A stretch of 64,000 nucleotides of DNA from NCBI RefSeq assembly GCF_000305775.1, contig NC_018866.1, positions 1,054,001-1,118,000 of the forward strand, read 5' to 3'. The number at the start of each line of letters is the position of its first letter. Position 1 is the first letter of the stretch. A program made the translations under genes and the position numbers. Shown here in pieces: positions 1 through 64,000 of this stretch. The notes under the pieces are model-generated. The model was not told the DNA's origin, ran no database searches, and saw only the letters and a list, made by a program, of their open reading frames with translations. Source of the DNA: Dehalobacter sp. DCA (GTDB lineage Bacteria > Bacillota > Desulfitobacteriia > Desulfitobacteriales > Syntrophobotulaceae).

Positions 1-293
1 GTGAGCGGCAAAAGTTCTTTAGATTTAAGCATCTCAATATTTTTGTCCCCGGCTGCCTCGGCAGCTTTTTTTAAATTCAGCTCGCAATTTCCAGGGATAA
101 TGAAAACATTGGTCCCTGTTGTTTTTCCGGTTGTAACAAGCGTTTTAAATACCCGTTCCGGGTCAAATCCCATCTTCCGGGCTACGGATACAGCGTCTAT
201 CAGTCCGTCTTCCACTTCATATTCATAGACTTCATGCCGGATCTCTTTTGATTGAAGGATCCTTACGACGTTTGTTTTTTGATTTACTGCCAT
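1..293 (-). CDS. YbaK/EbsC-family aminoacyl-tRNA deacylase, partial
   Basis: The reading frame runs from an ATG at 293 off the left edge, so about 97 N-terminal residues are visible and the C-terminus is missing. The start has a GAGGA ribosome binding site. The sequence begins MAVNQKTNVVRILQ and contains the family's VFKTLVTTG and VFIIPGN stretches. YbaK proteins hydrolyse Cys-tRNA(Pro) mischarged by prolyl-tRNA synthetase; this role is known for the family and inferred here. It lies downstream of and in the same direction as the Fur-family gene. Confidence 0.8.
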   Translation of the reverse strand, partial: MAVNQKTNVVRILQSKEIRHEVYEYEVEDGLIDAVSVARKMGFDPERVFKTLVTTGKTTGTNVFIIPGNCELNLKKAAEAAGDKNIEMLKSKELLPL

Positions 294-341
294 TATTCCT
301 CATCCATGCCTTATGACATCATAATTTCTTTACGTTAATGA

Positions 342-791
342 TCATTGATCATGTTCGATCTTTGCCAGACATTTTTCGCAATAACCATAAAACTTAACAC
401 GGTGGTTAATCACTTTGAATTTATTCTTCTTCATAATGTTTTCTTCAATTGTTCCCAGCAAATCTTCCTCGACTTCTTTAATGGCTCCGCACTCCAGACA
501 AATCAAATGGTGGTGCCGGTGTTCCTCGTCATCTTTCACGATATCGTACCTGCGGAATCCATCTTCAAAATCAACACCGTAAATCAGCCCCATCGCTTCC
601 AACAGCGATAGCGTCCTGTAGACGGTAGCAACACCAATTTCGGGAAATCTATTACGGACAAGCTCGAAAATCTCCTGACTGTTCAGGTGCTTTCCCTGGT
701 TTTCCGTTACTACCTCAAAAACATACTGTCTTTGGCTGGTAAATTTATAGCCTTTTTCCTTTAAGAGCTGATTTAACTCTTTGACTGTCAT
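342..791 (-). CDS. Fur-family metalloregulator
   Basis: This 149-residue protein has the family layout: a winged helix (about residues 1-85, with VATVYRTLSLL as recognition region) and a dimerisation/metal domain with HRHHHLICLECG. Two CxxC pairs (C98/C101 and C138/C141) form the structural zinc site seen in Fur and PerR. The length is normal. Which metal or stress it senses (Fe, Zn, Mn or peroxide) cannot be read with certainty. GGGGTG upstream of the ATG serves as ribosome binding site. Target boxes were not convincingly found. Confidence 0.9.
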   Translation of the reverse strand: MTVKELNQLLKEKGYKFTSQRQYVFEVVTENQGKHLNSQEIFELVRNRFPEIGVATVYRTLSLLEAMGLIYGVDFEDGFRRYDIVKDDEEHRHHHLICLECGAIKEVEEDLLGTIEENIMKKNKFKVINHRVKFYGYCEKCLAKIEHDQ

Positions 792-1091
792 AAGAAAACA
801 CCCCGTTCTCTTTGTTCTATTCAGATTTTACCATATCTTTCATCAAAAACAACCGTACCGTCGGGCTTTTGTTCAGCAGGGCTTATTTCTGTCCCAAAAA
901 CAGAAAAACCGGTCAAACCGGTTAGTTAACATTCTGAATCTGGTGGGTTGATTTCATTCTTCGTCGATTATGGTGATTATTATTAGTGATTATTATTAGA
1001 TTCTTATATATTTTATTAATTCGATTCTATTTAATTCGATTTTATTGAATACTTTATAGTTATAAGTATAAATTTTTTTAATGTATTCGCG
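792..1091. other. 300-base gap with a short hairpin and A+T-rich repeats
   Basis: No gene is supported here. A small inverted repeat (AACCGG, 907-912; CCGGTT, 918-923) could form a hairpin but lacks a following T run. A 13-base unit GTGATTATTATTA occurs twice in tandem (973-985 and 986-998), followed by A+T-rich sequence up to the HD gene. The repeat may be low-complexity sequence or a binding region; I cannot tell which. Confidence 0.4.
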
Positions 1092-1601
1092 TTAAGCAGA
1101 TTTTTGAACCAGATGCAGATACAGCTTCAGATAGGCAAAGCAATATACTCTCGTGGTGTATTCGGTCAGCGCCAGGCTTTTATCTGCGATTGTGGTTACC
1201 CAGGCTTCATAACTTCTTGGTAGTCCGACTGGGAACATATGATTGGAAATGATATCCCGTTCTTTTTTGTTCAGTTCAAAGTATTTCTGCGCATTTTTCA
1301 CCGCGATCTTCGGATGATTGCGTGAATGCCGGTAGCTTTCTGCGAGCAGGTTCTTGTCTTCTCTTTTTTTAAACTTGTATAAGTAGAAGTCGTGAAGAAG
1401 TGCCCCTCTGATCGTCGAAATGACATCGAGTCTGAACTTCATGGCAATCTTATAAGACAGGTAAGCAACGTCCAGAGAATGCTCAAAGACTGAGCCATGG
1501 TGATGCGGGATCATTTTCATTTTCTGGTATTCATTGTGCTCGATAATAGGTCTGGCTACTGCAAGAAAATAATCATCATACTTTAATAATAATTTTTCCA
1601 T
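1092..1601 (-). CDS. HD-domain protein, putative phosphohydrolase
   Basis: This 169-residue protein carries HD-superfamily metal ligands: H41 in the FEHSLDVAYLS helix, the H70-D71 pair in ALLHDFYLY, and HPKIA near residue 96. HD proteins hydrolyse nucleotides or phosphoesters with a divalent metal, but the substrate is unknown. It stands alone between the Fur-family and DegV genes with long flanking gaps. It resembles small uncharacterised Clostridial HD proteins and not GTPase-linked RelA/SpoT or HD-GYP enzymes, since no GYP motif or synthetase domain is present. Confidence 0.75.
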   Translation of the reverse strand: MEKLLLKYDDYFLAVARPIIEHNEYQKMKMIPHHHGSVFEHSLDVAYLSYKIAMKFRLDVISTIRGALLHDFYLYKFKKREDKNLLAESYRHSRNHPKIAVKNAQKYFELNKKERDIISNHMFPVGLPRSYEAWVTTIADKSLALTEYTTRVYCFAYLKLYLHLVQKSA

Positions 1602-1812
1602 GATTGCTCCTAACTTTATTAACTAGAACTTATTATATTAGAAACAAACCATGATTTCAATGGTCTTTTGTTACAATTTAATAGTACTTTCGTTACATTT
1701 TCGTAAACGTTTTGTCAAAATTGTAATTTCTTTATTATTATTTGGCATAACGCAATACTATTTTTAAGTAATTACGATTAAACAGCTAAATAGCACCATA
1801 ATTTTGGGTGTT

Positions 1813-2658
1813 CTATTTTCTGATATAAATCACACCGATTGTCTTCTGGCCGCAGTGACTGGAAATCACGCAGCCTGCATTGGTAATCAGAATTTCTTTA
1901 TACGGATAAATATCCTGCAACGCGCACTTCAAGTAGACGGCTTCCTCTTCACTTCCCAGGGAGTGGGTGATGAAGATTTGTTTTGAATCTACAGAATCCC
2001 GCCTGGCATTCTCAATCAATTTATCCAAGGCCTTTTTCTTTTCTCCGCGCACTTTATCAACGACAAGCATTTTCCCATTTTCTACACCGATGGTCGGCCG
2101 GATTTTCAAGACGCTACCCATTAGGTTCTGCAGAATATTGCACCTGCCACCTTTATAAAGATATTCCAGCGTATCGATCACAAAGCTCACATGGACCTTG
2201 GCAACCGAATCCCGGATCTTTGCTGAAATTTCTTCCGCCTGGAGCCCCTGTCGGGCATATTCGGCAGATGTAATCACCAAAGCTCCTATGCCTGTAGACA
2301 GGTTTTGGGAATCGATTACCCAGATTCTTCCCTGTGGAAATTCCGAGGCAGCAAGGGCGGCATTTTGGTAAGATGAGGACATCTGAGAAGAAATGGTGAT
2401 CACAATAATGTCCTGCCCTTGATCAAAATATTCCCGAAAGCATTCTGCATACGCATACGGTGAAGGAGCTGCCGTCTTCGGAAGCAACTTTTTTTCTTCC
2501 ACAAGCTGAAAAAGCCTTGCCGGAATTAAGTCTATGCCATCCCGGTAGGTTTCTTCTCCAAAATCAACATGCAGCGGAACAACATCAATATCATATTTTT
2601 GAAGCAATTCTGCTGAAAGGTCATTGGTACTGTCGGTTATAATCTTAACCTTCCGCAT
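1813..2658 (-). CDS. DegV-family fatty-acid-binding protein
   Basis: The 281-residue protein begins MRKVKIITDSTNDLSAEL and contains VVPLHVDFGEETYRDG and ITISSQMSSSYQNA, the conserved N-lobe and phosphate-proximal motifs of DegV/FakB proteins. FakB proteins present fatty acids to the kinase FakA for phosphorylation and phospholipid synthesis. No fakA is nearby, so the partner is elsewhere. The length matches the family (about 280). It lies 18 bases downstream of the small tautomerase gene and may be co-transcribed with it. Confidence 0.9.
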   Translation of the reverse strand: MRKVKIITDSTNDLSAELLQKYDIDVVPLHVDFGEETYRDGIDLIPARLFQLVEEKKLLPKTAAPSPYAYAECFREYFDQGQDIIVITISSQMSSSYQNAALAASEFPQGRIWVIDSQNLSTGIGALVITSAEYARQGLQAEEISAKIRDSVAKVHVSFVIDTLEYLYKGGRCNILQNLMGSVLKIRPTIGVENGKMLVVDKVRGEKKKALDKLIENARRDSVDSKQIFITHSLGSEEEAVYLKCALQDIYPYKEILITNAGCVISSHCGQKTIGVIYIRK

Positions 2659-2676
2659 TCACACCACTCCTAAACA

Positions 2677-2898
2677 TTAATAACCCGGCTTTTTATACAA
2701 CAGACTTTCTTTGGCCAGGATGTCGGTATTATAAACCTCTTCGGTCCACTTTTCCTTGGCTACTTCTTCAAAAGAAACCGAAATATTCTTATCGGGAATT
2801 CCCATTATTTCCGTCATCGCCTCGGCCATTTTATCGGCTAAGGCTATTTTTTGTTCTTCACTTCGTCCGGGCCATAATTTAACGATGATATGCGGCAT
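2677..2898 (-). CDS. 4-oxalocrotonate tautomerase-family protein
   Basis: This 73-residue protein starts MPHIIVKLWPGRSEEQK, with the catalytic Pro2 that becomes the N-terminal base after methionine removal, and the usual amphipathic helix EEQKIALADKMAEAM. Family members tautomerise enol acids; the natural substrate here is unknown. The length is slightly above the classic 62 residues. GGGGGAG precedes the ATG. It is followed closely by the DegV gene, so the two may form a small operon. Confidence 0.85.
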   Translation of the reverse strand: MPHIIVKLWPGRSEEQKIALADKMAEAMTEIMGIPDKNISVSFEEVAKEKWTEEVYNTDILAKESLLYKKPGY

Positions 2899-2989
2899 GA
2901 TAAACTCCCCCTTTGAAATAAATTGAATGATGATTATCTATCACACTCTAAGTTATAACACAAATCTTAAAACTCGCATAGAATATTTG

Positions 2990-3262
2990 TTATTCCTGGT
3001 CATCTTGCGTATTCATTGAATTCAGAAGGCCTTCCGCCTTTTCCTTCAGATTTCCCGGGATATAGATTTCCACACCGAAATTGGTCATCCCCATATAGAT
3101 TCGAAGATAATCCCCAGCTTCATTGTACCTTTTATAGCAGGGAATCTCTTCAGAATCAAGGATCGATTCAATAATATCCGCCTCAATTTCATTCGCGGCT
3201 TCAGTGATTAATATCCATTCTTCAAGTTCAGCGTTACGATCTTGTTCAGTGGGTTCCTTCAT
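2990..3262 (-). CDS. DUF2007-like small signalling-type protein
   Basis: About 90 residues. I chose the ATG at 3262 because a strong AAAGGAGG sits directly upstream; a frame extension to 3292 lacks such a site. The core reads WILITEAANEIEADIIESILDSEEIPCY, followed by GMTNFGVEIYIPGNLKEKAEGLL, matching the pattern of DUF2007 (putative signal-transducing) proteins. These are small alpha-beta domains of unknown biochemical role. The acidic N-terminus is not conserved. No partner gene is evident. Confidence 0.7.
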   Translation of the reverse strand: MKEPTEQDRNAELEEWILITEAANEIEADIIESILDSEEIPCYKRYNEAGDYLRIYMGMTNFGVEIYIPGNLKEKAEGLLNSMNTQDDQE

Positions 3263-3357
3263 TCGTATCCTCCTTTTCCGCGCCAAATTCATATCGGTAT
3301 ATTTTCCGTTATGATTTAATCTATAACATAATCGAATTGAATCATCGGGTTTTGTAA

Positions 3358-4122
3358 TCAGATCATAGTATCCATCTTATCTTTTAATAATCTCAAACGG
3401 TAGCCATTCATAGCCGTATCGCCTAGTTCCCCAAGCAACCGGTAATTCGCTACTGCACCGACAAAAGCTCCGATGACAGGTACCAGCTGCAAAAGTTTGG
3501 CGAGATCAATATAATCTCTGTATTCCTGCTGAAAAGTGCGCCAATCAACTGTTTCCATTGAAATCGGATGCCTGTAAATGTATTCATCCCAGTCCAAAAT
3601 TCTTTGAAAGACCTGCATCCGTTTCTCTCTGCTGGAAAAAGCCAGCTGAAACAGGTGAAGGATATATAGTCTTTCCCTTAAATCTTTGATATCAAATCCA
3701 TAAATGCTTGCCATCTCAAATAAGAACTTAATCTTGATGCTTAAGAGCAGAGGAAAATCTGCAAATCCAAGCAAGATGCCGCCTGCTCCTGTACCCGCCC
3801 CTTCCAGACTGGCCGTTTTTTTGTAGACGCTGATTTTAGCCAAAGCAAGTCTGTCCCGTTCCTTCAGGTCAATATTTTTAAGCGGTTCCCTTGTCGTAAA
3901 TTCGGATCCTGTCAAAACAGCCCCCACCATATTTTTGATCGCAGCTGTTATGATTTCATGAGCTTTATCCGGAATCAGCCTGTTCGTTCTGTTCTGAATA
4001 TTTTTTGCTACCCTGTCGGTCAGCGATGCGTTCCTGGTCATTTTTCTCTGCCATTTTTTCAGTTCTGCGAGCGCCTTCACATCATATGCTTCCACCGATG
4101 TATCTCCTTCGTCGCTTATCAT
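3358..4122 (-). CDS. EcsC-family protein
   Basis: A 254-residue protein resembling the EcsC family, named after the third gene of the Bacillus ecs locus. The N-terminal half has the motif AVLTGSEFTTREPLKN and a Gly-rich stretch GAGTGAGGILLGFADFPLLLSIKIKF, which is the family hallmark and probably membrane-associated. The C-terminal half has VPVIGAFVGAVANYRLLGELGDTAMNGY split by a short helix. The function is not established. It is divergently arranged with the oxidoreductase gene at 4227. Confidence 0.8.
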   Translation of the reverse strand: MISDEGDTSVEAYDVKALAELKKWQRKMTRNASLTDRVAKNIQNRTNRLIPDKAHEIITAAIKNMVGAVLTGSEFTTREPLKNIDLKERDRLALAKISVYKKTASLEGAGTGAGGILLGFADFPLLLSIKIKFLFEMASIYGFDIKDLRERLYILHLFQLAFSSREKRMQVFQRILDWDEYIYRHPISMETVDWRTFQQEYRDYIDLAKLLQLVPVIGAFVGAVANYRLLGELGDTAMNGYRLRLLKDKMDTMI

Positions 4123-4226
4123 AAGACTATTTTACACGATTGCCGGGTCATTGGATATTTTTATTTCAACTGCTAAAGATAATACCGTAAGATTCAAAGA
4201 TTATTCACTTTCAGGAGGATAAACCG

Positions 4227-5753
4227 ATGGAAAATTATCCGACAGATTTCCGAAGAGTGCCTCAGTCTTACTGGATGGCTTCGACACCCCGGACCGAGTA
4301 TCCGGCTCTAATTGAGGATGTTGAAGCAGATATTGCAGTCATTGGCGGCGGAATCGTAGGGATTACTTCTGCTTTTCTTTTAAAAAAGGAAGGCTATAAG
4401 GTGGTTGTCCTTGAGGCCGACCGCATTCTTCAGGGGACTACAGGTCATACGACCGCCAAGATTACTTCACAGCATTCCTTAATCTATGCTAAGCTGCAGA
4501 AAAAGTTTGGGGAAGAAAAAACCCGGCAGTATGCGCAAGCCAATGAAATTGCCCTACAGTTGATTGCCGAACTGATTCAGGATAACAACATAGACTGCGA
4601 TTTTATGCGGCAAAGCGCCTATGTCTTTACGCAGCAGGATCGGTATGTTCCGGAAATTATGGAAGAAGCGAAAATTGCTGATCTTTTCGGCATCAAGGCT
4701 TCTTTCCTGTCAGAGATCCCTCTTCCGCTCCCGATTAAAGGCGCTGTATGTTTTGATGACCAGGCTCAGTTTAATCCGCGAAAATATTTGCTCGCACTCG
4801 CTAAGGAAATACCCGGAAACGGCAGTCATATTTTCGAACAAACCAAAGCTGTTGACATTCAGCAAGGCACACCTTGTTTGGTGCTTACCGATAACGGGGC
4901 AAGAATCGCTGCATCAAAGGTGATTATTGCGTCTCACTACCCTTTTTATGAAGCTATGGGTTTATTTTTCACGAGACTCTATCCCGAACGTTCTTATGCT
5001 TTAGGTGTCAGAATCAAAGGAGATTATCCCGGAGGCATGTATATTTCTGCTGAAGACCCGACCCGTTCCCTACGTTCTCAACACGACAAGGAAAACAATT
5101 TGGTAATTGTTGGCGGTGAACATCACAAGACGGGGCAGGGAGAAGATACCCGCAATCATTACCTAAAACTCAGAGATTTTGCCAGGCAGCTTTTTGAGGT
5201 TGAGCATATCCCTTACCGGTGGTCCACACAGGATTATACGACGATGGATGAAGTCCCTTATATCGGTAATCTCACGACCGATACGCCTGATGTCTACGTC
5301 GCTACAGGGTTTGGCAAATGGGGAATGACCACAGGTACGGCCGCCGCTCTTATTTTCCGGGACCTGATCCTGAACGGCTACAGCCCCTGGATGAATGTGT
5401 ATTCCCCTTCCCGCTTTACGCCGGTCGCCTCAGCCAAAAACTTTGTCCAGGAAAACCTGAACGTCGCCAAACACCTGATTTCCGGCAAACTGTCATCCGT
5501 CCCGGGCATAGCGGAAATTCCCAGAGGCGGAGGCAAAATCATCGAACATGACGGCCAACGAGCAGGTGCTTATCGCGACCAGCAAGGGGCCCTGCATATT
5601 GTCGACACGACCTGCACCCATCTGGGATGTGAATTGCAGTGGAATTCAGCTGAAGCATCCTGGGACTGCCCCTGCCATGGATCCCGTTTTACCTACGAGG
5701 GTGAGATCATTGACAGTCCTGCGCAAAATAAATTAGAACACATTCAGGAGTGA
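4227..5753 (+). CDS. FAD-dependent oxidoreductase with C-terminal Rieske domain
   Basis: The 508-residue protein starts after a CAGGAGGAT site. Residues 35-65 form a DadA/glycine-oxidase-type FAD fold (VIGGGIVGITSAFLL then VVVLEAD); GATGFGKWGMTTG-like sequence near 375 closes the flavin domain. The last 80 residues are a Rieske [2Fe-2S] domain with CTH (C463, H465) and CPCH (C481, H484). Such fusions are widespread in Firmicutes and Actinobacteria; the electron donor and acceptor are unknown. It is a single-gene unit on the plus strand among minus-strand genes. Confidence 0.88.
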   Translation: MENYPTDFRRVPQSYWMASTPRTEYPALIEDVEADIAVIGGGIVGITSAFLLKKEGYKVVVLEADRILQGTTGHTTAKITSQHSLIYAKLQKKFGEEKTRQYAQANEIALQLIAELIQDNNIDCDFMRQSAYVFTQQDRYVPEIMEEAKIADLFGIKASFLSEIPLPLPIKGAVCFDDQAQFNPRKYLLALAKEIPGNGSHIFEQTKAVDIQQGTPCLVLTDNGARIAASKVIIASHYPFYEAMGLFFTRLYPERSYALGVRIKGDYPGGMYISAEDPTRSLRSQHDKENNLVIVGGEHHKTGQGEDTRNHYLKLRDFARQLFEVEHIPYRWSTQDYTTMDEVPYIGNLTTDTPDVYVATGFGKWGMTTGTAAALIFRDLILNGYSPWMNVYSPSRFTPVASAKNFVQENLNVAKHLISGKLSSVPGIAEIPRGGGKIIEHDGQRAGAYRDQQGALHIVDTTCTHLGCELQWNSAEASWDCPCHGSRFTYEGEIIDSPAQNKLEHIQE

Positions 5754-5797
5754 GGGCAGCAATCCTCTACTCAAGGGTTTTGAATGGTTCAAAGTCA

Positions 5798-6595
5798 TCA
5801 ACTGATATCTTGCTGGTCAACCGAAGACATTCCTTGAAATATCTGGCCAACAATATTTTCATTCCCTGCAATCAGGGATATCCCTCTCTTTTTCTCAAGA
5901 AGCGCGACTTTCCCGCCTGCTTCCTCAACAAGCAGAATGCCCGCGGCAACATCCCAGGGACTTAGATTCAGTTCCCAATAGCCGTCAATGATTCCTGCGG
6001 CCACATTGGCAAGGTCATAGGCTGCGGAGCCGATTCTGCGCATCCCCCTCGATCTAGGCACAAAGTATGCAAAATAGTTCGTATTGTTGTCCGGATTTTC
6101 AGACTGGTCATATGGGAAACCAGTAGACAGCAGGCATTCCTTTAACCTGGATTTAGCGGCAACGCTTATTCTTTTGCCGTTCAGGCTGGCTCCCTGACCG
6201 ACCACCGCTTCAAAAAGCAGATCCAGCATCGGCAAATAAACAACGCCCAGAACCGTTTTTTTCTTATATTGAAGTGCCACCGATACCGCAAAGACCGGCA
6301 GACCCTGCGCGTAATTCGTCGTTCCATCCAGCGGATCAATAATCCATAGATAATTCGAATCCTTGTTCTGATGCACCCCGGATTCCTCAGACAGAATACT
6401 GTGGCTGGGATATTTATCCTGAATCGCTTTCAGAAAATAATCTTCCGAAAGCTTGTCGACCTCCGTTACCAAATCTACTTCTGTCGACTTCGTTTCGATA
6501 TAAAGATTCTCCTTGCGGAAGTTTTTTTTCTGAAGATTACCGACTTCTCTTACCCAGGTTTTAACATTACCCAAAATATTTTCAAAGTCTGACAT
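5798..6595 (-). CDS. suhB: Inositol monophosphatase-family protein
   Basis: The 265-residue protein has the metal-dependent phosphatase motifs: EESG (loop 1), WIIDPLDGTTNYAQG (DPxDGT metal and Li+ site) and WDVAAGILLVEEAGG near the C-terminus (WDxAAG). The family hydrolyses inositol phosphates or related sugar phosphates; in bacteria the physiological substrate is often unclear and some members act in rRNA transcription. It is convergent with the Rieske oxidoreductase and is not obviously in an operon. The symbol reflects family similarity only. Confidence 0.85.
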   Translation of the reverse strand: MSDFENILGNVKTWVREVGNLQKKNFRKENLYIETKSTEVDLVTEVDKLSEDYFLKAIQDKYPSHSILSEESGVHQNKDSNYLWIIDPLDGTTNYAQGLPVFAVSVALQYKKKTVLGVVYLPMLDLLFEAVVGQGASLNGKRISVAAKSRLKECLLSTGFPYDQSENPDNNTNYFAYFVPRSRGMRRIGSAAYDLANVAAGIIDGYWELNLSPWDVAAGILLVEEAGGKVALLEKKRGISLIAGNENIVGQIFQGMSSVDQQDIS

Positions 6596-6628
6596 ATCTT
6601 TCCTCCTATGATGGTCGAATGACCGTGT

Positions 6629-7768
6629 TCATTCAGTGAGCAATGTTGGCTTGTTTAAATGGACATCGTCACTTTGTACATTGTTTTTACCCATCTCCTT
6701 GGCATTCAACAATAGCGTGTCAACACGCTGCACAAAACTGTCCCGTTCTTCTTCCTTGCGCCAAGAATCTACTCCGAAACTGCAGGTTAGATGGCCGGAA
6801 GTGAAATCATAGTCTGATATCCTCTTTCTTATTCTTTCTGTTATTTCCACAGCCTCACTCTTATGGGTATTCGGTAGCAGAATAACGAATTCCTCGCCTC
6901 CCCAGCGGGCGAAGATATCTGTTTCTCTTATCATTCCTCTGACCAGATCCGTGACCTCCGTCAGAACCTTATCCCCAGTTAAATGTCCAAAGCAATCGTT
7001 AATTTTCTTAAAATAGTCAATGTCGAAAATCATAAGTGAAACATCACAAGGATATCTTTTCGCATAGGAGATCCATTTATCAAGCTCATCATCAAATTTC
7101 AGCCTGTTATAGATCCCGGTTAACGGATCTCTAATGGACAGTTGGATCAGATCTCTGCCGTTTAGGAAATGGATTCTTTTAAAAAGGTGGGTCCTAAATG
7201 AAGCGCTACTGCTCAGGGCCGTCACTAATAAGATATAAAAAATTACCGCGGAAAAATCCGAAGCATCCATTTGCTCCAAGAAATAGATCGAAGCAGCAAA
7301 AAAAGTGACCGCAGTAAATACGGAGATCATGATCATATTGATCCAACGGTTCGGGACTAAACAAACCGCTAAAATAATCGCGATAATACCAAAGGCTTGA
7401 ATAAAAAAACTCGGTGATTCATATTGGTAAAAGACAAAAATAAATACAACGGACGCCATTATTTCATAGAGCGTAACCCAAAAACACAACGTTGAATACT
7501 TTTTTATGGATTTCATCCTGAAAAAAAATATACCTATCAGGATCAAATAGACGGCTCTTACCAGAAATATCAATTGAAATGCTTTCGGGTTCCTTACAAA
7601 AAAGAAGTCCGGAATAACAAAGAGGAAATATAAGATTCCCAGAAGAAGCACGATTGGCCGGAGATATTTAAATAAAACAGTAAACTCGGACTGTTCGTAC
7701 TCCTTCTCTAATTTTTTATCTTTAAATTCACCGAAACGGTTTATCATGTTCGTTTGGTTTACCTTCAT
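6629..7768 (-). CDS. Membrane-bound diguanylate cyclase (GGDEF)
   Basis: About 379 residues from the ATG at 7768 (AGAGGG upstream); an upstream start at 7816 would overlap the aldolase gene. The N-terminal half has six or so hydrophobic segments. The C-terminal third is a GGDEF domain with RWGGEEFVILLP as active-site signature and DPLTGIYNRLKFDDEL at its start, so it should make c-di-GMP. No RxxD inhibitory site is obvious before the signature. It may feed the c-di-GMP riboswitches at 52.2-52.4 kb; that link is an inference. Confidence 0.9.
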   Translation of the reverse strand: MKVNQTNMINRFGEFKDKKLEKEYEQSEFTVLFKYLRPIVLLLGILYFLFVIPDFFFVRNPKAFQLIFLVRAVYLILIGIFFFRMKSIKKYSTLCFWVTLYEIMASVVFIFVFYQYESPSFFIQAFGIIAIILAVCLVPNRWINMIMISVFTAVTFFAASIYFLEQMDASDFSAVIFYILLVTALSSSASFRTHLFKRIHFLNGRDLIQLSIRDPLTGIYNRLKFDDELDKWISYAKRYPCDVSLMIFDIDYFKKINDCFGHLTGDKVLTEVTDLVRGMIRETDIFARWGGEEFVILLPNTHKSEAVEITERIRKRISDYDFTSGHLTCSFGVDSWRKEEERDSFVQRVDTLLLNAKEMGKNNVQSDDVHLNKPTLLTE

Positions 7769-7788
7769 TGTTTTCCCTCTTTTGTTCT

Positions 7789-8433
7789 CTACTGTCCGTA
7801 ATTTTCCGAGATCCACTGCTGAAGCAAATTGGCCTGCCCGGGAGAAATCACTTTTTGTTTTCCAATACTGACTGCATAGCAGGCAATCTTGGCAGCCTCT
7901 TCGACAAGCTGCGCATTGGCCAGGGCTTTGTCGAGCGTCGGACCTACCGTCAACTGGCCGTGATTGCTCATCAGTACAGCATTTTGTATGCCAAGGGTCT
8001 GGATCGTAGCCTTAGCCAGCTCCTCGGAACCCATCGGGAAAAAAGGGGCCGTTTCAAGTTTTCCACCCAGCACAGCAGCCATTTCGGCCAAGACCAGCGG
8101 AAAAGGTTCCTCCACACAGGCCCAGGCTGTCGCAAAGCAGGAATGGGTATGACAAACACCGAGCACATCCGGTCTTTCCTGGTAGGCAAGACAATGCATC
8201 CCGCTTTCGATCGAAGGTTTTCGGCTGCCATCGATCACAATCTGCTGCGTATCCATCACAACTATATCTTCCGGTCTGACCACAGAGTAATCCATCCCGC
8301 TCGGGGTTATACATACATAGCCTGTTTTCGAGTCCCGCATGCTGAAATTTCCCATCGTCCGCATAATTAACCCGGACTGAAGGGTCTGTCTGGCAATATC
8401 AATGACCTGTTTCCTTTGTTCTTCCAAAAGCAT
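7789..8433 (-). CDS. Class II aldolase/adducin-family protein
   Basis: About 214 residues from the ATG at 8433, which has GGGGGA nine bases upstream; an in-frame ATG at 8460 lacks one. Motifs of the fuculose-phosphate aldolase family are clear: GNFSMRD, the zinc-binding HTH in GVCHTHSCFATAWA, and NHGQLTVG. The family cleaves or epimerises sugar phosphates such as L-fuculose-1-P. The substrate cannot be assigned. It abuts the DAHP synthase gene in the same direction, and the two may be co-transcribed. Confidence 0.85.
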   Translation of the reverse strand: MLLEEQRKQVIDIARQTLQSGLIMRTMGNFSMRDSKTGYVCITPSGMDYSVVRPEDIVVMDTQQIVIDGSRKPSIESGMHCLAYQERPDVLGVCHTHSCFATAWACVEEPFPLVLAEMAAVLGGKLETAPFFPMGSEELAKATIQTLGIQNAVLMSNHGQLTVGPTLDKALANAQLVEEAAKIACYAVSIGKQKVISPGQANLLQQWISENYGQ

Positions 8434-8452
8434 GGTTCTTAATCCCCCAAGC

Positions 8453-9481
8453 TCAAACATTTTCAGCTATTTTATAAATTAATTCTTCCGTTTTCTCCCA
8501 TCCCAGACAGGCGTCGGTAATGGATTTTCCATAGATATTCGTTCCGATCTCCTGCCTGCCTTCCACCAGATAGCTCTCAATCATCAGTCCTTTAATCATT
8601 TTATTCAACAGCGGGTCATACGTTCTGCTTGTCAGAACTTCCCGCGCGATCCGAGGCTGTTCATAGAAGCGTTTCATCGAATTGGCATGGTTGGTATCCA
8701 CAATGATTGTTGGATTAGCCAGCTGGAGCCTTTCATATTCGTAGGCGGCATAGATTAAATCCTCATAGTGATAATTCGGGATATTTCTCCCGGAGGAATC
8801 CACAGCCCCTCTTAGGATAGCATGTGCAAGCGGATTACCGGATGTCTCTATTTCCCAGCCGTTATAGATAAAATGATGCCCTTGCTGAGCGGCATAAATC
8901 GAATTCAGCATAACCGTTATGTCCCCGCTCGTCGGGTTTTTCATGCCGACCGGTGTACATACGCCGCTGACGGTTAAGCGGTGCTGCTGATTCTCCACAG
9001 AGCGGGCACCAACTGCAATGTAACCCAGCACATCGAGAAGATACGTGTAGTTCTCCGGATAAAGCATTTCATCAGCTGCCGGCATATGGAATTCCGACAG
9101 GGCTCGGATATGGAGCTTACGGATGGCTATAATCCCCTCGCATAAATCGGGTTCTTTGCTCGGGTCGGGCTGATGGACCATCCCCTTATAGCCTTCCCCC
9201 GTAGTACGGGGCTTGTTGGTATAGATCCGCGGGATTATCAATATCTTATCCTTGACTTTTTCCTGCATGACAGCGAGCTTTCCAATATATTCACATACCG
9301 AGTCCTCATTATCCGCCGAACAGGGTCCGATGATCAGAATAAAGCGGTTATCTTTGTTTTCTAGAATATGGCTAATCTGCTCGTCCCTGTCCCGTTTTAT
9401 TTTTTTTATATGTTCAGGTAAAGGTATCTGTTCAATAATCTCCTCGGCCGTTGGTATTTTTTTAATATATTTCATGTTCAT
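8453..9481 (-). CDS. aroF: 3-deoxy-7-phosphoheptulonate synthase (type I DAHP synthase)
   Basis: The enzyme condenses phosphoenolpyruvate and erythrose-4-phosphate in the first step of the shikimate pathway. The start at 9481 is chosen from AAAGGAG upstream, giving about 342 residues, normal for AroF/G/H enzymes. Visible signatures include LIIGPCSADNE, PRTTGEGYKG, GARSVENQQH and IIVDTNHANS. Feedback specificity (Tyr, Phe or Trp) cannot be read with confidence. Chorismate from this pathway also supplies the men operon in this window. Confidence 0.93.
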   Translation of the reverse strand: MNMKYIKKIPTAEEIIEQIPLPEHIKKIKRDRDEQISHILENKDNRFILIIGPCSADNEDSVCEYIGKLAVMQEKVKDKILIIPRIYTNKPRTTGEGYKGMVHQPDPSKEPDLCEGIIAIRKLHIRALSEFHMPAADEMLYPENYTYLLDVLGYIAVGARSVENQQHRLTVSGVCTPVGMKNPTSGDITVMLNSIYAAQQGHHFIYNGWEIETSGNPLAHAILRGAVDSSGRNIPNYHYEDLIYAAYEYERLQLANPTIIVDTNHANSMKRFYEQPRIAREVLTSRTYDPLLNKMIKGLMIESYLVEGRQEIGTNIYGKSITDACLGWEKTEELIYKIAENV

Positions 9482-9668
9482 AACTGCATTCTCCTTTTGT
9501 ATCACTCTTCACTAATAAAGGCCGGTAAAATGGATATGCCAAAATCGTGTGCTTCCATGCCATGATAATATTGACTATATTAGGAATTATAGTACATTCT
9601 GATCCTTTTTAACATCCATTAATTTGCATGGAAATCTTCAAGGCCCTTTTGAATATGCTGGAATGTCC

Positions 9669-10835
9669 CTAGTCCTTGAGATTAAAGGATTGCTTTAATG
9701 CCCATTCCGCTACAATCTTTGCCTGAACTTCTACTTCAATCTCCGCTTCCCGGAAGGCCTTCCGCCAGTCAGTCTCGACTTCTTTCCAGGCTGACGGCTC
9801 ATGACGGTGCAATTGCTGCATTAAACCCAAAAAATCCGAGTCATACAACCTGGCTTTTGAAATGCTCTTTAACGCCACCTCTTTGATGCTTTCTGCAGCG
9901 GCTGCTTCCATTTGCTTGACATTTTTCGTGGAGATTTGGATATTAGCGTTTTCAGGAATTGTCCCGGAAGTTTGGATTAATATATGAAAGACTGGTTTTC
10001 CATCAACCATTTTTGCTTTGACTTTATGCTTGGAGGCCCCCATTTGGTAACTGATCATCTGGGAGCCATATTCAAACTTAAACGTCATTAGGCTGTCTTT
10101 AGAATCATGCGTCAGAAGCAAGTATCCTGTAGACTCCTCCCTGTCCAACCAGCCAACAAGTTTGTCGCTTCGAAATACACCCAAGCCTTCAATCATAATA
10201 CTATCGCTTTTTACATCATTCCATTTAATCTGCGGCAGCACCGGATCTCGGTCTGGGCTAAGAAGCCATTGACAAAATTCCAGAAAGGTAACCCCTCTTG
10301 AAACTCCCGTGCGAAGCGCAATCTCCTGCTGTTTTTTTATCTGCTTAAAAAGATTCGAAACAAGTGCCGGCTTGGCCTGAAGAAAAGGCCCAGCATTTCC
10401 TTTGGTCACAAATAAAAATTGATTGGGTCTACCTTCAGGAAAACGCAGAAAGTTTTCCACCACCTTGGCCGTCACTGTCTTAGCCAAATTTTCCCCAAAA
10501 ATGGTAAATATTACATGGCTACTGGTCTGCAAACGCGGAAGCTGTTTATTTATAGCCGCTATGCTTTCCATAAGTGTTTCAGCTTCCCCTTTATACACCA
10601 GATCCGTAGATTTGCTGGAAGACGCACCACCGTCTGAATTACTGGAGCTTGGCGGACTAATGATTACCCATTGACCCTCATACTTTTCCTGACCTTTTTC
10701 AGACAAGTAATCGATCGCCCCGCCAGTCATCATAGCCAAATCCTCAACCTCATTTCTACTCCAACAGCCTGTAAGGAAAAGCAAACTCAGCATCAAAAGA
10801 ATCATCCGGGCATATCTTTTTGCTTTTGATGTCAC
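9669..10835 (-). CDS. Ger(x)C-family spore germination lipoprotein (GerAC type)
   Basis: The C subunit of a germinant receptor, 388 residues. The N-terminus has a lipoprotein signal ending LLFLTGC, with lipidated C24, followed by WSRNEVEDLAMMTG, typical of this family. It is anchored to the spore inner membrane. Its start overlaps the end of the B-subunit gene by four bases (ATGA), indicating translational coupling. It is the last gene of a gerA-type operon. Confidence 0.93.
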   Translation of the reverse strand: MTSKAKRYARMILLMLSLLFLTGCWSRNEVEDLAMMTGGAIDYLSEKGQEKYEGQWVIISPPSSSNSDGGASSSKSTDLVYKGEAETLMESIAAINKQLPRLQTSSHVIFTIFGENLAKTVTAKVVENFLRFPEGRPNQFLFVTKGNAGPFLQAKPALVSNLFKQIKKQQEIALRTGVSRGVTFLEFCQWLLSPDRDPVLPQIKWNDVKSDSIMIEGLGVFRSDKLVGWLDREESTGYLLLTHDSKDSLMTFKFEYGSQMISYQMGASKHKVKAKMVDGKPVFHILIQTSGTIPENANIQISTKNVKQMEAAAAESIKEVALKSISKARLYDSDFLGLMQQLHRHEPSAWKEVETDWRKAFREAEIEVEVQAKIVAEWALKQSFNLKD

Positions 10836-11914
10836 TGCATACAGCCCCCTTTTTTCTTTCTGATTAATGTAATAGCAAGCAACAGTAACGGCAGTACAAC
10901 TTCAAATAACAAAGATATGGACGGCCAGCATTTTGTCAGGAATTCCAGTAGCGCCATGGTGTTTGGTACAAGAAACGTTGCCCCTGAGAATACGATGATC
11001 ATCACTGAAGCGGCAATAATTTTCGGATGCTTTCTACCGACTGACTGTCTGGCTGCAAGAATCGTTACATAAAAAAGCAGAGAGGATTTGACCATGATCC
11101 CGGTCAGCCATAACGGCAATACCAATAATTCTATACGTTGAATGTAATTCCCGTATTCAATTGTTTTCACAGTAGACCATATCGGGAAAATCATTTGACC
11201 GGTCACATCTGCCCCTAAGACAGTAAGTACAACCAGCGATCCGAAAGTCAACAAAAGCATTGTGCTGATAACCGCGTAGGATGCCTTCTTCAGCACTTCC
11301 TGAGGTTTGTTTATCAGAGGGATTAACATCAGCAATACGGCAATTTCGCCATACCATTGAACCGGTATCCATATATTCTGCATCACCGGACTGATCCCGT
11401 CTTCCAAAATAGGAAGCAGACTGCTTGGATCTGCTTTCGGAATCGCCAAGATACAGGCCATTAGATAAGCAAATACAAATAGAGGCAGGATGAATTGGTT
11501 CATCCGCGCAATCACTTCAATCCCTTTTTGCGCAGAATACCAGCAAATAAGTACAAATACCAAATTGATAGGAATGCCCGGCGTTCCAAATAAAGCGGAT
11601 ACGGTTAAAAATTCCGAAGTTTCCCTAACGACGAGGATATTTAAGACAATAAAAAATAGGATATAGGAAACAGCCAGCGCCTTGCCTCCGATTTTTCCTA
11701 CAATGAGCGGCAGATATTCTGCTATTGTGAGTCCCGGGAATCGCTGTGCCAGCTTGGCCGAAATGAACAATACGCCAAAAGCAAATATCCCTGCTCCCAG
11801 GCTCGCGAACCAGGCATCTTGTTTGGCTGTCAGTGCGGTTAATCCCGGAATAAATAGGATCGCGGTTGAGGTCATCATAATAAACAGCAACATTGCTATT
11901 TGCGTTCCGGACAT
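10832..11914 (-). CDS. GerAB-type spore germination permease
   Basis: The B subunit (360 residues) of the germinant receptor, a member of the APC transporter superfamily with about ten hydrophobic helices. It binds the germinant in characterised receptors. The start IAMLLFIMMTSTAILFIPG and LPLIVGKIGGKALAVSYILFF are family-typical. It lies 11 bases after the A-subunit gene and overlaps the C-subunit gene. The germinant cannot be predicted from sequence. Confidence 0.92.
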   Translation of the reverse strand: MSGTQIAMLLFIMMTSTAILFIPGLTALTAKQDAWFASLGAGIFAFGVLFISAKLAQRFPGLTIAEYLPLIVGKIGGKALAVSYILFFIVLNILVVRETSEFLTVSALFGTPGIPINLVFVLICWYSAQKGIEVIARMNQFILPLFVFAYLMACILAIPKADPSSLLPILEDGISPVMQNIWIPVQWYGEIAVLLMLIPLINKPQEVLKKASYAVISTMLLLTFGSLVVLTVLGADVTGQMIFPIWSTVKTIEYGNYIQRIELLVLPLWLTGIMVKSSLLFYVTILAARQSVGRKHPKIIAASVMIIVFSGATFLVPNTMALLEFLTKCWPSISLLFEVVLPLLLLAITLIRKKKGGCMQ

Positions 11915-11925
11915 CCGTTCCTTGC

Positions 11926-13605
11926 TTATTTGTTATCCCCCCTCTTTTTAGGTTTATGCTTTATGTGACCAACATTGCCCCGCAGAGATTTCTTGCCTCC
12001 GAAGAACCTGGGTCTCGTAGACATCGCCCACCAAGGGGCCCGGATTAAGGTATCTTTCAGATCACGCAGTGTCAGCGGAGCGATGGGTGACAGATAAGGT
12101 ACCCCGAAAGAACGCAGACTGCAAAGATGGGTAAGCAAAATCATCAGCCCAAAGATAATTCCCACAATTCCAAAAACACTGGCCATGATAATTAAGCCAA
12201 AACGAATGATCCGGATGCTTGTCCCGACATTGTAATCCGGGAATGTAAACGAAGCAACCGCTGTCAAACCGACAACCACCACTGAAGTCGGACTGACAAT
12301 CCCGGCATCGACTGCGGCCTGCCCGATCACCAAACCGCCTACTGTACTGATCGCCTGCCCAACTGTCCTAGGCAAACGTACCCCGGCTTCCCGTAGAAGC
12401 TCAAAAACAAGTTCCATCAAAAATATTTCCAAAGAAATTGGCAGAGGCAGATTTTCTCTTGCTCCGGCTACCGTATTCAAAAGAGATATTGGAATAAGCG
12501 ACTGATTGACTGAAAATACCGCAACTGTAACTGCCGGAACCAGTAGTGTAATATTGATGGCCATAAAACGGCCTAATCGCGCAAAAGAGGCAAACAAAGC
12601 GCTATAATAGTAATCTTCTGAGGCCTGTATCAAGGTCACAAAAGTGCATGGAATAATTAAAGCAGAAGGTGAATTGTCAACCATAATGGCAATTCTGCCT
12701 TCAAACAGCGAAGCGGCGGTCCTGTCCGGCCGTTCCGTATACTGTACAAGTGGGAACAGACTGATTGGTTCATCAGAGATAAATTCTTCAAGATAACTGC
12801 TGTCTAAAATATTATCGATCGTGATCCTCTCAATACGCGATTTGACTTCAGCTACAATCTTTTCGTTTGCTACCCCCTGAATATAGCAAATATTAACCTT
12901 CGTTTTGGATAACGTTCCGACCGTTATACTCTCAGCCTTCAGTAGGCTGGTCCGGATGCGGCGTCGGAGAAGGCTTATGTTTGTTCCCAGATTTTCCACG
13001 AAACCGTCCCTCGGTCCGTGAATGTTCGGTTCAGTCGTCGGCTCATTAATCTGTCTGATGTTATAGCCCTGGACAGAAGCTTTAATGCCAATCGGATACC
13101 CGTCTATAATCAGAACGAGATTGTCCTCCAGTACTGCGTCAGCTGCTTCGGAGATCAGAGACAACGTATCGGCTTTGTAATTGGTTAGCAGATGTTGAAG
13201 TATGATACCGGGCATATCACCGACATTTGTTTTGAGATTCGTGTCCGTATAAACGGCTGTGTTCGTATTAAGATCTGCTTTTGTGTGAAGATTTTCTGTC
13301 CTTGCAGAAACCTCCAGCATGATCGGCTTTAAAATTGCATCATTAATAATTTCGGGCTTACACAGGCTGTCTGAGTAGACAATAAACGCTTTGATTTTTT
13401 TGGTAGAGTGCAGCTGAAATTCTCTGAAAGAAATATCCGAACATTTTTCAAAAATCTGCTGCATGGCTTGCAGGTTATGCTCAATTACGCTTGACAGAGG
13501 CTTCCCGGCTTGGGACCGTTCATCAAGCAAAGGTTTTTCTTTTCCTATGTTCTTACTGCGTATTTTAGTGATAAGCTGGTCAAGCATCTCGGCATTACCA
13601 TCCAA
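11926..13605 (-). CDS. GerAA-type spore germination protein
   Basis: The A subunit (559 residues) of the germinant receptor. It has a cytosolic N-terminal domain, then GerA motifs such as YTERPDRTAASLFEGRIAI and MVDNSPSALIIPCTF, then about five membrane helices with PLPISLEIFLMELVFELLREAGVRLP. It ends in a basic tail. It leads the A-B-C operon. Translation may start at 13605 or at the internal ATG at 13587; neither has a strong ribosome binding site. A sigma-G-like promoter lies just upstream. Confidence 0.93.
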   Translation of the reverse strand: MDGNAEMLDQLITKIRSKNIGKEKPLLDERSQAGKPLSSVIEHNLQAMQQIFEKCSDISFREFQLHSTKKIKAFIVYSDSLCKPEIINDAILKPIMLEVSARTENLHTKADLNTNTAVYTDTNLKTNVGDMPGIILQHLLTNYKADTLSLISEAADAVLEDNLVLIIDGYPIGIKASVQGYNIRQINEPTTEPNIHGPRDGFVENLGTNISLLRRRIRTSLLKAESITVGTLSKTKVNICYIQGVANEKIVAEVKSRIERITIDNILDSSYLEEFISDEPISLFPLVQYTERPDRTAASLFEGRIAIMVDNSPSALIIPCTFVTLIQASEDYYYSALFASFARLGRFMAINITLLVPAVTVAVFSVNQSLIPISLLNTVAGARENLPLPISLEIFLMELVFELLREAGVRLPRTVGQAISTVGGLVIGQAAVDAGIVSPTSVVVVGLTAVASFTFPDYNVGTSIRIIRFGLIIMASVFGIVGIIFGLMILLTHLCSLRSFGVPYLSPIAPLTLRDLKDTLIRAPWWAMSTRPRFFGGKKSLRGNVGHIKHKPKKRGDNK

Positions 13606-13613
13606 ATTTATTC

Positions 13614-13641
13614 TATCATGCTTATTTTGTGTATTAATTCA
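13614..13641 (-). promoter_or_regulatory. Possible sigma-G promoter of the gerA operon
   Basis: On the minus strand TGAATT (13636-13641) is followed after 15 bases by CATGATA (13614-13620). This resembles the forespore sigma-G pattern (TGAATA and CATnnTA), but the spacer is shorter than usual. It lies just upstream of the first ger gene, where a forespore promoter is expected. Confidence 0.35.
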
Positions 13642-13714
13642 GTTTTTACTCTAATCTGAAGAAAGATACCAGCAGACAATCACCGGAACAGATAAATCAA
13701 TAAAGCATAAGGAA

Positions 13715-13752
13715 CAAGGGCGTAACAGAACTTAAGTCCCGTTACGCCCTTG
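13715..13752 (-). terminator. Rho-independent terminator after the ahb operon
   Basis: CAAGGGCGTAAC (13715-13726) and GTTACGCCCTTG (13741-13752) pair perfectly over 12 bases around a 14-base loop. On the minus strand the stem is followed by TTCCTTATGC and more T-rich sequence. It sits 17 bases past the last ahb stop codon. Confidence 0.8.
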
Positions 13753-13768
13753 CCAAAAATGCGTTATT

Positions 13769-14761
13769 TTACTCTTCTTCCCTGAAATATTCCATGCTTG
13801 TCTTTTTCAATTCAGCATGACTGAATAGCATCTCATACTGTCGTATGTCTGTAACCTTAGAAATTCTCTCCATTGTTTTCCTGCACTCCGACGGCGAATG
13901 CCCATGAATCATGGTAAATAGATTATACGGCCAATCCGGAAGTTCAGGGCGTTGGTAGCAATGGCTTACTTCCTTAAAGGCGGCCATGATGTGACCGGTT
14001 TCTTCAACCTGCGCTTCTGGAACAACCCATACCCCCATCGCATTTGAAGTAAATCCAGCTTTCCGGTGATACAGGATGGCACCAAAACGTCGCAGCACCC
14101 CGTCATGCTTATAGTCCTGGATTCTTGCTCGGACACTTTCTTCTGACCATCCCAGTCTGGAAGCTGCCTCAGAGAAAGGACAAAGCGACAAAGTCAAATC
14201 ACCCTGCAAAATGCGGATTAAGGCCTTATCCCCCTCCCCTGCCTGAAAAGCAGGCTGCCCTTCCGGAGACGAATAGCCGGCATTCGCAATGGGCAGCTTA
14301 TTATTTGTACGCTTTTCCAGGTCAAACAGCACGCCAATCTTGAACAACCTGATAGCGGGAAGGCTGTAAACTTCAGGACTTCCCAAAATATTCTTTGCCT
14401 GTTCTAAAATCTGCATCAGCCCGGCCTGCGACCGGGAGATGACCGTAAACCACATATTGTAACGATGATCCCGCAAATAATTATGCGTAACTCCGGGGAT
14501 TTCCATTAAAAAATCCGCAAGAACGGATATTTTTTCTTCCGGAACCTTAGCCGCGCAAAGCGTGCTGAAATACCCAAGACGACGAGAATCAAAGACTCCG
14601 CCTATCCGCCGGATCATTCCTTTCTGCCGGAACTGGTTAACCCGCTGCCATGTTTCTTCTTCATTTAGCCCCAGCATTTCTCCCAAAACCTGATAAGGAC
14701 GTTCCTCAACCGGGAAGGCCGCCTGGATTCTGGTCAGCAAAATCCGGTCCTTTGTCTCCAT
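13769..14761 (-). CDS. ahbAB: Fused siroheme decarboxylase (AhbA-AhbB type)
   Basis: Siroheme decarboxylase removes the C12 and C18 acetate carboxyls to give 12,18-didecarboxysiroheme. It is normally made of two related AsnC/Lrp-like subunits of about 150-170 residues. Here a single 330-residue frame contains both: one unit at about 1-150 (helix-turn-helix LGLNEEETWQRVNQFRQKGMIRRIGG) and a second at about 180-330 (LGWSEESVRARIQDYKHDGVLRRFGA). A low-similarity linker joins them. The start directly follows the ahbD stop. The fusion is read directly from the frame; activity is inferred. Confidence 0.85.
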   Translation of the reverse strand: METKDRILLTRIQAAFPVEERPYQVLGEMLGLNEEETWQRVNQFRQKGMIRRIGGVFDSRRLGYFSTLCAAKVPEEKISVLADFLMEIPGVTHNYLRDHRYNMWFTVISRSQAGLMQILEQAKNILGSPEVYSLPAIRLFKIGVLFDLEKRTNNKLPIANAGYSSPEGQPAFQAGEGDKALIRILQGDLTLSLCPFSEAASRLGWSEESVRARIQDYKHDGVLRRFGAILYHRKAGFTSNAMGVWVVPEAQVEETGHIMAAFKEVSHCYQRPELPDWPYNLFTMIHGHSPSECRKTMERISKVTDIRQYEMLFSHAELKKTSMEYFREEE

Positions 14762-15763
14762 TTAGCAACTGACCCCCTTGCGTCCGTGGTATAAACACCA
14801 GGGCTCTTCAGCCATGTAGTCACCGTTTTCATAAAAAGCAGCACGAGCCCGGCAGCCTCCGCAAACTTTTTTATACCCGCAGCTGCCACACCCACCTTTA
14901 TACGCCAGCGTGCGCAGTTCTTGCAAAACCGGATTGCTGCGCCATATTTCATCAAAAGGTGTGTCCCGGACATCACCGAGAGGCAGATTCAAATATGCAC
15001 AGGGCTGTACCTGACCCTTCGGACTGATAATGCAATATGCTGTTCCAGCCAAACAGCCGCGGCTGAACCGGGTGTTTACCCCCATCTGTTTGGCAATTCG
15101 CATAAACTGCGGTGCACAGGTTGGTTTCAGTTCAATATCAACGGTTTGCTGCTTCTTCATGATCCTGGTCAGCACTTCTTCGTAAGCTTCCGCCCTTAAA
15201 GACTCTTCTTCTATAGACACTGCCCGGCCTGTCGGCACCAGAAAGAAAAAATGGTGCGCCACTGCTCCCTCCCGGACCGCAAAATCCGTAAGTGTTTCCA
15301 GTTCATGTGCATTCCAGTCCATCACTGTTGTATGCACCTGGAAAGGAAGCCCCACTGCCTTGCAATTGCGCATACCTTGCACAGCCTGGTTCCAGGCTCC
15401 GTCATAGCGACGGAAATCATCCTGCTTTTTTCGATCCATTGAATCAAGGGAAATTCCCATCCCCATGGCGCCGGCTTTTTTAAGCTTTGCGGCAAGATCT
15501 TCCGTCAACAAAGAACCATTGGTTCCGAAGACAGGCCGTAAACCAAGGTCTTTGGCATAGGCGACTAGTTCAACAATATCTGGGCGCATGAGTGGTTCAC
15601 CGCCGCTAAAAATCATTATCTTAAACCCTGCTTTGGCGATTTGTTCCAGCAGCGTCCTGGCCTCAGCCGTGTTGAGTTCCTCCTCGGCCCTGCATCCGGC
15701 ATCGCGGTAACAGTGATCACAATACATGTTGCAGGCATTTGTCGTATTCCAAGAGACAATCAT
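14762..15763 (-). CDS. ahbD: Radical SAM heme synthase AhbD (NirJ2-like)
   Basis: AhbD converts the two propionates of Fe-coproporphyrin III to vinyls, the last step of siroheme-dependent heme b synthesis. The 333-residue protein has the radical SAM cluster CNMYCDHCY near residue 12, GGEPLMRP, and a C-terminal set of cysteines (CGSCGYKKVCGGC) for an auxiliary Fe-S cluster. In Clostridial annotations such proteins are often called NirJ2. Its position between ahbC and the decarboxylase supports the heme role over heme d1 synthesis. Confidence 0.85.
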   Translation of the reverse strand: MIVSWNTTNACNMYCDHCYRDAGCRAEEELNTAEARTLLEQIAKAGFKIMIFSGGEPLMRPDIVELVAYAKDLGLRPVFGTNGSLLTEDLAAKLKKAGAMGMGISLDSMDRKKQDDFRRYDGAWNQAVQGMRNCKAVGLPFQVHTTVMDWNAHELETLTDFAVREGAVAHHFFFLVPTGRAVSIEEESLRAEAYEEVLTRIMKKQQTVDIELKPTCAPQFMRIAKQMGVNTRFSRGCLAGTAYCIISPKGQVQPCAYLNLPLGDVRDTPFDEIWRSNPVLQELRTLAYKGGCGSCGYKKVCGGCRARAAFYENGDYMAEEPWCLYHGRKGVSC

Positions 15764-15806
15764 ATCTTTCTTCCTTTCCTAGTACAGAGATTAACAAAGC
15801 TAAACC

Positions 15807-16997
15807 TCAACCATTAATCGTTTTTATTCCGATCTCTTTATCCGTTAAGTAACAGGCAGGATCAGATTCCCAAAAATCGCCTGTCACAGCCTCTGCCCTG
15901 GTGCGGAAATTGCCGTTGCAGAAATCTAAATACCGGCACTCGGCACATCGCCCTTTGAGAAGCGGTTTACGGTCTTTCAAACCTGCCAGCACTGGTTGGC
16001 TTAAGTCAGTCCAGATATCTCCGAACTTTCTCTCTCGGACATTGCCAAACGAGATATGCTGCGTAAACTGATCTGGATGTACATTCCCTGAAGGATCAAC
16101 CTCTCCAAACGCAATCCCAGAACGATTTCCGCCATTGCAGCCGATGAGTGTCTTTATTTTCTCCGCTCTGGCCGGATCTTCACATAAAGCCCGCAAATAG
16201 AGATAAACACCGTCGGCGTGATTATCAACTGTCAGGATTTCCTTGTGCAGTCCGCGTTTTTCAAAGTCCCTTGTTCTGCGGATAATGGTATCGAGCGCCT
16301 GTCTCGACTCTTCGGGAGTAATATCATCAGCGACCATTTGCTTGCCCCGTCCGGAGTATACCAAATGATAAAAACAAACACGGTCAATTTTTTCTGCTTC
16401 AATAAAATCAAAGATACGATCCAGTTCCTCATAATTATGACGGTTAATCGTAAAGCGCAGACCAACGCGCTGACCCGCCTCCACACAGTTCCGGATTCCT
16501 CCCATAGCAGCCGCAAAAGCTCCTTCTCTGCCCCTAAACTTGTCATTCACCGCTCTCAGACCGTCAAGAGATACCCCAACATAACCTACACCAATTTCTT
16601 TGATGTGCCGGGCAGCTTCCGGTGTTATCAACGTACCGTTCGTAGATAAAGTTGGTCTGATTCCTTTCTGAGCAGTATAGGCGGCAAGTTCAAAAAAATC
16701 GGGCCGCATCAAAGGCTCTCCGCCTGAAAAGAGCAGGACAGGAACGTGAAACTCCGCTAAATCATCAATAAACCTCCTCGCTTCTTCCGTTGTCAGTTCT
16801 CCGTTATATTTCTGCGAATCTGAGTCCATATAACAATGGACGCACTGCAAATTGCAGGTTCGCGTCGAATTCCAAACAACGACCGGTCCTGAACTACCTG
16901 TTGCTCCGTTTTTAGCCCCATGAGCATGCCTGCTATAACGCAGGGAATCCCCGAAATATTCCGCATCAAATAGCAGCCTCGTAACACTAATCATCAT
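15807..16997 (-). CDS. ahbC: Radical SAM 12,18-didecarboxysiroheme deacetylase AhbC (NirJ1-like)
   Basis: AhbC removes the two remaining acetate side chains to give Fe-coproporphyrin III. About 396 residues from the ATG pair at 16997 (GGGGG upstream). It begins MMISVTRLLFDAEYFGDSLRY, with the radical SAM motif CNLQCVHCY near 48, GGEPLMRP, and C-terminal cysteines CAECRYLDFC. It is about 60 residues longer than AhbD owing to the N-terminal extension typical of AhbC/NirJ1. It is the first gene of the ahb operon. Confidence 0.87.
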   Translation of the reverse strand: MMISVTRLLFDAEYFGDSLRYSRHAHGAKNGATGSSGPVVVWNSTRTCNLQCVHCYMDSDSQKYNGELTTEEARRFIDDLAEFHVPVLLFSGGEPLMRPDFFELAAYTAQKGIRPTLSTNGTLITPEAARHIKEIGVGYVGVSLDGLRAVNDKFRGREGAFAAAMGGIRNCVEAGQRVGLRFTINRHNYEELDRIFDFIEAEKIDRVCFYHLVYSGRGKQMVADDITPEESRQALDTIIRRTRDFEKRGLHKEILTVDNHADGVYLYLRALCEDPARAEKIKTLIGCNGGNRSGIAFGEVDPSGNVHPDQFTQHISFGNVRERKFGDIWTDLSQPVLAGLKDRKPLLKGRCAECRYLDFCNGNFRTRAEAVTGDFWESDPACYLTDKEIGIKTING

Positions 16998-17279
16998 TAT
17001 GCCCCCAATTATCTTCAATTAAATTTAACCTTTACGTATAAATGCTGCCTGAATCTTCCCAATTGGAAATCCCCTCATAGTCAATGTTTTGAAACAATGA
17101 GGATGCTTGGCTCTTCGTACAATTATACAGTATAAAATCAAAAATGAATAATGTAAGCCCTACATTAATATAATTCTAAGAATTAATGTCTATATTACCA
17201 GTAGGAACCTTTTTCAAATAAATAAAGGTCTGCAAAACAATTAACGCCGTGACAGGCAAAAAAAGGAGAAATATCTTTT

Positions 17280-17780
17280 ATGAAACAACAAAAGAAATCC
17301 CAGGCAAGAAAAAAGCTCCCCAGAAGTTCGATTTTCATGTATATCGCATCTGCTTTTATTGCTGTTATCGCTGTTGCACTTTTAGTCAATAATATTTTGT
17401 ATTTCAACAACACCATTTCGCAGTATATCACGCAAGGCTATCCATATGAAATGGTCGCCAAGGAATTGGTTCCCGGTCAACTGCTCCCTGGAATCTTCCA
17501 GCCGCTTAGCATCCTTGGCATTGCCGTAGTCCTGTATGGTGCAGGTCTCATCAATCAAAAAATCACCGGATACTTCCGTTCATGTTCCAACAGTGAAACC
17601 GTGGTCCATGCTGAACCCGCAGTGGTAAATACAAACACCGTTAATACCGCAGCTGAAGATATCGTATCTGAGGACCCGGCTGAATCCCCTGCTGCAGTGC
17701 CCGAGCAAATTGAATCTCAAACTGTAGAAGTGCAAGACGCTCAAGACAGCACTGACAACAAGGACAGCACGGATAAATAA
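17280..17780 (+). CDS. Small membrane protein of unknown function
   Basis: The 166-residue protein has AAAAGGAG upstream. It is basic at the N-terminus (KQQKKSQARKKLP), with a membrane helix at about 19-40 and a second at about 72-92 around IFQPLSILGIAVVLYGAGL. The last 65 residues are acidic and low-complexity, rich in E, D, V and A, ending in DSTDNKDSTDK. I do not recognise the family. It is a single-gene unit with its own terminator, divergent from the ahb operon. Confidence 0.65.
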   Translation: MKQQKKSQARKKLPRSSIFMYIASAFIAVIAVALLVNNILYFNNTISQYITQGYPYEMVAKELVPGQLLPGIFQPLSILGIAVVLYGAGLINQKITGYFRSCSNSETVVHAEPAVVNTNTVNTAAEDIVSEDPAESPAAVPEQIESQTVEVQDAQDSTDNKDSTDK

Positions 17781-18080
17781 AATCTCACACAAAAAAAGAA
17801 TCGTAATAAGACAAGTCTAAAGCCTATGGCGTTGTGCCATAGGCTTTAGGCGTATATTTTTCAGTAAAATACGTACCCTTCTGATCATCAGTATAACTAA
17901 GATCATCAAGACAATGGCCAGCACTGCAGTAAGAAAGAATTTCTGGGCCGGGGTTAAATAAAAAACTCCAGACTCCAGTTAGAAATAAATGCAGACTTTT
18001 TTGACCAAATTTCAGCGGTAGAAAATACCATTCTAAAATTTCAAAAATAAGTGCATTCTATATAAAAAAGGAGTACTTTA
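17781..18080. other. Gap between two small membrane protein genes
   Basis: Besides the terminator at 17817-17849, I see no gene here. The last 20 bases hold AAAAAAGGAG, the ribosome binding site of the next gene. The remainder is A+T-rich and probably contains that gene's promoter. Confidence 0.4.
17817..17849 (+). terminator. Terminator after the small membrane protein gene
   Basis: CTAAAGCCTATGGC (17817-17830) pairs perfectly with GCCATAGGCTTTAG (17836-17849) around the loop GTTGT. On the plus strand it is followed by GCGTATATTTTTC, an imperfect T tract. It lies 36 bases after the stop codon. Confidence 0.7.
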
Positions 18081-18617
18081 ATGCTGAAAATTGGCAGGAG
18101 CGAAGATACAATCATCATTGGCCTTCTTGGAGGTTTAATTGGGACGATTGCTATGGATGTATCTAATTTATTAATTTTTAAGGCAGGGAAAACTGAAACA
18201 CTATATGGTCATATAGCAGGTGGATTATTTGTAGCTCCATATAGAACAAAACGACGCGAGAATTTCATATTGGGTCAATTGGCTCATTTAGGTATAGGCT
18301 CATTGTGGGGAATTCCCTTAGTTTATACGCTTAAGAAAACGGGTAATGATCATTACTTGATAAAAGGAGCTGTCATTTCTATGCTTTCTTTGGGCACGCT
18401 TATAGGTGGACAGAAAGTTGGTTTCTTAAAAAAATTCCGCTTAACAAAGACGTATTATTCGGCAATCTGGAATCATCTTCTTCATGGTTTGGTTTCTTCT
18501 CAGACTATTATAATGTTAGCCAACCCAACTATGATTAAAAAAATAAATGCCCGTGAGAAGAATACATCCTTCTCACAGGTCAAAGATTCCAATATACATC
18601 ATTCCTTGGATACCTAA
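18081..18617 (+). CDS. Membrane protein of unknown function
   Basis: This 178-residue protein follows AAAAAAGGAG. It has hydrophobic segments at about 11-33 (IIIGLLGGLIGTIAMDVSNLL), 70-84, 95-115 and 130-150, with conserved-looking GHIAGGLF and WNHLLHGLVSS. The glycine-rich first helix and interior histidines resemble small uncharacterised Firmicute membrane proteins. No function is proposed. Its last codons overlap a hairpin that may terminate the convergent gene. Confidence 0.6.
   Translation: MLKIGRSEDTIIIGLLGGLIGTIAMDVSNLLIFKAGKTETLYGHIAGGLFVAPYRTKRRENFILGQLAHLGIGSLWGIPLVYTLKKTGNDHYLIKGAVISMLSLGTLIGGQKVGFLKKFRLTKTYYSAIWNHLLHGLVSSQTIIMLANPTMIKKINAREKNTSFSQVKDSNIHHSLDT
18553..18576 (-). 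terminator. Possible terminator inside the convergent coding region
   Basis: GTGAGAAG (18553-18560) and CTTCTCAC (18569-18576) form an 8-base stem. On the minus strand the stem is followed by GGGCATTTATTTTTTT. It lies about 60 bases beyond the GIY-YIG-like gene and within the end of the plus-strand gene. Confidence 0.5.
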
Positions 18618-18636
18618 GAAAACCGCATTGGATACC

Positions 18637-18990
18637 TTAGGGAATCCTTAGTTCCGGATCCAACTTTTCCGCCCATATCTCTTCGAGAAGCTGAAGGTCT
18701 TCTTCAAATTCCTTCATGGTCTGGGTATCTTTTATTTCGATTTCTTCCAGAATTTCAAACTTAAAGGCCTTGGCCCCATATTCATCCCATTCCGGTTGAA
18801 GTTTTGTCAGCACACAGGAGCCGGTATCTTTAGAAAAATCAAAACGGTTCTGGAACCGCCTGACATTAACAGCGCCCTGCAGAACATAACTGCCGTTTTC
18901 GTTATTGGTAATCATAAAAACTCCACCGGAAGTTTTCCGTTCCTTATATTCATTGCGGAGCTCCCTTTTCCGGTCGGATGTACCCGTCAT
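18637..18990 (-). CDS. Degenerate GIY-YIG-family small protein
   Basis: 117 residues. The layout matches a Firmicute family annotated as GIY-YIG nuclease-like: a basic start RKRELRNEYKERK, GGVFMITNNENGSYVLQGAVNVRR in place of the G(I/V)Y...YIG strands, then LQPEWDEYGAKAFKFEILEEIE and an acidic helix ending EEIWAEKLDPE. The catalytic tyrosines of true GIY-YIG nucleases are not preserved, so nuclease activity is doubtful. It starts three bases after the DUF6530-type gene and is probably co-transcribed. Confidence 0.65.
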   Translation of the reverse strand: MTGTSDRKRELRNEYKERKTSGGVFMITNNENGSYVLQGAVNVRRFQNRFDFSKDTGSCVLTKLQPEWDEYGAKAFKFEILEEIEIKDTQTMKEFEEDLQLLEEIWAEKLDPELRIP

Positions 18991-18993
18991 CGT

Positions 18994-19473
18994 CTAATAC
19001 CCCATTTCCTTCAGAAGTTTGGAAAGCGTACTCAACCGTTCTCCGATTAATTCATCATCATTGCTGAGTACTTGCCTGAATAGTTTGATGTCTCCTTCAA
19101 TCATCGGATTATCAGTACATACGGCTACGGTCATTGCATCTCCCTGCAGCCCGATCCTGTCAATGACGGGTTTCTCAGGATCATACATTTTTTCATACCG
19201 GTAGGCCTCACGAAAATGAAGTGTCGATCTGCAAATCAGGATCGCAAGATCGATCACCCGGTGAAGTGGAAGCTCCTCGGACTGTCTCGACCATTTTTCT
19301 CCGGTGAACCGCCAGACTTTTGCAGATATCTCCAGCTTTCCCCTGTCATTCCACTGGGCCAGCCCCAGGGATAATCCTTTGGCGTCGGAATCATAGGCAT
19401 TTCTGCCGTCAATCCGTTCATAGTCCTCCGATACAATCACAGGTTTATGTTTCAGCGTCGTCGGAATCTTCAT
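18994..19473 (-). CDS. DUF6530-like conserved protein
   Basis: This 159-residue protein resembles a Clostridial family I know as DUF6530. Recognisable parts are MKIPTTLKHKPVIVSEDYERIDGR, SDAKGLSLGLAQWNDRG and WSRQSEELPLHRVIDLAILI. No catalytic motif is obvious and the function is unknown. An imperfect-to-perfect palindrome lies 57 bases upstream of its start and may be the operator of this two-gene unit. AGGAG precedes the start. Confidence 0.6.
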   Translation of the reverse strand: MKIPTTLKHKPVIVSEDYERIDGRNAYDSDAKGLSLGLAQWNDRGKLEISAKVWRFTGEKWSRQSEELPLHRVIDLAILICRSTLHFREAYRYEKMYDPEKPVIDRIGLQGDAMTVAVCTDNPMIEGDIKLFRQVLSNDDELIGERLSTLSKLLKEMGY

Positions 19474-19529
19474 AAGTCACCTCTCCTAATTTAGCAAAAT
19501 TTTATTTTGTCATTTCTTTTATATCAACT

Positions 19530-19558
19530 AATCTACTAAATTACTAAATTAGTAGATT
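19530..19558. promoter_or_regulatory. Palindromic operator candidate
   Basis: AATCTACTAA (19530-19539) and TTAGTAGATT (19549-19558) are exact inverted repeats around a 9-base A+T-rich centre, in the promoter region of the DUF6530-type gene. The size fits a dimeric winged-helix repressor. There is no T tract that would suggest a terminator, and no regulator gene is adjacent. Confidence 0.45.
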
Positions 19559-19697
19559 GCAATGAGAAGATTATCACATTACACCATCTTTGTCAAAAAA
19601 AATACGCCACCATTACAGGCACAGTGGTCACAAATATTTTGACGTCCATAGCTAGACCAGTGTGGTATTGTGGCACACAGATCTACCCTCATACTAT

Positions 19698-19728
19698 GTA
19701 AAAGAAGGCTTTAACAGCCTTCTTTTAC
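19698..19728 (-). terminator. Terminator of the menaquinone operon
   Basis: GTAAAAGAAGGCT (19698-19710) pairs perfectly with AGCCTTCTTTTAC (19716-19728) around TTAAC. The stem overlaps the stop codon of the last operon gene, and on the minus strand its 3' arm supplies a T-rich end. Confidence 0.75.
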
Positions 19729-20117
19729 ACTCTATTGTAATTGATAATCGCATTTGTCACGGTTACTACGGAAATCAACTCATCCTTTTCATCAAGCATT
19801 TCAATCAACCAGACATGAGATGTCTTTCCCTGATGCAGCAGTCTGCCTTTCGCAAGGATATAGCCTTCTATGTTTTTTGTTTTCATATGATTTGCCGTAA
19901 TATTCTGGCCCACAGCAACCTGGGTATTATCCAGCAGTTGATTGGAGGCATATCCTGCAGCCGATTCTCCCAAAGCAATGGTTACCCCGCCATGCAATAT
20001 ACCATAAGGCTGGCTATGAAAAGCCGTTAAATTCATCTTGGCTTCAAACGTATTGTCCTTATACTGTATATATTCAATATTCAGGTAATCCATCAGGTAT
20101 TTCTGGTTTTCCATCAA
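19725..20117 (-). CDS. menI: Hotdog thioesterase, probable DHNA-CoA hydrolase
   Basis: The 130-residue PaaI/4HBT-type hotdog protein has the motif GILHGGVTIALGESAAG, where the Glu in the second half is the catalytic residue in this family. As the last gene of the men operon, it should hydrolyse 1,4-dihydroxy-2-naphthoyl-CoA to DHNA, the step between MenB and MenA. The family assignment is read from sequence; the substrate is inferred from context. GGAGGACC lies upstream. Confidence 0.8.
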   Translation of the reverse strand: MMENQKYLMDYLNIEYIQYKDNTFEAKMNLTAFHSQPYGILHGGVTIALGESAAGYASNQLLDNTQVAVGQNITANHMKTKNIEGYILAKGRLLHQGKTSHVWLIEMLDEKDELISVVTVTNAIINYNRV

Positions 20118-20143
20118 GTGGTCCTCCTTTCCCGCGCACGTTG

Positions 20144-21247
20144 CTAAGCGAATATGTGATGCTCAACGGTATAATCAGCCAGGACATTTTCATCGACAGC
20201 AATTCCCAATCCCGGACCCCGGGGTACTTCAATCCTGCCGTTTTGAACCGTGACCTCAGGCCGGATGATATCCTGTGGAAAATAACGCTGGGACGGCGAC
20301 AAATCTCCAGGAATATAGGTATCCTTCAGACTTGCCAAATGGACGTGCAGTATTTTCGAAATTCCGCTTTCCACCATACTCCCGATCCAATAGTAGATAT
20401 GATGCTTCCGGCAAAGCTCAATCATCTGCCTGACATAAAACAGGCCGCCAACCCGGCCGGTCTTGATGTTCAAGGCGCGGCAGGCTTTTAATTCGATCGC
20501 CTTCTCCAGGTCAGCTACACTTAAAATGCTTTCATCCAGACAGACAGGCGTCTGCATTTCTGCCTGGAGTTTCTGATAGTCCGTCAGTTCAGCTTCAGCC
20601 AAAGGTTCCTCCAAACACAGCAAACCAAGACCATCTATTCTCATCAATTCGGGAATGTGCTCGGAGCGAAAGCTTCTGTTGGCATCCGCGAGCAGCTCGA
20701 GATAGGGATAGGCAGTTCTGATCATGTTGAGTTTGGCAAAACCGTCCTGCGGTTTGATCTTTATTTTAAAACGGACGTAACCTTCCTGCAGGTACTGTTC
20801 AATCTGTTTTAACAGGCCGGCGCTATCCAGATCTCCCAGAACCATCCCCGCCTCAATCTGCGTATTTGTCTCCTCCAGAAACACAGCCGCCATGACAGGG
20901 ATATCCTGACGCCTCGCGTACACGTCCAGCAACGCATTTTCAACCCCGGCGCCTGTCATCGGGTAAGCTCTGTCCAGCCAGGCATGAATGTCGAAAGGAT
21001 GCACAGTCTCTTCCTGCAGCAGCCGCGGAAGATAAGTTTCCAGCAGAAGGCGTTTGGCATCAGCAAGCGTTTCCGAAGTATAAAAAGGATCAGAGAAAGC
21101 GACAACTTCCCCATAGCCGGTATTCCCAAATTCGTCTGTGATTTTAAGAATGATCGTTTCCCGGTGGTTCAAAGTGGTCTGAGATGTTTTAAAGGTAAAT
21201 TTCAAAGGCATGTCCAAAAGGAACAGCTCTGCTTTTTTTATGATCAT
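20144..21247 (-). CDS. menC: o-Succinylbenzoate synthase
   Basis: MenC dehydrates SHCHC to o-succinylbenzoate in menaquinone synthesis. The 367-residue protein is an enolase-superfamily enzyme: the KxK motif RFKIKIKP, the metal ligands in LLADANRSF and CLEEPLAEAE, then CLDESI, and ALNIKTGRVGG. It resembles the Firmicute MenC/N-acylamino-acid racemase clade; context selects MenC. Its start overlaps the menE stop by four bases. Confidence 0.92.
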   Translation of the reverse strand: MIIKKAELFLLDMPLKFTFKTSQTTLNHRETIILKITDEFGNTGYGEVVAFSDPFYTSETLADAKRLLLETYLPRLLQEETVHPFDIHAWLDRAYPMTGAGVENALLDVYARRQDIPVMAAVFLEETNTQIEAGMVLGDLDSAGLLKQIEQYLQEGYVRFKIKIKPQDGFAKLNMIRTAYPYLELLADANRSFRSEHIPELMRIDGLGLLCLEEPLAEAELTDYQKLQAEMQTPVCLDESILSVADLEKAIELKACRALNIKTGRVGGLFYVRQMIELCRKHHIYYWIGSMVESGISKILHVHLASLKDTYIPGDLSPSQRYFPQDIIRPEVTVQNGRIEVPRGPGLGIAVDENVLADYTVEHHIFA

Positions 21248-22692
21248 GGGTTTCCTCCCCCGGCCAGCATATCTTCCAGTGCCTTGTGACGGATCTTTCC
21301 TGTGGTATTCCGGGGAAGTTCAGCCAAAAAAATGATCTCGCTGGGAAGTTTATAGTGGGCAAGTCTCGGAGACAGATAGTCCCTGATCTCTTCTTCGTTT
21401 AACGAAGATACTGCAAATAAGACAGGTACCTGTCCCCACTTAGGATCTTTTCTTCCGATGACAACGCATTCTTTGATCCCAGGGTGCGCGTAGAGTATAT
21501 TTTCGATTTCCCGCGGATAAATATTTTCCCCGCCTGAAATGATCATGTTTTTGCGACGGTCGAGAATATACAGGAAACCATCCGGATCCAAATAACCGAT
21601 ATCTTCCGTAGGAAAAAATCCAGAGATTGTTTCCCGGCCAAGATACCCGTCCATAACCATGGGACTCTGAATCAGGACTTCGCCGCTGCCGTCAGGCCCT
21701 GGATTCTTGATCAGGATTTCCACCGAGTCCAGCGGTAAGCCAACTGAATCAAGCTTATCCGGGTATTGAAGAACGGAAAAAGTTGCCGATTGGCTGGTGG
21801 TTTCCGTCATACCGTACGTTTTATAGATAGGGATCTGCCTAACCATACATTTTTCAACCAAGGGTCGGGGTATGAACTCCCCCCCTATAAGCACCACTCT
21901 CAAGCAATGCCTGTCAATCCGGTCAATGATTCTGTTCAGCATGGTCGGAACAACCGACAGCATATTGACTTTTCCTTCCTGAACCAGGTTTAACGTTTCT
22001 TCTTCCCGAAAGCTTTCCAGCAAGGTTACCGCAGTCCCGTTGTATAAACTGCGCAGTAGAATCGTTAAGGCGCTGATATGATACAACGGCAGAATCATTA
22101 GCCAGTTATCTTCTTCTGTGACTCCGAGGCTTTTTTGAGAAGCCTTAACATGGGCAGCAAACTGTTTCCAGCGCAGCGGAACAGATTTGAATTCTCCGGT
22201 CGTGGCGCTCGTATTCATAATGACTGCAATTTGTTCCGGGTTATAATCCACGGCCGGATCAAATTCGCTGCATGCTTCCGAATCATCTTGTTCTGCAGCA
22301 TCAGCCTTTACATCATCCGTAACATCATCCCCAACTACATCCGAAAATGACTTCACTTCGGCCGGAAATGACTGGCTAAAATTCACGGCGGCCAGACCAT
22401 CCTGGGCCAAAACCAGCTGAATATCCAAGGTTTTTACTTGTTTGCCGATTTCTTCAGCGGTTAAACGTGTATTCAGCATCAATACTTCTTTTTGAAGCAG
22501 CTGTAAGGCCAGAAAAAACAAGACCGTTTGTTCAGAATTATTCGAAAGGAGCGCTACCCTTTTTGTTTTTTGTACATGCAGCAAAAGCCTTACCGAAAGT
22601 AAGCTCACGCGTTCGGACACGTCCCGAAACGTCAGGTCGTTGATAAATTTCTTATCCGGTTTTTCAAGGGCTTGCCTTTTTAACCAGTTCAT
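21244..22692 (-). CDS. menE: o-Succinylbenzoate-CoA ligase
   Basis: MenE activates o-succinylbenzoate to its CoA thioester through an acyl adenylate. The 482-residue protein has the ANL-superfamily motifs: a P-loop-like MNTSATTGEFKSVPLRW, YKTYGMTETTS, and YLDPDGFLYILDRRKNMIISGGENIYP, with the C-terminal lysine in RNTTGKIRHK. The length is normal. An acidic insertion near residues 130-150 (DDVTDDVKADAAEQDD) is unusual and probably a surface loop. Confidence 0.93.
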   Translation of the reverse strand: MNWLKRQALEKPDKKFINDLTFRDVSERVSLLSVRLLLHVQKTKRVALLSNNSEQTVLFFLALQLLQKEVLMLNTRLTAEEIGKQVKTLDIQLVLAQDGLAAVNFSQSFPAEVKSFSDVVGDDVTDDVKADAAEQDDSEACSEFDPAVDYNPEQIAVIMNTSATTGEFKSVPLRWKQFAAHVKASQKSLGVTEEDNWLMILPLYHISALTILLRSLYNGTAVTLLESFREEETLNLVQEGKVNMLSVVPTMLNRIIDRIDRHCLRVVLIGGEFIPRPLVEKCMVRQIPIYKTYGMTETTSQSATFSVLQYPDKLDSVGLPLDSVEILIKNPGPDGSGEVLIQSPMVMDGYLGRETISGFFPTEDIGYLDPDGFLYILDRRKNMIISGGENIYPREIENILYAHPGIKECVVIGRKDPKWGQVPVLFAVSSLNEEEIRDYLSPRLAHYKLPSEIIFLAELPRNTTGKIRHKALEDMLAGGGNP

Positions 22693-22784
22693 CTTAATCC
22701 ATACTCTCTATTAAATCCTTAATTCCATCCATACAGATCGTGTATTACATTATTTGAGGTAGGTCTTCGTAATATCCTGCCGGA

Positions 22785-23627
22785 TCAGGGGAATTTCGGG
22801 AACTTTTTGAAATCGGGCTCGCGTTTTTCTTTAAAAGCGTCTCTGCCCTCTTTGGCTTCGTCTGTGGTATAGAATAACAGCGTTGCATCCCCGGCCAGCT
22901 GCTGCAGTCCGGCGAGACCATCCGTATCTGCATTGAAAGCTGCTTTCAGGAAGCGAAGGGCCGTCGGTGAATGCTGCAGGATTTCCTGCGCCCATTTCAC
23001 GGTCTCCTCTTCAAGCTGCTCAAACGGGACGACTGTATTAACGAGTCCCATCTCCAGGGCTTCCTTAGCCGTATATTGACGGCAGAGATACCAGATCTCG
23101 CGGGCTTTCTTCTGGCCGATGATGCGAGCCAGATAACCTGCACCGTAGCCGGCGTCAAAAGAACCGACCTTCGGTCCGGTCTGGCCGAATTTGGCGTTCT
23201 CCGATGCGATTGTCAAATCGCAGACAATATGCAGAACATGGCCGCCACCAATCGCAAACCCATTGACCATTGCGATCACCGGTTTAGGAATGATGCGGAT
23301 TAAATGCTGCAGATCCAGCACATTTAGACGCGGAATCTGGTCGTCACCGACATAACCGCCATGACCACGCACCTTTTGGTCACCGCCGGAGCAGAATGCT
23401 TCTTTTTCCTGGCCCTGACCATGATTAGCGCCGGTCAAAATGATCACCCCGATATTTTCATCCTCCCGGGCAATCGAAAAAGCATCAATCAATTCCATAA
23501 TCGTTTTGGGGCGGAAAGCATTGCGGACTTCCGGGCGGTTGATGGTAATCTTGGCGATCCCGCTGTATGTCTCATAAATAATATCCTCATAGCTGCGGCT
23601 GAATTTTTTCCACGGAAATGTGCTCAT
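22785..23627 (-). CDS. menB: 1,4-Dihydroxy-2-naphthoyl-CoA synthase
   Basis: MenB cyclises o-succinylbenzoyl-CoA to DHNA-CoA. This crotonase-fold protein of 280 residues has the MenB-specific [19 protein letters not shown] and the oxyanion-hole region [37 protein letters not shown] is also diagnostic. It lies between menH and menE in the operon. A 92-base gap separates it from menE, with no clear terminator. Confidence 0.95.
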
Positions 23628-23639
23628 TGAATTACCTCC

Positions 23640-24521
23640 CTATAATATCGTATTCTTTTTCTCCGGGTTCATATTCTTTTTTCCCGAATTCTTATTACGT
23701 CTTTCCGTAATTTCATCTAAAGCATCAACGCTTAGGAACTCGCTAACGACCGCCCGAAAAGTCTGCGGGTCTTCCATATGCGTATTATGCCCTACTCCGG
23801 AGATGGTCTGCCGGATAATCCTGGCATTTAAATGACTGAACTCCCGGCTGATTTTCTGGTATTTCGGGTCAAGTTCGCCGCTGATAAAGAGAACAGGCAT
23901 TGTCAATTCGGCCACCAGATCTTTCAGACAAGGAAACGTTCCCTGACCGCTCGCCAGTAGTGTATTGGCAAGCGCATATGGTTCATTTTGCAGGCGGCGC
24001 TGCCTGATTTTCGCTCGGACTTTCTCGGGAAGCCGGGCTTGTGTTTTGAAAAGTTCCAAACCTGACCAATAGCTTTCAAACCATTCAATCCCGTTCTGCC
24101 GAATATCTTCGGCCAGTACGGCATCATCTCTGCGCCGCTTCTCCCTGCTGAGCTCACCGCATTCCCCATAGGAAGCGCTTTCCATGATAAGTTTAGCAAT
24201 TTCCCGGGGATATTGTAAAGCATAGGCCAGCGCAATTCGGCCGCCCATGGAATACCCTATCACGCTGTAATGCACCAGCTCTAACTGCTGCGTCAAATCA
24301 TGCAGCGTTTCCAGCAGCGTGGGAAGTCTGTACGGCTGAAGGGCAGACGGTTTTTCAGTACTGCCGTGTCCTAGCATATCCACCAGGATCAACCGGAAGC
24401 CGGCCAGATCCATGTCGTCCCAGGTACCGAGGTTCTCTGAAAAGCCGTGCAAACAGACGACCGGTTTCCCAGTTCCCCGTACTTCAAAGTGAATGTTTAG
24501 ACCATTTGCGGTGATCATCAT
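23640..24521 (-). CDS. menH: SHCHC synthase-type alpha/beta hydrolase
   Basis: MenH eliminates pyruvate from SEPHCHC to give SHCHC. The 293-residue alpha/beta-hydrolase protein has VCLHGFSENLGTWDDM, the nucleophile elbow VIGYSMGGRIALAYA, and a late catalytic His in GVGHNTHMEDP. The C-terminal 25 residues are Lys/Asn-rich and look disordered. The assignment depends on its position between menD and menB, since the fold alone is not specific. Confidence 0.88.
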   Translation of the reverse strand: MMITANGLNIHFEVRGTGKPVVCLHGFSENLGTWDDMDLAGFRLILVDMLGHGSTEKPSALQPYRLPTLLETLHDLTQQLELVHYSVIGYSMGGRIALAYALQYPREIAKLIMESASYGECGELSREKRRRDDAVLAEDIRQNGIEWFESYWSGLELFKTQARLPEKVRAKIRQRRLQNEPYALANTLLASGQGTFPCLKDLVAELTMPVLFISGELDPKYQKISREFSHLNARIIRQTISGVGHNTHMEDPQTFRAVVSEFLSVDALDEITERRNKNSGKKNMNPEKKNTIL

Positions 24522-24536
24522 TTCCTATCATCCACC

Positions 24537-26267
24537 TTAGTCATTTTCTGATGGCAGCCGGGTATACTTGTCATGCAGTTCCTTGCTTAACTCCAGATCT
24601 ATTTTTACTTCAATAAGCTTGATGCCTTGTGTGTTCTGAGCTGTTTGGAAACTGCGCTCAAATTCTTCATAATTTTTCGGTTCAAAGTAGGCGATGCCAT
24701 ACAGAGCAGTTAATGCAGAAAAATCCAAGCCCGGGGGGGTTAAGAACAGCGTTTCAAAATATTTTCCCCGGCTCTGGGGCAAGTACCTGAAGATCCCCCC
24801 GCCATTGTTATTGAACAATAGGATGGTCAGATTCAACGGGTGATTCTTGGCGATCTGAAGCCCATTTAAATCATGGAAAAGTGCAATGTCTCCGGTCAGC
24901 AGCACCGTCGGTTTACCGGCAGCCGCTATACCAAGGGCTGTAGAAACCATGCCGTCGATTCCATTGGCACCTCTGTTTCCTAGTACCTTCAGGTTTTGCG
25001 CGCGAGCTTCCAGAAAATCATCAACATCGCGGACGGCCATACTGTTGGCTGCAAGAATCCTGGATTCTTGAGGCAGAAGATCTTGAAGCCTTTGAATCAA
25101 GGCCCCTTCAAACAGTCCTTTTTCCTGTCTGGCTTGTCTTAGCTGCACCCGCATTCTTTGTTGGCAAATGAGCCACCTATCCAAATATCCCCGGCTGCTG
25201 TTTTCGGTTTTGACCGACGCTGCAAAAAGTTTAGGTGAAGCCAGTACATAATGATTCGTGGAAAGTGCCGGGTTACGATAGTCAAATACTGTATCGGCCT
25301 GGACAAATAATGCGTCCTGATGCCGGGCCAAATACTGCTGAAGGCTTTTCGACACAGGTGTCTGTCCAAACTGGATGACATATTCAGGTCTTAATTCGTC
25401 TTTGACCGCATCGTCTTTTAGAAATGCCTGGTAGCTGTCCAAAATGATCTCGCTTGAGAAGCTGCGGAAATTGGACAGCGGATCGGCAAGTACAGGCGCT
25501 TTCAAACGCGCCGCTAGGGCCAGTACCTCTGTATGATAGTCAGCATACGCGTCGCCGCCGCAAACAATGATTCCGTTTTTATTGCTGAATGCTGCATCAA
25601 ATTTCGGATGAACTTCCAAAGGCTCGGCAGGAAGCAGATACGAAGACGGGTTGTTAAGGCTGAAAGGTTCTTTATGAAGTCTAAAAGCATCTCTGTAGCG
25701 GCCTGCTGTAAAATCAAGTTTACTTAAATCCGGCACCAATGGTTCACGCAGCGGGATATTCACGTGGGACACGCCAAAGCTTCCCGTCATGGCGCTGCCG
25801 TAAGCTCTTTGCATAACTGCCCTGGCATAGCGGTACATCCGTTCATCTTCTTCGGGTAATGCCAGTTCCTCAAAAAAACGCGCATACTCTCCGTAAATCC
25901 TGGTCTGATCAATGGTTTGGGGCGCTCCGGCCTGACGCAGTTCGGGCGGCCGGTCGGCCGTCAGAACAATCAGCGGAACTCTGGAATATTTGGCTTCTAC
26001 CAGGGCCGGCAAATAGTGCGCTGCAGCAGATCCTGATGTACAAACCAGCACGACGGGTCTCTGCATCTCTTTGGCTGCCCCGAGTGCAAAGAAGGCTGCG
26101 GAACGTTCGTCAATGCTGACATAGATCTCAAATTGATGTTCACTGAATAAAATTGCCAGCGGGGTAGAACGCGATCCCGGGCTGATCACAACTTCCCTTA
26201 CGCCCAGTTGGTACAATTCATCCACCAGGGCCGCTATGTAATTCGTTGCTACAAAAAAATCGGTCAT
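24537..26267 (-). CDS. menD: SEPHCHC synthase
   Basis: MenD is a thiamine-diphosphate enzyme joining isochorismate and 2-oxoglutarate. The protein is about 576 residues from the ATG at 26267, whose product aligns with family N-termini; an upstream ATG at 26306 is also open. Signatures are [13 protein letters not shown] near the N-terminus, [19 protein letters not shown], and [15 protein letters not shown] with NNNGGGIF for ThDP/Mg binding. GTGAGG lies 11 bases upstream. Confidence 0.95.
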
Positions 26268-26374
26268 CGTCGTACTATCCTCACCTTCATGTCCAACATA
26301 TTTCAAATCCCAAGCTTAAAGATTTCCAAAGTTAGAATCATAAGATTCCAGGATTAGATTTAAGGACATGGGGT

Positions 26375-27562
26375 TCAGGGTACAAGGCCCTCCAGGATCG
26401 TCCTTAATTTATCGTTCGTCTCGATGTATTCCTCCAGACAATCGGATCCTTCCACGATCCCGCATCCCGTATACGCATAGACCATATTGTCCTGAATAAG
26501 GGCCGACCGGATACCGGCCACAAAAATGCCATTACCGTTCTGATCCATGATTCCCAGGGGGGCCGCATACATCCCCCGCTCGTGTTTTTCCTCTCGGGCA
26601 ATAATGTCAAGGGCGGGTCCGACCGGATTGCCGCCAAGGGCCGGCGTCGGATGCAGACGGGTGACCCAGGCGGTTAAAAGACTGCGGTCTTTTGCCCCAA
26701 GACGGGTCTTTAGATGATAAAGGTTTTTCAGGGTCAGAATCCTTGTCTCGTCGATCCATACCTCAGCGCAGTATTTTTTCATCACATCGGCTATGGTATC
26801 CCGCACAATTCGGTGCTCATGCAGGTTTTTAGGGTCGTTTAGCAGGATCTCCATTTGAGTCCCCTCATCAATGGCGTTACGGGGAATTGTGCCCGCCAGG
26901 GCATAACTGATAATTTCATCGTCCGCTTTCTGGACCAGGATTTCCGGCGTAGCACCCAGAAAAGTCCGTCCTTCCTTCGCATACGCAAAAACAAAGCTGT
27001 CCGGGTTTTTTTCCCGGAGGCTCTTGAGTACGCTCTCAACATGAACCGTCGTGGCACAACTGATTTTCACTTCTCTGGAAATAACCACTTTATCCACGTT
27101 TTTTAAGGATATTTCCTGTTTGACATTGGTGAATAATTCCTGCCACTGCGGGTAATCATCATCAGCGATCGTATAGGTATGGCGGACAGACTTTGTCTCC
27201 CTGTCCTCTAACCCGCAAATTTCTTCCTTCGGCGCCTGCTCGGGATAGTATAAAAGCTGCTTGCCGTCCTTTTCAACATAATAGTACTTGAAAGCAATGG
27301 TTTCATTGCCAAGTCCGGCCCATTTGGGATCACGGACCGACTGAAAAAAGGTTCTGGCAGAAAACACTAGGTCGTAATTCTGATAACTTTCTCCTTCAGC
27401 AAAGGTTTTCCAACGTATTGCCCCGATGATCAGTTCACCGGTCAGGGGATTATAAAAGAAAAGACGATCCTGTTTGTCAAAATGGGTCCAAAAAGCCAGA
27501 GGATTTTCCAATTTCATTTCTTTTTTTAGATACTTCAATTTTTTCCGTCTCCGCTTGTGCAA
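26375..27562 (-). CDS. menF: Isochorismate synthase
   Basis: MenF converts chorismate to isochorismate, the first committed step of menaquinone synthesis. The protein is about 395 residues if it starts at the TTG at 27562. A second TTG at 27538 (GGAG upstream) and an ATG at 27517 are alternatives. Chorismate-enzyme motifs are clear: KVVISREVKI, GATPEILVQ, LAGTIPRNA, LHPTPALGGNPVG and GCGIVEGSDCLEEY. It leads the men operon. Confidence 0.92.
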   Translation of the reverse strand: MHKRRRKKLKYLKKEMKLENPLAFWTHFDKQDRLFFYNPLTGELIIGAIRWKTFAEGESYQNYDLVFSARTFFQSVRDPKWAGLGNETIAFKYYYVEKDGKQLLYYPEQAPKEEICGLEDRETKSVRHTYTIADDDYPQWQELFTNVKQEISLKNVDKVVISREVKISCATTVHVESVLKSLREKNPDSFVFAYAKEGRTFLGATPEILVQKADDEIISYALAGTIPRNAIDEGTQMEILLNDPKNLHEHRIVRDTIADVMKKYCAEVWIDETRILTLKNLYHLKTRLGAKDRSLLTAWVTRLHPTPALGGNPVGPALDIIAREEKHERGMYAAPLGIMDQNGNGIFVAGIRSALIQDNMVYAYTGCGIVEGSDCLEEYIETNDKLRTILEGLVP

Positions 27563-27705
27563 AATTAATTTCCTATAGTATTATCCTACATTTTCGGCGA
27601 TATATATACTATTTTATCAAAAGGAGGAAAATTTTTCACGTAATCCGCAGTTTTTTTATAAAAAACCATGTTTACCCCATAAATTGAAAAATTTTTAGAT
27701 ATAAT

Positions 27706-27746
27706 AAACAGCCCTAATCCGATGGAAATTCGGACCAAGGCTGTTT
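27706..27746 (-). terminator. Terminator after the isocitrate dehydrogenase gene
   Basis: AAACAGCC (27706-27713) pairs with GGCTGTTT (27739-27746), and the inner TCCGA (27718-27722) pairs with TCGGA (27730-27734), giving a two-part stem. On the minus strand the sequence after it is A+T-rich (TATTATATC). It is 49 bases past the icd stop. Confidence 0.6.
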
Positions 27747-27794
27747 AATCACCCAGTCATTTCATTCAGTTAAATCCAACACGATGTGCGAGAA

Positions 27795-29006
27795 TTAACC
27801 ACGGATTCTGTCCAGGGTCCTTTTGGTTTCAAGTAGGAATCCGTCCGTGCTGACAACCGTCTTTTCAGGAAGATCGGAAATCAGGGCCAGGTCTTTGGTC
27901 ATAATTCCTGCTTCGATTGTCTGCAGGGAAGCGGCTTCCAACTGATCTGCAAACTCGATCAGATCTTTCAGTCCGTCGATTTCGCCGCGTTTTCTTAATG
28001 CTCCGGTCCAGGCAAACAGGGTAGCCATCGCATTCGTTGAGGTTTCTTCGCCTTTAAGATGCTTGTAATAGTGACGGGTTACTGTCCCGTGTGCTGCCTC
28101 ATATTCATAGCAGCCATCGGGAGATACCAGAACCGATGTCATCATGGCCAGACTGCCGAAAGCTGTCGCGATCATATCGGACATCACGTCCCCGTCATAG
28201 TTTTTACATGCCCAGATATATCCGCCCTCGGAACGGATAACACGGGCCACTGCATCGTCAATCAGCGTGTAGAAGTACTCAATATCCGCATCGGCAAATT
28301 TCTGCTTGTACTCCGCATCAAAGATTTCCTGGAAAATATCCTTGAAGGTATGATCGTACAGTTTGGAAATCGTGTCTTTGGTCGCAAACCATAGATCCTG
28401 CTTGACATCGAGCGCATAGTTAAAGCAGGAACGCGCAAAACTCTCAATGGATTTGTCGACATTATGCATTCCCATAATGACGCCTTTGCCAGCAAAGTCA
28501 AAAATCGTCTGACGGTTCACTTCACCGGTTTCACTGGTGAAAACGAGTTCCGCCTTTCCAGCGCCCGGGACTTTGTATTCGACATTGCGATAAACATCAC
28601 CATAAGCATGACGGGCAATCGTGATCGGTTTCTTCCAGGCAGAGACCATTGGTGTGATGCCTTTCACAACAATCGGCGCTCGTAAAACCGTTCCATCCAG
28701 AATCGCTCGGATGGTGCCATTCGGACTCTTCCACATTTCTTTCAGATTGTACTCTTCAACCCTTTGGGCATTCGGCGTAATGGTAGCGCACTTTACGGCA
28801 ACGCCATATTTCTTGTTGGCCATAGCGGCATCGATCGTAACCTGGTCATTCGTCTGATCCCGGTATTCCAGGCCAAGATCGTAATACTCAGTTTTTAAAT
28901 CGATATAGGGTAGAAGCAAGATCTCTTTAATGGATTTCCAGATGATTCTGGTCATCTCATCGCCATCCATCTCTACCAGTGGGACGTTCATTTGGATTTT
29001 CTGCAT
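27795..29006 (-). CDS. icd: NADP-dependent isocitrate dehydrogenase (eukaryote-like type)
   Basis: Oxidative decarboxylation of isocitrate to 2-oxoglutarate, a substrate of MenD next door. The 403-residue protein starts [20 protein letters not shown] and has [20 protein letters not shown] and [14 protein letters not shown], which mark the dimeric NADP type II family shared with eukaryotes rather than the E. coli type. C-terminal NADP-binding [11 protein letters not shown] is intact. AAGGAGGAC lies upstream. The gene looks monocistronic. Confidence 0.93.
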
Positions 29007-29213
29007 TTTGTCCTCCTTAATATATCTGAAAAATGTCTAAAATCGAAAGCTTTTGTCAATGACATAATTTCGACTGCTATTATACTATAAAATATCGAAT
29101 TGATATACAAGCAAACACAAAGAATAATACAGAATTCATTTCTGCCATCTTCTATTATCAGCGTCTATGTTTAAATCTTTCCACCTGAATATTTGAGCTT
29201 TTCAGTTAACCAT

Positions 29214-30485
29214 TTAAGGTTTTCCGGCAGGCTGCTCTTGTCTTTCCGGCTCAATCCGGGTTTTATTTCCAAGCAGAAAAAACCCCTGAATAAACAGCAG
29301 CACACCGGTCACGATCAGCATCCACTCTATTTTAATTACATCAGCTAAAGGACCGAACACCAACATCCCAAGCGGCATCATGGAACTTGATATCATAGTC
29401 AGAACACCGAATACCCTGCCTAGAAAATCCCCTTCCACTTTTTCTTGCAGCAGAACCATTGCCGGGACATTGAAGATGGGCATGACGACCCCGATCAGGA
29501 ACATAAAAAGAAGGTAAATCCAAAAAACCGGAACGACCCCAAGCGCGAGAGTACATACCCCAATCATTAACGCTGCCAGGGTCATCGTGTTTACCCGGTT
29601 TTTGAGGCCTCCCCAGGATGCCATCCCGAGTCCGCCGATAACCATGCCAAGCGAAAACGCAACTTCAATTGCAGTCAGCCGCCAGACATCATTACCAAAA
29701 CTGCGTGTAACCTGAAGCGGGGTTAAAAACGCAGAAGGCGCTGCCAGGAAAAAGAAAACAGCTGTAAATAGAAAGAAAATTTTCAAAAACGGATGGTTAA
29801 GAACATACCGGATCCCTTCTCTCAGATCACCGAAGTAACTGACGGTTTGCTTCTGCAAGGCTTTGGCATGGGCAGCTACCCTCAGGAATACAAACAATAC
29901 CGTCACAGCAATGGCAGCTGTGACCACATCAATAAAAAAGATTGTTTCAATTGCAGCTATGGCTAACAATGCTCCGCTGATCATCGGTGATACCAGCATG
30001 ACCAGCGACTGAATACTGCCGTTGATGCCGTTGACCTTGGTCAGCTTATCCTGCGGAACGAGCTGAGGTAAAAATGCACCTACAGCTGGCGTCTGAACAG
30101 CCGTTCCAAACGCACGCAGGGCAGCCATCACAAACAGAAGCCAGACGGTTTTGTAGCCCAGCAAAAAAAGAATGGCCAGAATAAGGGTAACTGCCGCAAT
30201 GAGCGTGTCCGACAGCATGATCAGGTTTTTACGGTTATAACGGTCAGCCCAGACTCCGGCAAACGGAGAAAGCAAAAATGTCGGCAAAAATCCGCAGATG
30301 ATATAAACCGTCATCATCACGCCGGATTGCGTGCTTAAGGTGATGTACCACATCATCGCGTACTGAACCAGCGATGTCCCAAAAAGCGAGAGCGTCTGGC
30401 TTGCTATAAACAGAACAGTGTCGTTCTTCCAGTTCGATCCGTTTGGCAATCTCGTTATGCTTGGCGTATTTTTCAGGTCAGGCAT
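29214..30485 (-). CDS. MFS transporter, drug or siderophore exporter type
   Basis: About 423 residues with twelve hydrophobic segments. The ATG at 30485 has GGGAG upstream; an alternative at 30503 does not. Family features include FLLSPFAGVWADRYNRKNLI (the loop 2-3 motif) and PTFLLSPFAG, and the overall pattern is closest to the EntS/multidrug exporter clade (MFS_3). The substrate cannot be predicted. No regulator or biosynthetic gene is adjacent. Confidence 0.85.
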   Translation of the reverse strand: MPDLKNTPSITRLPNGSNWKNDTVLFIASQTLSLFGTSLVQYAMMWYITLSTQSGVMMTVYIICGFLPTFLLSPFAGVWADRYNRKNLIMLSDTLIAAVTLILAILFLLGYKTVWLLFVMAALRAFGTAVQTPAVGAFLPQLVPQDKLTKVNGINGSIQSLVMLVSPMISGALLAIAAIETIFFIDVVTAAIAVTVLFVFLRVAAHAKALQKQTVSYFGDLREGIRYVLNHPFLKIFFLFTAVFFFLAAPSAFLTPLQVTRSFGNDVWRLTAIEVAFSLGMVIGGLGMASWGGLKNRVNTMTLAALMIGVCTLALGVVPVFWIYLLFMFLIGVVMPIFNVPAMVLLQEKVEGDFLGRVFGVLTMISSSMMPLGMLVFGPLADVIKIEWMLIVTGVLLFIQGFFLLGNKTRIEPERQEQPAGKP

Positions 30486-30668
30486 AGCAGTAATTTCTCC
30501 CATCTATAGATACTTTTTCCTGAACATTTCTCAAAATAACTCTAATTTTTTGACATCAAGGATAACACGATACGATTATCCTTGATACACATCTTCCTCT
30601 GGTGATTGGCATTTATGGTATAATTATATTGTATTTCAACATTTACTTTAAACCAAAGGAGTATTTTT

Positions 30669-30734
30669 ATGATGAAGTTCTATTGCACTCACGAGCCCCT
30701 TGTCCTCTGTCGGGAGGGCAAACAGGTTTACTAA
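30669..30734 (+). CDS. Possible 21-residue leader peptide upstream of rsgA
   Basis: The frame begins at an ATG at 30669 (a second ATG follows directly), preceded by AAAGGAG with good spacing, and encodes a peptide starting MMKFYCTHEPLVLC, ending KQVY. It is too short to classify. Its stop codon falls in the loop of the hairpin described next, the geometry expected of a leader peptide, but nothing shows that it is translated. Confidence 0.35.
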   Translation: MMKFYCTHEPLVLCREGKQVY

Positions 30735-30747
30735 ACTTGTACCCTCC
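30713..30747 (+). promoter_or_regulatory. Hairpin in the rsgA leader
   Basis: GGAGGG (30713-30718) pairs with CCCTCC (30742-30747), and ACAGGTTT (30722-30729) pairs with AAACTTGT (30733-30740) with one G-U pair. Neither strand has a T tract after the stem, so it is not a standard terminator. The loop holds the stop codon of the small frame. It may influence translation or RNA stability of rsgA. Confidence 0.4.
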
Positions 30748-30794
30748 AAAAAATTCTCTAACATGACTTGAGATGAATAATTTTGGAGGATAAA

Positions 30795-31871
30795 ATGAAT
30801 AACAACTTTTTAGCTGCCTACGGGCTGAATGATCGTTTTGCACAAGAAGCAACTTTATATCCGGGTTTATATTTAGCAAGGGTCATTGAACAGCACCGGG
30901 ATTTCTATCAAGTGATCGCTGAAAATGGCGAGCTGCAGGCTGAGGTCTCCGGCAAGTTTATTTTTAACGCCAGAAATAACGCAGATTTTCCGGCCGTCGG
31001 GGATTGGATCATGATTGACCGCTTAAACGAGCGTTCCGGCAACGCGATCATTCACCAGGTGCTTCGCCGCCAAAGTGTCTTTGAGCGGAAAGCTGCAGGA
31101 ACAACCCATGCTGTCCAGATTGTCGCGGCCAATATTGATGTCGTATTTATCTGCATGTCCCTAAACTATGATTTTAACGTGCGCAGGCTGGAACGCTACC
31201 TTACCATTGCTTTCAACAGCATGGCAACTCCAGTCATTGTTCTGACCAAGGCTGACCTCTGCACGGATTTAGACAGAAAGCTTCAAAAAATTTCGGATGT
31301 CTGTGCCGGCACAGACGTCATTGTCTGTTCAAGTATGACAGAAAACGGTTACCGGGATATTTTAACCTATATTGCCAATGGTAAAACAGTTGCCCTTATC
31401 GGTTCTTCCGGTGTCGGAAAATCGACCCTGATTAACCGCCTGCTGGGCCAGGAAGTGTTAGCTACCCGGGAGATCCGTGATGACGACAGAGGCCGGCATA
31501 CAACGACCAGCCGCCAGCTGCTGCAGCTTCCTAACGGAGGCCTTGTCATTGACACGCCAGGGATGCGGGAGCTGCAGATTGAATCCGGTGATCTGGCCCA
31601 AACGTTCGATGATATTGCGGAATTTGCCCAAAAGTGCAGATTCAAAGATTGTTCCCACACCACGGAACCGCGATGCGCGGTACGCAAAGCGATTGAAAAT
31701 GGTGAACTGCTGCAAGACCGGGTAAACAGCTATCAGAAACTGCAAAAAGAGCTTGCTTACGAAGGTTTAAATTCGCGGCAGCTTGAGCAGGAAAAAATCA
31801 AAAGCATGTTCGGCAGCAAAGGCGAAATGAAGCAGGCCATGCGCCAGTTCAAAAATAAGAAACAAAGATAG
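30795..31871 (+). CDS. rsgA: Ribosome small-subunit-dependent GTPase A
   Basis: RsgA (YjeQ) is a circularly permuted GTPase that checks late 30S assembly. About 358 residues from the ATG at 30795, with TTTGGAGGAT upstream. It has an N-terminal OB domain, then the permuted motifs NIDVVFICMSLNYDF and VLTKADLC (G4), LIGSSGVGKSTLINRLLG (G1) and TPGMRELQ (G3). The C-terminal zinc motif is CRFKDCSHTTEPRCAV. The length is normal, and the gene has its own terminator. Confidence 0.96.
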   Translation: MNNNFLAAYGLNDRFAQEATLYPGLYLARVIEQHRDFYQVIAENGELQAEVSGKFIFNARNNADFPAVGDWIMIDRLNERSGNAIIHQVLRRQSVFERKAAGTTHAVQIVAANIDVVFICMSLNYDFNVRRLERYLTIAFNSMATPVIVLTKADLCTDLDRKLQKISDVCAGTDVIVCSSMTENGYRDILTYIANGKTVALIGSSGVGKSTLINRLLGQEVLATREIRDDDRGRHTTTSRQLLQLPNGGLVIDTPGMRELQIESGDLAQTFDDIAEFAQKCRFKDCSHTTEPRCAVRKAIENGELLQDRVNSYQKLQKELAYEGLNSRQLEQEKIKSMFGSKGEMKQAMRQFKNKKQR

Positions 31872-31949
31872 CACGAACCCAAGTAAATCGATTTCTAAAT
31901 TCCGTTAACAAAGATCCAGAACTTTACTCGGGTAAGCGAAATACAAGTT

Positions 31950-31988
31950 GACTTTAGCTGATTGGTTTTTTCCCATTCAGCTAAAGTC
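31950..31988 (+). terminator. Terminator after rsgA
   Basis: GACTTTAGCTGA (31950-31961) pairs perfectly with TCAGCTAAAGTC (31977-31988), followed on the plus strand by TTTTTCTTTC. It lies about 80 bases past the rsgA stop codon. Confidence 0.9.
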
Positions 31989-32019
31989 TTTTTCTTTCTA
32001 TAGCGATTTTTCTACGTTT

Positions 32020-34858
32020 TTATAGCGCTTTAAATTCGTAGGTAACTTGATCATCCAGAACGGTAACGATCAGCTTATTGGCCTGTTTGCCTGCTGCGGA
32101 AGTGTTGAAGCCCGCACAGGAAATGTAACGTACTCCCCTGTCCAACTGAACTTGATCCGTGGAGCCCGGATAAAAGACATAGATATTTTTGCCGGTCTCC
32201 TTGTGGTAATCCGCTAAAGTATCCTTAAGTAAAGCAGCTTCTTTGGCATTAACAAACGAACCAGGAGCACAGTCCATGGATACAAAGATTTGATCGCCTT
32301 TGCTGCTGTCTAATTCTTTGAACAGCGAGGTCCATTGCGCCGGGTTAGTTCTCCGAAGCCCTCCTTTGCTGCAATCAAGCTGAATGAAAGTACTGTTCTT
32401 GTAATGAAAAATTTTATACCCGCTGCCAGTTTTCATAGCAGGCTTGGTCACTCCTCCGGCTAATTTGGCAGCGCTTGCTCCGGTGTAAATGGCAAGATCC
32501 ATATTTTTATTGATAAACGTATTCAGTTGCATCAAGCTTTGTTGTTTGGATTTGCTGCTGGGCTGCACGCTGCTGCCGAACACCGCAAACCTGAAATTGC
32601 TTGATCCCGCAGAGAACGTTGCCGCCCGGTTGGCCTTATCAGCGAGTACAGTATTTTGGGGTATCTTGGCAGTATCGATGGCAGGATGATTGCTCACGCT
32701 TGCCGTAAGCTCATCCCAATAAATCATTCCGCCGCTATTGGAAGGATCCGTGTTCCGGACATAGAGTCTTGTCAAATAGCACGGGGAATTGATACTTCCG
32801 AGAGAAGCGCTGACCTGTCTCCATCCATTCCAGCTCATATCCGCTGAAAATTGGACCTGATGCTTTTTACCGTTGGCATCTATAACTTCTCCCATGAGTT
32901 TGTTGGTATTCTCCAGAGAATTATAAACCCAAACGGCAAGTCCTGACGTATTGGCGTTAAGCGGGATCCCTTTATTTCCAAAAAGGATGGATGCCTCACC
33001 AGGGTCCTCCGTATTAAGAAAATCATACATCAGTTCTCCGGATGTTTGACCTGCATAAACCTGCCCGCTGCTGATCCGGTAAGAACCCCTGACATTTTCC
33101 GAGCTTGCAGAAAATGTCCCAAGGCTGTCTTCAAAAGCATATTTATTTTCCGTACTTTCTGAAGATACGGCAACCGCACAGTAGGCATGAACATTGCCGA
33201 CGGAAGCCTTGATATAGCCTGTACCTGCGTTCTGAGACTGGAAGACACCATTAAGACATTCTTCGATGCCGATGCTGCCGTATACCTTCCACTGAATATC
33301 TTCCGGCTGAATCCGAGCTGTAAATCCCTCCAGACTGCAGCCTGTAACCTGTATCGTCTGGCTTTGCCCTGACGGCGCCTTGATTTCATTGGTACTCAGA
33401 ATAAGCCTTGCGGGGGCGCTTAAAGAGCAAACATCCAACTCAGCCGTCAAATCCCCTACCTTTGCGGTGACTTTTCCATCCCCCACGGAAGTCGGACGAA
33501 GCGTACTTCCTGAAAACGTGCCTTTGATACCGCTGACTCCCCACTTCACATCCTCAGGGTCAATGTCCACCGGGTTCGCGTATTGGTCTACTCCTTTAAG
33601 TGTAAAACTTCTCGAAGTATTGACAAAAACATTTGGACTTTCGGTTTCAATGATTAATCTTGAAAGCGTTCCGGCAGGAGCCAAAGAAAAAATCCCGATG
33701 GCGTTCACAACTGGCCTTAATGTTCCCTCTGAAGGGACATTGGCAACCTGGAGCTGCTTTGTCCCAGGGGTTCGGGCCACCATGGTCGTTGACCCGCCTC
33801 CGTCAAGTATCATGGCATTGTAAGCGCCCAGCTGCAGCATCAGTGCTGCTGACTCTTTTTGGGTAAGACCGATACTGTTGTCCTGTCTTCCGTCCACAGT
33901 AACCAGAATCAGTTGTTTGCCGTCCTGCGTACTTCCTGCGAGCGTGCGGGGATTATTCTGATTAAAGCTGCTAACATTATATGAGAATTTATCGGGTATC
34001 TGACCGTCTTTAACCAGAACAGAAGCTCCGGTGACTGACATTTGAAGGCCGGACCAGTCCGGAGTTGAGTTTAGGCTTAGAGAAGCTTGTCCGCCAATTT
34101 GCAAACTTTGCACCAGTTTTGCTGCTTGTTCTCCCCTGGAGATGATTACAAAGCCATTAGTAGGAATCGCTGCAGCTGACTGAGCCTGACGCACCTCCAC
34201 AACCCGGCCGTCAGATACAAGAACTTCAACCAGGTCAGGATAGGCAGCCGAAGCCCCTAGTGTGGAAGCCCCCCATTTCTTATCAAGAACGGTAATATCG
34301 GTATAATTCCGACGGCTGGGCTGGTTGTACTGAGAAACAACAAACGGCGCAGAATCAGGGCCAATCAATTGAATCTCATTTTTCCAATAGTCAATACTCA
34401 ATTCGCCGTAATTGCTTAAGCTTAAAGAAGCCATTTCATTTTTATTTTGATTATACCAGCCGGCTGTCGACAACAAGCTACCATCTTGAACGATTGGCCC
34501 GTCGGCATAGCCGGTTCCCGCATTTATTGCGTTGAAAAAGCTGGCATTCACCGCTGCCACAGCGTTATCTTGTTGAGCTAGAGCGGGAACAGTGACGAGT
34601 TTCTTCTGTTATCTGATCGTTTGTCAATGTATCAATTTTTATATTTGGATTCGTCGTATCAATTCGTAAAACATTAATATTTAACCAGCCGTTCAAAGTG
34701 AATCTCGATATATTCTCCAAAGTTGCCCCAGCAGTAATCGTTTGCAGGGTGCTTGATTGGTAAAGCGCAGCCGGCAAGGCTGCTGCTTCACTTGAAAGCG
34801 TTGCGACGAATAATATCATGGCGATAACAACGGATAATGCTTTTTTAAATTGAATCAT
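32020..34858 (-). pseudogene. Secreted phosphodiester glycosidase-like protein, frameshifted
   Basis: Two frames together make one secreted protein of about 945 residues. The N-terminal part (34858 down to about 34595) has a signal peptide ending near SSEAAALPAAL. The second part (from about 34605 down to 32020) continues with AVAAVNASFFNAINAGTGYADG, the NAGPA/DUF2233 phosphodiester glycosidase domain, with MILDGGGSTTMV as its hallmark. The break lies near 34590-34605 and needs one inserted or two deleted bases to explain. Downstream are Ig-like or jelly-roll domains and a C-terminal metallophosphoesterase-like domain whose opening reads FRFAVFGSS, without the usual metal-binding Asp. It may act on cell-surface glycans. 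Confidence 0.75.
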
Positions 34859-35016
34859 GATAATTTGTTTGTCTCCTCTTTCTGTCTGATATTTCTGTCT
34901 ATACACAGCAAAAATTTGGAATTTCTTCCAACTTATTTTAAGTATACACCTTTGCCTGCTGTTTTATCTACCTTTTTGACATAATTTTTCTTTCAGTTTT
35001 TCTTTCAGAGCACGAC

Positions 35017-35895
35017 CTATAAAAATAATGAAACTGCAATACAGAACAGTTCATGCCCCTGGTGCTGAGACTGCAGCCGCGCTATCATTCCCATCATCTG
35101 ATCGAGGGATCCGCTATCGGGCCTGTTCGATATTTTTGATAAAGCGTTCAGGTCCGATTCCATTTTTTGATACGTTTCCCTCGAAAAAAGTGAAACCGGT
35201 TTGAGTCCTGCCTTTTCCAGAAGCAGGGTCAGATTCACAGCATTATAATGAAACAGATGATCCCTTTCCATAAAAAGCGGGGAATAAGGTCCGTAAACCG
35301 CGTTGGTGAATGAATCCCTGTTCGGAATGCTGAAAAATATTTTCCCATCCGGTTTTAACAAGCCGGATATTCCTTTGAGGAATCCCACCGGATCAGCCAT
35401 ATGCTCCATAACATGCCAAAATACGATTGCCTCAAATTTTTTATTTTGTTCCAATACGCCGGTCTGCCATACATGATTGATCATTTGAATTCCGAATCGT
35501 TCATCAGCAAATATACATGCCTTTTCAGACGGTTCTACACCCGTGGCCTTCCATCCCGCATTTTTGGCCATGAAAATAAATTCACCTGTACCGGAACCGA
35601 TTTCCAGAAGGTCACCTTTATGGGGGCAAAACACTTCCAGCAGCAAAATATTAAAACTTGCATGCTGCAGAAAAGTATCCTGGATGTACTGCTGGCGCAT
35701 CATGATCCAGCTGTCGTCATACGTTGCGTCAATCAGACTGTCCGGGCTGCTGCCCTGCATGCTCAAAGCAACGTGCTCATTCATAATTAAGTCGCATTTC
35801 AGGCAATGAATCAGTCTGAATCCGCTGTATTCAAAAAAAACTTCCAATCTACATCCTTCACATATAGGGCATTTTTCTATTTTGATACCTTCCAT
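35017..35895 (-). CDS. SAM-dependent methyltransferase with N-terminal zinc ribbon
   Basis: About 293 residues from the ATG at 35895 (a TTG at 35919 and a GTG next to it are alternatives). The first 40 residues form a zinc ribbon, CPICEGCRLEVFFEYSG then CLKCDLI. Next comes a class I methyltransferase fold with LLEIGSGTGEFIFMAKNAGWKATGVEPS and a following FHVMEH-like segment (VFWHVMEHMADPVGF). Such proteins often modify sugars or surface glycans. It is the last gene of a three-gene unit with glycosyltransferases, suggesting that it methylates their product. Confidence 0.82.
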   Translation of the reverse strand: MEGIKIEKCPICEGCRLEVFFEYSGFRLIHCLKCDLIMNEHVALSMQGSSPDSLIDATYDDSWIMMRQQYIQDTFLQHASFNILLLEVFCPHKGDLLEIGSGTGEFIFMAKNAGWKATGVEPSEKACIFADERFGIQMINHVWQTGVLEQNKKFEAIVFWHVMEHMADPVGFLKGISGLLKPDGKIFFSIPNRDSFTNAVYGPYSPLFMERDHLFHYNAVNLTLLLEKAGLKPVSLFSRETYQKMESDLNALSKISNRPDSGSLDQMMGMIARLQSQHQGHELFCIAVSLFL

Positions 35896-35934
35896 CACGA
35901 TATTCGGTTCTCCCAACAAGTGTATTTGATATGA

Positions 35935-37515
35935 CTAACGCAATGGACTCTCTTCCCATTCGACCAGTCGGGGGTTCGGGTCAAGGATAGACTCATACTG
36001 TTCTTTCCAGCCATAACGCGATTCAGGATCAAGCTGCAAATACCGCAGGTACTTCGCCAAACGGTCTTTCGGGTCCGCCCAGCCCAGATGTTTGATCCTC
36101 ATATCGCCTAAAGCATAGGAAAGCATTGTAATATTTTTGGGAAACCTCCCGCAGTGCAGGGGGGTTTCATTCCACTCAGCTTGAAAATCCGGCCTATACC
36201 TGATCAAGAAAGGCCGATAAATGGAATGGGCTTGCCAGTACTTATCTTCTCTGTAATGATTGTCATCCCAGAAATCATATAAACGGAAAAAATAAAGGTC
36301 CACATCAGGATTACAGATTAAATCCTGGACTTTCTCCTTAAATTTACGTTCGAACATTTCGTCTGCATCCAGGTTTAGGATCCATTCCGGATTTGTCCGG
36401 ACCGTTTCTTCCCACTGCTGTTTTCTAAGTTCCACTTCATTTTGAAATTTTGATACCGGGTTCTGAATGATCTGATACGGAATCCCCCGAAGGATCTTCC
36501 GGCAAAGATCGACACTGTTGTCCGTGCTGCCGTCATCAATAATGACAGCTTCATCTATAGAGTGCCTGTGTTCTTGCAACACTTTTTCCAGATAGCGATT
36601 TGCTTCATTTTTCATAATCATCGACAGCGTTAATTTCGGTCTATGAACACTTAAATATTTTTCATTTGTTCTCTCTTTTACTTCTAGTCTACCTTTATCG
36701 GTGTCGCACTTTTTCTTAAAATCACTTACCCCCGCCAGCGCTAATTCCCGGTAAATGTGATAAGCCGGATAATGCGTATCCACAAACAAGTCCAACCCCA
36801 GTGCCTTGGCCCGGATGCAAAAATGGCGGTCTTCTCCCCATAAAGTTAAATTCTCTATTTCCCTGAAACAGATTCCTTGAAGCAGGGCTTTTCTGCCGAT
36901 CAGCGTGCATGCTCCGAGACCTCCGACCTCGTAAACGCCGGGGACTTTCAATTGATTGAGAAAAGCCTGCTGCCTTTTCATTTGTTCCTCCGGGGTCAGG
37001 CTCTCCCCTCTGAGCCTGCGAACCAGATCATAGCTGTCATACAGCCACACATTGGGCAGCTCCGGAGTTTCCGGATACCACGTCGTCCAGAAGATTTCGG
37101 AGATAATATCTTTGCCGGTTCCAATCAGGTGGGTAATAGTTTGAGGATAAAGAAGCAAATCCGAATCAACTAAAAACAAATAATCGTAAGAACCTTCAAT
37201 CGCTTTTTGAATCATAAAATCTTTAAACTTAGCAACCTTCCATATCAGGTGCTCTTTCCAGTGATGGGTTGCGTCATCACATACGTAGGTTTCAGGATTC
37301 TTTTCTTTGTCCACGGATTGATACAGTCTGACCGGTTTGTTTTGGGCGAAAAGCAGCAGCTGCCGGCTGGACTCTTCCTCATGATTATCATCAACAAAAA
37401 TATACTCGATGCATACATCTTCCTGTTCCAGTCTGGTTAGCGAATCAAGAAATTCTCTTAAGATATTGGATTTTTGGCAGACAGGGCTTCCCAGCAGAAT
37501 CTTTTTCTTCTCCAT
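35935..37515 (-). CDS. Two-domain family-2 glycosyltransferase
   Basis: A 526-residue protein with two GT-A type domains. The first (about 1-250) starts KKILLGSPVCQKSNILREFL and has LFLVDSDLLLYP as its DxD-like site. The second (about 290-480) has LSMIMKNEANRYLEKVL, VIIDDGSTDNSVDLC and WILNLDADEMF. Two GT domains in one chain suggest that it adds two sugars or polymerises. Substrates are unknown. It lies 68 bases after the TPR-type glycosyltransferase and 39 bases before the methyltransferase start. Confidence 0.82.
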   Translation of the reverse strand: MEKKKILLGSPVCQKSNILREFLDSLTRLEQEDVCIEYIFVDDNHEEESSRQLLLFAQNKPVRLYQSVDKEKNPETYVCDDATHHWKEHLIWKVAKFKDFMIQKAIEGSYDYLFLVDSDLLLYPQTITHLIGTGKDIISEIFWTTWYPETPELPNVWLYDSYDLVRRLRGESLTPEEQMKRQQAFLNQLKVPGVYEVGGLGACTLIGRKALLQGICFREIENLTLWGEDRHFCIRAKALGLDLFVDTHYPAYHIYRELALAGVSDFKKKCDTDKGRLEVKERTNEKYLSVHRPKLTLSMIMKNEANRYLEKVLQEHRHSIDEAVIIDDGSTDNSVDLCRKILRGIPYQIIQNPVSKFQNEVELRKQQWEETVRTNPEWILNLDADEMFERKFKEKVQDLICNPDVDLYFFRLYDFWDDNHYREDKYWQAHSIYRPFLIRYRPDFQAEWNETPLHCGRFPKNITMLSYALGDMRIKHLGWADPKDRLAKYLRYLQLDPESRYGWKEQYESILDPNPRLVEWEESPLR

Positions 37516-37583
37516 TATTTTGACTCCTGATTATAGATTGCCGATGCCTAAAGTGCATTTGTTTATTTTGTATATCATCATCT

Positions 37584-38672
37584 TTAATTTTTACTGACGA
37601 CGCTGCCCAGTAAAGTTTCAAAATATTTTTGATTATGCAGGACCAGCTTGTCTTCCGGCTTATACTCGCCGGCTTTCTTGTTATAACGGATGGCCTCCGC
37701 CAGGTTACCGGATTTAAAGTAACAGGCGCAAAGCTCCATACACGGAATATAACCGTAACAATCATGGACGACAGACCCCCAGCTTTCTTCCGGCTTTTTT
37801 ATCGTGGTTGCCAGCTCATACCAGAATATTGCTTTGGGATAATCCTCCGCAGTTTTATACAAATGACCGATCTGGCAGCAGACTTCTGCCCTGGGAAGAT
37901 CGTGCTCCATACTTCGCAGCAAAGCTTTAAGCACATTTCTCCGGTCATTTTTGCTCAAATAGCAGTTGCTCATATCGATGCTGGCATCAATATAATTAGA
38001 TAAAAGCCCTCCCTCGGTATCGAGGAATTTGTCGTAGTATTGAATGGCTTCGTCAATTCTGCTGTTAATATAAAGCTCCCGTGCGTAATAGAAACAATTT
38101 CTGTCGCTTAAGATCCGGCCTTCGGAAATAATTTTTTCAAAGATCTCCAGATTTCTTGCGGTCTTCCGTTCAACTTTTTTATGGGTCACACAAATGTCCG
38201 AGTTGATAATGTTTCCTTCAATTTTTATATATTCGTGAATCGGGTCTTGCCAGGTATAGTTCATCGACCTTTTCAGGAGTCTTTCCCGGAAAAAAGTACA
38301 GACAGCATTCCCTTTATCATCAACGCCAAGGTTGTATCTCATCATCACAATATCCACTTGCGGATTCAGGGTCTCTTTCAGCTGCTGGAGCTTATTCCTG
38401 TCATCCTCCAGCAGCACATCATCCGCATCCAGCCAGAGAATATAGTTCTGGGTAGCTTGGGCAAAAGAAAAATTCCTGGCTGCTGCAAAATCATCTATCC
38501 AGGCAAAATCATAGACCTTAGCTTGATAACGGGCAGCAATCATTTTGGTTTGGTCCGTCGAACCAGTATCCACAATAATCATTTCATCGGGTATATCTCT
38601 GACACTTTCGAGACATCTTCCGAGCGTCTTTTCCTCATTTTTTACAATCATGCACAGGCTAATTGTGACCAT
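37584..38672 (-). CDS. Glycosyltransferase family 2 with TPR-like C-terminus
   Basis: The 362-residue protein has an N-terminal GT2 domain: ISLCMIVKNEEKTLGRCLESV, MIIVDTGSTDQTK, WIDDFAAARNFSF and ILWLDADDVL. From about residue 200 it is helical repeats resembling TPR (ARELYINSRIDEAIQYYDKFL, AIRYNKKAGEYKPED). This architecture is common in Firmicute surface or spore glycosylation loci, where the repeats may hold the acceptor protein. GGAGAAAAAA lies upstream. It leads a unit of three genes with a sigma-K-like promoter. Confidence 0.82.
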   Translation of the reverse strand: MVTISLCMIVKNEEKTLGRCLESVRDIPDEMIIVDTGSTDQTKMIAARYQAKVYDFAWIDDFAAARNFSFAQATQNYILWLDADDVLLEDDRNKLQQLKETLNPQVDIVMMRYNLGVDDKGNAVCTFFRERLLKRSMNYTWQDPIHEYIKIEGNIINSDICVTHKKVERKTARNLEIFEKIISEGRILSDRNCFYYARELYINSRIDEAIQYYDKFLDTEGGLLSNYIDASIDMSNCYLSKNDRRNVLKALLRSMEHDLPRAEVCCQIGHLYKTAEDYPKAIFWYELATTIKKPEESWGSVVHDCYGYIPCMELCACYFKSGNLAEAIRYNKKAGEYKPEDKLVLHNQKYFETLLGSVVSKN

Positions 38673-38686
38673 TTTTTTCTCCTTGA

Positions 38687-38735
38687 ACTATATCAAATTC
38701 ACAATTCATACTATGTGAATCGAGCAAGTCTGGTG
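38687..38735. promoter_or_regulatory. Divergent sigma-K-like promoter
   Basis: The centre is CATACTATG (38707-38715), which reads CATAGTATG on the other strand, so both directions match CATAnnnTA at 8 of 9 positions. On the minus strand CACC (38732-38735) lies exactly 16 bases from the -10-like element, as in sigma-K promoters. On the plus strand AACT (38686-38689) lies 17 bases away. The elements could serve the TPR glycosyltransferase and the DNRLRE gene. Confidence 0.4.
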
Positions 38736-38806
38736 AATCTCGATGCGCAATCCGCGGACAAGCAGAATACTATATAACGTAGAAAAACCTCGTTCAAAAA
38801 GGAAAG

Positions 38807-39832
38807 GTGATAGAATTGATTCACACATTTTACGCGGCAGCCGATGCCTATATAACCAGTCTTACCCCAACGGAAAACAATGGAAAGACAGGTACAATGT
38901 ATACAGGCCTGGATCCGTATTCCGGTTCAATCTACAGAAACTTGCTAAGGTTTGACCTCGCCATGCTTGAACCCAATATTACCATCCAGAAAGCGGTACT
39001 CCGGCTTTATCTGACTACGCGTTATCAAGCAGGCGCGCCGCAGCAGCTGGATATTTATCGTTTAACCGCTGCCTTTGAAGAAACTGCTGTAACCTGGGAT
39101 AATGCTCCCGGATCCGTTTTAACTCCTGATTATACGCTGGTTGATGATAACAACCCTAATGGCTATATCGATATCACCATGACCGATCTGGTGAAAGACT
39201 GGTATATTACACCCGCCGCCAATTATGGCATTATGCTTCAAACTACAGAGCTTACAAATTCCCTTTTGGCCTTCAGGACAAGAGAATATGCCGAAAGTGC
39301 CATGTGGCCTATGCTGATTATCGAGTATTCCCTGACCCATACCGTCATTTACACCAGTCCTGTAATCGGTGACTTCTCCTATTTATCCACAAGCTTTGTT
39401 TTAGAAGGGCATGCCTTAGAAACAGCTTATACAATCACCTATGATTCAGCGGCCCCAACAGCAGGTCTTGCTATTGTGGAGCAAAGCCAGGATGATGATG
39501 CTTGGGCCCAGTCATCCTCTATTAGTTTGGACCCTGGAGAGACCAGAACAATGAATATTTCTACACCTATGGTCTATGAAAGGCTGTCATTTGTAAATGC
39601 TGCAAACGCCGCTATGACGGATACCGTCGGCAGTACAATCGATGTCAATACCAATATTGATAATTCCAATGAAACTGCTTTACGTTACGAATCATCGAAT
39701 ACGCTTCTTCCTGTTGACCCTGATACCGGGGTTATGACGCTAGCAGTTGCGGATACGACGACAATTATCATAACCGCCAAGTACCTGGATAACTTCAACT
39801 ACTTTAGTTTTGAAGTAATTGCAGCTCCTTAA
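38807..39832 (+). CDS. Leaderless DNRLRE-domain protein
   Basis: About 341 residues from a GTG at 38807; a TTG at 38816 with AAAGGTGAT upstream may be the real start. Residues 1-190 resemble the DNRLRE beta-sandwich found in surface proteins (YAAADAYITSLTPTENNGKTG and LRFDLAMLE with KAVLRLYLTTRY). The C-terminal 150 residues form a second beta-rich domain of the DUF6385 kind. There is no signal peptide or membrane segment, which fits a mother-cell-made spore coat or exosporium protein. That role is an inference. Its stop overlaps the convergent glycosyltransferase stop. Confidence 0.75.
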   Translation: MIELIHTFYAAADAYITSLTPTENNGKTGTMYTGLDPYSGSIYRNLLRFDLAMLEPNITIQKAVLRLYLTTRYQAGAPQQLDIYRLTAAFEETAVTWDNAPGSVLTPDYTLVDDNNPNGYIDITMTDLVKDWYITPAANYGIMLQTTELTNSLLAFRTREYAESAMWPMLIIEYSLTHTVIYTSPVIGDFSYLSTSFVLEGHALETAYTITYDSAAPTAGLAIVEQSQDDDAWAQSSSISLDPGETRTMNISTPMVYERLSFVNAANAAMTDTVGSTIDVNTNIDNSNETALRYESSNTLLPVDPDTGVMTLAVADTTTIIITAKYLDNFNYFSFEVIAAP

Positions 39833-40899
39833 TAGCCAGGACTGCTAAATAACTTGCGGTTGAATATGACTCCCGGATCATCCGGTTTATATTGAGCCGC
39901 TTTTTCATTGTATTTTTGTGCTTCTTCCATATCTCCGATCCTGTAATAACAGTAACATAGCTGAATATTCGGGATAAAACCCCAGAAATCATGCAGGACG
40001 GTATTCCAGCTGATGTCAGGCTTTTTGAGGGTAAGCGCCAACTCGTACCAACCGATTGCCTTCGGGTATTCTTCTTTTTCCAAATATAAGCTCCCAATGT
40101 AACACAGTGTCTCAGCGCGCATACTGCCGTATTCAAAACTCCGGATCAATATCCGGAGCGCTTTTTTCCATTCCTGAGCCCGATGATAGCAATCGGCAAG
40201 GTCCAGACAAGCCAGTATCGCATAGTTTTCAAACATATTTTCACTGTCCAAATAGCGATTGTATTGCTCAGCGGCCTCCTCATAACGGCTGTTGATATAC
40301 AGTTCCCTCGCGTAATAGTACAGATCCCTGGCGCTGGTTTTGCTGCTTTGTCTTATGAGTTTTTCCAAGATCTTTAAGTTTCGGTCGCTTGTACCGCGTT
40401 CTTTACAATGCGTAATGCAGATTTCAGTATGGAGAATATTGCCGCTGAACTCAATACACTCATGAATTGGATTGCACCATTTGAAACCGGCACTTCTGTT
40501 AACCAGCCGTTCCCTGTAAAAGGTGTCGGTCTCATGCCCCTTTTCATCCCTGCCAACATTGTATTTCATCATCACAACATCAAAGAACAGCGGTATTTCC
40601 TGCTTCAATTCCATAAGAAGTTGACGGTCCTCTTCCAAAATTACATCATCAGCATCCAGCCACAGGATATAGTCCATCTGAGCCATGGAAAAAGAATAGT
40701 TCCTGGCCGCAGCAAAATCATCAATCCATGTAAAATCATAAATCTTCGTGGTGAATTTTGCTGCAATTTCCTTAGTTCGGTCAACAGAACCGGTATCCAC
40801 AATGATAATCTCATCGACAATGCCTTTAATCCCCGTCAGACATCTTTCCAGTGTCAGTTCCTCATCCCGGACAATCATACATAAACTGATCGTAATCAT
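39829..40899 (-). CDS. Glycosyltransferase family 2 with TPR-like C-terminus, second copy
   Basis: This 356-residue paralogue of the protein at 37584-38672 has the same layout: ISLCMIVRDEELTLERCLTGI, IIIVDTGSVDRTKE, WIDDFAAARNYSF and YILWLDADDVILEED, then helical repeats (ARELYINSRYEEAAEQYNRYL). GGAGAG lies upstream. The two copies flank the DNRLRE gene, so they may each glycosylate it or the neighbouring repeat protein. The acceptors and sugars are unknown. Confidence 0.82.
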   Translation of the reverse strand: MITISLCMIVRDEELTLERCLTGIKGIVDEIIIVDTGSVDRTKEIAAKFTTKIYDFTWIDDFAAARNYSFSMAQMDYILWLDADDVILEEDRQLLMELKQEIPLFFDVVMMKYNVGRDEKGHETDTFYRERLVNRSAGFKWCNPIHECIEFSGNILHTEICITHCKERGTSDRNLKILEKLIRQSSKTSARDLYYYARELYINSRYEEAAEQYNRYLDSENMFENYAILACLDLADCYHRAQEWKKALRILIRSFEYGSMRAETLCYIGSLYLEKEEYPKAIGWYELALTLKKPDISWNTVLHDFWGFIPNIQLCYCYYRIGDMEEAQKYNEKAAQYKPDDPGVIFNRKLFSSPGY

Positions 40900-40989
40900 C
40901 GCGTTCTCTCCGGTGCTTTATCATTTTTCTTTGCTATATTTTTATGTTGCGGAAATTGTTATGTGCAGTCTCAACCCGGAATATGGTTA

Positions 40990-40998
40990 CATAGGATA
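40990..40998 (+). promoter_or_regulatory. Sigma-K-type -10 element before the lysine methylase gene
   Basis: CATAGGATA matches CATAnnnTA at all positions, 49 bases before the chosen start. The AC that could form a -35 element lies only 13 bases upstream (AACC, 40973-40976), shorter than the usual 16-17. Taken alone this is weak evidence. Confidence 0.3.
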
Positions 40999-41047
40999 GT
41001 AATATGAATATAGTGGTATGAATATAAACCAGGATGAGGTGCGTTCC

Positions 41048-42292
41048 ATGACCGAAGCAAAAAGAAAGGTTTTATCCCCTTCCTATCTGAAAACCTTCAG
41101 CTGTATTGCCTCAGCCTGTGAAAATTCCTGCTGCATAGGGTTTAACATCCGAATAGATCCTGAAACCTTCAGCAAATACAAGATGGAAAATGATCCGCTA
41201 ATTCGCAAGTTATTTGAAGAAAACATTTATATCATCCGCAGTTCGACAGCAAAACAGGATTATATCACCATCAATCCGACCAAAGATTATCGTTGTCCTT
41301 TCCTCACGGAGGAAAAACTGTGCTTCCTGCAATGCCGGAAAGGAGAACAGTACTTATCCGAGATCTGCGCTTCCTTTCCGTGTATAGGCAATATTTTTAA
41401 CGGTGTCCTGGAAAAATCAGCGACTCTAGCTTGTCCGGAAGCGGCGCGTCTAGCTCTGTCACAGACTGAGGCGATGGATTTAATCGAAGTTGAAGAGCCT
41501 AATGATACCCGGAATTTTGTTTACAATTTGCTGAACACCGAAGACGAAATATTTCAGAATAAACCTGCGAAGCACCTGTCTGAACTCAGAGAATTCACTT
41601 GGAGTATCCTGAAAAACAGAAAATACCATTTAGATGACAGGGTTGTTTTTCTTGGGGCCTTTATGGAAGAGGTTGAACGACTGGAGAAAGTGTCTGCTGT
41701 TGATAGAATCCCGGATCTCATTTTGAGCTACACAGCTCTTTTTTCGGATGCTTCAGCAATGAAGGATATAACAGCCATTCCTGTTTCTCCGGTCCCACGT
41801 ATTTCCCTGTTTCTACCTCCTGCTATCCGTGTGATTCTTCCCTCGATTGAATCAGACCGGTATCTGCGTTGTTTCAGTAAATTCTTAGAAGGAATTCGTT
41901 TTTATGCTTCAACAAGTTATACCCAAGTTGGTAAATGCTATGAAGAAGCCTACCAAAGGTATTACTCCCCTTTTATGCGTGAACATGACTATATCCTGGA
42001 AAACTACCTCTTAAATTACGTTTTTATGAAGCTGTTCCCTTATGACTTGAATGGGAATTCAGTTTATTACAGTTACTTGCTTCTGGCAGTTAATTATGCC
42101 TTGCTCAAAATGCAGCTCGTTGGAATATCGGCTTATCAGCAGGAATTGACCGTTGATACTGCCCTCATGGTGATTCAATCCTATACAAAGGCTGTCGAAC
42201 ATAAATACCCGATTCTCCATAACCTGATTCAAGCGCTGAAACAAAACCATTTGGATTCTCTCGCTCATATTGCAGTTTTTGTCAAGGATTAA
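41048..42292 (+). CDS. fliB: FliB-type lysine N-methylase
   Basis: About 414 residues from the ATG at 41048, which has GAGGTG upstream (an ATG at 41018 is weaker). FliB methylates lysine side chains of flagellin in Salmonella. Here the cysteine-rich start CIASACENSCCIGFNIRIDPE, then YRCPFLTEEKLCFLQ and ICASFPC, match the family, which probably binds a metal centre. No flagellar gene is in the window. Convergent with it is the EIK-repeat protein, whose regularly placed lysines make an attractive substrate. That pairing is inference. Confidence 0.8.
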   Translation: MTEAKRKVLSPSYLKTFSCIASACENSCCIGFNIRIDPETFSKYKMENDPLIRKLFEENIYIIRSSTAKQDYITINPTKDYRCPFLTEEKLCFLQCRKGEQYLSEICASFPCIGNIFNGVLEKSATLACPEAARLALSQTEAMDLIEVEEPNDTRNFVYNLLNTEDEIFQNKPAKHLSELREFTWSILKNRKYHLDDRVVFLGAFMEEVERLEKVSAVDRIPDLILSYTALFSDASAMKDITAIPVSPVPRISLFLPPAIRVILPSIESDRYLRCFSKFLEGIRFYASTSYTQVGKCYEEAYQRYYSPFMREHDYILENYLLNYVFMKLFPYDLNGNSVYYSYLLLAVNYALLKMQLVGISAYQQELTVDTALMVIQSYTKAVEHKYPILHNLIQALKQNHLDSLAHIAVFVKD

Positions 42293-42380
42293 AGCCAAAG
42301 ACACTTTCGAATAGCGAGAAGCTCACCCTGAAATAATACAGGCGGGCTTCTCTAACGCTCATCTTATACCTATTTGACAA

Positions 42381-43772
42381 TCAAGGATCAAGAGGCTGTT
42401 GCAACGGTAGATAATTACTGCTGAAAAGTGGGTCTACAATTTGGTCACTGACCACAGTAGGTGTTGTTCTTGACCAAATAAATACCTTTCCTGGGGTCGC
42501 ACCGGATACTTCGATTTCTATCTGGGTGTTGGGCAATTTTTGATTGAAGAAAATGCTTGTCGTGCAGTAAGGTGGCAAGGTAACCGTTGATTTGAAAGTT
42601 GGACTGAGAAGTGTCTTGGGACAGACATCTACATTAAAGACCGAAACATTTATGGGCCCGATAGTGGATGCACTGTTGTTCATGACTTTAACATCCAGGA
42701 TATTCCCTACACTGGGATTACTGAGTTTGAACGGTCCTGAAGTCTGAGCGTTGGCAGCACCTAGACTTGCTTCTATCGCTGCTATTTCAGATTTTATTTC
42801 CAGCAAACCAAAGGTGGGACTCAATACAGCGTTTTGGATCTGGAAGATTTCCGTTTTAATTTCTGCTAAGCCAAATGTCGGACTGAACACTGCCCCTTCG
42901 ATTGCGGCTATTTCGGATTTAATCTCCTGCAGACTGAAAGTCGATCCTACGATACTCGTGAAAATACCTTCAATCAGCGTTCCGATACTGAAGACTTCCG
43001 TCTTGATCTCCGCCAAGCCAAATGTTGGACTGAACACTGCCCCTTCGATTGCGGCTACTTCGGATTTGATCTCCTGCAGACCAAACGTTGCTCCCATCAT
43101 GCTCGTGAAAATGCCTTCAACCAGTGTGCCAATACTGAAGACTTCCGTCTTGATCTCTGCCAACCCAAACGTTGGGCTGTCTAGCTTATTTTCGATATTC
43201 TCAACCGTGAATTCAATAACCTGAACTTCGGACTTAATCTCCTGTAATCCGAAAAATGGATGATTCACTGCTTTTTCTATCGAAAATATCTCTGTTTTAA
43301 TTTCTGCAAGCCCAAATGTCGGGCTTTCCAAAAGCTTCAGAATTTTTCTGCAATCAGGCCGATGCTTGGGACAGCAGCCTTTTTTCTTGCAGAAAAATTT
43401 AAACGAACTGCCAAAGAAAAACAGGGCTCCTACCGCAGTTACGCTTATTTTCAGATTTCTTACGATCACAATCTTTTTTCTACCTACCTGATCTTTGGGA
43501 CTGGTTTGATTGTCCACCTTGCTCTTGTAAAGAATTTTTATTGTCGCCCCACCTAAAAAGAGTCCCGACAATACACCAATACATATGATTGTTGTATTCA
43601 CAGCTTGTTTAATTGTAGTAAAACGTGCGTATAATCCGGACTCAGCTGCATATCCGGTTTCTGTTTGATTATTACGCAATTCATCTTGGATTATCTGCAA
43701 GTGACATAAGAAATTTGCCAAAGATATTTTATCCAATATCTTTTTACCATTTTCGTAGTCATCAGACACCAC
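42381..43772 (-). CDS. Membrane-anchored heptad-repeat protein with eight EIK motifs
   Basis: A 463-residue protein starting at a GTG with AAAGGAGG upstream. Two hydrophobic segments (about 57-80 and 101-122) form a membrane hairpin, followed by a Cys/Lys-rich linker (FCKKKGCCPKHRPDC). Residues 153-329 hold eight copies of FGLxEIK(T/S)E, starting at 153, 174, 202, 230, 251, 279, 300 and 321, so every spacing is 21 or 28, multiples of seven. Between them are hydrophobic stretches. A beta-rich C-terminal domain of about 115 residues follows. I do not recognise the family. It is probably a long coiled coil on the cell or spore surface. Confidence 0.8.
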   Translation of the reverse strand: MVSDDYENGKKILDKISLANFLCHLQIIQDELRNNQTETGYAAESGLYARFTTIKQAVNTTIICIGVLSGLFLGGATIKILYKSKVDNQTSPKDQVGRKKIVIVRNLKISVTAVGALFFFGSSFKFFCKKKGCCPKHRPDCRKILKLLESPTFGLAEIKTEIFSIEKAVNHPFFGLQEIKSEVQVIEFTVENIENKLDSPTFGLAEIKTEVFSIGTLVEGIFTSMMGATFGLQEIKSEVAAIEGAVFSPTFGLAEIKTEVFSIGTLIEGIFTSIVGSTFSLQEIKSEIAAIEGAVFSPTFGLAEIKTEIFQIQNAVLSPTFGLLEIKSEIAAIEASLGAANAQTSGPFKLSNPSVGNILDVKVMNNSASTIGPINVSVFNVDVCPKTLLSPTFKSTVTLPPYCTTSIFFNQKLPNTQIEIEVSGATPGKVFIWSRTTPTVVSDQIVDPLFSSNYLPLQQPLDP

Positions 43773-43818
43773 AATACCTCCTTTGTATTTCTAATATTAT
43801 CCAATTTTAGTACGTGCT

Positions 43819-43848
43819 TATTAATATGATTTTGGGAAATTTGTTGTG
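43819..43848 (-). promoter_or_regulatory. Imperfect sigma-K-like promoter of the repeat-protein gene
   Basis: On the minus strand CACA (43845-43848) is separated by 16 bases from CATATTAATA (43819-43828). The -35-like part and the spacing fit sigma-K; the -10-like part has one extra base between CATA and TA. It lies about 47 bases upstream of the GTG start. Confidence 0.3.
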
Positions 43849-43889
43849 AACAAAAACAAGCATTTTCTCAAAATAATGGAGATATCTCA

Positions 43890-43918
43890 AACAAGCTCAA
43901 CCTATTTTTCATACAATA
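43890..43918 (+). promoter_or_regulatory. Sigma-K-consensus promoter of a glycosyltransferase gene
   Basis: AACA (43890-43893), 16 bases, then CATACAATA (43910-43918). This matches the mother-cell sigma-K pattern (mACm, N16, CATAnnnTA) at every defined position, with 70 bases to the start codon of the downstream gene. CATACAAT also matches the sigma-E -10 form, but no sigma-E -35 sequence is present. Confidence 0.5.
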
Positions 43919-43988
43919 TGCTGTAATAGCTTCTAAAACATGCTCCAGAAGTATTTGGAACAAGATATGGAAAGAGGAAGGGAAGACA

Positions 43989-44888
43989 ATGATTCCACCT
44001 TTCATCAGTTATATTACATTTAACCGCTTAGGTCTGACCGCGAGAAATCTTGATTCGATCCTCGATACTTCAGAAGAATTTGAAATGCACATCATCGACA
44101 GCAATTCCAGGGATGATACCTGGGAATATTTAAGATCCCTTCAGGACCCTCGCATCCAATCAGTAACCAGGCTTCCTCTAAACTGCGGGCCCATTTATCC
44201 CCTGAACTTGAATCTTTCCAGAAGAAAACCGGAACAATATTTTTTAACCATTGACAGTGATGTTTTTATGATCAGCAAGAAATGGATTTCACGTTTTATG
44301 GAGGTTTTTGAGATATTTCCTGAGGTAGGTCTTCTGGGCGTTAAAAGAGGAAAACCTTACCCTCGGTATTACCCTCCGGTTATTTCCAGAGTTAAAGACA
44401 ATATTCATTATTTACAATTAGAAAACGGTCATATTGACGCTCCGCTCGACTTTGTTCCAGGCTGCTGCCAAGCCTTAAGACCGGAATTAATCAATCAAAT
44501 CGGTTATTGGAACGAAGAATGCTGTTATGGTGATTCCGAACTATCTGCGCGGATCTGTTGTCATACTGATTTCAAGGCAGGTTTTATCAATACCGTTGAA
44601 ATTGAGATGACGCAGTCCATTAACTGCGCCGAATGTCAGGCTGAAAGATGGTGCAGCTTGAATCATCCGGTAGACACCTGTTTCAATATCTGGCGCAGAT
44701 ATTATATTAATAGAGCTGCCGCCGCAAAGTTCCGGCCAAACTTTCTCAAGGTATTCCAGGAACTTAAGCAAGGAAAAAGGTCAGCCTATTCAGCCTCAAT
44801 ATCCGATCCCGAGTCAACCCGAAAAAACCTGTATCATCAAAACTGGGCAATGGAAAATATCAAATATTATATTCAAAATTCCAATTAA
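43989..44888 (+). CDS. Glycosyltransferase family 2
   Basis: A 299-residue GT-A protein with GGAAGGGAAG upstream. It reads FISYITFNRLGLTARNLDSIL, then FEMHIIDSNSRDDTWEYL, and the metal site FLTIDSDVFMI. WNEECCYGDSELSARICC gives a late acidic and cysteine-rich segment. The donor and acceptor are unknown. It differs from the TPR-bearing enzymes in lacking C-terminal repeats. It is divergent from the repeat-protein gene, with both promoters in the shared 216-base gap. Confidence 0.82.
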   Translation: MIPPFISYITFNRLGLTARNLDSILDTSEEFEMHIIDSNSRDDTWEYLRSLQDPRIQSVTRLPLNCGPIYPLNLNLSRRKPEQYFLTIDSDVFMISKKWISRFMEVFEIFPEVGLLGVKRGKPYPRYYPPVISRVKDNIHYLQLENGHIDAPLDFVPGCCQALRPELINQIGYWNEECCYGDSELSARICCHTDFKAGFINTVEIEMTQSINCAECQAERWCSLNHPVDTCFNIWRRYYINRAAAAKFRPNFLKVFQELKQGKRSAYSASISDPESTRKNLYHQNWAMENIKYYIQNSN

Positions 44889-44940
44889 GAAATAAAGCAA
44901 GTTATGAAGCAAGAAACGAAAAGAATTGATGCAACAAAAA

Positions 44941-44968
44941 AGCACCTTTCCGCCATAGGAAAGATGCT
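44941..44968 (-). terminator. Terminator after mscL
   Basis: On the minus strand AGCATCTTTCC (44958-44968) pairs with GGAAAGGTGCT (44941-44951) with one G-U pair, followed by TTTTTG. It lies about 60 bases past the mscL stop. Confidence 0.8.
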
Positions 44969-45026
44969 CTTAACCATTCGATTCGTTGTTCACAGCTTCA
45001 TTTTATGTTAATCGATCTATGCAAAA

Positions 45027-45431
45027 TTACCTGGATTTCAGGATATCCCTTATCTCCGTAAGCAGGATTTCCTCATTAGAAGGTTCCGGAGGTGATTCGG
45101 GAGCGAGCGGCTCTTCTTCTTTCTTTTTCCTTAATTTCATCAGCACTTTCAGCATAAAGAAGATGGCCAGTGAAATAATCAGAAAATCAACAATCGATTG
45201 AATGAATGCGCCATACCTGATCGCCGCTTCCGGTACACTGTCTGTCGCTTCCGTAATGACAATTTTCAGATTAGCGAAATTAATCCTTCCGAGCAAGAAT
45301 CCGATAACCGGCATCAGTATATCATTAACTAGAGACGTGACAATCTTCCCGAAGGCACCACCAATAATTACAGCTACCGCCAAATCGACAATGTTACCTT
45401 TCATGATGAAATGTTTGAACTCATTAACCAT
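45027..45431 (-). CDS. mscL: Large-conductance mechanosensitive channel
   Basis: MscL is a pentameric pressure valve of the inner membrane. About 134 residues from the ATG at 45431, with GAGGAG upstream; the frame extends to 45506 but that part is not family-like. It starts VNEFKHFIMKGNIVDLAVAVIIGGAFGKIVTSLV, the conserved first helix, then a loop and the second helix VDFLIISLAIFFMLKVL. The C-terminal charged tail is long. It is a single-gene unit. Confidence 0.95.
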   Translation of the reverse strand: MVNEFKHFIMKGNIVDLAVAVIIGGAFGKIVTSLVNDILMPVIGFLLGRINFANLKIVITEATDSVPEAAIRYGAFIQSIVDFLIISLAIFFMLKVLMKLRKKKEEEPLAPESPPEPSNEEILLTEIRDILKSR

Positions 45432-45516
45432 CGGATCACTCCTCTCTGTTACCATTATAATCAAACAAACTGTTTTGCACAACGCCTCCTCGCCGCTCCT
45501 TGCCATCCAAAGAATA

Positions 45517-47688
45517 TTATTCCCAATGTTCCAATAAACGCTGCACTGTACTGATCAATCCGGTCAGATCAGCAGAATATTGTATATAGCTTACTTGCTG
45601 GTTCCCACTGTACTGTATTGCTTCATCCGTTTCTTTAACCATCGATGGCGGCTGTATTGATGTCACAAGCAGCAGGATCCTGGAATCAGGCCAATGTGTG
45701 CGGCATTCAGCAATTAATGCTGACGTCTTCGGGCCGTCCTCCCCATCCGGTGATTCGGCAATAACGACTTTGGGATAAATTTCAAAGGAACCCATTTCAT
45801 CGGAACCTTGTAGCACCCTTTTCAGACCCGAAATCGTTGTTACTTTTACCCCAGTGCTCAAAAGGGCCTGCTCCAACGGATAATTAAACAAATTATCTTC
45901 CAGTGCGATCAGTACGTCGGTCTCACTGTTTTTTTCGTTTGCCGCCGGGGGGAAACTCATTGAAAAGACAGCGCCACCCTCTTCCCTGTTAAAAGCCGTA
46001 ATTTCACCGCCATGATTATGTACGATGGCCCGAACAATTGGAAGTCCAAGACCGGTTCCCCTTTCTTTCGTGGTAAAAAACGGACGGAATAAATTTTTCA
46101 TGGCTTCCGGCGTTAATCCCGGCCCGTTGTCTATGACATTGATACAAACCTGATTGCCGCGTTCTTCCAGCCGAATGATTACTCTTCCCCCGGCGTCTGC
46201 AGCCTGGACTGCATTTCGTACCAGATTCAGCATGACCTGCGTTAATTGTCCCGGATCAGCTGCCACTGGTGAGACCTTTCCTGTTTCCAGAATAATATCC
46301 GACTTTGTACCCATAGCTTCTCCTTGAAACAGCGGCATCAGTTCCTGGAGAAAAGCAACCGGGTCAATCGGTTCGGCTTCAATGTTGGATGGTTTTCCAA
46401 GCAGCAAAAATTCATTCAATAAACGGGTGACCCTGTCAAGTTCCCGCAAAACCAGGTCTTTATAATTGCGTGTCAGTTCAGGATCTTTCTTGCGGCCCAT
46501 GAGCTGTAGAAGCCCGCTTGCCGCACTGATTGGATTACGCAGTTCATGCGCCAGGACGCCCACCATTTTTGCAGTCGCCTCAAAACGTTCAGCCTGACGG
46601 GCACTCTCCTGCCAGCGGTAATAATCCGTCCGATCCTCCAACAGCAGCAGCCAGCCTCTGACTGTCGTTTCTTCCAGCAGCGGAGACACCTGCCAGTCAA
46701 CGCGGCAAATGTCGGAATCACTGTACTTATCCGGGAAAGAATCCATTTGCCCGCCAACCGGGATAATGGTATTGGAACGGATATAACCCAGCCACGGTCC
46801 CGGCCAATCAGCGATCGAGCTTCCGAGCAGGTCAACATTTGCACCATTCATCAATTGCTCTGCCTGTCTGTTGGCATAGATAATTCGATAATGACGGTCA
46901 ATCATAACAACTGCACTGCCAACCGCACCCAAAAGTACATCCAGCTGTTTCTTGAGCAGCCGGCATAAACAAACCCCATCAAAAGCAATGATACACTCTT
47001 CAGCCATTAGAGGGAGCAGAAATTCCGCCCGGCTGAAATCACGAGGCTGTAAAACGCCTAACTCTCCGTGTAAATTACCTTGGTTGATTTCAAAGACCGT
47101 TGTTTCAAAAGAATATTTATTTAAACGGGCCGCCTCTACCGCACGCTCATCTCCTTTGATCAGTAAGACAGAGAATCCTGAGTCTGCATACTCCAGCCAG
47201 CTGCCCTCTGCATCGAGCAGGATCATCAGAGCATTCAAAATAAGCTCAAGCAATTGATCCTGAACATTTTCTTCTCCGTGACAAAGAGATATAACAGTAT
47301 GGTTCAATTTACGCAGCGCAGATAATTCAACAGTCCGTATCTCTCCGCTAGATCCGGCCAGCGCATTCTGGAAGCTGCTGAGCATATTCGCAGCTAAACG
47401 GGCCCGGTCAGCCACGGAAAAATTCGATTTTCCCTGCCGGCAGGAAGAGCACTCCACTGCATCCAGAAAGAAACCTTCATTCAATGGCCAGCGAACAGGT
47501 TGCCGGCTGAAAGGTTCATACGTCTGATGACAAATGGGGCAGGACTCAGGCCTTTTCGTTAATAACGTGCCATCTTCAGATACAATCATCAATTTCAAAT
47601 GTAAGCCTGTTCCGATACATTCCAAAAAAATGTTCCAGCGTTCCGACTTGATCATTTCGGCTGCCTCAATCCACTCGGACACGGTCAT
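45517..47688 (-). CDS. Sensor histidine kinase with N-terminal CxxC pairs and C-terminal receiver-like domain
   Basis: A soluble 723-residue kinase; GGAGGACC precedes the ATG. An N-terminal zinc-ribbon-like part has CPICHQTYEPF and CSSCRQG (about 50-85). A GAF-like region, then a PAS domain (AVVMIDRHYRIIYANRQAEQ), precede the HisKA site (LAHELRNPISAASGLLQ) and the HATPase motifs NLVRNAVQAAD, IDNGPGL and GTGLGLPIV. The last 110 residues resemble a receiver lacking the phosphoacceptor Asp. No membrane helix is seen, so it probably senses a cytoplasmic signal. Divergent with the response regulator at 47873. Confidence 0.88.
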   Translation of the reverse strand: MTVSEWIEAAEMIKSERWNIFLECIGTGLHLKLMIVSEDGTLLTKRPESCPICHQTYEPFSRQPVRWPLNEGFFLDAVECSSCRQGKSNFSVADRARLAANMLSSFQNALAGSSGEIRTVELSALRKLNHTVISLCHGEENVQDQLLELILNALMILLDAEGSWLEYADSGFSVLLIKGDERAVEAARLNKYSFETTVFEINQGNLHGELGVLQPRDFSRAEFLLPLMAEECIIAFDGVCLCRLLKKQLDVLLGAVGSAVVMIDRHYRIIYANRQAEQLMNGANVDLLGSSIADWPGPWLGYIRSNTIIPVGGQMDSFPDKYSDSDICRVDWQVSPLLEETTVRGWLLLLEDRTDYYRWQESARQAERFEATAKMVGVLAHELRNPISAASGLLQLMGRKKDPELTRNYKDLVLRELDRVTRLLNEFLLLGKPSNIEAEPIDPVAFLQELMPLFQGEAMGTKSDIILETGKVSPVAADPGQLTQVMLNLVRNAVQAADAGGRVIIRLEERGNQVCINVIDNGPGLTPEAMKNLFRPFFTTKERGTGLGLPIVRAIVHNHGGEITAFNREEGGAVFSMSFPPAANEKNSETDVLIALEDNLFNYPLEQALLSTGVKVTTISGLKRVLQGSDEMGSFEIYPKVVIAESPDGEDGPKTSALIAECRTHWPDSRILLLVTSIQPPSMVKETDEAIQYSGNQQVSYIQYSADLTGLISTVQRLLEHWE

Positions 47689-47872
47689 GGTCCTCCTTTG
47701 CCTATCCTATCTGTACATAAGCAAATTCGACCAGAATTGATAATTTCCTTCCAGATATTACACTATTTTTCCATGTTAGTCTGATTAAGGAAACACGACT
47801 CGACACTATTCGCTCAATCCCGGTGTTATACTGAAATTAGTCCTAATCCATATTAATTTGGAGGATTGACAC

Positions 47873-48292
47873 ATGAATAAAATATTGGTCGTTGAAGATA
47901 ACCCCGTTATTGGAATGGTTATTCAAACCGTGTTAACCGATGAAGGACATCAGGTTGAAGTGCGGAAAAGCGCCATGGAAGGTCTGTACCTGATGTACAC
48001 CGGTTTTATTCCTGATTTAGTCCTTACTGATTTGATCATGAGAGAAATGGATGGCAGAGATTTTATCCAGAAAATGCGTAATGATAAAAAGCTTTGCAGT
48101 ATCCCTGCAGTCATTATTACGGCTTCAATCCCTAATGCAGAAAATTTGCCTGATAAAGATCAGTTTCAGGGGTTGCTGAGTAAACCTTTTGATCTGGAAG
48201 TTTTGGTCGATACCGTTGACAAGCTGGTAAATCATCAAACACCTGCAACCAATAACGCTGCACTTCAGGATTCGACACCGGTCGCAGTATAA
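47873..48292 (+). CDS. Single-domain response regulator
   Basis: A 139-residue CheY-like protein with GGAGGATT upstream. It has the acidic pair E8-D9, phosphoacceptor D53 (LTDLIM), T83 and K104 (LSKPF). There is no output domain; the last 25 residues are a short Thr/Asn-rich tail. It is divergent from the histidine kinase gene and is its probable partner. It might relay to another protein or act by binding, as Spo0F or CheY do. Confidence 0.88.
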   Translation: MNKILVVEDNPVIGMVIQTVLTDEGHQVEVRKSAMEGLYLMYTGFIPDLVLTDLIMREMDGRDFIQKMRNDKKLCSIPAVIITASIPNAENLPDKDQFQGLLSKPFDLEVLVDTVDKLVNHQTPATNNAALQDSTPVAV

Positions 48293-48643
48293 AGGGTGTA
48301 TAATTTGTATGATCAATGATTTCAAAGTAATCGCCGGAAAACTGATCACCATCGGCCGAACTGACAAAGGGTGTTTGTAATGCAGTTATTCCAGGACACC
48401 TCGTGGCGCACCCATGGATGGCACAACAGCCGAAAAGCAGATGGCACCATGTCGTCAACCTCAGCTTAGCTCAAAAAAATACTGATAACAGTCTAAGAAC
48501 TATTATCAACATCATAACGGTTAGAGTCACTCTTGTTTAGAGGTTCACCCCAATATTTTACATAGAGCCAAAGATGCAAAGACTAAAGTGTCTTTGCATC
48601 CTATTTCTTCTTGAGGATAATTTACATTAATAGTTGGCTCACC
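48293..48643. other. 351-base gap with possible micro-ORFs and a terminator
   Basis: No recognised gene. Two short overlapping frames are present on the plus strand. ATG at 48309 to the stop at 48380 gives 23 codons (MINDFKVIAGKLITIGR...). ATG at 48380 to the stop at 48469 gives 29 codons. Both starts follow AAAGGGTG-like sequences and are joined as TAATG. They resemble no family that I know and may be remnants. A hairpin terminator ends the gap at 48573-48600. Confidence 0.25.
48573..48600 (-). terminator. Terminator after galU
   Basis: GATGCAAAGAC (48573-48583) pairs with GTCTTTGCATC (48590-48600) around a 6-base loop. On the minus strand TTTGGCTC follows, and on the plus strand CTATTTCTTCTT follows, so it could work in both directions. 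Confidence 0.7.
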
Positions 48644-49564
48644 TTAGGAAGCAGCAATACCGCCTCTCTTCTTAGCTTCCCTTTGCTTAACTTTACTTCT
48701 TTCAAGATACAATTCCTCAAGATACTGCCCAAATTGATATCCAAGATCTGGAGATTCTAACGCAAATTCTACTGTAGCTTTTAAGTAACCAATCTTATCA
48801 CCTACATCATATCTTTTTCCTTCAAAACGGCAGGCGTAAACCGGTTCATCCTTGCCTTGAGCTTTTAGTGCGTCTGTTAGTTGGATTTCTCCTCCAGCTC
48901 CAGGCTCAATTCTCTCTAAATTTTTAAATATTGAGGGATTAATCACATATCGGCCCATGATCGCTAATCTGGAAGGTGCTTCTGTAACAGCCGGTTTTTC
49001 AACAAGATCCTTTACTCTCCAAACATCGCCAATATGATCAAGCGGGTCTACGATTCCATATTTATGCACGTCACTTTTGAGCACTTCCTGAATTCCAATC
49101 ACACTGCAGGAAGTTCTTTCAGCAACATTTATTAGTTGCTGGGTTGCCGGAATCTTAGCTTTGATAACATCATCGCCAAGTAAAACTGCAAAGGGCTCTT
49201 GTCCTACGAAAGACTTGGCAGAATAAATAGCATGCCCAAGACCAAGCGGTTTATTCTGACGGATATAGTGAATGTTAGCCATATTGGAAAGATTCTTGAT
49301 TTTTTCCAGAAGATCTAGCTGTCCTCTGCTCTCCAGATATATCTCCAGCTCCGGTGAATGGTCAAAGTAGTCAACGATCGGCCACTTGCCTCTTCCTGTA
49401 ATAATAAGAATGTCTTCTATTCCTGAGTCAATGGCTTCTTCAACAATATACTGAATCGTCGGCTTGTCAACAATCGGCAGCATTTCTTTTGGCAGTGCTT
49501 TGGTCGCTGGCAGAAATCTTGTACCGAGTCCCGCTGCAGGAATGACGGCCTTTTTTATTTTCAT
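48644..49564 (-). CDS. galU: UTP-glucose-1-phosphate uridylyltransferase
   Basis: GalU makes UDP-glucose, a donor for exopolysaccharide. About 306 residues from the ATG at 49564, which follows CAGGAGGG (another ATG lies two codons upstream). Motifs: AVIPAAGLGTRFLPATKALPKEMLPIVDKP near the N-terminus, FAVLLGDDVI and GRYVINPSIF. The length is normal. It is the last gene of the exopolysaccharide cluster in this orientation. Confidence 0.95.
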   Translation of the reverse strand: MKIKKAVIPAAGLGTRFLPATKALPKEMLPIVDKPTIQYIVEEAIDSGIEDILIITGRGKWPIVDYFDHSPELEIYLESRGQLDLLEKIKNLSNMANIHYIRQNKPLGLGHAIYSAKSFVGQEPFAVLLGDDVIKAKIPATQQLINVAERTSCSVIGIQEVLKSDVHKYGIVDPLDHIGDVWRVKDLVEKPAVTEAPSRLAIMGRYVINPSIFKNLERIEPGAGGEIQLTDALKAQGKDEPVYACRFEGKRYDVGDKIGYLKATVEFALESPDLGYQFGQYLEELYLERSKVKQREAKKRGGIAAS

Positions 49565-49608
49565 TTTCATCCCTCCTGATCCCAATTAAAAGTCAATTTT
49601 TGTAAAGG

Positions 49609-50338
49609 TTATTTTACTCGGTTGCTAAGTTTGATATGTCCAGCTTTTTTATTCTTAAAAAACCGTTCCGACTTGAAAAAATAATCATAAGAACCATAAT
49701 GCAATTTATAGTCACGCTTTTTAACTTTGTTCAGTACAACACCTAAAATACAGGAATTAAAGTTCTGAAGCTGTTCTTTTGCCCGTTTCAAATCAGGTAA
49801 TTTTGTAGAACCCATTTTTACAATTAGTAAAGATGCATCCACTTTGGAAGCTACCATCGCACCGTCAACAACGCTTGCTAACGCAGGAGTATCGAAGAGC
49901 ACAAAATCATACGCTTCATGCAGTTTCTGCATGATCTCTTCAAAGCGGGCAGAACTTAAAAGCCCAATTGGATTTAGAATATCACTGCCGCAAGATACAA
50001 AATAGAAGTTCGTAATATTTGTTTCACGAATTATATCTTTCAGATCAATCCTTCCGGTCAAATAATCGGAAAGGCCCGGCTGTGTATCTTCACTCAGTCT
50101 CTTTGCAGCGACTGGCTTTCGCATGTCCGCATCTATCAGTAATACTCTCCAACCTGAGTTTGCCATTGCTACCGAGAGTCCAATAGCCAAAGAAGTTTTT
50201 CCTTCACCCGGGTTATGGCTTGTCACAACAATTTTTTAATTTTTTATCAGTTTTTTGAATATATATATTCGCTGCCAGCATTTCAAATGCATCGCGAACA
50301 GCCTGATTTTTGTTATTATAAACGTTAAACGTTTTCAT
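49609..50338 (-). pseudogene. Tyrosine kinase of exopolysaccharide assembly, frameshifted
   Basis: The reading frame starts at the ATG at 50338 (GGAGGG upstream) and encodes AVRDAFEMLAANIYIQKTDKKLKN, then stops early. A second frame continues from about 50226 with TSHNPGEGKTSLAIGL (Walker A), LLIDADMRKP (Walker A') and VLFDTPALAS (Walker B). The shift lies in a run of six A (minus strand; T6 at 50232-50237), and removing one base joins the frames to read LKIVVTSHNPGEGK. BY-kinases autophosphorylate C-terminal tyrosines and control chain length with Wzz. It may be an error or a real loss. Confidence 0.8.
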
Positions 50339-50355
50339 TGAGTATTTATCCCTCC

Positions 50356-50997
50356 TTAGCGGATATCGTGTTCTGGAATCAAACCGATTACATAAAGGTT
50401 AAGTTCCTCTTCGATATCCTTTGCTGAACGAATCGATGTATCAAAATACTCAATTAAATAAATTATACTAATCGAAAGAATTAATCCTAAGAAGATTCCA
50501 AGAAGTGTCTTTACAGGCATATGATTCGATAACGGATCCTTAGGAACCTGCGCTTTATCTAAAATGGCAACCGCATTAATATTTGCGATCTTATTAATTT
50601 GATCCATAAATACTTGCGAAGTGACATTAGCTACAGTAGCAGCGATATATGGGCTGGAATTTTGAGCTTTAATGGTAAATACATTAGAATCTTTTTCAAT
50701 CTCAATCGTTATCATAGACATAAGTTGTATCTCGTCTATATCGTATCTTTTAATATCATTAGTTATTACCGATGTAATCGTCCTGCTGGATAAGATTTTT
50801 GAATATTGCTCTACGAAGGATTCATTCATCATACCTTGATCAATTTGAATATATAGTTTTGTATCAGCTTCATAGATCGGTTTTGTTAATTGACTGGTCA
50901 GATAACCGGCTCCCCCGCCTACGGCTACCAGTAGTACAATTAACCACCATTTTCTTATCATAGAAAAAAATACACTTTGGAAATCCACTCTATCCAT
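50356..50997 (-). CDS. Wzz/YveK-type polysaccharide chain-length protein
   Basis: The 213-residue protein has a short cytosolic start, a first membrane helix (WWLIVLLVAVGGGAGYLTS), an extracellular domain with KPIYEADTKLYI and KDPLSNHMPVKT, and a second helix (TLLGIFLGLILSISIIYLIEYF). In Firmicutes it partners the tyrosine kinase as a split Wzc. The C-terminus, DIEEELNLYVIGLIPEHD, is family-typical. It lies 17 bases before the kinase gene, so they form a two-gene unit. Confidence 0.88.
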   Translation of the reverse strand: MDRVDFQSVFFSMIRKWWLIVLLVAVGGGAGYLTSQLTKPIYEADTKLYIQIDQGMMNESFVEQYSKILSSRTITSVITNDIKRYDIDEIQLMSMITIEIEKDSNVFTIKAQNSSPYIAATVANVTSQVFMDQINKIANINAVAILDKAQVPKDPLSNHMPVKTLLGIFLGLILSISIIYLIEYFDTSIRSAKDIEEELNLYVIGLIPEHDIR

Positions 50998-51153
50998 CCT
51001 CTCTCACTATCTTATGGTTTGATGATTATATTGTATGGAAAGATGTAACGTAAAAAAGGTGTAATAGGATAAAATTCCATAAATAATTGGATTTCCCTTT
51101 ATTTCTTTTGCTTAGCAAAAAAAATAATTTATTTCTAAATTTTATGGTATAAA

Positions 51154-51194
51154 GGCCAGAAGATTAGAGGGATAATCCTTGTTATCTTCTGGCC
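51154..51194 (-). terminator. Terminator after the first GH26 gene
   Basis: GGCCAGAAGAT (51154-51164) pairs with ATCTTCTGGCC (51184-51194). On the minus strand the stem is followed by TTTATACC, a short T tract. A smaller inner pairing is possible. It separates the riboswitch-controlled gene from the Wzz gene. Confidence 0.65.
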
Positions 51195-51207
51195 GTCTTC
51201 AGTCTTC

Positions 51208-52170
51208 TTATCCTCGAAAAGCTGCAAGTGAAAATTCCGAAGTATCGATCGCACAATCCATATCATAATTGTCATTAAACCAAATATTTGCCTTAAGTCT
51301 AGGATACACTCCTGCCTTAATCTGAGCCTTCATATCCGTAATCCATGCAGCTTTACTACCACCTTGCTCAGACGAACCAATTTCTGCAATGATTATCGGC
51401 TTCGTAGAACCGCTTGCTAATGCCTTATAAGGCGCATCAAACACTTGTCTGAAAGTTTGCCAACTGCTCCACTGCTGAGATGTTCCCCAGTTATATCCAT
51501 CCACAGAAACATAGTCCACATAATTGTTACCAGGATATGCTCCCATATAAGTGGCGCTTCCTTTATTTTGATAATTTACGTTATACACGAACTTAACATT
51601 TGTTGCACCGTTTGCACGGAATATTTTTACGATCCTTTGGTATGCGCTCTTGTACGAAGCATTGGTATTTACGTTGCTATTTCCAACACACCAACCATAC
51701 CAATCTCCGTTAACCTCGTGCAGCGGACGAAGCCAAACTTCCGTACCATTTTGCCAAGATTTAAACTGCTGGGCAATTGTGGCGAAGTATTCATCCAACT
51801 TGCCATTGTTTATCTCAACAGTATTGTAATCTGTCATATCATCTTTCTTCAATTGCAGGGTGATCAAGTTAATTGCGCCTTCACTTTTAGCGGCATCCAT
51901 AAAATCTTCCCATTGGCTCACATCCTGTGTTGAATAAACAAAAGTGTGAATTACTTCACTGCGATGGTTAGCCAGTGCGTTAAAATCCTGAATAGCTGTA
52001 TTTCCCGACGAAGCCCATTCTCCCAGCCAGGCTCCAGTCATTACCGTTGTCGATGCCGTTGCTGTTCCCGGTGTTCTAGCCTTCCTTGCTGCTGCGGCAT
52101 CAGCAGTAGGTGTATAAAGTGCTAAAAACATAAAGGTAAATAATAGAAATACAGATATAAACTTTTTCAT
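51208..52170 (-). CDS. Secreted GH26-type glycosidase, copy 1
   Basis: A 320-residue protein with a signal peptide (FLLFTFMFLALYTPTADAAAA). The body matches glycoside hydrolase family 26 (beta-mannanase-like): the acid/base Glu is E152 in WLRPLHEVNGDWYGW and the nucleophile E263 in IIIAEIGSS. GH26 enzymes cut beta-mannan or related beta-glycans, including exopolysaccharides. Two c-di-GMP riboswitches lie upstream and AAAGGAG sits directly against the riboswitch end. Its own terminator makes it monocistronic. The substrate is unknown. Confidence 0.85.
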   Translation of the reverse strand: MKKFISVFLLFTFMFLALYTPTADAAAARKARTPGTATASTTVMTGAWLGEWASSGNTAIQDFNALANHRSEVIHTFVYSTQDVSQWEDFMDAAKSEGAINLITLQLKKDDMTDYNTVEINNGKLDEYFATIAQQFKSWQNGTEVWLRPLHEVNGDWYGWCVGNSNVNTNASYKSAYQRIVKIFRANGATNVKFVYNVNYQNKGSATYMGAYPGNNYVDYVSVDGYNWGTSQQWSSWQTFRQVFDAPYKALASGSTKPIIIAEIGSSEQGGSKAAWITDMKAQIKAGVYPRLKANIWFNDNYDMDCAIDTSEFSLAAFRG

Positions 52171-52178
52171 TAAAAAAA

Positions 52179-52265
52179 CTCCTTTCGGTAGCTGGCTGCC
52201 ATTTTACAGGCCCTTTAGCTTTGCGTCTCTGCCTTTCGACAGGTTTGCCTTTATCGTTTGAGAGT
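52179..52265 (-). promoter_or_regulatory. Class-I cyclic-di-GMP riboswitch, proximal copy
   Basis: On the minus strand the region holds the GEMM-I core: GGCAAACC, a short hairpin with GAAA, GACGCAAAGCTAAAGGGCC, then ATGGCAGCCAGCTACC (52187-52202). The ribosome binding site AAAGGAG (52179-52185) follows immediately, 8 bases before the GH26 start, so ligand binding could control translation of that gene. Identification is by conserved core; ligand binding is inferred. Confidence 0.85.
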
Positions 52266-52356
52266 GCTTTATTGTCTCAGGTAATCGTCGGCCGTATTTT
52301 ACCTAAAGACTTAAATGATTACCTCCAATTTCATTTTTCAAACAACAAAAAACTAC

Positions 52357-52436
52357 TTTTGGTAACTGGCTGCCATTTTACAGGCCCTTTAGTTTTGCGT
52401 CCTTGCTTTTCAGCAAGTTTGCCATTGTCAGTAATA
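52357..52436 (-). promoter_or_regulatory. Class-I cyclic-di-GMP riboswitch, distal copy
   Basis: The same core occurs again upstream: GGCAAACTTGC, GAAAAGC, GGACGCAAAACTAAAGGGCC, then ATGGCAGCCAGTTACC (52361-52376). It is followed on the minus strand by AAAAGTAGTTTTTTG, which may belong to an expression platform. Spaced about 90 bases from the proximal copy, with no gene between them, it forms a tandem arrangement. Confidence 0.82.
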
Positions 52437-52515
52437 GCTTTTTATTCGACAATCATCTGATTATATTTTGTCATATCATTTTATTATTGTCAATATATTT
52501 ACTAAATAATTTTTA

Positions 52516-53517
52516 TTATTCTTGATAAGCGGCTAATGAAGACTCTGAAGTATCAATTGTCCAATCCATCTCTTCAGAATTGCCATTGTCATTAAACCAA
52601 ATTACAGCTTTCAGTTCTGGATAAGCTCCAGTCTCAATTTGTTTTTTCATATCGGTGATCCAGTCAGCTTTACTGCCGCCCTTTTCTGTTGAAGCTACTT
52701 CAGTAATAATTACCGGTTTGTTTGAGCCCTTTGTCAGTGCAGTGTAAGCAGCATCAAATGTTTGCCGAAATGTTTGCCATTTGCTCCAAGACTGTGATGT
52801 TCCCCAGTTATATCCGTCAATTGAAACATAATCAACAAAGTTATCACCGGGATAAGCCCCCATATAGGAGGCCCCTTCCCCATTATTTTGGTAATTGACA
52901 TTGTACACAAATTTTACGTTAGTTGCTCCATTATCGCGGAATATGGTTACAATACGTTGATAGGCATTTCTGTATGTTTCATTGGTATTAATCTTGCTAT
53001 TTCCGATATTCCAGCCAAACCAGTACCCATTTGCCTCATACAAAGGTTGAAACCAAATCTCAGAGCCGTCCTGCCAATTCTTTAGTTGCTTGGCAATCTC
53101 GGTAAAGTATGCATCCAGTTCTCCTTTATTAATATCGACGGTACTGTATTGCTTTCCATTATTTTTCACTAAAATAATGGTTAGTAAGTTAATAGCTTCT
53201 TGTTCTTTCGTATAATCCATAAAGTCGGCCCAGTCATCCATATTCTGATATGAATAGATAAATGAATGAATAACCCCACAATGATGATTGGAAAGAATAT
53301 TGTAATTTTCAATATTTCTGTCCGTTGCAGAGGGCCATGTTCCCATCCATGCCCCGTACAACGTGTTTGATTCAGCAGATTGAGAGGAATTAGCCACAAG
53401 AGATGTCTCTCCAGCTCTATTTGTTTCCGCTAAGCTGATTTTGTTATTTAGGCAAGAGAGAAAAATAGTAAAAGTTACAAGAACAGTAATAAGTATCAGA
53501 GATATTGGCTTTCTCAT
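52516..53517 (-). CDS. Secreted GH26-type glycosidase, copy 2
   Basis: 333 residues from the ATG at 53517 (GAAAGGAG upstream); the frame opens at 53538. An N-terminal signal or anchor helix (LILITVLVTFTIFLSCL) precedes a GH26 body with IWFQPLYEANGYWFGW and VIITEVASTEKGG, where the two Glu are the catalytic pair. RPLHE of copy 1 is QPLYE here: the Arg and His beside the acid are replaced. It is about as long as copy 1 and nearest to copy 3. Confidence 0.82.
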   Translation of the reverse strand: MRKPISLILITVLVTFTIFLSCLNNKISLAETNRAGETSLVANSSQSAESNTLYGAWMGTWPSATDRNIENYNILSNHHCGVIHSFIYSYQNMDDWADFMDYTKEQEAINLLTIILVKNNGKQYSTVDINKGELDAYFTEIAKQLKNWQDGSEIWFQPLYEANGYWFGWNIGNSKINTNETYRNAYQRIVTIFRDNGATNVKFVYNVNYQNNGEGASYMGAYPGDNFVDYVSIDGYNWGTSQSWSKWQTFRQTFDAAYTALTKGSNKPVIITEVASTEKGGSKADWITDMKKQIETGAYPELKAVIWFNDNGNSEEMDWTIDTSESSLAAYQE

Positions 53518-53621
53518 TATAACTCCTTTCAATATCACCCAAGCAAAATAAAATCTACACTCCGATACATTATAGCATGCTTCAATATTAATTGGAATAA
53601 TAATCTATTTCTTTATCTTTA

Positions 53622-54827
53622 TTATTTTACCTTAACTTTGACTTTTACATACTGGTCCATTGAATTCATCTTCCTAAGCATTTCTTCCAGAGACTCATAT
53701 TTTAATATCATCGTTCCCAATGTACCGTTGGATCCAGTAAATGCTGAAATTTGATCTCCTGATCTGTATTGCATATTAAATTCCACAATATTTTTACGTA
53801 GGTTCTCATCAACCCATATATCTTGTAATACACCACTCTGACTGCAATGCACCATATAGCTTGACCAATAGCCTTTGGTTTCAACCATTTTTAAGTCTGA
53901 ACAATTTACGCCCATTGCAGTTTTTATTGTATAATCAGTAAGATCTACTCCGGTAGCATATTTAATTACCTGGGGAATTAAATTCCCCCCATTGCGAGGT
54001 CCAACTTCCATGAGATAGATATTTTCATTCCTATCAATTCTAATATCAAAGTTATAAGCACCATCTTTCATGTCCAGTAAAGTCAACAGGCGCTGTACTT
54101 CACAATGTATTTTATCATGAAGTCGTTGCGGCATATTATACGGCCAGCTTTCACCAATCGGAACATAAGGATTACTTGAATCGCTCTCAAAATGCTCGTT
54201 AGCGAAACAACGAAACACCAACTGTCCATTTACAGAAAACCCATCTCCTGCAACCTGATATCCATACTTTTCAGTGTATTCCTCCATGATAAACCGCTTT
54301 GCTCTTGAGAAGGATAATGCGTATATAGCTTTTTCTTCTAACTCGCTTACTTCAAAAACTCTCGATACTCCCTTGCTTCCTGAAGAATCAACAGGTTTTA
54401 TCATTACCGGTAGTGTAAAACTGTGAATGTCTTCTATCGCCTTATTGATAGAAGTGTAACCCTTGGCTTTTGGGGTCTTGAATCCGTTCTCTGCTAAAAA
54501 ATTTCTAAATAAATCTTTGTTTGATAACACTTCAACTGACTCATACGGATTTGTTGGAAATCCCATCTTTTCAGCGACATACGCAGCTGTAATAGCCGCT
54601 GGATCAGAAGCATAGCATACAATGCCGTCAATTTTTAATCTTTTGGCTAAATTTAAAACGGCTTCCTTGTCAGTTGTACTGACATTGTGGTACTCATCAG
54701 CAAATTTATGTCCGGGATTTTCGGGAATATAATCACAAGAAACCACATAATACCCCATATTCCTTGCTGCTTTTATCGAAGGCACCTGGAAATATGAACC
54801 ACCCAGCATTAATATTTTCTTCACCAT
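53622..54827 (-). CDS. ATP-grasp enzyme of the exopolysaccharide cluster
   Basis: A 401-residue ATP-grasp protein with a Rossmann-like N-domain (ILMLGGSYFQVPSIKAARNMG), the ATP-binding lid (LPVMIKPVDSSGSKGVSRVFE) and a metal site LMEVGPRNGGNLI. Family members ligate carboxylates to amines or thiols. The closest group is the PurK/carbamoyl-phosphate-synthase-like ligases. In this locus it might attach an amino acid or organic acid to a sugar, but that is inference. It sits between two GH26 genes. Confidence 0.8.
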   Translation of the reverse strand: MVKKILMLGGSYFQVPSIKAARNMGYYVVSCDYIPENPGHKFADEYHNVSTTDKEAVLNLAKRLKIDGIVCYASDPAAITAAYVAEKMGFPTNPYESVEVLSNKDLFRNFLAENGFKTPKAKGYTSINKAIEDIHSFTLPVMIKPVDSSGSKGVSRVFEVSELEEKAIYALSFSRAKRFIMEEYTEKYGYQVAGDGFSVNGQLVFRCFANEHFESDSSNPYVPIGESWPYNMPQRLHDKIHCEVQRLLTLLDMKDGAYNFDIRIDRNENIYLMEVGPRNGGNLIPQVIKYATGVDLTDYTIKTAMGVNCSDLKMVETKGYWSSYMVHCSQSGVLQDIWVDENLRKNIVEFNMQYRSGDQISAFTGSNGTLGTMILKYESLEEMLRKMNSMDQYVKVKVKVK

Positions 54828-54887
54828 TTTTCTCCCATTTAATATCTATATTGTCCATCAACGGACTAGTAGCCTATATAAACTACT

Positions 54888-55916
54888 TTATCTTTGATAA
54901 GCGGCAAGCGAAGAATCTGAAGAATCAATTCTCCAATCAACCTTTTGATATTTGTCGTAATCATTAAACCAAATTACAGCAATCAACTCCGGATATGCTC
55001 CCGATTGAATCTGTTTTTTCATATCGCTGATCCAAGCAGCTTTATCTCCGCCCTTTTCTGCTGATGCAACCTCAGCAATAATCACGGGTTTATTTGAACC
55101 ATTTACCAAGGCTTCATATGCTGCATCAAAAGTCTGACGAAAACTGTACCATTTACTCCATGTCTGAGATGTTCCCCAATTGTATCCATCTATTGACACA
55201 AAATCAACGTATCCATCTCCTGGATAAGCATCCATAAACGAAGCACCTTCTCCGTTATTTCCATAATTTACATTATAAACGAATTTTACATTATATGCGC
55301 CATTATCCCTAAATATTTTTACAATTCGTTGAAATGCCATTCGAAAGGATTCATTGGTATTGACGCCGCTATTCCCTATACCCCAGCCAAACCAATATCC
55401 ATTGGCCTCGTACATAGGCTGAATCCAAATCTCTGAACCTCCTTGCCAGTTCTTCATTTGAATTGCAAGAGCGGTATAATAGGCATCCAACCTGCCATTA
55501 TTAACGTCGACCGTGCTGTACTCACCATTATCACTGTTCCTCATCATGATCGTTAATAGATTAATTGCTCCTTGTTCATGAACATAATCCATGAAACTCT
55601 CCCAGTCATCCATGTCTTGTGTCGTAAACACATAGGTATGAATGATGTCTGAATGGTGATTTGACAATTGATTAAAAGACTCTATATTTTTTTCCGTCTT
55701 TGAAGGCCAGGTTCCCAGCCAGGCCCCAATCAACGTGGTTCGTTCAACTTCTATGGATTTTTCATGGTTTGTTTCCCCCTTCACACTGATAGTCTGAGGG
55801 CTACTATTTGGTGTTTTGGTCACGAAACCATATATTAGCAAACTAACCAAGACAATGAAAAAAATAATAAAGAAAAACTTTTTTTTAGCAATAACCCTCG
55901 TAATAATTGATTTCAA
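54888..55916 (-). CDS. Membrane-anchored GH26-type glycosidase, copy 3
   Basis: A 342-residue GH26 protein with an uncleaved-looking N-terminal helix (KKKFFFIIFFIVLVSLLIYGF), then IWIQPMYEANGYWFGW and VIIAEVASAEKGG for the catalytic Glu pair. Like copy 2 it has Q and Y in place of the R and H of copy 1. Its start overlaps the rmlB stop by four bases (ATGA), so it is translated with the dTDP-sugar genes. A role in trimming the polysaccharide during export is plausible. Confidence 0.82.
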   Translation of the reverse strand: MKSIITRVIAKKKFFFIIFFIVLVSLLIYGFVTKTPNSSPQTISVKGETNHEKSIEVERTTLIGAWLGTWPSKTEKNIESFNQLSNHHSDIIHTYVFTTQDMDDWESFMDYVHEQGAINLLTIMMRNSDNGEYSTVDVNNGRLDAYYTALAIQMKNWQGGSEIWIQPMYEANGYWFGWGIGNSGVNTNESFRMAFQRIVKIFRDNGAYNVKFVYNVNYGNNGEGASFMDAYPGDGYVDFVSIDGYNWGTSQTWSKWYSFRQTFDAAYEALVNGSNKPVIIAEVASAEKGGDKAAWISDMKKQIQSGAYPELIAVIWFNDYDKYQKVDWRIDSSDSSLAAYQR

Positions 55917-57001
55917 CCCTTTCGTAAATTATTGAAATACTTTTTATAAGTATGGGAATACATCTTTTCGTAATACGTGATGTAACTTCCTGATACGATA
56001 TCCATTATCCATTTTTTATGATTAATATACCATTCAATTGTATCCTTCAGTCCTTGGTCAAAACAATACACTGGCTCCCAGCCTAATTCTGTCGTTATCT
56101 TCGTATGATCGATCGCATATCTTCTGTCATGTCCTGGCCTGTCTTTAACATACTTAATTAGATTCTCGGATTTCCCCAGCGTTTTTACAATGAGCTTGAC
56201 AATCTCAACATTTGCCTTTTCATTATTCCCGCCAATATTATATATTTCTCCATAAGCCCCCTTATGCAAAACAACATCAATAGCTGAACAGTGATCCGCC
56301 ACGTGAAGCCAGTCTCTGATCTGCATCCCGTCACCATACACTGGAAGTTCTTTATCATTAATACAATTGTTGATCATTAATGGGATTAATTTTTCCGGAA
56401 ACTGGTACGGACCATAATTATTACTGCATCGTGTAATATTAACCGGCAACCCAAATGTTTTATGATAAGCTCTGATAACCAAATCCACACTGGCCTTTGA
56501 GGCTGAATAAGGGCTGTTGGGCTGCAACGAGGTTGATTCGGTAAACATTCCTTCCGCTCCAAGATTACCATATACCTCATCTGTGGATATTTGCAGAAAT
56601 TTCACATCAGATTTATATTCCTTGCAGTATTTGTCTTCCGGATCAATCAGCCATTGTTTTTTTGCTGCATCAAGCAGCACTTGCGTGCCGAGGATGTTGG
56701 TAGTTAAAAAGACCTCCGGTTCAACAATGCTTCGGTCTACATGACTCTCTGCTGCAAAATTCACTACATAATTAATATCATAGGCTGAGAAAACCTGATT
56801 GACTTTCTCTCTGTCCCGTATATCGGTTCGAAGAAAGATATAGTTGGAACAATCCGCTATATCTACCAGGTTTTCAAGGTTGCCGGCATAGGTCAAAGCA
56901 TCCAGATTTATGATCCGGTAATCCGGATACTTTTGTAACATATAGCGAACAAAATTGCTGCCGATGAATCCCGCACCGCCAGTCACAAGAATTGTTTTCA
57001 T
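55913..57001 (-). CDS. rfbB: dTDP-glucose 4,6-dehydratase
   Basis: RmlB makes dTDP-4-keto-6-deoxyglucose. The 362-residue SDR protein has TGGAGFIGSNFVRYML, INLDALTYAGNLENL, the catalytic YSASKA and ISTDEVYGNLG (the Thr-Asp-Glu triad of dehydratases). The length is normal. It follows rmlA by 38 bases. No rmlC or rmlD is present, so the product goes to the neighbouring aminotransferase and not to rhamnose. Confidence 0.94.
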   Translation of the reverse strand: MKTILVTGGAGFIGSNFVRYMLQKYPDYRIINLDALTYAGNLENLVDIADCSNYIFLRTDIRDREKVNQVFSAYDINYVVNFAAESHVDRSIVEPEVFLTTNILGTQVLLDAAKKQWLIDPEDKYCKEYKSDVKFLQISTDEVYGNLGAEGMFTESTSLQPNSPYSASKASVDLVIRAYHKTFGLPVNITRCSNNYGPYQFPEKLIPLMINNCINDKELPVYGDGMQIRDWLHVADHCSAIDVVLHKGAYGEIYNIGGNNEKANVEIVKLIVKTLGKSENLIKYVKDRPGHDRRYAIDHTKITTELGWEPVYCFDQGLKDTIEWYINHKKWIMDIVSGSYITYYEKMYSHTYKKYFNNLRKG

Positions 57002-57039
57002 GCCTAAAATCCTTTCAACATCTTATTTGCTCAACTCTA

Positions 57040-57903
57040 TCAGTTTATTAAAGAAAGAATATACTGCCCGTAATCTGTCATATGAAGATTATTGCCTATT
57101 GCTCTTAGTTGAGCAGTATCAATCAACCCTCTTCTCCAGGCAATCTCTTCCAGACAAGCAATATAGAACCCCTGTCTGGACTGAACGGCTTCAACATATT
57201 CCGCTGCTTTAAGCATTCCTTCAGGAGTCCCTGTATCTAACCACGCCATTCCTCTTTTAAGTAAAATTACGTTGAGCAGTTTCCGTTCAAGATAGACGTT
57301 GTTTACTGCAGTAATCTCAATTTCTCCGCGCGAAGAAGGCTTAATACTTTTCGCGATCTCAACAACATCATTATCATAGAAATATAGTCCCGGTACCGCA
57401 TAATTAGATCTGGGATTTTGGGGTTTCTCTTCAATTGAAAGTACATTCAGATCTTTATCAAATTCAACTACTCCAAAAGAATGGGCATCTTTAACAGGGT
57501 ATCCAAAAATAGTGGCTCCTTTTTCCAAGGCTTTTGCCCGATTCAGAATTCGTGTGAGATCTTGTCCATAGAAAAGGTTGTCTCCAAGAATTAAGCAAAC
57601 ATGATCGTTCTTGATAAAATCTTCACCAAGCATAAAAGCGTCTGCTAAACCTCGGGGGGTCTCCTGAACCGCATAGGAAAATTCAACCCCAAGTATGGAG
57701 CCGTCTCCCAAAAGCCGTTGATAGACCGAGGTATCTTCAGGGGTGGAAATAATCAGTATTTCCCGGATACCGGCCAGCAAAAGAACAGATAATGGATAAT
57801 AAATTAACGGTTTGTCATAAATCGGCAAGAGTTGTTTCGATACAGCTTTTGTCATCGGATAAAGTCGGGTCCCTTTACCCCCAGCTAAAATTATTCCTTT
57901 CAT
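57040..57903 (-). CDS. rfbA: Glucose-1-phosphate thymidylyltransferase
   Basis: RmlA makes dTDP-glucose from glucose-1-phosphate and dTTP. The 287-residue protein has [45 protein letters not shown] and [14 protein letters not shown], typical of the family. It lies 9 bases after the aminotransferase gene. It supplies the next gene, rmlB. Confidence 0.95.
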
Positions 57904-57912
57904 TGTATGCTC

Positions 57913-59010
57913 CTATCTTCTCAAAATAATATTACATATTCTGTCAACATCCTTTAAGTCCAAATCTGCATATAAAGGAAGCGTCAGTACCTTATCTGCA
58001 AAATACTTTGCCACAGGGGTATCTTCACAGTTAAATTGTTTCCTGTAACATTCAAAATCATTTGTTAGCGGGTAAAAGTACTTTCGAGCAACAATATTTT
58101 CCTTTAGCAAAGCTGCGTGAATTTCATCACGATCCACTTGAAAACCATCAAAAAATACCGGAAAATAAGCGTAATTGCTTTCTACACCATCTTGCAGCGA
58201 ATTGAGTTTTATGCCCTTGACTCCGCGCAGTCTTTCAACATATCTTTCCACAACTGCTTTTCGTTTCTCAATTTCTTCATCAACATGGCGAAGATTGCAT
58301 ATCCCCATCGCTGCCTGAAATTCATTCATTTTCGCATTACCGCCAATATGAGCAACCGTATCCTGCCCTGTTATCCCAAAATTGCCCAATGACTCCAATA
58401 AGTATTTCAGCTCATCATTCTGAAATGCTACTGCTCCGCCTTCAATTGTATTGAATACTTTGGTCGCATGAAAACTAAACATGGAAGCATCTCCAAAGTC
58501 CGCCACACCAGTCCCGTTCAGGGTAACCCCGAAAGCGTGGGCAGCATCATAAATTACCTTAAGATGATATTTTCGGGCGATTCGTGCGATTTCCCGAACG
58601 TTGCATATATTCCCGTAAACATGAACCGGAATAATAGCGGTTGTTTTTTCCGTAATCAGCTCTTCGATTCGGTCTGTATCTATGGTGAAATTTTCCGGAT
58701 TAATATCACAAAAAACTGGTTCCAGACCATTCCTAACAATGGCATGCGTCGTTGATACAAAGGTAAACGGAGATGTAATTACCTGTCCGGACAGATCAAA
58801 AGCCTCAATAACATATTCCAGAGCCAAATGACCATTTGTAAAAAGTGAAATATTGGGCACTCCTAAATAACAGGACAAAGCAGTTTTCAATTGTTCGTGC
58901 TTTATTCCCATGTTGGTCAGCCAATGGCTTTCCCATAATTCTTTAATTTCTTCTATATACTCCTCAAATTTCGGCATCGAAGAACGGGTTACCTGAATTA
59001 ATTCACACAT
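57913..59010 (-). CDS. DegT/DnrJ/EryC1-family sugar aminotransferase (VioA-like)
   Basis: A 365-residue PLP aminotransferase of nucleotide sugars. It has WESHWLTNMGIKHEQL near the N-terminus, the HVYGN and YDAAHAFG segments, and the PLP lysine in FHATKVFNTIEGG. With rmlA and rmlB next to it, the substrate is probably dTDP-4-keto-6-deoxyglucose, and the opening resembles VioA, which makes dTDP-4-amino-4,6-dideoxyglucose. The exact sugar is not certain. Confidence 0.82.
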   Translation of the reverse strand: MCELIQVTRSSMPKFEEYIEEIKELWESHWLTNMGIKHEQLKTALSCYLGVPNISLFTNGHLALEYVIEAFDLSGQVITSPFTFVSTTHAIVRNGLEPVFCDINPENFTIDTDRIEELITEKTTAIIPVHVYGNICNVREIARIARKYHLKVIYDAAHAFGVTLNGTGVADFGDASMFSFHATKVFNTIEGGAVAFQNDELKYLLESLGNFGITGQDTVAHIGGNAKMNEFQAAMGICNLRHVDEEIEKRKAVVERYVERLRGVKGIKLNSLQDGVESNYAYFPVFFDGFQVDRDEIHAALLKENIVARKYFYPLTNDFECYRKQFNCEDTPVAKYFADKVLTLPLYADLDLKDVDRICNIILRR

Positions 59011-59071
59011 ACTCTATACCTCTATTTATTATAGCTTCTGTCTTTCTTATATTTTGAATATCCTTATTTCA

Positions 59072-60535
59072 TTATATCTTATTTTTAATAAATATTGACC
59101 TGATCAGGTTACTCACATCATTGAATTCTTCGAGTTTCGCCAATCTGCTTAGCCCCGAATAGATTATGATTCCAGCAATAATTTGTGCTGCTAGTTTAAT
59201 CATATTGCTATTAGGAAATATGATTTGTAAGAAATAAACAATAACCCCCATAACAGAAGCATTGATTAAGATAGGCAGAATATCTTTAATTTGTTCTATT
59301 GTAGAATAGTTGACTAATTCCGCTGAAAAGTATGAGTTTATGAAATAAGCAATTATGGAATTGATAACTGCTGCCCAAAGCAGCCCCATAATGCCAAGAT
59401 TTAAAACCAATACAATCACGATTGAAGCTACTCCAATAGCTTTTTTGATAATCTCTAAACTTAAAAATAAATCTGATCTGCCTTTCACCTGCAGGATATT
59501 TAAGTTTATGGCATGAAGAGGATAAAACATTCCCGCTAAACACAAGATTTGAAAATATGGAATCGAACTTATCCAATTTTCCCTAAATAATATATTAAAT
59601 AAAGGGTTTGCTATAACCGCAAGTCCAATCATAATCGGAAATGTGACAAATACAGAACTTCTGATTATTTTCCTATAACCGGCCCTTAATAATTCACTTT
59701 CATCCTGTATGCTGCATAGAACCGGATAACTGACTTTTTGAACGGATGTTGTTATAGACGTAGAAGCTACATCTCTTAGTTTTTGGGCATTTGTGTAATA
59801 TCCAAGCTCGACTGCGGAGAATAATCTTCCTATGATAACATAATATAAGTTCTGATATAACGTATCGATCAAACCTGATATAAGCAGTTTCCATCCAAAA
59901 CTAAAGAATTTCTTGAACGAATCTATTTTAAAGACAAAAGAAGGCATCCATTTATTGTATAGGCACAACAAGAATGATTGCATGAACTGTAAGGACATCA
60001 CACGAATGACGAGGCTCCATATGCCAAACCCAAAACAGGCAGAAGAAATACTCAATATCCCAGAAAACAGATTAGAAATAATACTAATTCTTGTCTGCAG
60101 TTTAAATTCAACTTTTTTAACCAGCATTGTCCGCTGGACCAAACCAAAGGAATTAATAATAAGAACGATTGCTAAAACTCTTAACAAGGGAATAAGCTGC
60201 GGTTCTTTGAAAAAAACACTGATAGGATTGGCTGAAAACAAAATCACGATATAGGTAACAACAGCCAAAACTAAATTAGAATAAAAGATTGTCGAATATT
60301 CTTCCTGAGTTACCTCTTTTTCTCTGATCAAAGCGTTACTGAGTCCACTGTCAATAACGATATTGGATATCGCAATAAAAACAGTGATCATTCCAATAAC
60401 ACCGAAGTCCTGGGGCAGCAAAAGTCTGGCAAGTATGATCTGGATCAAAAATTGAAATCCCTGATTCGCGAATATATCTACCATACTCCAAGAAATACCT
60501 TTTATTGTCTTCTTTTTCAAACTGCTTGTCTCCAT
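59072..60535 (-). CDS. Polysaccharide flippase (Wzx-like)
   Basis: A 487-residue integral membrane protein with about fourteen helices. The start, KKKTIKGISWSMVDIFANQGFQFLIQIILARLLLPQDFGVIGM, is the hallmark of the MOP/Wzx family that moves lipid-linked repeat units across the membrane. The sequence is A+T-rich. No polymerase (Wzy) or initiating transferase is seen in the window; they may lie beyond the right edge. Confidence 0.88.
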   Translation of the reverse strand: METSSLKKKTIKGISWSMVDIFANQGFQFLIQIILARLLLPQDFGVIGMITVFIAISNIVIDSGLSNALIREKEVTQEEYSTIFYSNLVLAVVTYIVILFSANPISVFFKEPQLIPLLRVLAIVLIINSFGLVQRTMLVKKVEFKLQTRISIISNLFSGILSISSACFGFGIWSLVIRVMSLQFMQSFLLCLYNKWMPSFVFKIDSFKKFFSFGWKLLISGLIDTLYQNLYYVIIGRLFSAVELGYYTNAQKLRDVASTSITTSVQKVSYPVLCSIQDESELLRAGYRKIIRSSVFVTFPIMIGLAVIANPLFNILFRENWISSIPYFQILCLAGMFYPLHAINLNILQVKGRSDLFLSLEIIKKAIGVASIVIVLVLNLGIMGLLWAAVINSIIAYFINSYFSAELVNYSTIEQIKDILPILINASVMGVIVYFLQIIFPNSNMIKLAAQIIAGIIIYSGLSRLAKLEEFNDVSNLIRSIFIKNKI

Positions 60536-60603
60536 TATGATCTCCTATGATTGCTGTCCTTCTTGGTCCGGATAATATGCGCTCAGGTTACAAACAAATC
60601 AGC

Positions 60604-61851
60604 TTACTTTATCTGGTGGATGTGTAATCTTGTTCTTACATCAATCAGTTTTTGGTAACAATTTACACCGAGAATACCAAGGGTAACTTTCTTCGCCATG
60701 TCATAAAGACTAATGTTTAGGTTTTTAACATCATAATAAAGTTTATCCTCACAGGAACCGTTGATAAATGCTAAGTGTTCCTTATATACTTGTCTAAAAT
60801 CATTGATGGTGATTTGTGTTGTTTGTGGAGCAATTTTTTTCTCTATTAAAATCTGTTGAAGCATCTCGGAGATTGACTCGTCTTTTTTCGAATCACTGAA
60901 CAGATTATTATCCGTGTCATATCCGAATAATCCCATTGGTTTATTATCTCTAACATCCAATGTCAAAGTTAAAACACCTTCCGCCGCACTTACATTCGCG
61001 GAACCTGATACTCCGATGAACAAATCAATTTTTTCAAATAGGTTTCTCGGTATAGGAAACATATATCCAGTAATAAGTACTTTCAAATTATCAATGTTTT
61101 TAATTTTATTCAAAATAAGCTTTTCAACTTCGCCGCTGACAGAACTGCCTACCATAACCAACTGGATCATCTTATCCTTATAATTTTCCGCAAAACATAT
61201 AATTTCATTGGCCATCGGAACGACATAGGGTTTGTCAAGCCGTGTAATGCATCCAATATTAATATCTTCCCTTACAATGTTGTCAATAATTTCATTACTT
61301 ACATCATCAACTGCATTGGAACAAGCAGCCCTTAATGAATACTTCTCACTATCTCCTATCTCTTTATGACCGTGAAATAGCATTTCCAGCGACGTCTTGC
61401 TGATCCCCGCTAATTCTTTTCGTTTGTGTTTAAAATCAAAAAATTCATATATATCCGCAGATAACGTTGGAAATGTTTCCTGCACCAAATAGATTATATG
61501 TTTGCAATTCAGCCTCTTTGCTGCGAGTTCTCCCCATAAGGCCAATGGAATTTCATGAGATTCAACAATAATTTCATTGTATTCGTTCTTGTCCGTGCTG
61601 GCGAGTATTTGATCAATAATACGATTGATTCTTAGACGGGGATAACCTTGCGGGTAACATCTCAGGAAAGGAATTCCATTATTCTTAAAACGTTTTAGTT
61701 CGCTAAGTATAACTTCCCCTTTGCCATAATAGAAGACATCAACAGTCCATCCTAATTCTTCCAAAAACTTCACTTTATTTCGAACATAGATCTGTGCACC
61801 GCCGACACTGTCTATTACGTTAGTGAGGATAATATACTTTTTCTTCATCAC
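60604..61851 (-). CDS. Glycosyltransferase, GT4-like
   Basis: A 415-residue protein with a GT-B-like start, KYIILTNVIDSVGGAQIYVRNKVKFLEELGW, and a second domain with GCITRLDKPYVVPMANEII and IDLFIGVSGSANVSAAEG. The usual EX7E site of GT4 is not clearly formed, since SAAEGVLTL replaces the common acid pair. It is probably a sugar transferase for the repeat unit. The acceptor is unknown. Confidence 0.65.
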   Translation of the reverse strand: MMKKKYIILTNVIDSVGGAQIYVRNKVKFLEELGWTVDVFYYGKGEVILSELKRFKNNGIPFLRCYPQGYPRLRINRIIDQILASTDKNEYNEIIVESHEIPLALWGELAAKRLNCKHIIYLVQETFPTLSADIYEFFDFKHKRKELAGISKTSLEMLFHGHKEIGDSEKYSLRAACSNAVDDVSNEIIDNIVREDINIGCITRLDKPYVVPMANEIICFAENYKDKMIQLVMVGSSVSGEVEKLILNKIKNIDNLKVLITGYMFPIPRNLFEKIDLFIGVSGSANVSAAEGVLTLTLDVRDNKPMGLFGYDTDNNLFSDSKKDESISEMLQQILIEKKIAPQTTQITINDFRQVYKEHLAFINGSCEDKLYYDVKNLNISLYDMAKKVTLGILGVNCYQKLIDVRTRLHIHQIK

Positions 61852-61881
61852 TTTTAGCCCCCAATATTCCCATATCCAGAC

Positions 61882-62813
61882 TTAAAATTTTTTTGTTCGC
61901 CACCACCCAAGTGTTTCCGTTAAACTTTCAAAGAAGTCCTTATTAATCTTCCAGGATACAGCCTTTTTGATTTTTTCAGCTGAGCCAACAAAAAACGGGA
62001 CTTCTGAAGATCTGTAACGTTCTTGGTCAACCTGAAAATGTACCGGCACTTTTGCCCCTTCAATCAGAAATTCTAAGATTTCTCTTGCTGAGCGAGGTGA
62101 TCCCGAACAGATATTATAAATCCCTGGTTCAACCTCTTTTTCCATCAGCAAGGCATAGGCATTCACAACATCCCGAACATCAGTAAAGTCCCTCTTTGCA
62201 CCCAGATCTCCCACTCGAATGACATTATCCATAAGTCCCTGCTCAACTTGGGCAATTTGCGAGGCAAAGTCACTTACGATAAAACCCCTGGGCTGACCTG
62301 GTCCAAAGTGGTTAAACGGACGAGCGTATATTACATTGAGGTTTTCTTTTTGGCAATTTGAAGTGCTAAGAGTCCTGCTGCAAACTTGCTGACCGCATAG
62401 GGATTTTGTGGATAGCAGACATCTAGTTCTGTCAGAGGTTCTCCTGTCAAGGCACTTGAGCCATATTCTTCGCTGGATCCAACACAGACGACTTTTATTT
62501 CCTCGGATATTTTCGCAATCGTCTCCAGCAAAATAATCGTCCCCTCTGTATTAACCTTGACCGTGATGGCCGGATTGTCCCAGGACAGCTTAACGTTGCT
62601 CTGAGCAGCCAGGTGAATGACTCCATCGGGCTGATATTTACGTAAAACCTCTTCCAGCAAAACCGAATCTGTTATGTCAATTTTTGTATTCTGACATGCA
62701 ACACGCGGTTCCAACTCAAAATATCCGGCGATGACGTCGTGTCCCCGAAAGATTAATTCTCGTAAAAGGTAATTTCCTACAAATCCATCTGCCCCTGTAA
62801 CCAATAGCCGCAT
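61882..62813 (-). pseudogene. rmd: GDP-6-deoxy-D-lyxo-4-hexulose reductase, frameshifted
   Basis: Two frames make one SDR protein of about 310 residues. The first (62813 to 62331) has LLVTGADGFVGNYLLREL, VVCVGSSEEYG and YPQNPYAVSKFAAG. The second continues through ENLNVIYARPFNHFGPGQPRGF to the C-terminus. The shift lies in an A5 run on the minus strand (T5 at 62347-62351); one more A would restore the frame. Rmd reduces the Gmd product to GDP-D-rhamnose. Whether the break is real needs checking. It follows gmd by 17 bases. Confidence 0.85.
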
Positions 62814-62830
62814 GAAGTCGCTCCTTAATG

Positions 62831-64000
<1,170 letters not shown>

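Follow-up and report, generated by a model that had tools for sequence, protein, structure and literature searches.

The gene island at positions 35017 to 44888 of the window, the stretch of 64,000 nucleotides from Dehalobacter sp. DCA analysed here, is probably a locus of the SgtA/BclA type that glycosylates the spore surface, with a heptad-repeat coiled coil replacing the collagen stalk. Its gene neighbourhoods support glycosylation of a repeat protein at the spore surface, since a giant paralogue of this protein adjoins genes for Coat_F proteins and a manganese catalase, relatives in Desulforamulus adjoin CsxC genes, the glycosyltransferases have an SgtA-like architecture and members of their clade have collagen-like neighbours. 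The preliminary description had proposed a spore layer both glycosylated and lysine-methylated; the first half of that proposal is the one that stands, while lysine methylation is not supported as a component of this system, as FliB proved to be decoupled from the island.

Gene content of the island

All the genes named in the preliminary description were confirmed at this place, namely the glycosyltransferases, a methyltransferase, FliB, a DNRLRE protein and a protein with EIK repeats. The features are as follows.

35017..35919, minus strand: zinc-ribbon SAM methyltransferase (Methyltransf_23, E 4e-24; N-terminal CPxC...CxxC)
35935..37515, minus strand: two-domain glycosyltransferase (Anp1-like N half, under the cut-off, and GT2 C half)
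37584..38672, minus strand: SgtA-like glycosyltransferase 1 (362 aa; GT2 domain, then C-terminal TPRs)
38807..39832, plus strand: DNRLRE/CBM96 protein, leaderless (121 bits against a cut-off of 34)
39829..40899, minus strand: SgtA-like glycosyltransferase 2 (356 aa; GT2 domain and TPRs; N-terminus MITISLCMIV)
41018..42292, plus strand: FliB-type lysine N-methylase (297 bits against a cut-off of 85; CX4CX3CC)
42381..43772, minus strand: EIK-repeat protein, 463 aa (N-terminal anchor, heptad-register stalk, C-terminal beta domain)
42381..42767, minus strand: predicted C-terminal beta-sandwich domain of the EIK protein
43804..43828, minus strand: 25-bp upstream element CATATTNATAAGCANGTACTNAAAT, also upstream of the giant EIK paralogue
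43989..44888, plus strand: GT2-family glycosyltransferase (paralogues at other sites in the genome)

The count of four glycosyltransferases was right, one of them carrying two glycosyltransferase domains, and the helical C-termini noticed earlier in two of them are TPRs; in both SgtA-like enzymes the GT2 domain spans residues 5-146 and the TPRs about 204-340. The DNRLRE protein, in whose sequence no signal peptide is visible, may be a second acceptor at the surface or a partner that binds carbohydrate, and the zinc-ribbon enzyme is possibly a sugar O-methyltransferase for the island glycan. We take the island ORFs to be real because Dehalobacter restrictus (L034) has the same genes in the same order and because their dN/dS lies between 0.08 and 0.44. 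Next to the island, at 32020-34906, lies a gene for a NAGPA phosphodiester glycosidase whose N-terminus is signal-like.

A heptad-repeat protein family and its glycosyltransferases

The EIK protein consists of an N-terminal anchor that contains hydrophobic and Cys-rich stretches, a stalk of 21- and 28-residue units and a C-terminal beta domain, and it matched nothing in Pfam or NCBIfam. It belongs to a family spread over at least 10, often distant, genera of Bacillota, with the same architecture throughout and with stalk lengths that are multiples of seven residues. The heptad repeat is not due to chance, since the spacing of EIK motifs is a multiple of seven in 153 of 157 cases in Dehalobacter and 106 of 129 in other genera. 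A pattern scan of genome contigs with the EIK repeats returned 17 loci and one with the EIK N-terminus returned none; HMM matches in G027 and G334 were rejected as generic coiled coils. The PDB sequence search gave no meaningful match, a hit of the C-terminal profile to KIF21A (E 3e-4) being discounted, and PHROG matches stayed at the coiled-coil level. The full-length structure model was set aside (pLDDT 56). The C-terminal domain is a predicted beta sandwich, with a CBM as its best structural match (Z 9.1); its predicted fold aligns with the F-BclA CTD at Z 5.7, which is too low to indicate relatedness, and a Foldseek likeness to Ena1B (E 0.025) is not claimed.

The family is tied to SgtA-like enzymes. 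TPR-glycosyltransferases lie within 5 kb of an EIK gene at 7 of 15 loci, against 0.2 expected, and when a single locus is counted per lineage the linkage holds at four of seven (P about 4e-7); six EIK genomes have an EIK gene with no glycosyltransferase neighbour. The locus of Neobacillus pocheonensis combines an EIK gene with a TPR-glycosyltransferase (48% identity) and a double glycosyltransferase (53% identity), and in the Dehalobacter genome itself a giant EIK gene (1323 aa) sits directly beside its own glycosyltransferase gene. The 25-bp element is common to both EIK promoters of this genome. In the island, putative acceptor genes are close at hand, the DNRLRE gene lying between the two SgtA-like genes and the EIK gene 1.5 kb off. 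The island glycosyltransferases form a clade of their own (support 100/100), apart from flagellin-linked enzymes, and members of this clade in other genera adjoin EIK or collagen-like genes, not flagellin; in G336 an SgtA-like member adjoins a DNRLRE-collagen fusion, and another partner enzyme of the clade adjoins a collagen-like protein.

Links to the spore

There is no coat gene within the island itself, and the link to the spore comes from paralogues and relatives. The giant EIK paralogue adjoins two Coat_F proteins and a manganese catalase, and the EIK genes and TPR-glycosyltransferases of Desulforamulus adjoin members of the CsxC family (266 bits against a cut-off of 135), CsxC having been detected in purified exosporium of Clostridium sporogenes (PMC4942563). 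Sigma-K-like sequences, which had been reported ahead of several starts, match at three of eight by a strict or a relaxed pattern, both of our own choosing (expected 0.07 and 0.21, P 0.06 and 0.008, respectively); they are suggestive only, and the spacing of the match upstream of FliB differs in a sister genome. Co-occurrence with sporulation genes, proposed earlier as a check, barely discriminates: all 15 EIK-positive genomes have SpoIVA, so that the cluster was not seen in a non-spore-former, yet SpoIVA is present in 84% of the sample, and EIK genes are not enriched in spore-formers beyond that base rate. Flagellin, likewise 15/15 against a base rate of 81%, was set aside with SpoIVA as uninformative.

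We considered whether the island might instead build a glycoprotein fibre on the envelope of vegetative cells, with no tie to spores. The signal-like N-terminus of the neighbouring NAGPA glycosidase would fit this, as would the fact that no one has observed spores in the genus Dehalobacter (PMC4751268, PMC3910700), and the hydrophobic segments in the N-terminus of the EIK protein make it possible that this is a membrane protein of vegetative cells. However, the DNRLRE protein is leaderless and the EIK paralogue and relatives adjoin Coat_F and CsxC genes, and we regard a purely vegetative island as unlikely. The genome itself encodes SpoIVA and GerA/GerC.

FliB and lysine methylation

The only FliB of this genome passes the NCBIfam model NF038110 and has the iron-sulphur motif CX4CX3CC as C29-X4-C34-X3-C38-C39, the motif being that described in PMC8598068. 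If FliB methylated lysines of the EIK protein, the DNRLRE protein or both, the spore layer would be methylated as well as glycosylated. In favour of this, FliB lies inside the island in both Dehalobacter genomes with the short EIK gene, it is 462 kb away from the flagellins of this genome, its start is preceded by one of the sigma-K-like matches, and every repeat motif of the EIK protein contains a lysine, out of 34 in the whole protein. Against it, the sister Dehalobacter G004 has lost the island on both sides and keeps FliB alone, intact and with a dN/dS of 0.22 (the lack of FliB in G005 was not counted here, since that genome yielded no RsgA-MscL DNA region at all). Outside Dehalobacter, the EIK loci that were examined contain no FliB, nor does the giant EIK locus, and only 3 of 15 EIK genomes have a FliB over the cut-off, two of the three being Dehalobacter. 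By contrast, a flagellin lies within 20 kb of FliB in at least 7 of 17 FliB genomes, against 0.6 expected. No FliB relative of this type was found in viral contigs. On the deletion scars of G004 and the linkage of FliB to flagellin we rejected FliB as a member of the system; these genomic comparisons indicate that it is probably a separate, unrelated neighbour inside the island, modifying flagella. A FliB that methylates the spore layer is quite unlikely, and we doubt to the same extent that Dehalobacter has a coiled-coil spore nap to which SgtA-like enzymes add O-glycans and on which a FliB recruited from flagella methylates lysines.

That the whole island acts on flagellin, with GmaR-like enzymes adding GlcNAc, FliB methylating lysines and the EIK protein a bystander, is very unlikely: the TPR-glycosyltransferase type does also serve flagella, as its nearest solved relative in the PDB is GmaR, which we take to be the flagellin GlcNAc transferase of Listeria, FliB is of the flagellin methylase family and the organisms are flagellate (PMC3910700; flagellins in this genome), but the flagellar cluster owns two glycosyltransferases, beside CsrA/FliW and sugar genes, both outside the island clade, whose members elsewhere keep the EIK and collagen-like neighbours described above.

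Proposed mechanism and comparison with known systems

In the spore-surface glycosylation that we favour, the mother cell, as we infer, would make the leaderless DNRLRE protein and the EIK protein, and the two SgtA-like enzymes, their TPRs holding the substrate, would add the first sugar, by analogy probably O-GlcNAc, to Ser/Thr of these acceptors. The double glycosyltransferase and the GT2 enzyme would extend the glycan, and the zinc-ribbon methyltransferase may O-methylate a terminal sugar. Anchored by its N-terminus, the EIK protein would project its stalk, for which we infer a coiled-coil oligomeric state, as a nap or fibre capped by the beta domain, and the giant paralogue beside the spore-coat genes would give a longer fibre. 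FliB would be a separate resident with flagellin as its likely substrate. If this is true, spore-surface building extends beyond the known collagen-like and Ena-type fibres. Desulforamulus and Neobacillus are culturable hosts of the EIK family, and the question is raised whether Dehalobacter, which is used in the clean-up of chlorinated solvents, still forms spores.

The endospore appendages F-ENA/Ena (PMC11952670) are likewise spore fibres of Bacillota, whereas EIK proteins have no DUF4183 (no Pfam match) and no sequence match to them. The FliB of the window resembles the flagellin methylase (PMC8598068) in family and motif but lies away from the flagellar locus. GmaR (PDB 22ao) and SunS (7msp) share the catalytic domain of the TPR-glycosyltransferases and differ in acceptor and accessory parts. 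CsxC (PMC4942563), a neighbour of EIK genes in Desulforamulus, is not homologous to EIK and is absent from the window. SgtA of Clostridioides difficile, a 358-aa protein whose gene lies directly upstream of bclA3, starts the O-GlcNAc modification of BclA3 (PMC7157674). Compared with that description, and not by alignment, the island enzymes have the same GT-A domain with C-terminal TPRs, about 358 aa and a MITISLCMI start, and adjoin the gene of a stalk-type surface protein whose acceptor role here is putative; unlike that locus, the island has two SgtA-like enzymes (of predicted activity) with extra glycosyltransferases, and its candidate acceptors are a heptad-repeat coiled coil and a DNRLRE protein, not collagen-like. 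The EIK stalk runs in a seven-residue register, with no Gly-X-Y and no collagen match in domain searches, and its beta domain is only loosely comparable in fold with the TNF/C1q-like head of BclA. As in the BclA/BclB nap, an N-terminal anchor, a repeat stalk of variable length and a C-terminal beta head go together with glycosyltransferase neighbours, and the coiled coil of the EIK protein appears to play the part that collagen plays in BclA.

Gene content and conservation of the island

The genome of Dehalobacter sp. DCA is one contig of 3,069,953 bases, and that of Dehalobacter restrictus (G003), the nearest relative compared, comprises 2,943,336 bases. Sequence and family searches recovered every gene named in the preliminary description of the island (window 35017-44888), and its conservation is demonstrated by a syntenic block in D. 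restrictus (L034) and by purifying selection on every island gene tested (dN/dS 0.08-0.44). The 526-aa glycosyltransferase (GT) contains two GT domains, and the C-termini described as helical in two other GTs are TPRs. No signal peptide was visible in the sequence of the DNRLRE protein. Sigma-K-like matches are present before starts as proposed, but are suggestive only. A NAGPA phosphodiester-glycosidase gene (window 32020-34560 and 34565-34906, minus strand) lies in two pieces, versus a single 945-aa ORF in D. restrictus, because a T-run differs by one base between the two; the split may be genuine or may reflect an assembly error. We also noticed two tandem c-di-GMP-I-GGC riboswitch aptamers (window 52183-52258 and 52357-52432, minus strand) upstream of a GH26-like gene (51208-52170).

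The EIK family

The heptad-repeat protein EIK (463 aa; window 42381-43772, minus strand) consists of units of 28 and 21 residues (four plus three heptads) with hydrophobic residues in unbroken a/d register, and the same 49-residue pair is repeated many times in a giant paralogue elsewhere in the genome. Motif spacing was a multiple of 7 in 153/157 instances in Dehalobacter and 106/129 in other genera, and 33 Ser/Thr are present in 187 residues of the stalk. The C-terminal domain is predicted to be a beta sandwich (mean pLDDT 78); among solved structures, carbohydrate-binding modules come closest (Z 9.1), the C-terminal domain of F-BclA scoring far below them (Z 5.7), and we therefore assigned it to no fold. 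The full-length model was poor and shows short helices only, interrupted at SPTFG turns.

Repeat number and order of the giant paralogues vary by strain (L032 8973-12944, 1323 aa; L035 4267-8076, 1269 aa; L033 6200-12669, ~2135 aa), and the gene is a DNA repeat in fast change. The longer D. restrictus copy (L033) occupies two ORFs owing to a frameshift within one repeat, which could be either a sequencing error or a real break. Short and giant EIK promoters have in common a 25-bp element, identical except at three variable positions and absent from the rest of the window and from the remaining scanned loci, which may serve both genes as a regulatory site or be left over from the EIK duplication.

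A profile of the repeat, run against 398 genomes of the phylum, matched 15, of which two (G027 and G334) were rejected as generic coils, and a scan of named genomes yielded 17 loci, including those of Desulforamulus aeronauticus, D. putei, D. aquiferis, Desulforadius tongensis, Thermovorax subterraneus, Ammonifex and Neobacillus pocheonensis. Most members comprise an N-terminal region, the heptad stalk and a C-terminal domain starting 'TTGPF', which some lack. No Pfam or NCBIfam family covers them, matches being to generic coiled coils only, and no description was found in the literature searched, outside which most subscription papers fall.

Linkage of EIK genes to glycosyltransferases

EIK genes adjoin one or two TPR-GTs in G336, Desulforamulus, G303, G164, MES5, Ammonifex and Neobacillus. 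This linkage is demonstrated by 7 of 15 EIK loci, where 0.2 were expected from genome-wide TPR-GT counts, and by 4 of 7 when one locus per lineage is counted (P ~4e-7). The two-domain GT also occurs in Neobacillus (53% identity to the island enzyme). Although deep branches of the GT tree are weak and some branches long, the island GTs, the GT beside the giant EIK, those of G336 and Neobacillus and one D. aeronauticus GT form a clade with full support; flagellin-adjacent GTs fall outside it, including both from the flagellar cluster of this genome, and the EIK-adjacent GTs of Desulforamulus and neighbours make up two separate clades. Within the island clade, the second G336 enzyme has as its neighbour a 1322-aa protein in which collagen repeats come after DNRLRE, and next to the D. 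aeronauticus GT is a collagen-like protein; through these members a single enzyme type is connected with the DNRLRE protein and with stalks of both the collagen-like and the EIK kind.

Several other genes were noticed at EIK loci. Small CBM53 proteins, divergently encoded from the EIK genes in MES5 and Desulforadius tongensis (L153 7616-7999 and L157 9256-9693), are perhaps carbohydrate-binding partners comparable to DNRLRE/CBM96 in the window. Upstream of the Neobacillus EIK genes lies a gene for a small RGGPES-motif protein (DUF6897/MM0924; L155 8190-8777), which is reminiscent of CotB. Between the G336 EIK gene and its TPR-GT, a 1040-aa DUF11/isopeptide-domain protein is encoded (L132 2912-6034); the F-ENA anchor of Clostridia also has DUF11 domains (PMC11952670).

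FliB is decoupled from the island

The FliB assignment is sound (297 bits), the CX4CX3CC motif of the family (PMC8598068) being present, but the suggestion that its lysine methylation belongs to the island system is not supported. In the sister Dehalobacter G004 the order at this locus is RsgA, 312 bases left from the 5' end of the NAGPA gene, intact FliB (88% identity, dN/dS 0.22), the last ~50 bases of the GT2 gene and MscL; these remnants indicate that the island was lost on both sides while FliB was retained. No FliB was found near EIK at the loci examined outside Dehalobacter, and in the phylum sample a flagellin gene is no more than 20 kb from FliB in at least 7 of the 17 genomes with a full-length FliB, against 0.6 expected. 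Since this motile organism has no second FliB in its genome, flagellin is the likeliest substrate; orphan FliB genes occur elsewhere in the order, so a different substrate is possible. D. restrictus has a second FliB (L054 9791-11041), in a flagellar cluster broken up by transposases.

Comparison with SgtA/BclA systems

Dehalobacter is motile and has flagellar and sporulation genes, spores not being reported (PMC4751268, PMC3910700). SpoIVA and the germination genes GerA and GerC are present in this genome, the latter (L095 20-3692 and 9225-10124) having an island-GT2 paralogue within 6 kb. The giant EIK gene adjoins two Coat_F proteins and one Mn-catalase-family protein, and in D. putei two CsxC-family proteins (266 and 262 bits; cut-off 135) lie 1.3-3.7 kb upstream of the EIK pair. 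CsxC was identified in the C. sporogenes exosporium by a study that also reported CotJC and fibrils differing in length (PMC4942563). In C. difficile, sgtA is directly upstream of bclA3, whose product SgtA O-GlcNAcylates, and SgtA as described matches the island TPR-GTs in layout and length (PMC7157674). Of the glycosylated and methylated spore layer envisaged in the preliminary description, linkage to TPR-GTs, Coat_F and CsxC and the SgtA-like layout favour the glycosylation part, the FliB part not being supported. By analogy with SgtA/BclA3, TPR-guided transfer of O-GlcNAc onto Ser/Thr of the EIK stalk, and likewise onto the DNRLRE protein, would be followed by extension of the sugar by the remaining island GTs and possibly its methylation, and the product would be displayed as a spore nap. 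The main putative acceptor here is not collagen-like, for which reason EIK is not classed as a BclA member; the EIK locus would represent an SgtA/BclA-like system working alike on an acceptor stalk of another kind.
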